Part shown: positions 1-38,607 of the stretch, one piece after another
How the letters are laid out: each line of letters begins with the position of its first letter
Position numbering within the stretch: the stretch's first letter is position 1
Assembly: GCA_029834535.1 (NCBI GenBank)
Contig: JAQMWT010000026.1
Span: 1 to 38,607, forward strand
DNA length: 38,607 nt
From: Chrysophaeum taylorii
Lineage: Eukaryota > Sar > Pelagophyceae > Pelagomonadales > Pelagomonadaceae
Direction of reading: 5' to 3'
Made by a program: the position numbers and the translations under genes
Notes under the pieces: generated by a model
Databases searched by the model: none
Told to the model about the DNA's origin: nothing
The model's input: the letters and a program-made list of their open reading frames with translations, nothing else

Positions 1-539
1 ACTTGGCGTCCGGTCGTGCCACCGACACGATGACCTTTATTTAGTTCTTCGCTCTGCGCAACCTCTGAGCTCAAGGATTTTCACCTGAGCGGCGAGGCTT
101 TCCGTCGGCGTTGAGTCCTTCAGACCGACCGTTTGATTGTTTTTTGCAATTGAATGAAACACCCTTCGTCAGGTCAAGTTCCGCTGTTAAACACGCGCCC
201 AGGAACACGTGTCGTAAAGATGGGTTTCGACTGATGACTTCAAGATCGCACCAAATTGAATACGCCTCCATAGGTTACGTTGATGCCGGCCTGCAAAACA
301 GATGACCGGGACAAAAAAAAAAAAAAAAACGTCTCATTCTCCTTCTGCTCCCCCCCCCCCCGAAAACCAACTGTTGGACGTTCCGCCGATCCCTGAGCGA
401 ATCGGGAACCGAAGTTTAGTGCGAGCCGGAAGGTCGTGTCCAAGCAGAGAATCAAACATATGCCACCCGGAACGTAGGCTAAAATAGAAAAAAGTTTGAT
501 GTGCCATGAAGATGCGCCGCGCGATGCCTGATGGTGCAC

Positions 540-1500
540 CGCTGCCGCAAACTCATGAGCTGTCCAGGAGCAAGAAGCAATGGAAAGTTCAAATTCCTAC
601 AAAGGTAGGAAGAAGCTGACAAGATTGTTCAGAGTTAGGAATTCCGGACAATCTGCACTTAGATGAACGAGCGAACTGAGCTCCTCAGTGGTGTACAAGA
701 TTCTTGGGCCTTTTCACGACCGTTATGGGGAACCTGTGGACCCGCCTCCTGTGTCTCTTCTCTCTGTCTTCCCTTCTACGATTCAGGCCGCGAACCGCGA
801 CCGATAAAGATGACACCCCTACAGATTGACGCCTGCGAAGCTCGTTGTCTCCGGAAGCCAGACATCGAGTGTGTGCCGATGGAGTCATTCGTCCAGGCCA
901 ACTCACCCTTGGGGCTTTCCTGTGTTTGTGCTATCCGTACGAAAAATCTGACTACAAAAAACAAAAATAACCTTCCGTAAGAGAAAACAAAAAACAAAAA
1001 AGGATCAAAAAAAAAAAAGAACAAAAAAAAAATACAAAAAAAAAGACAGAAAAAATAAAAAAAATCCCAAAAACGAAATGCAAACGTGCAGAAAAATTAA
1101 AAAGGGAGACCAAAAAAAAGATGGGCTTTCCCAAAAAAAAAAAAAAAAGGAGCTGAGATTGAACGTCAAAACGCGTTCCCACGCTGCAGTTGACATACGT
1201 CAGCTCAACGATCAACTGGTCAATGACAGTTGGCCGAACATTCGACAAGATGACATATTATGATGGGATCCGACGATCTTCATCGACATTTACAAGTTTT
1301 GATCGAAGTGATGTTGTCATTTGGCACAGAGAGGGTACAGCGTCGAACCGCGAAGTTCCACCTTCTAAGGATTGATATGATTTCTGGGACACATTTCAAC
1401 CCCAGAAGACTTGAAGCCGAATCCGAAGACGCTGGAAGCACTGCAGAAGATGCCGATTCCAGGTACTTTGCCGAATACTTTCCCCGAAGACCCAGATACG
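540..1500 (+). pseudogene. Gypsy-1 reverse transcriptase, fragmented
   Basis: Pieces in different frames align in order with the Gypsy-2 RT. ELGIPDNLHLDE at about 632-667 matches ELGITEHPALDDDE. ADGVIRPGQ, with WGFPVFVLS in another frame (about 870-935), matches DGVIRPANSPWGFPILML. After the A-rich block come a GAE...NAF stretch (about 1152-1185) and AAVDIRQLNDQLVNDSWP (about 1183-1240). At about 1250 the sequence jumps to the region after the catalytic YIDD (SDDLHRHLQVLIEVM, about 1265-1310), so the palm core is deleted. [19 protein letters not shown] (about 1417-1470) is the thumb end. At least four frame changes occur. The family copies element RNA into DNA; this copy cannot. Confidence 0.8.
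948..1152 (+). repeat. A-rich low-complexity block inside the Gypsy-1 RT
   Basis: About 200 bases made mostly of A runs with scattered single bases. It sits between the codons for the WGFPVFVL stretch and the following KKGAE-like stretch of the RT, that is where the intact relative has lysine codons. It is therefore an expansion or insertion in a dead gene. Lysine- or phenylalanine-rich frames through it are not proteins. Confidence 0.75.
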
Positions 1501-2107
1501 TTCTTTCATCGGCATGAGTAATTATTGCCGGCGATATGTGAAGGGCTACTCGAAGATCGTGGAACCGCTGAGACGATTATGCCTCGAAAGTGTAAAGTTC
1601 GAGTGGACGCAAGAGTGTCAGAAAGCGTGGGATACGATAATTGAAGCTCTGGTTGATTCCAGAGGAGTCTACCACCCCGATTATGATCTGCCTTTTCAGA
1701 TCCGATCCGATGCTTCCAAGGATGGACTTGGAGCGTATCTCTTCCAGATTGTCGAAGTCAAGGACGATGCCGGAAGAGTGACTCGAGAAGAACGAGTTAT
1801 TGAATATTGGAGCCGAGCTGTGCCGAAGGAGATGCGCATTTATGAGCCCCGTCGGTTAGAGCTGCTGGCAGTTATACTTTCTCTAGAGCACTTTCGAGCC
1901 TACATCGAAGGGCACCGGACTGTTTTGGAGACCGATCACCGAAATTTGACGTTTTTACGTAAGGCGACGCACTCGTCTGGACAGCTTGCTCGTTGGGCGA
2001 TGCGCCTCGCCAATTTTGACCCTGAACTTGGTTACAAGCCGGGAAAGTCACCGGGAATGAGTATCCCTGACTGTCTCTCCCGCAATCCGATAGATCATGT
2101 CATCTAG
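1487..2107 (+). pseudogene. Gypsy-1 RNase H region
   Basis: An open stretch from about 1490 aligns with the Gypsy-2 thumb and RNase [14 protein letters not shown] is the thumb 'FLG..NYYRRF' motif. RSDASKDGLGAYLFQ holds the first catalytic Asp, RRLELLAVILSLEHFR the Glu and ETDHRNLTFL the second Asp. RNase H removes RNA from the RNA:DNA hybrid during reverse transcription. It runs into TAG at 2105-2107, where Gypsy-2 has Glu (LIEKDEDGEP against VI*TDEFGEP). So this is one G-to-T nonsense change and the same frame continues into the integrase. Confidence 0.85.
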
Positions 2108-4100
2108 ACTGACGAGTTTGGAGAACCTTTGAACCACGCTTATTTGGTGTTCCAAGAGCTTCCCCGACCTGTTGATGACCGAGGAGTTCCCGCATCCGGC
2201 TGCAATTTCATAATGTCGTTTATTACGACCGAACTGCTGGAAGACGAGGAAGAAAATCCTGAAAAGGATCCGATGAAATTGGCTACGTCTCACGCTACGA
2301 GACAACGTCGGAAGAACCGTGCGCGCGATGAGCCACACATCTTCAAGGACGCAGCCGCTTACAAAGATTATATCGATAAGATACCCAATAATATGACGCT
2401 CGCTGAGATCGCACGTGAGCAAGAATCTGATGCTACTTGCGAGGATATTCGCTACCGAATGGCCCAAGGCCAGACGCCGCGACGTTCCCGAGCGAACGAA
2501 CGATTCGAAGTCGTTAAAGACGTTCTTTACCGCATTTCTGCTGATTTGCACCCGATGATTGTTGCACCTGCTACGTTGCGCAAGCGCATTATTCGACTCT
2601 ACCATGACACTCCGGTTAACGGTGGTCATATGGGACGTCACAGTACCGTCCAGGCTATCCAAGAACGATTTTGGTGGCCCCACATGTCGAACGAAGTTGG
2701 AGTCTTCATTGCTGAATGTTTAGTTTGCCAGAAAGCTCGTACGCTTGAGCCGAAACGAGCTGGACTCTTGCAGCAGCCCGTCTACGATGGTGATGGTGCT
2801 GTTCTTTGCATGGATTTATTCGGACCTTTGCCCAGCGCTGGTCCCGAGACGTATCTTCTAGTATTTTTTGATCCGCTCTCGCATTTCTTGATTCTGGATG
2901 TTTTGAACGATAAGACTGCCGAGTCTGTCCTCGAGTCTTTTGTCATTAACATCCTCCTCAAGGGCTACTTGCCCCAGATGATTCGTACCGACAACGGTAA
3001 AGAGTTCGTGAACAAGTTGATGCGCGAGTTTTGCCATCTCTTCAACACACGATACAAAACTACGATTCCTTATCATGCCCAGTCGAACCCCGCTGAGCGT
3101 GTAAACCGATTTATCAAGGCCTTCCTCCGTGCTTGCCTTCAGGGCCGGAACATCACGGATTGGCCCGACTTTGCTCATTATATAGCGTTTTGTTATAACC
3201 GCAAGTTTATTCCAGGCACGCAGATTTCCCCCTTTATGCTGCGCCTGAGCCGTCAGCCGATGCTGCCGACCGACTACACGCTTATGGACTTTGATACGCG
3301 ATTGTTGCCGAAGACTCGCTCTGATGCAGTCGCCGAAACTCGTGAACGATTGAAGTATTATACGAAGATCGTCCGCGAGGCTCGTGATAAAGCTTTGAAG
3401 AAACAACGATTGGCTTACAATGCTGATCATGTTGATGTTGAATACAAGGAAGGATCGCACGTTTTGCTCTACATACCTTTCCTTCAGAACAAACTTCGAC
3501 CGGAATGGCGGGGACCGTTTATTATCAAGGAGCGCCTTTCCCCGGTCACCTATAGGATTGAGTCTCTCGACTCTCCACCCGAAGAACGACGTGTTCATGT
3601 TAGTCAGATCACGCCTGTGATGGTACCTCCGATCGTTGATCAAACCATCCGCAAACCCGAAGAAACCTTCCGTGATGATTATCAGCACGGTAAGTTTGTT
3701 GTTTTCCGGATTCCTGACCGGGAGCGCTCTGATTGGCGCAAGAGGATTTATGTTGAAGTTTATGAGCCTTACGATTACCAAAATGATCGTGTTGCTCTAC
3801 ATTTCTACTCCGATCTGGGTCCGAACGATGATGTCGCTTATTTCAAGCCGACCTCCTACCTTTCGCACCGCAAGCTCAAGCCCGAGTTCAAGGACGTTGA
3901 AGGTCGAAGTTTCACCGAAGTCCAGAATTTCCTCCAACACAACTCCTTGTGTCACGGATTTCGCTCCGCACGAGACTGATGTGTTGATCCCCAAGTTTAC
4001 TTTACGCAGTGGCCGAGTTCCTGAGCCGGTCATCACCCGCGTTTACCAGAAGATTCGTTCACGAGATGCTCGTAAGGCGAAGCCGCGCTCCTCGCGCTAG
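2108..4100 (+). pseudogene. Gypsy-1 integrase with GPY/F motif and extra C-terminal module
   Basis: The frame continues after the TAG. The N-terminal zinc-binding HHCC is visible: two His in YHDTPVNGGHMG and two Cys in ECLVCQK. The catalytic D,D,E are in LCMDLFGPL, IRTDNGKEF and NPAERVNRFIKAF, all intact. After the core comes a GPY/F-type motif (WRGPFIIKERLSPVTYRI, about 3500-3560). An aromatic-rich module follows (KRIYVEVYEPYDYQNDRVAL, about 3745-3800) that Gypsy-2 shares. A one-base frameshift at about 3935-3955 puts the last ~50 residues (PCVTDFAPHETDVLIPKF onwards) in another frame, ending at 4098-4100. Integrase inserts element cDNA into chromosomes. No typical chromodomain motif was seen. 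Confidence 0.88.
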
Positions 4101-4140
4101 CACCTCGCTGGGGCAGCTCGAATTCTTACCAGGGGAGTCC

Positions 4141-4285
4141 TGTGGCTGCAACTCCCGCCTCCTAATAAGGCTTACCCCTCTTCTAGGGCCCCCCCCTTAT
4201 CAGGGGCACCCTACTCCGTTCTGATGATGTCATTTTTTTTCTATGACATCATCTTCCCTGATTTCTGTGATTCAAGTGTTCCCCT
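4141..4285 (+). repeat. Gypsy-1 3' LTR, truncated
   Basis: Begins TGTGGCTGCAACTCC just after a short purine run (AGGGGAG at 4131-4137). This matches the start of the Gypsy-2 LTRs (TGTGGCAGTAA) and the TG rule for LTR ends. The LTR end is not visible: at about 4285 the sequence becomes the tail of a reverse-oriented LINE. The boundary is approximate. Confidence 0.65.
4223..4253. repeat. Perfect 11-bp inverted repeat, 9-base T-rich loop
   Basis: GATGATGTCAT at 4223-4233 is the exact reverse complement of ATGACATCATC at 4243-4253. It lies within the remaining Gypsy-1 LTR. RNA from either strand could form a hairpin; no function can be read from the sequence. Confidence 0.85.
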
Positions 4286-4805
4286 TACTACTAATCGACA
4301 GATGTTTGTCTGTCTGTTTGTCTTTAAAACAACCGGGCGGGCCGGTTGGCAGCCGGAACGTTCGCAGTGGGACGGGGTATGGCCGGGGGGCGAAGACGGA
4401 AGGTTATCGACGAGTTGGTTGTCAGTCACAACGCGGTCTCCTCGTCGCATGGCGACGAGCTTGATGGTCACTCTCCGCCGACCGACCTTTCGGCGCTCCT
4501 CGTCTACAGGCCCGTGATTCCGGACTGGCTCCTGTCGGTCCGGCCTGGCTCCCATGCTCGGGAGAGGTCTGAAGTTAGTTAGTTAGTTTGTTTGTCTTTA
4601 AATGTCGACTGCTAAGAGGGGGGTGTGTGTGGGGAGCATGAAGGATGTGGGCGGGTTTGTGGGGTAATCTGTCTGTTTGTCTTAAATGTCGACTGCTACG
4701 AGGGGGGTGTGTGTGGGGAGCATGAAGGATGTGGGTGGGTTTGTGGGGTATGAGGGATGTGCCTGACGGGCGGAGATAAGTACGCGGGACCTAGTCGGGG
4801 TCATC
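4286..4805 (-). mobile_element. LINE 3' end in reverse orientation, split by a SINE-like insertion
   Basis: Bases 4603-4805 repeat 15488-15605, the 3' end and last codons of the LINE at 15488-18300. Shared parts are the 'ctgctaagagg' stretch, the GT-rich stretch, 'gcctgacgggcgg' and the closing 'cggggtcatc'. In LINE sense, 4805 to 4793 codes the last codons before the TAG. The 3' UTR follows, with an ~84-bp segment present twice (about 4607-4690 and 4691-4757). Then come TGTC/TGTT-type simple repeats to about 4290. The SINE-like insertion at 4329-4588 interrupts it. The 5' side is cut by the Gypsy-2 LTR at 4806. Confidence 0.7.
4329..4588 (+). mobile_element. SINE-like insertion, copy 1 (5'-truncated)
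   Basis: About 260 bp, over 98% identical by eye to copies at 11289-11652 and 24156-24431, and ending in the same GTTA-type simple tail (about 4572-4588). It lacks the first ~100 bp of the full copy. It is flanked by an exact 14-bp direct repeat, TGTTTGTCTTTAAA, at 4315-4328 and 4589-4602. A truncated 5' end, a simple-repeat tail and a variable-length target duplication are the signature of LINE-driven target-primed insertion. It has no coding capacity. A fragment of a LINE 3' end is an alternative. Confidence 0.8.
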
Positions 4806-5134
4806 TGTGGCAGTAACGCCCATTAACCCCCACTTGCCTGCCTGCCACCTGACTTACCCTGATTGTTGCCCTGGTATTGACCTTGCATTTATGGGGGTGT
4901 CATCTTGACACCTTCACCTGCGCTTCCACTGGACCCAATGTACCGGGCATTTGTATTGCTTTCTTGCTGTCTTCTTGATATTACCCTCTTTTGATTGTCC
5001 GATTTCGTGATGGCGTGAGGTATTACGCTGAGATCGGGCGTGTGGTGGTTTCACCCGCGGTTCGGGTTGGGAGAAAGGGTTGTTGAGGCCCCCGGTCCGG
5101 CCAGGAGGGGCGGGTATCTGAGAAAACCACTACA
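4806..5134 (+). repeat. Gypsy-2 5' LTR
   Basis: 329 bp from TGTGGCAGTAACG to CCACTACA, matching 14636-14966 with about 96% identity. LTRs hold promoter and polyadenylation signals; I see no convincing TATA box or AATAAA. It starts directly after LINE coding sequence. Confidence 0.95.
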
Positions 5135-5135
5135 G

Positions 5136-5157
5136 TGGTCTCAGAAACGGGAATCGA
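5136..5157 (+). promoter_or_regulatory. Gypsy-2 primer-binding site
   Basis: One base after the LTR comes TGGTCTCAGAAACGGGAA followed by TCGA. TGG pairs with tRNA CCA and the T with the discriminator base. The next seven bases correspond to the acceptor strand. ACGGG followed by AATCGA fits the T-stem and the universal TTCGATT loop, in the right order and spacing. The match to tRNA architecture is thus about 22 bases; the tRNA species could not be identified. A tRNA bound here would prime minus-strand cDNA synthesis. Confidence 0.8.
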
Positions 5158-5181
5158 TAGTCCAACTCCCGGACTATCGAT
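5153..5181. repeat. 11-bp inverted repeat overlapping the primer-binding site
   Basis: ATCGATAGTCC at 5153-5163 and GGACTATCGAT at 5171-5181 are exact reverse complements around a 7-base loop. The left arm covers the T-loop part of the primer site, so an RNA hairpin here would compete with extended tRNA pairing. A role in primer control is inference. Confidence 0.85.
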
Positions 5182-5372
5182 CTCCTGTTTTTCGGCGGCG
5201 AGTCGGTTCGTAACGGTCGAGTGAGTGCGAAGCCGACGCATTTGTGGGTGAAGATCCAGAGGATCACGGGTACCGCCGCGGGGTTCATTTTACGTGATTC
5301 GGATCGAACGGGGAGCGGAGTCACTACGACTCATTTTGCATACTTTTGCATATCGTCATCGTTATGCCTAAC

Positions 5373-5505
5373 TAGCTCGCGCGAGGCAGACCACCTCCCT
5401 GACGGCGAGCGACTACACCGGCCGTCCATACTCATGCAGCATATCGCACACCTAACTTAGCTCGCGCGAGGCAGACCACCTCCCTGACGGCGAGCGACGA
5501 CACCG
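5373..5505 (+). repeat. Two direct repeats in the Gypsy-2 leader
   Basis: A ~48-bp segment at 5373-5420 recurs at 5458-5505, 85 bp downstream, with only one or two changes. Each copy contains the 10-bp palindrome CTCGCGCGAG. Both copies are followed within a few bases by 'ccgtccata'. They lie in the untranslated leader between primer site and gag, where packaging signals usually lie; function unknown. Confidence 0.85.
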
Positions 5506-5676
5506 GGAAGACCGTCCATAGTCTTCACGCGCAAGGCTAATACTTCCGTAAGACCAGCGCACCGGTACAGCGCGCAGTAGTCAGACGGCTGCCGGCAATT
5601 GTCGTCTGACGAAAAGAATACAACAAGTGAGTTGTGAACATCCGGAACAAACCTATTATCCGGGCAAATCGCGATC

Positions 5677-6486
5677 ATGGCAGAGAGGCCAATGACAGAA
5701 CGATCGCAGTGGTTTCGGGACGCACAGGGGCGTCTGCAACGATTCAGTGCAGGGACTCCATTTGCGTCTATTGGAAGAACACCGTTCAGTACGCCCTTTC
5801 AACGACAGGAAGCCGAGGAAAGCGGCATCGGAAGAGAGGCAAGATCATATGATAGCCTCGACAGCCCCCCAAGCGTGGTCATCCTTCCGGATCCACGCGG
5901 CGGCGAAGGGGGAGATACGGTTGCGTCAGACGCAACTTCAAGACAAGGTGAGCCGACGTTCCCGTACGCACGACCCTACGAACGTGCGATGAATACTACG
6001 GAGTCATCTCGAGCGGAACCCGAACCGTTTACGGCGATGCGTGGACCAGAGGAGAGTGCACCTCCTAGGCCACCATCTGTGAATACGAGAGCGACAGATT
6101 TTCGCGGGGATGTCGACCCCGAGGTTCTGCAGACCATCAACGAACGATTCGAGATGTACCAGTCGCAGATGGAGCAAATCATACGTGAACTTGAGAACAC
6201 CCGCCGCGACGCTCAACAACAACGCTCAGAAGTGGAGCGACAGCGGATCGACAACGATCGACTTCGGCGAATGATGGAGGAATCCATGCGGGCGCATGCT
6301 CGAGAGGCACGGCCAACCTCTCCGAATGCTACGCGTGTTACGCCCGACGACGATGATGACGCTGTATCGGCACTGACCGACGATCAGCCACCGCGAAGTC
6401 GACCGGAGCCTACCCCGCACCATCATACTGACCCCGGTTCGGCGCGTCCTCGTGACGAAGAAGAAATACTTCGTGTCAGGAATTGA
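5677..6486 (+). CDS. gag: Gypsy-2 Gag, N-terminal part
   Basis: 269 residues from ATG 5677 (MAERPMTERSQWF), stopping at TGA 6484-6486. The first half is Pro/Ser/Arg/Glu-rich without a recognised domain. Residues ~147-212 (DPEVLQTINERFEMYQSQM and onwards, many Glu, Gln and Arg) look like a coiled coil. The C-terminus is acidic, with a DDDDD run. The same frame continues after the stop to an ATG at 6496 where capsid-like sequence begins. So either the TGA is a nonsense mutation in one long gag, or the element makes two proteins. The first reading is preferred because the copy is broken elsewhere. Gag forms the particle in which reverse transcription occurs. Confidence 0.7.
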   Translation: MAERPMTERSQWFRDAQGRLQRFSAGTPFASIGRTPFSTPFQRQEAEESGIGREARSYDSLDSPPSVVILPDPRGGEGGDTVASDATSRQGEPTFPYARPYERAMNTTESSRAEPEPFTAMRGPEESAPPRPPSVNTRATDFRGDVDPEVLQTINERFEMYQSQMEQIIRELENTRRDAQQQRSEVERQRIDNDRLRRMMEESMRAHAREARPTSPNATRVTPDDDDDAVSALTDDQPPRSRPEPTPHHHTDPGSARPRDEEEILRVRN

Positions 6487-6495
6487 GCTGCTGGT

Positions 6496-7989
6496 ATGAC
6501 ACGTATCACATTTTCGAATCTCACGGGGCAAATTACCAAGGACCGTGATGAGGTGGGCGCGTGGTGGATGCAATTGCGGCGTATGATGGAAGGCAAGATT
6601 GATAAACCCTCAATAGCGATGAACGTGATTGGAGGCGAGTATCAACTCGCCCCTATGGAAGCTTATCGCAAGTGGGAAGTTGAACGACCGCAGATGTGGA
6701 AACAATACAAGGATGGGACCATCACAATGAAAGAGTTGCGCCAGCATGATGAGGACTGTTTGGATGCTATGCAAGAAGCGACAAAGCTCCCTTGTCCACC
6801 TCGGGCTACGGTTGAGGAGCTTGAACGTGAATGGTTCAATTTACGGCAGGGGAATTTATCATTGAATAAGTATATCGCGCGATGGGTGCAGAAATTCGGC
6901 CAGTGGAGAGCAATGTCAGGTCGTGATACTGATCCGGCTGCGTTCCGTTCGCATTTTATTGCTGGTCTCAATTCTGAGCGCTTGCGGACGAGCGTCGAAC
7001 TTGCTCAGGCCTCACCGCATATGAAAGCATCCACGCTCACCCTCAACGATGTCATTCAATTGACCAACCAAATTTCTAAGATTCTGGAAGCCAACCCTAC
7101 TGCCAACATCGAAGATGCGATTAAGAAGGAGAAAGGAAAGGAGCACGCACCACGAATGAGGAGAGAGCAGCAGCAGCAGAGGCAGCAGTTGCAGCCAGTC
7201 CAACGGGTTGGTTATGTTACTGACTCGGGAGTTGGAACCTGGCTACCACAGGGGATAGATAACCATACGCGTCAAGCAATTACGACGTGCCTCAGTTGCG
7301 GCCGGCATGGTAATTTTTATCACGACAACGGTGTATGTCCTGTGCCGGACAATCCCTCGAGGAAGAGGCGTGCTGCTCAGACGTTGACGGCTGCGGGTTT
7401 TCCAGCAACGCCAGAGGGACAGGAGCAATACCGACGGACGCTTTTAGCTGCAGCAGGACAGGCTTCAGTGACTCAGCTGGCGCCGCGCGTTGTGCAACAG
7501 CCGCAGGTGGTCTACACAGCAGCACAGGTGCCAGGTGCAGGTCAACAGCAGCGTTTGGTTGCAGGCTCTCAACAACAGGTAGTCCGAAGGCAGCCCGCAG
7601 TGCAGCGGACCGCTCAGACCTCGGTGCGCCTGGAGGATCTGACTACGGCTCTCAACACGATGAACTTGATTCGTCAGGCACAGCAGACGACTCCGCCGGG
7701 CAGAGGGCGACAATCTCAGAGAGCGAACCCTAGCCAGCACAATGAGGGTGTCGCCGCTCAGTGGCTTGAAGTGCTTGGCGAAGATCAGGATGACACTAAG
7801 CGAGCGGACTACTGCACTGTGCAGTATTCTGAGCTCATGGAGGGAAACGTATATGACGATGACGAGGTTGGGAGCGATGATGATAGCTTCTCTGCAGAAG
7901 GCTATTCCCCTGGTGAACCCATGGAACTTCCTTCCTTTTTGGTCATCACTGAAGATGCATGGTTGGAGGAGCAAGAGCAAAGGAAGTGA
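6496..7989 (+). CDS. gag: Gypsy-2 Gag, capsid and nucleocapsid part
   Basis: 497 residues, same frame as the upstream part. Residues ~1-210 hold a helical region resembling retrotransposon capsid: VEELEREWFNLRQGNLSLNK, WVQKFGQW, then FRSHFIAGLNSERLR, similar to the family 'F..GL...l...v' pattern. A zinc knuckle lies at 7288-7338 with spacing CX2CX7HX4C instead of the usual CX2CX4HX4C. Gln-rich segments flank it (7168-7200 and 7480-7620) and the C-terminus is acidic. Knuckles bind element RNA. The stop TGA is at 7987-7989; pol starts 18 or more bases downstream in another frame, so pol expression needs frameshifting, reinitiation or an unbroken relative. Confidence 0.8.
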   Translation: MTRITFSNLTGQITKDRDEVGAWWMQLRRMMEGKIDKPSIAMNVIGGEYQLAPMEAYRKWEVERPQMWKQYKDGTITMKELRQHDEDCLDAMQEATKLPCPPRATVEELEREWFNLRQGNLSLNKYIARWVQKFGQWRAMSGRDTDPAAFRSHFIAGLNSERLRTSVELAQASPHMKASTLTLNDVIQLTNQISKILEANPTANIEDAIKKEKGKEHAPRMRREQQQQRQQLQPVQRVGYVTDSGVGTWLPQGIDNHTRQAITTCLSCGRHGNFYHDNGVCPVPDNPSRKRRAAQTLTAAGFPATPEGQEQYRRTLLAAAGQASVTQLAPRVVQQPQVVYTAAQVPGAGQQQRLVAGSQQQVVRRQPAVQRTAQTSVRLEDLTTALNTMNLIRQAQQTTPPGRGRQSQRANPSQHNEGVAAQWLEVLGEDQDDTKRADYCTVQYSELMEGNVYDDDEVGSDDDSFSAEGYSPGEPMELPSFLVITEDAWLEEQEQRK

Positions 7990-8312
7990 GGAGATTGCAT
8001 GACTGAGTTGCATCTAGAGTTCTTTCGGAAGACGAAGATAATCGCGACGAATTGGGGTATACGATTGTTCGTGTGGGACAAAATACCTTGGTTGCCATGG
8101 ATATAGTGCCACCGAGGGACGATTGTGCCGAGCGTTATGCTGCTCACCCTTCCATCTCTTCGGATTTCGAGAATTTCTGTCCTCAGACTGCGTTGAATAC
8201 CACCCAGGATCCCGACCATCGTGAAAATAAAGCCGTAAGGTACGATGGTACGAGATCCGCCTCTTTGACGTATGTGCCTGTGGCTATCTCTTCGCAAGAT
8301 GGTTCGAAATAT

Positions 8313-8630
8313 TCTATCATCGCTGCCGGCTTGGATGGCATGGCTGATTCCCCCTACATCGATCACCGCTTGTATCGCAAACTTGATCGTGACGGCAAAA
8401 TCATCTATCGTCAGCCACTCCCTACGATTCGTACTCTAAATGGATCAGGAGGTTCGGGAGCTGCTATTCGAGAATGGGTCATCCTCCGGATCTCCTTGGT
8501 GCCGACGACATCCATGCTGCTCATGTTCTTCGTTGGTCAAACGAATGGGCAGTTACTATTAGGAGCACGAGAGTTACGACTCTTGGGTACGATTTTGGAT
8601 TATGCGACAGAGAGAGCTATTTTTCGGCGT
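8313..8630 (+). other. Gypsy-2 aspartic-protease domain
   Basis: SIIAAGLDGMADSPYIDHRL aligns with the retropepsin pattern 'a.lDsGA..sfi', and LLLGARELRLLGTILDYATE with 'iLG.dfL....a.iD'. The catalytic Asp is at 8334-8336. The next two residues are Gly-Met instead of Ser/Thr-Gly, so the active-site triplet is not canonical in this copy. The family cuts Gag and Pol from the polyprotein; whether this one could do so is doubtful. Confidence 0.65.
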
Positions 8631-9422
8631 TCTGAAGTGACCATTGGAGTTCTCAAGAATCGAACTTCCGCCTCGCCACAAGACCAGCATGGAATTGTGC
8701 TTTACAATGATGCATTCGATGCGACTCCGCAGGTAGTGCAGATGTTCCCGACAGCTAAGCTTGCTGTGCAATACGGAAACATCCAAACTTGGACGCCAGT
8801 TGGTAAACCATGGAGTTATGACAGTCTATGGCGTTCTATTCGTATCAGAGCGAATCACCAGCACATTCCTTCCGGTGATCAGACTGCTGGAAAAGCTGAA
8901 GACCAACTTGAATGCCCTGCATACGAGGAAGATATCATCCCTCATTTCGCGTACGTGACGAGTACTCGATTTCTTCTTCCAAGCCAACCGTATTTCTTGA
9001 AGATGGAGTGCGATGTGCCGCTGGAAAAGAGTCACGTATTCCGACCTTATCGGTCACTCCTTCAAGATCTCCGCCTTGTACCTGGTTCCTATTCATCGTA
9101 TTGTGCTGATGAGCCCAACGAAGTTCATGTGGCTGTGGAGCACATTGGTGATGAACCCATTGGTATCGACCCCGAAGTCCCGGTGGTCGAAGGCGAGATT
9201 ATGCCGCATGAAGGATGTGTCAACATACAGCTAGAAGCCATTGATGACGTGTGTCATGCCACTCTTACGGCTGCTGTTGACGACGACGAAGTCGAGGAGG
9301 ATGTCTTGAGTGACAGACCTCCTCCTCAGCCACCTCCAGATGAAGAAGTGAAAAAAACACCAGAAATGGAGATGGAGGCGACTGTTAAGGAGCTGCTATC
9401 TAAGCACGCTTCCTTGGTTTGG

Positions 9423-10290
9423 ATACCCATCACCTACACTTTTGTCGTCGTCTATTTTGCTGGCGCTGGAGGATCAACATTGGGTATCCGGCGATGCAAT
9501 GAGCTATATGGCAGTTCATTTCGCATTGTTCTGGCTTTGGATGCTTGTCCTCAAGCCCGAGCCACCTTTGAACTCAATTTTCCGAAGATTCCCTATGTTT
9601 TGCATGAGTTGGGGAAATCTCATCGTCGTACATACGACTTGGTGTTGTCGTATTTACATTCAGATTTTTGGAAGCACTCTTATTTTCACGCCAGTCCGCC
9701 GTGTATCTATGGATCGACTGCCAATTTGCACTACAGGGACGCACGCAAGGGCGCTACTATTACTTCTTGGGTCCTGCGTCATTTCCGCAACGCACCTTAT
9801 GTGATTGGACGATGGACACTCGAGCAGGAACCATCAGTGATCCCTTTTGTGCATCACCAATTTTATGTGCCGCGTATTGTTGATTTCTATAGTATCACGC
9901 CAGAGCTGCTGTGCTCGCGCACGCGCCTACTTGCTTGCAATGTTCGCTTGGAACTGCCGTTATTATCGCGTGTACCACCGAATTTACGGGACCGTTTTGG
10001 CCCAGCGTTGGGATTTACAGGTGGTCACCCGCTCATTATAGTGAACAGTTTCTCATCTACGCGCCCGGCTATCGGCCCTGCCTTCACGGTGACGCGCAAT
10101 AAGCTCCGCTTAGGACCTCATTTCTCGAACACCCGTCCACTCACGTTGCAGATGCACCAGGAAATTATGACCGTTCCTGCTACGTGGCAATGGGGTGCGA
10201 CAGTTTCCGAGACAGTAGCTATGAAGATGCTTGGCAGTATGGTGCCACCCGCGACTATGACGCGGATTGCGCTAGCAGTGCACAATTCGT
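9423..10290 (+). other. Cytosine-5 DNA methyltransferase domain inside gypsy Pol
   Basis: Ordered motifs of the C5 methyltransferase family are present in frame with Pol. Motif I VVYFAGAGGSTLGI (9447-9485) binds S-adenosylmethionine. Motif II-like VLALDACPQARATFELNFP follows (about 9531-9590). Motif IV is ASPPCIYGS, with the nucleophilic Cys at 9702-9704. Motif VI-like RWTLEQEP keeps the Glu but has Gln for Asn of ENV. Motif VIII-like SRTRLLA comes next. Motif IX-like RPLTLQMHQEI precedes motif X KMLGSMVPPATMTRIA (10224-10270), where GNxVPP is GSMVPP. About 290 residues, the size of a minimal enzyme; the variable region between VIII and IX is present. The family transfers a methyl group to cytosine C5. 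No stop or frameshift interrupts it. Confidence 0.9.
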
Positions 10291-11288
10291 TTGAACCTTC
10301 ACTTCGAAATTTGGGTAAGTTGCGGAATATTGCGACGACTACGCTAGCCCAACCTGATCACCATATTCTACGGTTTTCACCTTTTGCTGTAGAGTCGCGC
10401 ATTCCAACGCTCGACCCTGCCACTCGAAGTGTATCATGGATTGCGCCCGATGAACTCTACTCTTCTGCGAGTCCTGCACCATCCGCTGCTGCCACCACCA
10501 CCCCGCCACCGCCTTCAGTTACATCGCCTGGGACGGCTTCATCTTTTGCAGGGGGCACCGTCGCCACTGCTGTTATGCAGAGCAACCAAGTTGATAACCA
10601 GCCCTCCGCAACTGCTGAAGAAGAAGGCACCGCGAAAGAGCGACCAGCGTATTTCAATACGTACGACGTTCCGTGGGCGGACGCGCCTCACGACGAACAT
10701 GGTCAACCTTCACCGGTGATGCCTCCTCATTTAGCGGATCAGGAGAGCATGCAGGTCATCCCTCCGACCGTCGCGCAGGTCGAAGAGGTGATGACTGAAT
10801 TGGGTATTACAGAGCATCCTGCTTTAGATGATGACGAGAAGCTGATGATGAAGCATTTAATCTCGTATTCGTGGGCATTTTTCGATGATGTGATGAGACC
10901 TGTTGATTCACCTGAAGTGACGCTCCGGTTCAAAGAAGAGAACCCGACTCCCGTCAAACTCTCGCCATATCGGTTATCGAAAGAAAAGATTGAATGTTTG
11001 CGGATGCAGATTGAAGCATGGACCCGAGACGGAGTTATTCGTCCCGCGAATTCTCCATGGGGTTTCCCTATTTTGATGTTGCCTAAGAAAGGTGCTGAGC
11101 CTGGCACTCCCAATGCTTACAGAGCAGCTGTCGACCTACGACGCCTCAATGCATTGCTCAAGGATGATAGCTGGCCGAGTGTGAGCATGGCTGACGCGTT
11201 GATGTTTCTCATTGACAAGTTCTATCGTCCCAGTTTTGATATTCGTTGGGGCTATCACAATTTACGATTGTCGCTGGATGCACAAGAT

Positions 11289-11652
11289 CTTACCCTGATC
11301 GCCGACTGCGGTTGCGATGGAGGACGGTGCCTCATGAATCCTGAGCCTTGCGAGGGCATCCGCCCTCCCGGCGTAGGTTGGCACCTATTCGCCTCCCGGG
11401 CGGGCCGGTTGGCAGCCGGAACGTTCGCAGTGGGACGGGGTATGGCCGGGGGGCGAAGACGGAAGGTTATCGGCGAGTTGGTTGTCAGTCACATCGCGGT
11501 CTCCTCGTCGCATTGCGACAAGCTTGATGGTCACTCTCCGCCGACCGACCTTTCGGCGCTCCTCGTCTACAGGCCCGTGATTCCGGACTGGCTCCTGTCG
11601 GTCCGGCCTGGCTCCCATGCTCGGGAGAGGTCTGAAGTTAGTTAGTTAGTTA
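11289..11652 (+). mobile_element. SINE-like insertion, copy 2 (longest)
   Basis: 364 bp inserted in the Gypsy-2 RT just after motif A. It is bounded by an exact 9-bp duplication of the target, GCACAAGAT, at 11280-11288 and 11653-11661. It starts CTTACCCTGATCGCC and ends in repeated GTTA (about 11637-11652). No protein can be made; frames through it only extend Pol artificially. No clear pol III A/B boxes or tRNA homology were found in it, so 'SINE-like' rests on size, tail and target duplication. Differences from copy 3 are about 3 in 258 bp, far fewer than between the Gypsy-2 LTRs, so it inserted later than Gypsy-2. Confidence 0.85.
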
Positions 11653-12395
11653 GCACAAGATGTGGTCACCTTCACTAGTCCTCTGGGAGCGTACAGCTAC
11701 ATGCGTCAACCTTTGGGAGTCAAACCAGCCGGAAGTTTGTTTTGCAAACAGTTGAACACTGACTTATCACAATGGCTATATCGTGATCTCGTGGCATATA
11801 TCGACGATATTCTCGCCGGTCACGCAGATACAAAGAATCACTTGCAGTGCCTTGTGCAAGTTATGCCCCATCTCGCCTTGAAGGGGTACAGTGCCAAGAT
11901 AAAGAAATTCATTTTATGCAAGAAGTCATTGAGTTTTTGGGTCATTTATCTACCCCGAACGGACTTCTTCCATCACCAAGATCTTTAGAAGCCATCAGAC
12001 ACATGCCAATCCCGGGCACTTTGTCGGATGCTGACCCTAAGAAGCAAGTGCGATCTTTCCTTGGAATGGGGAGCTTTTGCCGGCGTTATGTAAGGAATTT
12101 TGCGAAAGTTGCAGAGCCATTAAGACAACTGACGTTGCCGGACGTGAAATTCACGTGGACGAAAGAGTGTCAGGAAGCTTGGGATGCCATCATCGAGGCT
12201 ATTGTCACGTCGAAGGGCGTCTACCATCCTGATTACTCGTTGCCCTTTTACATTCGAACTGATGCTTCCGCGCATGGGTTGGGTGCTTACCTATTTCAAA
12301 AAGTACCAGTCGTTGACGACGATGGAAGAGAAAGAATCGAAGAGAGAGTTATCGAGTACTGGAGTCGAACCGTGCCTAAGTCGATGAGGAAGTAG
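11653..12395 (+). pseudogene. pol: Gypsy-2 Pol: rest of RT and start of RNase H
   Basis: After the insertion the RT resumes: VVTFTSPLGAYSYMRQPLG, motif B GVKPAGSLFCKQL, motif C YIDD with its Asp pair at 11803-11808, and KGYSAKIKKF. Near 11916-11922 the frame changes by one base, and EVIEFLGHLSTPNGLLPSP continues in the new frame. Then come the thumb (SFLGMGSFCRRYV) and the RNase H start with its first Asp (RTDASAHGLGAYLFQ). It ends at TAG 12393-12395, aligned with Tyr in Gypsy-1 (MRIYEPRRL against MRK*DPRRL), so this is a nonsense mutation. Confidence 0.9.
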
Positions 12396-13679
12396 GATCC
12401 TCGGCGCTTGGAACTCCTCGCAGTACTCTCTGCTCTCGAAAACTTCCGATTTTATATCGAAGGTCATCAGACGAAGTTAGAGACGGATCATCGTAACTTA
12501 ACGTTTCTGCGGGATTCGAATCATACGTCTGGGCAGTTAGCACGATGGGCTATGCGGCTTGCTGCGTTCGATCGGGAGCTCGGATACAAGCCTGGAAGCT
12601 CCCCTGGCATGCGTATTCCGGATTGCCTGTCGCGCAACCCTGTCGACAAATTGATCGAGAAAGATGAAGACGGGGAACCGATCAATGAAGCTTTTTCGAT
12701 TTTCCAAGAAATCCCCACCGATGTCCCTGGCACAGCTTGCTTCACCTTCTCTTCGGTGACGATGCCTATGCTGACGGACAGCGGACCCACCGCAGCTATG
12801 GTAGCAGTTAGTACGCGACAGAACGTACAACCGCCTCAATTCTCGTACGAATCTGAGCCAGTTGAATCCGTCGAACGTCTCCCTTTTGCGGATCAAGCGG
12901 AGGATGAGATCACTCTCGATGAGATAGCGAAAGAACAAGCTGAGGATGAAACATGCAAGCGCATCAGACGAAAACTCGACTCTGAACAGAAAGATCAAGA
13001 CGAGCAGTCATCCGTACCATATGAGATCAATGACAACGTGTTGTATAAGGTTGATGATTCAGCTTCTCAACGTCTTATTGTGGTCCCTCAGTCTATGCAG
13101 AAGCGTGTAATCGCCATGCATCACCGAGGCTTGTTCGGAGGCCATGTAGGACGAGATTCCACAGCGAATCAAATCCTAGAACGGTATTGGTGGCCAAACG
13201 TCTCATCATCCGTTAATGAGTTCGTCAATGCCTGCATTATTTGTCAGAAGATTCGATCCACCATGCCTAAGCGCCATGGCTTGCTCTTTCAACCGAATCG
13301 CGTCGGAGACTGCTATGTCCTAGGTATGGATTTGATTGGACCTCTACGAGGCGCTGACCTGTACACGTACATACTCGCCATGTACGATGCAGCATCACAT
13401 TTCTTGAAATTAGCTTTGATCAACACGAAGCATGATTATTCGAGCTTGAACGCGTTTGTTGACAAGATTTTACTCGAGGGATGTCTCCCACGGTGCATTG
13501 TCACGGATAATGGAAATGAGTTCGCGAACAGGTTATTCCGCACGTTTGTTCGTCAAGTCAACGTACGTTATCGTACTACCCTTACGTATCATCCTCGGAG
13601 TAATCATACTGAGCGTGTCAATCGATTCATCAAAGCCTTCTTGCGAGCTGCGATCGATGAACAGCGTCAGCCAGATTGA
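12396..13679 (+). pseudogene. pol: Gypsy-2 Pol: RNase H end and integrase core
   Basis: Same frame as before the TAG. RRLELLAVLSALENFR and ETDHRNLTFL complete the RNase H acidic residues. A spacer follows (about 12650-12930). The integrase zinc-binding region has His in MHHRGLFGGHVG and Cys in ACIICQK. The catalytic D,D,E are in GMDLIGPL, VTDNGNEF and NHTERVNRFIKAF, all present. The stretch ends at TGA 13677-13679. Gypsy-1 has Trp there (TDWPDF against QPD*SNF), so a TGG-to-TGA change is likely. Confidence 0.9.
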
Positions 13680-14600
13680 TCGAACTTCCTCCCATATGTG
13701 TCATTCATGTACATTAGGATGTACATTCCGGGAACGAAGATTTCACCTTTCATGATGCGTACTGGCAAGCAACCCCTGTTACCACCCGATTACAATCTTT
13801 TGAGTGAACAGCGTGATCTACCGCAATCACGTCATCAGATTTTGGTGGATTTTAAGAACAAGTTTGAATTTTATAGTCGACTCGTTACACGAGCTCATCA
13901 GAAAGCACAGGAGAGTCAAAAGCTCAACTATGATGCCCACCAAGTTGACATCCAGTTTTCCCCAGGTGATTATGTTCTGCGTTTTGTGCCTAAAACACGC
14001 CACAAGCTACGGCCCATTTGGCGCGGACCTTACATGATTACTAGAAAGATCTCTCCCGTCGTTTATGAAATTCAAGACGTTAACGACGATGATGCTGAAT
14101 CGGTTGTAGTATCTGTCCAACAGATTGTGCCTTTGAAAGTGCCAACCATCGACACTTCTTCAGCCCCCCTACATTTACCCTCGGACCGCAACCGGTTCAA
14201 ACATGGTAAGTTCGCGATTTTCAGGGTGAAAGGACGATCCAATGCGTGGAAGAAGCGTATCTATGTTGCCGAAGTCTACGAAGAATATGACTACGACAAT
14301 GATACAGTTGCGCTTCACTATTATACCGATTTGGGACCACGCGATGATCCTCGCGTCTTTGATCCTACTAAGCCTCTGGCTGAGCGGCGCTTAAGACCAG
14401 AATACAAAGATCCTGACGGAGGTAGCTTCACACGCCTACGACCCAACATGGAGGGCTGTGAACCCTGTGTGACTGATTTTCGCCCGGATGAAATCGATGT
14501 CCTCGTCACTAACTTCGGTCTCCACAGCAACAAAGTTCCTGCTGATGTAGCTGAACGAGCTTATCGTACCATTCGTGAGCGTGACCTTCGTCACCCTTGA
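13680..14600 (+). pseudogene. pol: Gypsy-2 Pol: integrase C-terminus and extra module
   Basis: Continues in frame after the TGA. IPGTKISPFMMRTGKQPLLP closes the integrase core. KLRPIWRGPYMITRKISPVV (about 14005-14065) is the GPY/F motif. About 140 further residues follow, conserved with Gypsy-1: HGKFAIFRV, then KKRIYVAEVYEEYDYDNDTV, LHYYTDLGP, RRLRPEYKDPDGGSF and PCVTDFRPDEIDVLV. The first part of this module, rich in Tyr/Trp and small beta-like stretches, resembles a chromatin-reader-sized barrel (Tudor or chromo-barrel type). That is a resemblance only; no family was recognised. The stop is at 14598-14600, 35 bp before the LTR. Confidence 0.85.
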
Positions 14601-14623
14601 AGTCGAGGACGACTTCATCTCAA

Positions 14624-14635
14624 GTAGGGGGCTCC
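14624..14635 (+). promoter_or_regulatory. Gypsy-2 polypurine tract region
   Basis: AGTAGGGGG followed by CTCC lies immediately before the 3' LTR. Gypsy-1 has AGGGGAG followed by TCC in the same place. Such a tract primes plus-strand synthesis. It is short, so the call rests on position and on conservation in both elements. Confidence 0.55.
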
Positions 14636-14966
14636 TGTGGCAGTAATTCCCATTTCCCCCCACTTGCCTGCTTGCCACCTGACTTACCCTGATTGTTGCC
14701 CTGGTATTGACCTTGCGTTTATGGGGGGGGGTCATCTTGACACCTTCACCTGCGCTCCCACTGGGCCCAATGTACCGGGCATTTGTATTGCTTTCTGGCT
14801 GTCTTCTTGATATTACCCTCTTTTGATTGTCCGATTTCGTAATGGCGTGAGGTATTACGCTGAGATCGGGCGTGTGGTGGTTTCACCCGCGGTTCGGGTA
14901 GGGAGAAAGGGTTGTTGAGGCCCCCGGTCCGGCCAGGAGGGGCGGGTATCTGAGAAAACCACTACA
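14636..14966 (+). repeat. Gypsy-2 3' LTR
   Basis: 331 bp, TGTGGCAGTAATT to CCACTACA, the partner of 4806-5134. Most differences cluster in the first 25 bp and in a G run near 14720-14730. The sequence changes abruptly at 14967. Confidence 0.95.
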
Positions 14967-15118
14967 TGCTTTCACTTACCAGGACCGGATGTTCATCTCC
15001 GACGCAGATGTTCATCTTAAGCAGATGGCGTCGTCGTCTGCTGGGTCCACACCGTCTCGCATACATGCTTGACTCGCCCCAGATGTTCACGTTTCACTAT
15101 GATGGGGAAGCACAGGGG

Positions 15119-15127
15119 TATATATAG
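15119..15127 (+). promoter_or_regulatory. TATA-like box in the first 176-bp repeat
   Basis: TATATATAG in the context GGGG...CCCC, repeated in the second copy at 15430-15438. This is the cleanest TATA box in the window. About 25-30 bp downstream in the first copy is the start of the 135-bp middle region. No downstream gene is visible. Confidence 0.4.
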
Positions 15128-15141
15128 CCCCGGGCACTCGC

Positions 15142-15153
15142 ACGTGAACATCT
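15142..15153. repeat. Inverted partner of an upstream 12-bp motif
   Basis: ACGTGAACATCT here is the exact reverse complement of AGATGTTCACGT at 15081-15092 in the first 176-bp repeat. The second repeat keeps AGATGTTCACGT (about 15392-15403), but no inverted partner follows it. Confidence 0.7.
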
Positions 15154-15595
15154 CGCGCGTTCGAATCCGCCCCACCGCTGCGCCGCAAGGAGTGTGTGAG
15201 TGCCTTCGAAGCAGTTGCCGTCGCCAACTGCTGCAGCCCCATCGTCTAGCACACACACTAGACCCCCTTCATCTGGGCGCTTTCACTTACCAGGACCGGA
15301 TGTTCATCTCCGCCGCAGATGTTCATCTTAAGCAGATGGCGCCGTCGTCTGCTGGGTCCCCACCGTCTCGCATACATGCTTGACTCGCCCCAGATGTTCA
15401 CGTTGCACTATGATGGGGAAGCACAGGGGTATATATAGCCCCGGGCACTCGCACACACCAGGACCCGCATTCCTACCCTCACCTTTTGGTAAGGACTGCT
15501 AAGAGGGGGGTGTGTGGGGGGGGGGCATGAGCGATGTGGGTGGGTTTGTGGGGTAAGAGGGATGTGCCTGACGGGCGGAGATAAGTACGCGGGAC

Positions 15596-18300
15596 CTAGT
15601 CGGGGTCATCGCCGAGTCGTAAGGCAGGCGAAGAGAGGACGGGCCCCGCCCGTAGGTCGTACGCATGCTGCCGCCGGACGTATGTGCGACGAAGGGTGAC
15701 GTCCTGCTGGGATCGGGCGGCCTGGGTGAGGTTCCCCGAGGCGGCGACATGGGTGAGGGCGGTGAGGGCACAGCGAGCCCGGCCTAATGCGTTGGCGATC
15801 CCCCACTCACGGTAGACGCGGCGAGTTTGGGCCGCCTTTGCCTCTGTGAAGTTGGCGCAGCCGCTTGCCACTTGGGCCGCCTTTGCCTCTGTGAAGTTGG
15901 CGCAGCCGCTTGCCACCCAGGTTCGCGCAGCGATGCGCTCTGCGCATGTTTGGGCGAGAGCGTGGCACGCCGCGCTGGCCTCACCGAAGGCACCAAAGAC
16001 GAGGCCGGCGACGGTGCCGTAGCTACGTAGCCGCTGTTCGACAGGGCCCAAGAAGCCAGGCGGTGGTGCTGTAACCGACTGGGGGATGATGGCGTCGATG
16101 CCGCGGGCGTGAGGTATTCGGAGTGGACTTGCGCTGCGCGCCGATCGACAGGCGACGGGTGGGAGGGATGGAGGGCGTGGGCGGTGTATAACGAACCCCA
16201 AGCGAGGGTTTTGATGTCGTAGAGTTCCTCCTTGTTGTCGAGCGTGGTGAGGATGTCTGTGACGACATGGCGACGGGCGAGATTGCCTCGGTACCGGCCG
16301 TAGAGGCGCGTGCGAATGGTAGGGGCGACGACGTCAGCAAAGATGCCGAAAACCTCGGACAGGGCTGGGATGCCGGCCTCTTTGACGCTGCCGTGGACGC
16401 AGTCGAGCTGGCCGTCTTGCCAGGTGGTCCGCGCTCCTCCGCGGTTGACAAGGTTGGCCTGCGTGAGAAGCACCTTGCCGTGAGCGTCGAGAACGACGTC
16501 AGTGCCCAGAATGCGAGTGCCCACGAGGCCCAAACAAGCTGGACAGGGGTAGCCAAAGTACTGGGCACACATCTCAGCCCAGCAGCGGTTGGGGATTTGA
16601 AGGCCAGAGCTGGGCCACGAGCTGATGAACGTGGTCGAGAAGCGATCCCATGAGGACGCCGCTACTCGAAGTGCTTCGGTGATGGGAAGGGTGGCCGCAA
16701 GGCGCTGGAGTGCCGTGGCCCGAGCTGTCTCGCGCTGGGAGGTTAGAGCACGCTGGAGTTGGGGTATGAGCACGGGTGTCGAGATGGTGGGGTCGACGAG
16801 GACGCCCATGGAGACGAATTCGTGGGAGAGAGGACCGTCGACGAGATGAACGTTGGCGGGGCCGCCGGAACCAGCGCCGACGTGGGAAGCCAGCGTGGTA
16901 CGGAGATCAGCCCGAAGTCCGTCCCACGCAGTCTCGAGTGCCCGCCCCAGGCGGCAACCGGATGCGAGGAGGTGGTGCCAACGGTGCAACTCGTTACCTG
17001 CGCGAAAAGAAGTGGCACCCAGGACCGAGGCGAGGCGGGGGAGGTAGCCAGGGACCTCCAAGGCACCCGTAGGATCGCGAAGGTCGACGAGGTGTGGGAG
17101 GGCCTGGGCCGCCGTGCCAACAAAGGCGGCGGGGCTGAGGTCGGCGCAGGAGCGAATGCCGCCACCCCCACTTCGAGCAGGAAGACGGAGGCGTTGGAGG
17201 ACGATGCCGGTGGAGTCAAAAACCTGACGCGGCTCTGCGCCAAGTGCTGTGGCGACGAAGCTCAGGACGGCAACGTCGAAGCGGCGGAGCACGCTCAAGG
17301 CATTGGCGGGGTAGCAGTGTTGCGCGAGGTAGTCCATGTGATGGGCGATGCAGTAGCGGCCCAACGAGTACGTGCAGTGGAGGGAGACGTTCTGGAGCTT
17401 CGCGCGAATGGTGCTCATGGAGCTTACCTGAGCGTCAACCTCGCGTTGCAAGGTAGCTTCGACATAGGCATCTCCGGCGTGTCCGGGGGAGCCGATGGGC
17501 ACACCGTAGATTACGAGGCCGTCGGCGACAACGGGGATACCAGCAAGAGTACGCGTGCCGTCAGGCGCAACTTGGACGTGGTCGTGAACATCGGGGTGAT
17601 CGAGAAGACCCATGCCAAGTGCCGGACAGAACGCCACGCACTTGTCGAGGCGGAGCTCCTCGCCGCTAGCTTGGATGTCGCGGGCGTACTGCAGGAGGGC
17701 GTCGACAACCTCACGAGGGGAACCAGAGATGACGCCGTCGTCCATGCCAAATCGTGCGTAGCCGGCACATGAACTTAAGCGTAAGCGGGTGTCAAGGGCC
17801 TGTGCGGCGTCATGCGTTGCCAGACAGTACGCCGGTGGATAGGTGGGATCGCCTTGCTGGCCGCCTTCTTGAGAGTCGAAGGGGGCGCGATCAAGGCCGG
17901 TGGGGCCATGGAGGGCCACCCAGGATGCCGGCCGTAATTGCTTGAACAAAAAGTGGCCAAAGGCACGCAGCTTAGCGTTGGCGTGGTTTGCGAGTTTGTC
18001 CACGACGGTCCGGCGCTTGAGCTCGTTGAAGGCGTTGCGTTCGTCCAGCTTGATGATGACCTGGTCGGGGTACTGCTCCGCGTGGGTCCGGACGCCAAAG
18101 ACGAGGCGCGAGGGGCCACCCTTGACCCCGACGGCAACGTTGATCGGGTACAGTGCCTCGGAGATCTCGGAGTGGAGGCTACGCACAAGGCACCGTCCAG
18201 TGGCACGGCGGCGGACGGTGCCAATGCCGATAGGTAAATAAAGCCAGGAGACGCGTGGCGCGTCTTTCAAACCAACGGATTGTCTCTGGGGAGACGGGTC
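15596..18300 (-). pseudogene. LINE reverse transcriptase with C-terminal region, frameshifted
   Basis: RT motifs in order on the minus strand. LPIGIGTVRRRATGRCL resembles the 'RPIaiG..lRR...' fingers motif. INVAVGVKGG leads to motif A VIIKLDERNAFNEL (about 18030-18070). Motif B is EGGQQGDPTYPP. Motif C is FGMDDGVISG with its Asp pair at 17737-17742, giving GMDD where YXDD is usual. After the RT comes a Cys pair YPCPAC, then a region with DIKTLAWGS that could be a degenerate restriction-like endonuclease (inference). A frameshift near 16105 moves into another frame: RGIDAIIPQSVTAPPPGFL, then YGTVAGLVFGAFGE. A 45-bp tandem duplication (15 residues) lies at about 15828-15917. The N-terminus is lost. 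Confidence 0.8.
15828..15917 (-). repeat. 45-bp tandem duplication in the LINE C-terminus
   Basis: A 45-bp segment occurs twice in succession, giving VASGCANFTEAKAAQ twice in the protein. The length is a multiple of three, so the frame is kept. The near identity of the two copies implies a recent event. Confidence 0.9.
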
Positions 18301-18460
18301 GCGTTCGAGCCGTTGAGGCGTCCCAAGGCGACCGGTCCGAGACCCAGAGTCGCAGCGACAACGAGAAACTTGCAGTGCTGACGCGGCGCGGGCGGCCGGT
18401 CGTTGATGCCGTCGGCGACACTTCAACGCGCAGTCAACGAGAACCGCGCGCGCTCGAGCG

Positions 18461-21016
18461 ATGGACGAAAGCGGCGAGCGGCCGGCGGACGCCGCGACGG
18501 CGCCGACGGACGACGCTCTCCGCGCGTCGCGTCTCGCGCGCCGCGAAGTTGTCGAGGCGCATCGAAAGAAAAAGGGCACGGCGGAGGCGTACGACCTCTG
18601 GGTGAGGCAGTGGTATGCTTGGTGTCACGCGAGGCCGGGCGACGTCGTCTGCGGCATGACGATGCCCGTCGACAAGCAGGTGTACTCCGGCGCCGCGGTG
18701 CCGTCGACGGTCGAGCTCTGGCTCGCCGCGTTCGTAACGGTTCGGCCGAAGCTGAAGAACGGCAAGCCCGCGCCCGGCACGGGCGGCGCCGGGAGGGGGA
18801 TCGGGATCGAATCCGTGCGCCAGGCCATCAAGGCGGTCACCGACTTGCAAGCGGCTCAGAGGCTCGACGATGAGTTCCGCGCGGAACTGGACGGCGTCCC
18901 CGCGCCTCGCGCTGGTGGCCAGGTACGCCTCGCGTTTTGGCCGATCAGCCGTCGTCTTGACAGCGTCTCGTCCTCGCAGCTCAAAGCCATTCTCGAGGAG
19001 CACGCGCACCAGACGGCAATGCGGCGCGAGGAGCTCTGCGGAGATAGGGCCTCGGGTCGTAACATCAACGGCGACTACGACGACGAGCAAAAGTACCAGT
19101 TGAGCACAATCGGGCTGTTCGAGGACTCCGCTCGCCCTCACAAGCTTGCCGAAAAGCAGGCGATGCTCATGCGCGTGTCGCAGCTGCTTCGCGATTCGCT
19201 TTCGTTTCGAGGGGACGAAGCGAGGAAACTCCAGCTGGCCGACGTATTTCTGGCGTGCGCGATGGCGAGAGAGGGACCGCAACAGTGCCGGGTAGTTGTC
19301 TTTGCGCTCAACAACGGAAAATCCAACCTCGACGGCAAGGTTATGTTAAGCGCGTCGATGCGACACGCGACGAAACCCGAGCTGTGCCTGCAATTCCACT
19401 TGGCGCTGTCGTTCTTCGAATTGTACGTCGTATTTAAGGTGGACGTGCCCCATTGGCGACCCGAACGCGACGAGGAGGGTCGCCTCCATCGAGATTTTTA
19501 TTCCTTCCACGTGCTCCCGGGCTGCAACTGTCGCAACGGCATTTTTAACGTGCGCACAAGCCTCACGCCCCAGACGATATCCAACCACTGCAGCTGGATG
19601 TACGCGAACATGCGCAACCCGCTGGTGAATGCCCCGAAGAAAGTCCACCTCAATCGCGGGAGGTCGTTGCGAGACGGGATTGCCAGCGGCGTCTCGGAGC
19701 AGCAAGTTGGGCGCGCCGGGAATTATCGTGGATTCACGGCGCTGAACCGAAGCTACCTCACCGACCTGCCGTGGGATATGATCCGGCATACCGCCGGGTT
19801 CCCGACCCGATCCGGATACTTCTTGTTGCGTGCGTTGGTCCAACCTCCCGAGCCGTTGGTGAAGAAGGTTTTCGCGACATTGCTGGACTCATACTACGAG
19901 TGGCTCGAATCGCCCGACTTCAATAAGGACGACCTCGACCTCGCCACGAAGCAGTTTGTCGAGGTCGTCGAGCATCTCGCCGTCGTACTCTGCCAGGACC
20001 TCGCGGTCCTTTACGGGAAAATGAAGCACTTCCACGTCTTCTCTCACGCACCTTTCAACGACGACACCTACGGCTTCTTAACATTCCGGCAGGAGCTCCT
20101 CCAGGCCATGACGGACCAAGGCGCCAACCAGCTGCAGCGCACTGCGGAGGCAGCGCAGGAACGGGGAGATGAGAAGTGCGCCGCCTTCGCTCGCGAGGTG
20201 CTTGGTTCGGTCGCGACGATGCTGGAGCAGCACAAGGTCACAGGCTCGGCCAGCGGTCCACCTGCGCAGCCAATCCAGATGCGATTAAGCGGAACGCCTG
20301 CTAGGCACATCAGCGAGATCCACGACCAAATATGTGGCAATGACGCGCCGCGGCGTCTCACCGGCGCGATATCGGACCCCCTGCGACCACTCCCGCTTTG
20401 TTTCCAGAGATACCGCCACGGGCTTCGGCCGCCGACTCAAACGACGCCTCAGAGGACGCCCTTCTGTTTGGTCAACAAAGACTGGTTGTGTCGGATAAAT
20501 CGACCTGGCCGGTTGACCCCCGCGCTTCCAAACTTCGCTCTTGCGACGAAGCTCGCCTCATGCCCAGCGACCATAGGGGAGTTGGCCGAAGAGTACTTCC
20601 GCGGCGTCGGCATCGGTGCTCCTCTCAAGTACCTTGACGAGTACTACGGTCCCATCAGGCGCCCGGGTACCGGCAAAACGGGTTTCTCCTGGCGCAGCGC
20701 CAGAGCGCGCGATCCGAGAGGCAAAAGCCGCAAGTTTAACACGGCGTACGAGAAGCGCAAGCCTATCTTCGACTATCTCGAAAAGCACGGCGAGCAGCAG
20801 GGTGTCAAACTGCTCGAGGATCGCGTCAACGCGCGTCTGCAACCCGGTCAAGAATCCAACTGGAAGGCCATCTGTGATCTCCTCCCGGAGATTATCAAGG
20901 AACTCCGTCCCGAATCCTTCGAAAAGAACAGCAAGCGTGCTCAGGTGGCGCGAGCCAAGACGCGGGATGCCAAGCGCCAGCGCGTGTTGCCGCACGCGTC
21001 GAGCACGAACGACTAA
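18461..21016 (+). CDS. Crypton-like tyrosine recombinase with GCR1_C-type DNA-binding domain
   Basis: 851 residues in one open frame from ATG 18461 to TAA, without introns. Residues ~35-170: N-terminal helical region with LWVRQWYAWC, like a core-binding domain. Catalytic candidates: Arg250 in SLSFRGDEARKLQLADV (box I), H396xxR399 in VHLNRGRSLRDG (box II), and Tyr432 in NRSYLTDLPWDMIRH followed by AGF, the Crypton-type end. Residues ~550-595 look coiled-coil. Residues ~704-790 (TIGELAEEYFRGVG, PLKYLDEYYG, WRS, YEKRKPIFDYLEKH) match the GCR1_C pattern of fungal and oomycete Cryptons. The tail is basic. Cryptons move by recombination of circular DNA using the Tyr nucleophile. All four catalytic residues are present, so the enzyme may work. 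No terminal repeats were found. A domesticated gene is possible. Confidence 0.85.
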   Translation: MDESGERPADAATAPTDDALRASRLARREVVEAHRKKKGTAEAYDLWVRQWYAWCHARPGDVVCGMTMPVDKQVYSGAAVPSTVELWLAAFVTVRPKLKNGKPAPGTGGAGRGIGIESVRQAIKAVTDLQAAQRLDDEFRAELDGVPAPRAGGQVRLAFWPISRRLDSVSSSQLKAILEEHAHQTAMRREELCGDRASGRNINGDYDDEQKYQLSTIGLFEDSARPHKLAEKQAMLMRVSQLLRDSLSFRGDEARKLQLADVFLACAMAREGPQQCRVVVFALNNGKSNLDGKVMLSASMRHATKPELCLQFHLALSFFELYVVFKVDVPHWRPERDEEGRLHRDFYSFHVLPGCNCRNGIFNVRTSLTPQTISNHCSWMYANMRNPLVNAPKKVHLNRGRSLRDGIASGVSEQQVGRAGNYRGFTALNRSYLTDLPWDMIRHTAGFPTRSGYFLLRALVQPPEPLVKKVFATLLDSYYEWLESPDFNKDDLDLATKQFVEVVEHLAVVLCQDLAVLYGKMKHFHVFSHAPFNDDTYGFLTFRQELLQAMTDQGANQLQRTAEAAQERGDEKCAAFAREVLGSVATMLEQHKVTGSASGPPAQPIQMRLSGTPARHISEIHDQICGNDAPRRLTGAISDPLRPLPLCFQRYRHGLRPPTQTTPQRTPFCLVNKDWLCRINRPGRLTPALPNFALATKLASCPATIGELAEEYFRGVGIGAPLKYLDEYYGPIRRPGTGKTGFSWRSARARDPRGKSRKFNTAYEKRKPIFDYLEKHGEQQGVKLLEDRVNARLQPGQESNWKAICDLLPEIIKELRPESFEKNSKRAQVARAKTRDAKRQRVLPHASSTND

Positions 21017-23859
21017 ACTGCTGGCTCTTTAGCCTGGGAGTTCCTTACCGTTACTACGGCGATAGATCCTTCTTCTCCCCGCTTCCCGAGAGGTGGGTAG
21101 CGAGCGCGTGCGGTCTTAGGTGGCACTAGACCATTCCGCCTCACCACATGCTACGTGCGAGGGACAAATAGAGTGCCTGACATCACAGGTACACAGTGAC
21201 CTGCTAGCTTCCACACTGTCAGAGAGACACATAGCTATCGTCATCTTCACGAGAGGACTCTGCATCTTTCGGCTAGCATGGTGGAGCGCTTCGAGAAAGA
21301 GGGAGGGCCAGACGGGCTAAATGCCTAGTTTAAAAGTGGAAAATGGGAAGGAAGGACCGGGGTATGAATCGAGGGAAAGCCGTACTGAACGGAGAGAAAA
21401 CCCGCAAAGAAAGAGAGTAGTTGGTCTAGGGCATCAGGAGTGAAGTGTCGGAGTTCCAGAAAGTCATACACGAATATAAACGTATTAACTCTCTGGACCG
21501 CCTCTGAGGAATTCGCCGGTCCATGCTGGCTTGGCGGAATCCAGCTCGTAGCTACGGTCCTGAAGCCGGGTCTGCAGAACCCCACCCGTGCACGAGATAC
21601 CTTCGCTTTTCCCGCATCCCTCACGTCTTCGCGCAATCAACCAAAACCCCTCGACTCCCTTGCCCCCCCTATGAGTAGTCGACTTAAAAAAAACCACGGT
21701 CTTCTTGGCGCAACGGACGCCGTTTCAGAGAAGAAGATATGGGGGATCCAGACAGGGTCGGATAAGAAAGTTCGTACGAGCCGTTAACTATGTTTCAGTT
21801 TGTACTAAGACATACTCAACGGATCGCTGAGCTATGTTCATTTGTACTCAAGCAGTATGTGCCGCCACGCCGCGAGATCGTTGCGATGGAACTAGTCCCC
21901 ATAGTGAAGTCGGCATCCTTTCGTCCCCTAACGCAAAAAAAGGGAAAAGCCCACGCGTTGTAGGACCCGTCGTTGCGGCGCGGGCTAGTCTCGTTTTCTT
22001 ATCCGACCCTAATCCAGAGCGCTTCGATTTGACAGCAGTATGGACTCCATTAAATGGAGCGACCGTGATAGCGATGTCGACGATGTTATAAGGGTGATGA
22101 CTGCACATTCGTCGATAACGAAGACGTGCGCCCCAGCGAAGCGACGACTCTATCGCACTGCTGGCGTGTTTGCGCCTTTGCATCAAGCTCTCCAAGCGCA
22201 AACCTGTAGCCGAGGCGACCGACTGCGATGCGGTGAAGGTACGCCGCCATAGCGACGAAGGATGCCGCGCCGCTCTCGTCGAGCCGACTTGGGCATGATG
22301 AACGATGAGTCCGTAAACAACGGTTCTTACTACATCTTCGTCCTCGAAAACCACCACCACTAGGTGTACAGTGGATCCTCATACGATCCGTCCTCTCGAC
22401 TCCAAAAGCACAACACTATGCACAAGTCCTCGTCGTGCAATGGCCGCCCAGGGAGGCTGGCTGTCGTTATCGGGCCTTGTCGCAACCGGATTCCCGCCAC
22501 GCGTGTTGAATCCGACGTCAAGCGAGCCAATCCTGGCCTCAAGCCCAAGGTCAAGGAGGCTGAACTCGCGTTGAACCAGGACGATGTCGTGATATCGTCG
22601 TGTAAGTTGATCATCGTGGCGCGTTGAAACGGCCTGCTCTGCTCCGCCCGAGTGGCTTCCATGCGAGCGCTAACCACAGCTCACTCGACTCGAGACTCCC
22701 GACAAATTATATGCTAAGCACCGACTACTCCAGGGAAGTGGGAATTGGGGGAGCTCGGGGAGGGTCGGCGTGGGTCTGGTTTAGTGCAGTCTGCTCGCGC
22801 GCGCGCGTGCTAGTACTATGTGTCGTGCAGGCAGCGTTGGTGAGCACCGTGTCCAATCCCGTTGCTTGAGCCCCCCATAATACTCCAGAGACCTTATTTT
22901 GCGACATAGCGGTATTACGTATAGGTATTGGTGAGCTTATACTGTCTTTGATGAAAACATTTTGCCTTGAACATTGTACAAATTTACTGCGTAAAGTGTC
23001 TCCTGTAACTTGTCCGGGGCAAAGCGGATTGCTACGCACATGCCGTGCCCGACGCGGACTCTACCCGCTAGCCCGTATTTACGCGCACTCGTGGCAGTCC
23101 CCTAGGGCCTCCACCTCGTCGATCTATCGACAGATACCTACGGCGCGACCTGCCTCGGTGCTGCCTCCTTGCTGCGAGTCGTATATTAGGGGAAGGCTGG
23201 TCGATGTTACTATAATATTCAGGGGTGCGCAATGACCACTTTTGTTGTTCATCGGTGTTCACGTTGCGGCATAAGACGGTCGATAAGGTGGGCGACTGCG
23301 GTGAGAACGATATTTCCGACAGTTGTCCGCAGACGCAGACGCTCTCCGCGAGGCTCGGAGCGCTTGATCGATGCCGAGTCAGGTTGGTTGTGCTGAAGCG
23401 TGCATAAAGCCGACCAACATGTGCATCGCGCTAATGTAGGGTCGATAACCTCGCGAGTTCCCGCAGTGAGTCCCCGCATATCGATGCTCGCTGGGCCCAT
23501 CGCCTCGGCGCGCAGGGCATACCTTGTTCTCTATTGGATGATTGGCTGAAACCAAGGCGGAAAGCAAAACTGCCACCAGTCGTATCGACGGTCTCTGAGC
23601 CTCAAGGGGTCACGAAGGGTCTTGAGCACATGTTTGGTGGCCTCTGCGGCGCTAATACCAACCTTGAACACCTTCCGTCCCGGTCCAGTCTCTCGAGCTT
23701 GGGGAAACAAGGGAGAACGTCTCTCAACAGGGCTAGAGACAATGCAGACTATGTTGATTCTACCCATACCCTCTAGGTCGAACGTCAGGTGCTTGGTTAG
23801 CGTCAGCGGCGCGTCGTTTCACCAACGGAATAAGGGTTACCGTGGTGGTGATGAAGTCT
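21017..23859. other. 2.8 kb without a recognisable gene
   Basis: Mixed-composition sequence directly after the Crypton stop. Only short frames exist, at about chance length; the longest, 170 codons on the minus strand at 21848-22360, shows no motif I recognise. No LTR, RT, tRNA or array repeat was seen. It contains one inverted repeat (21755/21995) and a weak ~29-bp direct repeat near 21788 and 21833. The first part may be the 3' flank of the Crypton. This is the best candidate for unique host DNA in the window. Confidence 0.5.
21755..22009. repeat. 15-bp inverted repeat, arms 225 bp apart
   Basis: GGGTCGGATAAGAAA at 21755-21769 and its exact reverse complement at 21995-22009. Weaker matching continues outward (atccaga against tctggat). 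It could be the ends of a small fold-back element; no target duplication was identified. Confidence 0.6.
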
Positions 23860-24155
23860 CCACAATAATTAATTGGGAAATGTCAGTCAGTGTGTGAGGA
23901 AACATCAACGGAACTGTACTTTCTGTTCATATCCTTATGTATGCTCGAAACGGGCCGACAAAATCTGCGTTTTGTAAAGCCGATTTATTTCAAAACGCTT
24001 CACCCGCGGCCTACTTTCTGTTCTTTGCTAAATGTATAAGCCAAAAGCGTTGCTGTTTATAAAATGTTTTCTTCTTGCCATCTGCGGGGAGAGCCTTGTA
24101 GTATGAGAGAGAGCGAAGAAGTTTGAGCGAGAATCTGGGTTTGTTGCTGTGCGTA
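23860..24155 (+). repeat. AT-rich module, isolated copy outside the array
   Basis: Begins CCACAATAATTAATTGGG and contains 'aaatctgcgttttgtaaag', 'ctactttctgttctttgct' and 'tataaaatgttttcttc'. All are found again at 27172, 27386, 27590, 30437, 32549, 34605 and 36635. The right part (24043-24155) is repeated at 24432-24544 on the other side of the SINE-like copy. Confidence 0.85.
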
Positions 24156-24431
24156 GGTTGGCACCTATTCGCCTCCCGGGCGGGCCGGTTGGCAGCCGGA
24201 ACGTTCGCAGTGGGACGGGGTATGGCCGGGGGGCGAAGACGGAAGGTTATCGACGAGTTGGTTGTCAGTCACATCGCGGCCTCCTCGTCGCATGGCGACA
24301 AGCTTGATGGTCACTCTCCGCCGACCGACCTTTCGGCGCTCCTCGTCTACAGGCCCGTGATTCCGGACTGGCTCCTGTCGGTCCGGCCTGGCTCCCATGC
24401 TCGGGAGAGGTCTGAAGTTAGTTAGTTAGTT
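24156..24431 (+). mobile_element. SINE-like insertion, copy 3
   Basis: Starts within the family at GGTTGGCACCTATTCGCC, so it lacks about 88 bp of the 5' end, and finishes with the GTTA tail. It is flanked by a 113-bp direct repeat (24043-24155 and 24432-24544, four mismatches) instead of a short target duplication. The left junction shares GCGTA with the full-length family sequence, which suggests recombination at microhomology. Confidence 0.8.
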
Positions 24432-24619
24432 AAAAGCGTTGCTGTTTATAAAATGTTTTCTTCTTGCCACCTGCGGGGAGAGCCTTGTAGCATGAGAGAG
24501 AGCGAAGAGGTTTGAGCGAGAATCTGGGTTTGTAGCTGTGCGTACGTCTCGAGTTCGGATCCTGCTAGTATTTCGAAGGAGAAAACCCTTAGTCGAGAGT
24601 AGTATTTCGAAGGAGACAA

Positions 24620-24735
24620 GTGCAGGCCAGTAAGTTCGCCAGTAAGTTCACCTGGTCCCAATCTCTAACCCCAGTAAGTTCACCTGGTCCCAGTAAGTTC
24701 ACCTAGTCCCAATCTCTAACCCCAGTAAGTTCGGC
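24620..24735 (+). repeat. Short tandem repeat with 'cagtaagttc' core
   Basis: Six or so copies of CAGTAAGTTC, usually followed by ACCTGGTCCC and then AATCTCTAACCC in alternating order, so the unit is about 20-32 bp. Edges are irregular. It lies between the SINE-flanking duplication and the Helitron remnant. Confidence 0.8.
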
Positions 24736-24869
24736 GTAAGCCCACTCGTGCTCACATCCACTCACCCCACTCTCCTTCGAGCTCTCGTGCGCGTGTAGAC
24801 GCCGGGAGGGGGCTTATCGGTATTGCGCAGCACGTGTGGGGTAGGGTGGAGTCGTCGACCCAGATGAGT

Positions 24870-25380
24870 ATATCCTCGGGGTTGCCGATCGACAGAGAGC
24901 CACGTAGAGCTGGACGTGGCAGAAGACGGGCTTGGGAAAGAGGACGCCGACCTCGCGGGGCGTCTGGCCCTGGCTCTTGGTGATCGTTTGGCGTCGGCGG
25001 GCCTTACGGGATACAGGTTGGAGGAGCCTCGGTGACAACGACACGATCGATCATGTATCTGGTACCGTTGCAGTGGCCGTGCGACGGGTCGAGGTTGCGA
25101 AGACATTAAGCTCGCGATCAAAGTCAGCATGCCGTTGGTTGTCAGGGAGTTGAAAACTCTACTGTAAAGAGCGAGGCGTCGTCTTCCGACCCAGCCTAGT
25201 CAGCCGAAAAGAACTCCGACGCCTCGTCTCCGGGAAAAAGGCCGCGGTCATGCGCGCGTTGTCAGCATCGACAACATCGTTTCGACGGGGCGTGAGAATG
25301 GCGCGCTGAAAGAGCCGCCGCGGGTCGTGGAAATAGTCTGCGAGGTCGCCGTAGACGGCTTGGAGGATCACTTTCTGGCT
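24870..25380 (-). pseudogene. Helitron (Pif1-type) helicase C-terminal remnant
   Basis: Three pieces in different frames but correct order on the minus strand. AVYGDLADYFHD then RAILTPRRNDVVDADN (25259-25375) matches the Helitron 'vYpdl' and 'RaILtPrN..vd.iN' stretch. HCNGTRYMIDRVVVTEA (25026-25078) matches 'LCNGTRl.v..l....ieA'. TITKSQGQTPREVGVLFPKP with HVQLYVALCRS (about 24886-24993) matches the final helicase motif 'TINKSQGQTL..VG..lp.PVFsHGQLYVAlSR'. The Walker motifs and the Rep nuclease are absent and frameshifts separate the pieces, so it is dead. The family unwinds DNA during rolling-circle transposition. No CTRR end was identified. Confidence 0.85.
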
Positions 25381-25436
25381 CTCGCGCCTACCTGATGCTT
25401 ACTCTCGCGCCTACATGATCCTTACCCTAAATCGAG

Positions 25437-25492
25437 GGACAAACAGACAAACAGACAAACAGACAGACAAACATCTGTCGATTAGTAGTTAG
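25437..25492 (+). repeat. LINE-tail-like simple repeat
   Basis: Alternating ACAAACAG/ACAGACA units followed by ATCTGTCGATTAGTAGTTAG. This is the reverse complement of 4290-4325, next to the LINE 3' end there. It is probably the tail of another copy of the same LINE family, here on the plus strand. Confidence 0.6.
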
Positions 25493-25639
25493 GAAAACCC
25501 TTAGTCGAGAGTATTTCGAAGAAAAAAAACCTTAGTATTCGTTAAAAAGAAAACCCTCTCGGATGCTGGTGGTCGAAAAAGTTCGAGAGTATTTCGAAGA
25601 AAAAAACTCTTACCCTTATTCCTTTTTTTTTTTTAATTT

Positions 25640-27171
25640 TGCTACACAAACCCTCCGCCGATCTTTTTGAAGGTTGAAGGTGGACGACGGCGATGGAGCC
25701 TTCGCCCGGCAAACGGGACAACGCGCTCGAGCCAGGGACGCGAGCCTCGACGCCGGCATGGCATGCTGGGTGGCTCCCTCTTATCTTTCGGGGTTCTTTC
25801 GGGGTTCTGGCGCGCGCAAAAATGCTACGCGATTTCGCCTTTTTTGCGCGCGAACTCTTCGGTACGCGCGCGATGCGTGCCAGCGTCTTCGTCGCCGCTG
25901 AGACCGGCCACCGAAATCGACAACGGCTTGCCGCGCTCGCGTCTGCGGTCAAAGCCCGCTTCCACGGCTACGACTCGCTCTTCCGACGGGCCGTCCTCGA
26001 GAACGCGCGCGACCGAACGAGACGCGACCGTCGACTCGTTGGATCGACCACCGTTTAACCTTCGTTACGATGCGTGCCGGCGGCTTCGTCGCCGCGAGCG
26101 GCCACCACCGTCGCGACCGCGGCCTCGGACTCGCCCGCGGGTTGACGTCCAGTCGACCAACCCGAAATAAAAACTCCGCGGCGCGGCGCGCCGCCAATCG
26201 TCGAGCTCGACGCGTCCGCCAGCGCTTCGATACGATGCGTGCCGGCGTCTTCGTCGCCGCTGCGAGCGGCCACCGCCGTCGCGACCGCGGCCTCGGACTC
26301 TCCCCCGCGGGCGACAACGGCTCGCCGTAAAGTCGCGGCCTTCGTCGAGGCGTCGTCGAGCTCGACGCGTCTGCGACCGCGATTTCGCTTTCGTCGACGG
26401 TGGTCGCGCCACGTCCTGGGACTGGCCGCGCTCTGGCCATCGCAAACCTCGCGACCTACTGCTGGAGCGCCTACGGATCGAAGACCAGGAACAACGCGGC
26501 GACGACTGCGCCGCGCGCCCACGCGCCCACGCGCCGACGACCAACCGCGCGCCCGCGCGCGTCCACGACGACCGCCCGTGGCCGCGCTCTGGCCATCGCC
26601 CACGGAGACCCGCTCGCGTCTACGGCGAAGCCCGTCCACGGCCACGCCTCGCTCTTCGCGCGGGTCGTCCTCGACACGACAACCTCTGGACCGTCGAGGG
26701 GCGCGTCCGCTATCTATGGATTATGCGCCACGCCCTCCTCCTCACTACGCCCGCCGCCACCCCGGCGCCTACACCAAAAATATTGTCTATAAGGAAATAC
26801 TCCATTAAACAAAGCGGCCATCCGCCATCTCATAGTCCATCCGCAAAAAACGCATAGCCGAAAATAAACAGGCATAACGCTAACCCCCAGAACGCTTCGC
26901 GCAACGGAAAGGAACGAAAACGGTATACACCCTAACCCAAGAACGAAAAACTACGCAGAAATCTTCAAGAACCGAAAACACTGAATTTCCAGGGCGTGCG
27001 ACGGCGTTTTTGGTCGGCTCCCGAGACGCGACGGCCCTCGAGGCCGTGGGGGGTCCGGGGGTGTCCCCCGGCGGGGGGTTTGGGGGGCAGAGCCCCCCAA
27101 TTCTCGGGGGGTGCGGGGGGCTTGCCCCCCGAGAAAAAGGCCGGAAAAAAACCCGACTTGGCTTTACTAGT
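25640..27171 (+). repeat. Array unit A (partial): CpG-rich block to G/C hairpins
   Basis: Starts in the segment with 'gacggcgatggagccttcgc' and ends at TTTACTAG|T, where the next AT module begins. It contains repeated ~60-bp motifs 'cgatgcgtgccggcgtcttc', many CG dinucleotides, a 'cggccatccgccatctcat' segment near 26810 and a hairpin cluster. Long open frames occur in several frames at once, which is what GC-rich repeats give; no protein is called. The AT-rich 5' half is missing here. Confidence 0.8.
27047..27133. repeat. G/C hairpin cluster, unit A
   Basis: Successive perfect stems: CCGGGGG-TGT-CCCCCGG, GGGGGGC-AGA-GCCCCCC and GGGGGG-CTTG-CCCCCC, separated by G runs. G runs of five or six could also form quadruplexes. 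Repeated at the same place in each unit. Confidence 0.9.
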
Positions 27172-27894
27172 CCACAATAATTAATTGGGAAATGTCAGTC
27201 CGTCAGTGACAGGACATTAACGGAACTCTACTTTCTGTTCAAACGAGCATGTATGCTCGAAACGGAAACACAAAATCTGCGTTTTGTAAAGCCGATTCAT
27301 TTCAAAACGCTTCACCTCCGGCCTACTTTCTGTTCTTTGCTAAATGTATGAGCCAAAAGCATTAATGTTTATAAAATGTTTTCTTCCACAATAATTAATT
27401 GGGAAATGTCAGTCAGTGTGTGAGAGAACTCTACCGGAACTCTACTTTCTGTTCTTTTCCCTATGTATGCTCGAAACGGGCCGACAAAATCTGCGTTTTG
27501 TGAAGCCGATTTATTTCAAAACGCTTCACCTCCGGCCTACTTTCTGTTCTTTTGCTAATGTATGCGCCAAAAGCATTAATGTTTATAATCCACAATAATT
27601 AATTGGGAAATGTCAGTCAGTGTGTCAGTGAGGACACATTAACGGAACTCTACTTTCTGTTCAAATCCCTATGTATGCTCGAAACGGGCCGACAAAATCT
27701 GCGTTTTGTAAAGTCAAATTGTAAAGTCAAAACTTCAACCCGCGGCCTACTTTCTGTTCTTTGCTAAATGTATGAGCCAAAAGCATTGCTATTTATAAAA
27801 TGTTCTCTTCTTGCCATCTGCGGCGAGAGCCTTGTAGCATGTAGTATCGGAGAAAGCGAAGAAGTTTGAGCGAGAATCCGGGGTTATTGCGGTA

Positions 27895-28030
27895 CGTACG
27901 TCTCGAGTTCGGATCCTGGTGGTCGATTTGTAATGCTGAGAGTAGTAGCCTGGCGAGCGTGGGTGAAGACGATTTTCGGATACGTAGTGCGCCTAGGTCC
28001 CTGGTATCGAGTTCGATTCCCGTAGTAGTA
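27895..28030 (+). promoter_or_regulatory. tRNA-like module with A/B-box matches, unit B
   Basis: TGGCGAGCGTGGG at 27951-27963 resembles a pol III A box, and GTTCGATTCC at 28011-28020 is a perfect B-box core. The spacing is about 60 bp, longer than in a compact tRNA. The bases around the B box do not form a T stem, so it is not a functional tRNA. A tRNA-derived SINE head or internal pol III promoter is the likely origin. Confidence 0.5.
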
Positions 28031-28101
28031 AATTGGACGCTGGTGGTCGTAAAAATCGAGAGTATTTCGAAGAAGAAAACCCGTACTATTTGCTAAGAAG
28101 A

Positions 28102-28258
28102 CCATACCCCGTCCCACAGCGAACGTTCCGGCTGTCAACCGGCACGCCCGGGAGGCGAATAGGTGCCAACCTACGCCGGGAGGGCGGATGGCCCTCGCAA
28201 GGCTCAGGATTCGTGAGGCACCGTCCTCCATCGCAACCGCGTCAGCGATCAGGGTAAG
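28102..28258 (-). repeat. Inverted SINE-like head, unit B
   Basis: Read on the minus strand this starts CTTACCCTGATCGC and runs to GGGGTATGG. It matches the first ~160 bp of the insertion at 11289-11652; the family's 3' half and GTTA tail are missing. So the array unit contains a 3'-lacking copy, or the SINE-like family was built from this module. Confidence 0.8.
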
Positions 28259-29570
28259 GTTGTAGTCGTAAAAATCGAGATTATTTCGAAGAAGCAAACC
28301 CTTTCGGCCGATCTTTTTTTGAAGTAAGGTTGACGCGTGCGACGGCGATGGAGCCTTCGCCCGGCAAACGGGACGACGCGCTCGAGCCAGGGACGCTACG
28401 CGAGCCTCGACGCCGGCATGGCATGCCGGGGTTCGGGGTTCTTTCGGGGTTCTGGCGCGCGCAAAAATGCGACGCGATTTCGCCTTTTTTCCGCGCGAAC
28501 TCTTCGGTACGCGCGCGATGCGTGCCGGCGTCTTCGTCGCCGCTGCGACCGGCCACCGAAATCGAGAACGGCTTGCCGCGCTCGCGTCTGCGGTCAAAGC
28601 CCGCTTCCACGGCCACGACTCGATCTTCCGACGGGCCGTCCTCGAGAACGCGCGCGACCGAACGAGACTCGACCGTCGACTCGGTGGATCGACCACCGTT
28701 TCACCTTCGATACGATGCGTGCCGCCGGCTTCGTCGCCGCTGCGAGCGGCCATCGACGTCGCGACCGCGGTATCGGACTCGCCCGCGGGTTGACGTCCAG
28801 TCGACAAACCCGAAAAAAAACTCGGCGGCTCGCTCGACGGGCGGCGCTCCGCGCCGCCGGGCCCGGCGCTTCGATACGATGCGTGCCGGCGTCTTCGTCG
28901 CCGCTGCCAGCGGCCACCGCCGTCGCGACCGCGGCCTCGGACTCTCCCCCGCTACGGATCGAAGACCACGAAAAACGCGGCGACGACCGCGACGAGCGCG
29001 CCCGCGCGCGCCCACGACGACCGCCCGTGGCCGCGCTCTGGCCATCGCCGACGGAGAAGAAGAAGACGAAGACCGCCTCGACGCCGGCATGGCATGCCGC
29101 AATTTTTCGTTCGATGTTCTTTGCGGTCAAAGCCCGCTTCCACGGCTACGACTCGCTCTTCCGACGGGCCGTCCTCGAGAACGCGCGCGACCGAACGAGA
29201 CTCGACCGTCGACTCGGTGGATCGACCACCGTTTAACCTCCGTTACGATGCGTGCCGGCGGCTTCGTCGCCGCGAGCGGCCACCGCCGTCGCGACCGCGG
29301 ACTCGGACTCGCCCGCGGGTTGACGTCCAGTCGACCAACCCGAAAAAAACTCGGCTCGCTCGACGGGCGGCGCACCGCGCCGCCGGGCAGCGCTTCGATA
29401 CGATGCGTGTCGGCGTCTTCGTCGCCGCCGTCGCGACCGCGGGTTGACGTCCAGTCGACCAACCCGAAATAAAAACTCGACGGCGCGTCGAGCTCGACGC
29501 GTGCGCCAGCGCTTCGATACGATGCGTGCCGGCGTCTTCGTCGCCGCTGCGAGCGGCCACCGCCGTCGCG

Positions 29571-29634
29571 GACTCGGACTCGGACTCGCCCGCGGACTCG
29601 GACTCGCCCGCGGACTCGGACTCGCCCGCGGTGT
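29571..29634 (+). repeat. 18-bp minisatellite in the CpG-rich block
   Basis: GACTCGGACTCGCCCGCG repeated about three and a half times. Two copies occur at about 31606-31642 and 33551-33587, and degraded copies near 38091-38155. Copy number differs between units, which shows slippage within the array. Confidence 0.85.
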
Positions 29635-30311
29635 CCAGTCGACCAACCCGAATGCAAACTCCGCGGCGCGGCGCGCCGGCGCTCGACGCGTCTGCCAGCG
29701 CTTCGATACGATGCGTGCCGGCGTCTTCATCGCCGCTGCGAGCGGCCACCGCCTTCGCGACCGCGGCCTCGGACTCTACGAGCGCGCCGCGCGCCCGCGC
29801 GCCGACGACCGGCCGCGCACGACCGCCCGTGGCCATCGGCCATCGCCCACGGAGACGAAGACCTCCCCGCTCGCGTCTACGGCGAAGCCCGCTTCCGCGG
29901 CCACGCCTCGCTCTTCCCGCTGCGGCCGTCCTCGCCGCGAGAACCTCTGGACCGTCGACCGCGACGGCGCGTCCGCTATCTATGGATTATGCGCGACGCC
30001 CTCCTTCTCACTACGCCCGCCGCCACCCCGGCGCCTATTGTCTATAATGAAATACTCCATTAAACAAAGCGGCCATCCGCCATCTCATAGTCCATCTCAT
30101 AGTCCATCCGCAAAAAACGCAAAGCCGAAAATAAACAGGCATAACGCTAACCCCCAGAACGCTTCGCGCAACGGAAAGGAAGGAAAAGGGTACCCACCCT
30201 AACCCAAGAACGAAAAATGCGCAGAAATCTTCAAGAACCGAAAAGACAGAATTTCCACGGCGTGCGACGGCGTTTTTGGTCGGCTCCCGAGACGCGGCGG
30301 CCGTCGAGGCG

Positions 30312-30399
30312 GTGGGGGGTCCGGGGGTGTCCCCCGGCGGGGGGTTTGGGGGGCAGAGCCCCCCAATTCCCGGGGGGTTCGGGGGGCTTGCCCCCCGAG
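30312..30399. repeat. G/C hairpin cluster, unit B
   Basis: Same three stems as in unit A, with the loops TGT, AGA and CTTG unchanged. Confidence 0.9.
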
Positions 30400-30736
30400 A
30401 AAAAGGCCGAAAAAAACCCGACTTGGCCTTACTAGTCCACAATAATTAATTGGGAAATGTCAGTGTGTGTGTGACAGAACTCTAACGGAACTCTACTTTC
30501 TGTTCGAAGCCCTATGTATGCTCGAAACGGGCCGACAAAATCTGCGTTTTGTAAAGTCAAATTAAAGTCAAAACTTCAACCCGCGGCCTACTTTCTGTTC
30601 TTTGCTAAATGTATGAGCCGAAAGCCTTAATGTTTATAAAATGTTTTCTTCTTGCCATCTGCGGCGAGAGCCTTGTAGCATGTAGTATCGGAGAAAGCGT
30701 AGAAGTTTGAGCGAGAATCTGGGGTTATTGCCGTAC

Positions 30737-30862
30737 GTACGTCTCGAGTTCGGATCCTGGTGGTCGATTCGTAATGCTGAGAGTAGTAGCCTGGGGAGCG
30801 TGGGCGAAGACTCGGATACGTAGTGCGCCTAGGTCCCTGGTTTCGAGTTCGATTACCGTAGT
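30737..30862 (+). promoter_or_regulatory. tRNA-like module, unit C
   Basis: Same module as in unit B with TGGGGAGCGTGGG and GTTCGATTACC. The B box has one change relative to unit B. Confidence 0.45.
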
Positions 30863-30937
30863 AGTAAATTGGACGCTGCTGGTCGAAAAAATCGAGAGTA
30901 TTTCGAAGAAGAAAACCCGTAGTATTTGTTAAGAAGA

Positions 30938-31095
30938 CCATACCCCGTCCCGCTGCGAACGTTCCGGCTGCCCACCGGCCCGCCCGGGAGGCGAATAGGT
31001 GCCAACCTACGCCGGGAGGGTGGGGATTCCCTCGCAAGGCTCAGGATTCGTCAGGCACCGTCCTCCATCGCAACCGCGTCAGCGATCAGGGTAAA
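30938..31095 (-). repeat. Inverted SINE-like head, unit C
   Basis: Same segment and orientation as in unit B; ends at the same GGGGTATGG point. Confidence 0.8.
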
Positions 31096-32423
31096 GGTTG
31101 TAGTCGTAAAAATCGAGATTATTTCGAAGAAACCCTCGGCCGATCTTTTTTGAAGTAAGGTTGACGCGTGCGACGGCGATGGAGCCTTCGCCCGGCAAAC
31201 GGGACGACGCGCTCGAGCCAGGGACGCTACGCGACCCTCGACGCCGGCATGGCACGCCGGCGTTTTTCGTTCGATGTTCTTTCGGGGTTCTGGCGCGCGC
31301 ACAAATGCGACGCGATTTCGCCTTTTTTGCGCGCGAACTCTTCGGTACGCGCGCGATGCGTGCCGGCGTCTTCGTCGCCGCTGCGACCGGCCACCGAAAT
31401 CGACAACGGCTTGCCGCGCACGCGTCTGCGGTCAAAGCCCGCTTCCACGGCCACGACTCGCTCTTCCGACGGGCCGTCCTCGAGAACGCGCGAGAGCGAA
31501 CGAGACTCGACCGTCGACTCGGTGGATCGAACATCGTTTCACCTTCGATACGATGCGTGCCGCCGGCTTCGTCGCCGCTGCGAGCGGCCACCGCCGTCGC
31601 GACCGCGGACTCGGACTCGCCCGCGGACTCGGACTCGCCCGCGGGTTGACGTCCAGTCGACCAACCCGAAAAAAAACTCGGCGGCGCGCTCGACGGGCGG
31701 CGCTCCGCGCCGCCGGGCAGCGCTTCGATACGATGCGTGTCGGCGTCTTCGTCGCCGCCGTCGCGACCGCGGGTTGACGTCCAGTCGACCAACCTGAAAT
31801 AAAAACTCGACGGCGCGTCGAGCTCGACGCGTGCGCCAGCGCTTCGATACGATGCGTGCCGGCGTCTTCGTCGCCGCTGCGAGCGGCCCCGCGCGCCGGC
31901 GACCGGCCGCGCGCCCGCGCGCGTCCACCACGACCGCCCGCGGCCATCGGCCATCGCCCACGGAGACGAAGACCTCCCCGCTCGCGTCTACGGCGAAGCC
32001 CGCTTCCGCGGCCACGCCTCGCTCTTCCCGCTGCGGCCGTCCTCGCCGCGAGAACCTCTGGACCGTCGACCGCGACGGCGCGTCCGCTATCTATGGATTA
32101 TGCGCGACGCCCTCCTTCTCACTACGCCCGCCGCCACCCCCGCGCCTATTGTCTATAATAAAATACTCCATTAAACAAAGCGGCCATCCGCCATCTCATA
32201 GTCCATCTCATAGTCCATCCGCAAAAAACGCAAAGCCGAAAATAAACAGGCATAACGCTAACCCCCAGAACGCTTCGCGCAACGGAAAGGAAGGAAAACG
32301 GTACCCACCCTAACCCAAGAACGAAAAACTGCGCAGAAATCTTCAAGAACCGAAAAGACAGAATTTCCACGGCGTGCGACGGCGTTTTTCGTCGGCTCCC
32401 GAGACGCGGCGGCCGTCGAGGCG

Positions 32424-32510
32424 GTGGGGGGTCCGGGGGTGTCCCCCGGCGGGGGGTTTGGGGGGCAGAGCCCCCCAATTCCCGGGGGGTTCGGGGGGCT
32501 TGCCCCCCGA
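32424..32510. repeat. G/C hairpin cluster, unit C
   Basis: Same three stems and loops; practically identical to unit B over the whole cluster. Confidence 0.9.
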
Positions 32511-32850
32511 GAAAAAGGCCGAAAAAAACCCGACTTGGCCTTACTAGTCCACAATAATTAATTGGGAAATGTCAGTCAGTCCGTGACAGCACATGAACGG
32601 AACTCTACTTTCTGTTCGAATGCCTATGTATGCTCGAAACGGGCCGTCAAAATCTGCGTTTTGTAAAGTCAATTGTAAAGTCAAAACTTCAACCCGCGGC
32701 CTACTTTCTGTTCTTTGCTAAATGTATGAGCCAAAAGCCTTAATGTTTATAAAATGTTTTCTTCTTGCCATCTGCGGCGAGAGCCTTGTAGCATGTAGTA
32801 TCGGAGAAAGCGAAGAAGTTTGAGCGAGAATCTGGGGTTATTGCCGTACG

Positions 32851-32972
32851 TACGTCTCGAGTTCGGATCCTGGTGGTCGATTTGTAATGCTGAGAGTAGT
32901 AGCCTGGGGAGCGTGGGCGAAGACTCGGATACGTAGTGCGCCTAGGTCCCTGGTTTCGAGTTCGATTACCGT
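32851..32972 (+). promoter_or_regulatory. tRNA-like module, unit D
   Basis: Near-identical to the unit C module, including GTTCGATTACC. Less than 10 differences were seen across the module. Confidence 0.45.
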
Positions 32973-33050
32973 AGTAGTAAATTGGACGCTGGTGGTCGAA
33001 AAAATCGAGAGTATTTCGAAGAAGAAAACCCGTAGTATTTGTTATGAAGA

Positions 33051-33209
33051 CCATACCCCGTCCCGCTGCGAACGTTCCGGCTGCCCACCGGCCCGCCCGG
33101 GAGGCGAATAGGTGCCAACCTACGCCGGGAGGGTGGGGATGCCCCCGCAAGGCTCAGGATTCGTCAGGCACCGTCCTCCATCGCAACCGCAGTCAGTGAT
33201 CAGGGTAAG
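33051..33209 (-). repeat. Inverted SINE-like head, unit D
   Basis: Same segment and endpoints; includes the 'actgcggttgcgatgg' form found in the RT insertion. Confidence 0.8.
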
Positions 33210-34442
33210 GTTGTAGTCGTAAAAATCGAGAGCATCTCGAGCTATGCAAACCCTCGGCCGATCTTTTTTTGAAGTAAGGTTGACGCGTGCGACGGCGATG
33301 GAGCCTTCGCCCGGCAAACGGGACGACGCGCTCGAGCCAGGGACGCGACGCTCGACGCCGGCATCGGGGCTCCTTCCAAAGCCCGCTTCCACGGCTACGA
33401 CTCGCTCTTCCGACGGGCCGTCCTCGAGAACGCGCGAGAGCGAACGAGACTCGACCCTCGACTCGGTGGATCGACCATCGTTTCACCTTCGTTACGATGC
33501 GTGCCGGCGGCTTCGTCGCCGCTGCGAGAGGCCACCGCCGTCGCGACCGCGGACTCGGACTCGCCCGCGGACTCGGACTCGCCCGCGGGTTGACGTCCAG
33601 TCGACAAACCCGAAAAAAAACTCGGCGGCGCGCTCGACGGGCGGCGCTCCGCGCCGCCGGGCCCGGAGCTTCGATACGATGCGTGCCGGCGTCTTCGTCG
33701 CCGCTGCGAGCGGCCACCGCCGTCGCGACCGCGGCCTCGGACTCTCCCCCGCCAGCCACAACAGCTCGCCGTAAAGTCGCGGCCTTCGTCGACGCGTCGT
33801 CGACCTCGACGCGTCTGCGACATCGATTTCGCTTTGGTCGACGGTGGTCGCGCCACGTCCTGGGACTGGCCGCGCTCTGGCCATCGCAAGCCTCGCGACC
33901 TACTACTGGAACGCCTACGGATCCAAGACCACAAAAAACGCGGCGACGTCCGCTATCTACGTCTAGACCATCGGCCACCGTCGGCCACACGGATAAATCT
34001 CCGTCGTGCTCCTTCGAAACCCACGCCCTGTCAACTCCAACGGTGCGCGCTCCATTCTCCACCGCCTCATCCCTGTCAACCTCCTCCAACTCGCACCATG
34101 GATATTAAGAAATGACTACTACACCCTTAATTCCCAAGGCCGAAAACTCCCCAATGGGGAGTCCGCCTCCTCCACCCCGAGCCTGTTGTCTCCTCCCACA
34201 GGATCCCACGGCAAAGAAAGAGAATAAAACGGGCGTGTGGTCGGCGGCCACGTCCACCGCGTCGCGGCACGCAAAGCCGAAAATAACACACGCATAAGCC
34301 TTACCGCAGAAGCCACACGCTCTACCATAAACCCTCATAACGGATCTCAACATGTTCAAGAACCGAAAATGACGAAAAACCGTTGCCACGGCGTGCGACG
34401 GCGTTTTTGGTCGGCACCCGCGTCCGTGCGCGCCACCAGAGG

Positions 34443-34568
34443 CCCGGGGGGCTTGGGGGGGCCGTGGGGGGTCCGGGGGTGTCCCCCGGCGGGGGTCGGG
34501 GCAGCCCCCAATTCCCGGGCGGGGTTTGGGGGCAGAGCCCCCAATTCCAGGGGTTGCCCCCCGAGGGG
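34443..34568. repeat. G/C hairpin cluster, unit D (altered)
   Basis: CCGGGGG-TGT-CCCCCGG and GGGGGC-AGA-GCCCCC stems are kept. Extra partial copies such as GGGGCAGCCCC are present and the last stem is eroded. Confidence 0.8.
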
Positions 34569-34604
34569 AAAAAAAGGCCGAAAAAACGAAGTGGCTGTAC
34601 TAGT

Positions 34605-36634
34605 CCACAATAATTAATTGGGAAATGTCAGTGTGTGTGTGAGGATCACTTACCGGAACTCTTACTTTCTTTCTTATCCACTATGTATATGGGCTGCCGC
34701 CCCCCCCCGGCAAACCGGAAACACAAAAATCGAGTTTTGTAAAGTCGATTATTTCCAAACCGCTTTTCACATCGAGTCCACAAAATTAATCTGGGAAATG
34801 TCAGTCCTCAGTGGACAACACTTACCGGAACTCTACTTTTGTTCAAATCCATGTATGTCGGAAACGGGCCGGAAAAATCTGCGTTTTGAACGGAACTCTA
34901 CCTTCTTTTCGAACGCGCATTTTATGCTCGAACGGGCCGAAATTTTGGACGGAAACTCTACCATCGGACGAGCTTTTGGAAGTAAGTTGTCGCGTGCGAC
35001 GGCGATGAGCCTCGCCCGGCAAACGGGACGACGCGCTCGAGCCGGGACGCTACGCGAGCCTCGACGCCGGCATGGCATGAGGGGGGCTCCATTTTTCTGT
35101 CGGGGTTCTTTCGGGCTTCTGGCGCGCGCAAAATGCGACGCGATTTGCTTTTTCGCGCGAACTCTTCGGTACGCGCGATGGCGCGCGATGCTGCCCGGCG
35201 TCTTCGTCGCCGCGGCGACGCGGCCACCGAAATCGACAACGGCTTGCCGCGCTCAGCGTCTGCGGTCAAAGCCCGCGTTCCACGGCACGACCGACTCGCT
35301 CTTCCGACGGGCCGTCCTCGAGAACGCGCGCGAACGAACGAGACGCGACCGTCGACTCGGTGGATCGACCCGTTTGACCTTCGTTACGATGCGTGCCAGC
35401 GCCTTCGTCGCCGCGGAGATCGAAGGAGCGCCACCGCCGTCGCGACCGCGGACTCGGACTCGCCCGCGGGTTGACGTCCAGTCGACCAACCCGACAAAAA
35501 AACTCCGCGGGCGCGTCGAGCTCGACGCGTCCGCCAGCGCTTCGATACGATGCGTGCCGGCGTCTTGTCGCCGCTGCGAGCGGCCACCGCCGTCCCGACG
35601 GCGCCTCGGACTCTCCCCGCGGCGAAACGGCTCGCCGTAACGGTCGCGCCGGGCGTCGACGAAGGCGCGGACGCCCGTCGGGCCGGCGCGGACGGAGTCA
35701 TTTCGAGCTAGACGGCGTCTGCTACCGCGATTTCGGCTTGGTCGACGGTGGTTCGCGCGGACGGATGGGACTCGCCCGCCTCCGTTTGACTTCTACGACA
35801 GACGCCCGTCGTCGCCGCGCCTGTGCGTACGCGCCGACGAGCCGCCCGCGCGGTCCACGGACGACGCCCGTGCCGCGGTCCGGCCATCGCGAGGGACGGA
35901 GCCCGCATCCACCCCTTCGCCTCGCTCTTAGCGGGTCGTCCTCGACCCGAACCCCGCTCGACCGTCGACCGCGACGGGACGTCCGCTATCTACGTTGACC
36001 ATTTCGGCCACCGTCGGCCACACGGATAAATCTCCGTCGTGCTCTTCGAAACCCACGCCCTCGTCAACTCCAACGGTGCCGCGCTCCATCTCCCACCGCC
36101 TCTCATCCCTGTTCAACCTCCTCCAATCGCACCAGGGATATTAATAAAAGACGTTACAACCCATATTCCCAAGGCGAAAACTGCCCCAAGGGGAGTTCCG
36201 CTCCTCCACCCGGCCTGTTGTCTCTCCCACCGGATCCCACGGCAAAAGAAAGAGAATAAAAAACGGGCGCGTGGTCCGCGGCCACGTCCACCGCGTCACG
36301 GCACGCAAAGCCGAAAATAACACACGCATAAGCTTACCAGCAGAAGCCACACGCGCTAAACATAAAACCACCCATAACGGATCTTTCGCTCAACATGTTC
36401 AAGAACGAAAATGCGAAAAAAACACCGTTGCCACGGCGTGCGACGGCGTTTTTGGTCGGCCCCCGCGTCCGTGCGCGCCAGCAGGGGCCGGGGGGGGTTG
36501 GGGGGGGCGGTGGGGGGTCCGGGGGTGTCCCCCGGCGGGGGGTTTGGGGGCAGAGCCCCCCAATTTCCGGGGGGTTCGGGGGGCTTGCCCCCCGAGAAAA
36601 AAAGCCGGAAAAAACCCGACTTGGCTTTACTAGT
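34605..36634 (+). repeat. Array unit E (2030 bp), more degraded
   Basis: Same order but with many small indels, a degenerate second AT-module start near 34777, and no clear tRNA-like module or inverted SINE head. The right half is the same subtype as unit D. Indels break every frame, which supports the view that no protein is selected here. Confidence 0.82.
36484..36596. repeat. G/C hairpin cluster, unit E
   Basis: All three stems are present although the rest of this unit is degraded; extra G runs lie on the left side. Confidence 0.85.
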
Positions 36635-36943
36635 CCACAATAATTAATTGGGAAACGTGGGTCAGTGTGTGGAAAGCACATAACGGAACCTACTTTCGGT
36701 TCGAGTTCTGTTCTATGTATGCTCGAAACGGGAAAGTCAAAAATCTGCGTTTTGTAAAGCAAATTAATTTCAAACTTCAACCGCGGCCTACTTTCTGTTT
36801 CTTTGCTAAAGGTATGAGCCAAAAGAATTGCTATTATAAAATGTCCTCTTGCCAATCTGCGGCGAGAGCATTTGTGAGTTAGTTCGGAGGAACGCGTAGA
36901 CGTTTGAGCGAGAATCTGGGGTATGTCTGGTTTCGTGTTTTTT

Positions 36944-37066
36944 TTTACGTCTCGAGTCGGGATCCTGGTGTCGATTTCTAATTGAGAGAGTACTGGCGAG
37001 CGTGGGTGAAGACGTTTTCGGATCGTAGTGCGCCCAGGTCCCGTGGTATCGAGTTCGATTTCGTAG
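36944..37066 (+). promoter_or_regulatory. tRNA-like module, unit F (degraded)
   Basis: TGGCGAGCGTGGG is retained and GTTCGATTTCG replaces the B box. Several small deletions. Confidence 0.35.
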
Positions 37067-37145
37067 TAGTAAAACCGAACTCTGCGTGGTTCGGTAAAAA
37101 TCGAGAGTATTTCGAGGAAGAAAACCCGTACCTTTTGCTAACCCC

Positions 37146-37302
37146 CCCATAACCCGCCCCACAGCGAACGTTCCGGCTGCCAACCGGCACGACCGGGGAG
37201 GCGAATAGGTGCCAACCTACGCCGGGAGGGCGGCTGGCCCTCGCCCGGCTCAGGATTCGTGAGGCACCGTTCTCCATCGCCCGCAGTCAGCGATCAGGGT
37301 AG
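37146..37302 (-). repeat. Inverted SINE-like head, unit F
   Basis: Same segment with small indels and substitutions. Confidence 0.75.
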
Positions 37303-38607
37303 GTTGTAGTCGTAAAAATCGAGATTCGAAGAACAAAACCCTTTTCGAAGATTTTTTGAAGTAAGGTTGCCGCGTGCGACGGCGATGGAGCCTTCGCCCG
37401 GCAAACGGGACGACGCGCTCGAGCCACAGGGACGCGACGCGCTCGACGCCGGCATCGGGGCCTTTTACGTTCGGGGTTCTTTCGGGTTCTGGCGCGCGCA
37501 AAAATGCGACGCGATTTCGCCTTTTTGCGCGCGAACTCTTCGGTACGCGCGCGATGCGTGCCAGCGTCTTCGTCGCCGCCGCGAGACGGCCACCGAAATC
37601 GACAACGGCTTGCCGCGCTCGCGTCTGCGGTCAAAGCCCGCTTCCACGGCTACGACTCGATCTTCCGACGGGCGTCCTCGAGAACGCGCGCGACCGAACG
37701 AGACTCGACAGTCGACTCGGTGGATCGACCACCGTTTAACCTTCGTTACGATGCGTGCCGGGCTTCGTCGCCGCTGCGAGCGGCCACCGCCGTCGCGGAC
37801 CGCGATCGGACTCGCCCGCGGTTGACGTCCGTCGACCAAACCCGAAAAAAAACTCGGCGGCTCGCTCGACGGGCGGCGGCCGCGCCGCCGGGCAAAGGCA
37901 CGCGCCGCCGGGCAGCGCTTCGTACGAGCGTGCCGGCGTCTTCGTCGCCGCCGTCGGACCGCGGGTTGACGTCCAGTCGGACCAACCCGAAATAAAAACC
38001 GACGGCGAGTCGAGCTCGACGCGTGGCGCCAGCGCTCGATACGATGCGTGCCGGCGTTCGTCGCCGTGCTGCGAGCGGCCACCGCCGCTCGCGGACTCGG
38101 ACTCGACTCGCCCGCGACCTGGACTCGCCCGCGGACTCGGATCTCGCTCGCGGTGTACAGTCGACCAACCCGATATGACAAAACTTCCGCGGCGCGGCGC
38201 GCCGGCGCTCGAAGCGTCCTGCCAGCGCTTCGATACGATCGTGCCCCCGGGCGTTCGTCGCCGCTTTTTCGATACGATGACGTGGCCGCGTCTTCATCGC
38301 GCTGCGAGGCGGCCACCGCCTTCGCGGGACGCGGCCGGACTTTACGCAGCGCGCGCGCGACCGCGCGCCGACGACCGGCCGCGCGCCCGCGCGCGTCCAC
38401 CACGACCGCCCGTGCCATCGGCCATCGCCCACGGAGACGAAGAACCCGCTCGCGTCTACGGCGAAGCCCGCTTCCGCGGCCACGCCCGATCTTCCCGCTG
38501 CGGCAGTCGCTCGGACCGTCGATCCCCCCTCCCCGAGAAAAACTATGGGACCGTCGACGCGCGACGGCGGCGTCAGCTATCTCATTAATTATGCGCGACG
38601 CCCTCAT

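Follow-up and report, generated by a model that had tools for sequence, protein, structure and literature searches.

Retrotransposons carrying a C5-cytosine methyltransferase (MTase) have been reported in dinoflagellates and charophytes, and on this point the accessible text of the source (PMC5890265) agrees with a preliminary description of the DNA studied here, which was made from the sequence alone. The charophyte case, KnitGypsy-Dnmt3 of Klebsormidium nitens, is a Gypsy element with a DNMT3-type MTase, a DIRS-like arrangement of repeats and a Ka/Ks below 0.2; in yeast it gave no methylation, a result judged inconclusive by its authors (PMC5890265). As far as the same accessible text goes, cDNA methylation was proposed for SymbioDIRS, de novo CG activity in yeast being shown for that class only, and methylation of RNA was raised by de Mendoza et al. 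for SymbioLINE-Dnmt (PMC5890265). A 2025 survey of eukaryotic DNMTs, in which the LTR element is termed Copia, names streptophytes and dinoflagellates in its accessible part. An opinion paper of 2019, likewise accessible in part, refers to earlier work and counts stramenopiles among the hosts of Ty3/Gypsy and DIRS elements with DNA methylases, adenine and cytosine enzymes being taken together (PMC6338049), so that any claim to a first stramenopile case needs care. Save for this general remark, no Gypsy-borne C5-MTase beyond the known cases was found in the accessible text of the open-licence PMC literature.

A stretch of 38,607 nucleotides (the window) was analyzed. It was confirmed that positions 9423-10289 encode a C5-cytosine MTase domain, which forms part of the Pol of an LTR element of Gypsy type. 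The reading that we prefer, with a probability of about 0.55, is that of a Gypsy element with a phage/bacterial-type C5-MTase in Pol which would methylate its own cDNA or integration site, the copy thereby passing as host DNA.

The element, its family and its host

The features of the window copy are listed in Table 1. Judged by sequence, the element is a Ty3/gypsy-type LTR retrotransposon, having two TG...CA LTRs and the order RT - RNase H - integrase, which is the domain order of Ty3/gypsy.

Table 1. Features of the MTase-bearing element copy in the window.
Feature	Position	Strand	Basis or remark
5' LTR, TG...CA	4806..5134	+	ends read from alignment
Candidate primer-binding site, TGG start, one base past LTR	5136..5152	+	sequence by eye
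ORF upstream of Gag, 269 aa	5677..6486	+	no Pfam family above cut-off
Gag-like ORF, 497 aa	6496..7989	+	PF03732 Retrotrans_gag E 0.0038, 17.9 bits, under cut-off 24.1
Pol frame, 1212 codons stop to stop	8007..11645	+	insertion sequence from 11289 (last 119 codons)
Protease-like segment, LDGMADS ... LLLGARELRLLG	8160..8761	+	motif call only; kept in subfamily B
C5-cytosine MTase domain, 289 aa	9423..10289	+	PF00145, phage/bacterial profile, selection, model
N-terminal RT part, cut by insertion	10791..11288	+	85% identical to subfamily B over 104/166 aligned codons
Inserted repeat, 364 bp, ends in TTAG repeats	11289..11652	+	9-bp target duplication 11280-11288 / 11653-11661
ORF with RNase H start	11847..12395	+	PF17919 E 1.1e-14
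RNase H end, integrase zinc-binding and integrase core	12408..13679	+	PF17917 7.9e-12, PF17921 6.8e-18; core PF00665 5.8e-7, 30.1 bits, just under cut-off 32.6
Integrase C-terminal part	13698..14600	+	PF22938 1.8e-6, 28.4 bits, cut-off 27
Candidate polypurine tract AAGTAGGGGGCTCC, adjoins 3' LTR	14622..14635	+	sequence by eye
3' LTR	14636..14966	+	LTR alignment

The LTR match (4793-5134 against 14623-14966) was identical at 326 of 344 positions, and no target duplication was seen by eye at the LTR flanks of this one old, broken copy. The ORF upstream of Gag resembles, in our reading, the N-terminal part of the single long Gag-Pol frame of subfamily B. Pfam gave no protease match in the protease-like segment, where LDGMADS replaces D[ST]GA. 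The RT of the window copy is split at 11288 by the 364-bp repeat, which has the 9-bp target duplication GCACAAGAT on both flanks, and stops separate the Pol frame from RNase H and integrase, which are spread over three more ORFs. The insertion site was compared in ten other copies. Eight spanned it in one stretch with the match closing up, indicating that the insertion is absent from them; in C345 the site is the join of two stretches, and in C4 it lies outside the coverage. Because the insertion splits RT, the window frame is uninterrupted only for the protease-like part, the MTase and the start of RT. In the preliminary description the frame was held to run without interruption from a protease upstream to RT downstream: the frame 8007-11645 is indeed open, but of RT it contains no more than the N-terminal part, and the protease is recognized by motifs only. 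The position given there to the MTase, between the protease-like segment and RT, was found again in the window copy and in further copies.

Other repeats were observed near the element. The TTAG-ending repeat, perhaps SINE-like, has a partial copy upstream of the element at 4333-4588 and more copies in L035 and L036. A related Gypsy fragment at 1514-3979 is 69-78% identical to the MTase-bearing element in RNase H and 40-43% in integrase, its upstream part being decayed. The 851-aa ORF at 18461-21016 matched NDC10_II (E 1.4e-16), with a sub-threshold match to GCR1_C, and is perhaps a Crypton-type or similar mobile protein. Within the GC-rich region 29500-33600 the same short repeats recur about 2 kb apart (29575, 31603 and 33547; 30080 and 32191), suggesting a tandem gene array.

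In the genome (70.8 Mb, 697 contigs) the MTase domain gave at least 143 matches. A copy in pieces may have been counted twice among them, and more matches may exist, since scoring covered 135 of 896 first-look candidates. A search of the assembly for intact copies, suggested in the preliminary description, yielded copies with an intact MTase frame. The MTase was read in 51 copies, the window copy included; the other 50 came from 57 loci, of which 7 repeated a place already read. It was full-length and stop-free in 34 of the 51, a fraction that is not a genome-wide figure because most copies were chosen among the top-scoring matches. At least five copies have MTase and RVT_1 in one same-length frame (C345, 1812 aa; C225, 2129 aa; C311, 2115 aa; C505, 1384 aa; C540, 1146 aa). 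The C225 frame also takes in Gag, and the next stretch of that copy (L028) matched RVT_1 with an E of 4.4e-13 and has a YIDD motif. Among the matches listed, an MTase lay no more than 2.5 kb upstream on the same strand in 30 of 44 RVT_1 rows of this family (ending near 203) and in 0 of 25 rows of the next RVT_1 group (ending near 204), both groups being hand-picked, with higher-scoring and partial rows left out.

Regarding the host, a 103.6-kb contig of the assembly carries rbcL and, by reading, an adjoining rbcS. The plastid RbcL is of the red type; its closest solved structure is 7yk5, which we take to be a diatom rubisco, and its residues look stramenopile to us. Charophyte rbcL is of the green type and peridinin dinoflagellates have form II. 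A light-harvesting gene adjoins the host DNMT2 locus. The rbcL and light-harvesting genes suggest that the host is an alga whose secondary plastid is of the red type; a stramenopile is probable, a pelagophyte no more than a guess. A primer pattern for Aureococcus had 0 matches in the assembly, in which no nuclear 18S was seen, and this absence carries little weight. A universal rRNA pattern matched only C696, a 58-kb contig read as mitochondrial, which holds at least eight reverse-transcriptase matches that may be proteins of group II introns.

Among the 57 PF00145 matches listed for the genome, only a DNMT5 relative (L010 against 7r76, E 3e-143) and a DNMT2 (L009 against 1g55, E 3.9e-39) read as host genes; since 123 of 474 candidates were scored, host MTase genes split by introns can be missed. 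DNMT5 is a maintenance enzyme. Ten of the other 55 listed matches were read, and all belonged to a second repeated family, located outside the window (L011-L020). Its C5-MTase-like domain, with PCQ, ENV and a degenerate motif I, follows a DGGAS protease-like motif. There are 132 matches to the C-terminal part of this family in the genome, and 44 of the 55 listed non-host PF00145 matches have that part downstream of them within 3 kb. No RT was found in the stretches of the second family that were read; of 75 RVT_1 rows, 2 lay upstream of a family member on its strand, at a distance of up to 8 kb. Its profile found no relative in 30 stretches of viral contigs, and a comparison of the second-family and window MTases by profiles, both shallow, gave no match.

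Class and motifs of the methyltransferase domain

The 289-aa product of 9423-10289 matched PF00145 DNA_methylase in two stretches (E 1.2e-9, 38.5 bits, curated cut-off 22), and the whole 1211-aa Pol frame scored 32.7 bits. The Pfam search that the preliminary description had proposed for the translation of 9423-10290 therefore gave a significant C5-MTase match. When a profile was built from 42 C5-MTases of phages and bacteria, the window domain reached 46.1 bits with it; the match fell into two pieces in the correct order, one covering motifs I-IV and the other the C-terminal end. Scores of the 34 stop-free copies ranged from 37.8 to 50.1 bits, the printed rows matching in two ordered pieces as well. 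When the window protein was shuffled (n = 20), nine shuffles were reported with this profile at E <= 100, the top one at -2.3 bits, and 11 were unreported. The PF00145 and profile scores bear out the C5-MTase domain that had been claimed in the Pol of a Gypsy-type LTR element.

The profile panel was formed from 45 of 93 loci (L083-L175) hand-picked for a single in-frame match, of which L100, L113 and L138 were dropped because of stops or frame. Sequence comparison of the window MTase family with the panel matched 42 of 42 members, at up to 36.7 bits; this comparison is not neutral, since L083 was found by its likeness to the window and the panel was reached via L083. Of 23 shuffled references used as controls, 11 and 12 were reported, the best at -1.1 and -0.5 bits. 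That non-neutrality leaves some room for another origin, which we regard as possible but clearly less probable than the preferred one: a eukaryotic DNMT of the DNMT3, DNMT5 or DNMT2 type was captured and then strongly diverged, as in Klebsormidium, where the published Gypsy case is DNMT3-type in the accessible text (PMC5890265). Host DNMT5 and DNMT2 do score on the panel profile, at a low 15.1 and 8.9 bits, but they showed no resemblance to the window MTase in the class comparison itself, where human DNMT3A obtained -1.9 bits with the 34-copy profile and was missed by the single-sequence search. Against a captured DNMT stands also the phmmer search of the window domain in the PDB, which is rich in DNMT1, 2 and 3 chains and from which only 8yf3, a DNA cytosine C5-carboxymethyltransferase, was listed (E 0.26); moreover, motif IV (SPPC) and motif I (FAGAGGSTLG) are as in the phage/bacterial set. 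A tree of MTase classes (24 rows: 17 of the 42 panel members, 3 of the 34 copies and 4 others) placed the window domain with the phage/bacterial set at a support of only 83/87, which leaves the capture of a DNMT some ground; being saturated, with end branches of up to 10, it was not used for class assignment.

Searches with a narrow 27-row MTase profile gave nothing in the PDB at E <= 10 (hmmsearch), no relative among 24 stretches from genome contigs, and one among 25 stretches from viral contigs, the phage locus L083. No homologue was found in a set of 5.8 billion proteins (E <= 0.001; 27-row alignment at E <= 10), an absence of weak meaning because the set is length-filtered and may hold few eukaryotic polyproteins. 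Taken at the sequence level, the window MTase resembles phage/bacterial C5-MTases and not DNMT3A or the host DNMT2 and DNMT5.

Motif I, motif IV and the C-terminal motif GSMVPP are all clear, and the invariant columns of a 36-row alignment are occupied by F12, G14, G16, G17, S91, P92, P93, C94, E134, R166, V274 and P276. Of the motif series listed in the preliminary description, I, IV, the IX-like motif and X (VPP) stood, but VI and VIII are not canonical. Motif VI reads LEQE or similar and not ENV, its Glu being present in 34 of 34 stop-free copies; motif VIII reads CSRTR, with both Arg on the Arg columns of the motif and the Gln of QxRxR absent; and the residue directly after PPC is I, not Q. 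The catalytic Cys of PPC is present in 33 of 34 stop-free copies, and three further copies have an altered residue adjoining it. DNA-methylating activity is therefore not assured, given EQE for ENV, a motif VIII that lacks Gln and the three copies changed beside the Cys. The 289-aa domain also has little room for a target-recognition part. The same departures in VI, in VIII and after PPC would suit a domain that has lost catalysis and is kept for its structure or because it binds SAM or DNA, positioning RT or integrase or blocking host methyltransferases. This appears unlikely to us, since motif I and VPP are nearly invariant among the stop-free copies, as are the Cys and the Glu, and for binding alone it would not be necessary to keep all of these together.

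Structure prediction from the single sequence gave no usable model (pLDDT 32.5). A model built from the 36-row alignment of known MTases, in which 35 of the 42 panel members were used, had pLDDT below 50 at residues 92-107 and 127-143, in the regions of motifs IV and VI. Foldseek with this model, weak around motifs IV and VI, put phage/bacterial C5-MTases at the top and DNMT2 chains in ranks 2 to 6. DNMT2 enzymes are tRNA MTases, and this ranking would agree with a conserved C5-MTase that acts not on DNA but on RNA (genomic RNA or primer tRNA) during packaging or reverse transcription. The MTase would travel in the particle with RNA, and methylation of RNA has been raised for SymbioLINE-Dnmt in the accessible text of PMC5890265. 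An element interior free of a CpG scar would also fit: CpG o/e was 1.10 in the interior, 0.63 and 0.61 in the LTRs and 1.17-1.52 in the rest of the window, and over 539 close pairs from 46 copies the ratio of CpG transitions to other C/G transitions was only 1.4, CT sites reaching the same level as CG. We consider an RNA target rather improbable, even less likely than the loss of catalysis. The lack of a clear CpG signature of self-methylation in the element interior neither supports nor excludes methylation.

Selection on the methyltransferase segment

The dN/dS of the MTase had a median of 0.22 over 478 of 561 pairs of stop-free copies (dS between 0.02 and 1.5). Between the window and L027, a subfamily B copy, dN of the MTase was 0.091-0.093 and dS 1.68, near saturation, giving a ratio of about 0.055. 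For the same pair dN was 0.232 in the PR-like segment, 0.359 in the linker before the MTase, 0.18 in the linker after it and 0.078 in the RT part, for which 104 of 166 codons were aligned and dS was saturated. The picture was the same with L029 and, in four segments, with L031. These results indicate that the MTase, like RT, is under strong purifying selection, with dN well below that of the neighbouring Pol segments. That the locus is an ordinary decayed repeat in which a chance in-frame fusion has no function is hardly credible: although RT is disrupted in the window copy and stops interrupt the MTase frame in 17 of the 51 copies read, the other 34 are stop-free there and the subfamilies retain 83-85% amino-acid identity in the MTase, with dN of about 0.09-0.11 at near-saturated dS.

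At 10410-10860, after the MTase, conservation of third codon positions between the window and L027 was 0.66-0.74, compared with 0.38-0.56 upstream. An overlapping gene was rejected as the cause of this low dS, since the other frames carry stops in subfamily B; recombination or a cis-acting/RNA signal remain.

Proposed role and comparison with known systems

For a Gypsy element with a phage/bacterial-type C5-MTase in Pol, the likeliest role that we infer is methylation of the element's own cDNA. The polyprotein would carry the MTase into the Gag particle together with RT, where new double-stranded cDNA would be the DNA nearest to the enzyme. Either ahead of integration or while it takes place, the MTase could then methylate cytosines of this cDNA or of the site of insertion. 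So marked, the cDNA or the newly inserted copy would be taken for host DNA, and the mark could be heritable where the host possesses a DNMT5-type enzyme. A further suggestion, which we consider improbable, is that the host DNMT5-type enzyme copies on de novo cytosine methylation supplied by MTase-bearing retrotransposons on their own cDNA or insertion sites; if true, two apparently unrelated MTase-bearing repeated families in one genome would mean that the role was taken up twice. With stronger selection on the MTase than on neighbouring Pol and a host DNMT5, the question of who sets methylation marks is testable in one organism.

Phage/bacterial C5-MTases (L083 and its relatives; M.HaeIII, M.HhaI and 8yf3) are the closest by sequence and have motifs I, IV, the IX-like motif and X in common with the window MTase. 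Unlike them, the window MTase is embedded in a polyprotein and has non-canonical motifs VI and VIII; compared with L083 it is about 50 aa shorter, the target-recognition region being reduced. According to the accessible text of PMC12477816, the ParB-MTase accessory gene of Ectocarpus Sola1 is likewise a case of an algal mobile element with its own DNA methyltransferase, but Sola1 is a DNA transposon, and the MTase is a separate gene for a predicted N4-cytosine or N6-adenine enzyme. SymbioDIRS-Dnmt3 and SymbioLINE-Dnmt of Symbiodinium are also retroelement-borne C5-MTases of high copy number, and SymbioLINE-Dnmt is of an orphan class, as the window MTase may be; these elements are DIRS and LINE and not LTR/Gypsy, and the SymbioDIRS domain is DNMT3-type (PMC5890265, accessible text).

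KnitGypsy-Dnmt3, in the same accessible text, has in common with the window element a C5-MTase in Gypsy Pol, an intron-less multi-copy family and purifying selection. Its repeats are DIRS-like, whereas the window copy and C345 have two ordinary LTRs; its MTase is DNMT3-type, whereas that of the window is phage/bacterial-like and unlike DNMT3A; and its charophyte host lineage differs from that of the window element. Since the published Gypsy case is DNMT3-type, the window element probably acquired its MTase independently and from another class. The preliminary description had foreseen an independent acquisition if the host lay outside the two lineages, and the red-type rbcL together with a phage/bacterial-like rather than DNMT3 enzyme make this likely, with caution. 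A phage/bacterial-like MTase in a Gypsy element of an apparent third lineage would show fusion to have happened repeatedly and with enzymes that are unrelated to each other, and such recurrence would argue for a real advantage.
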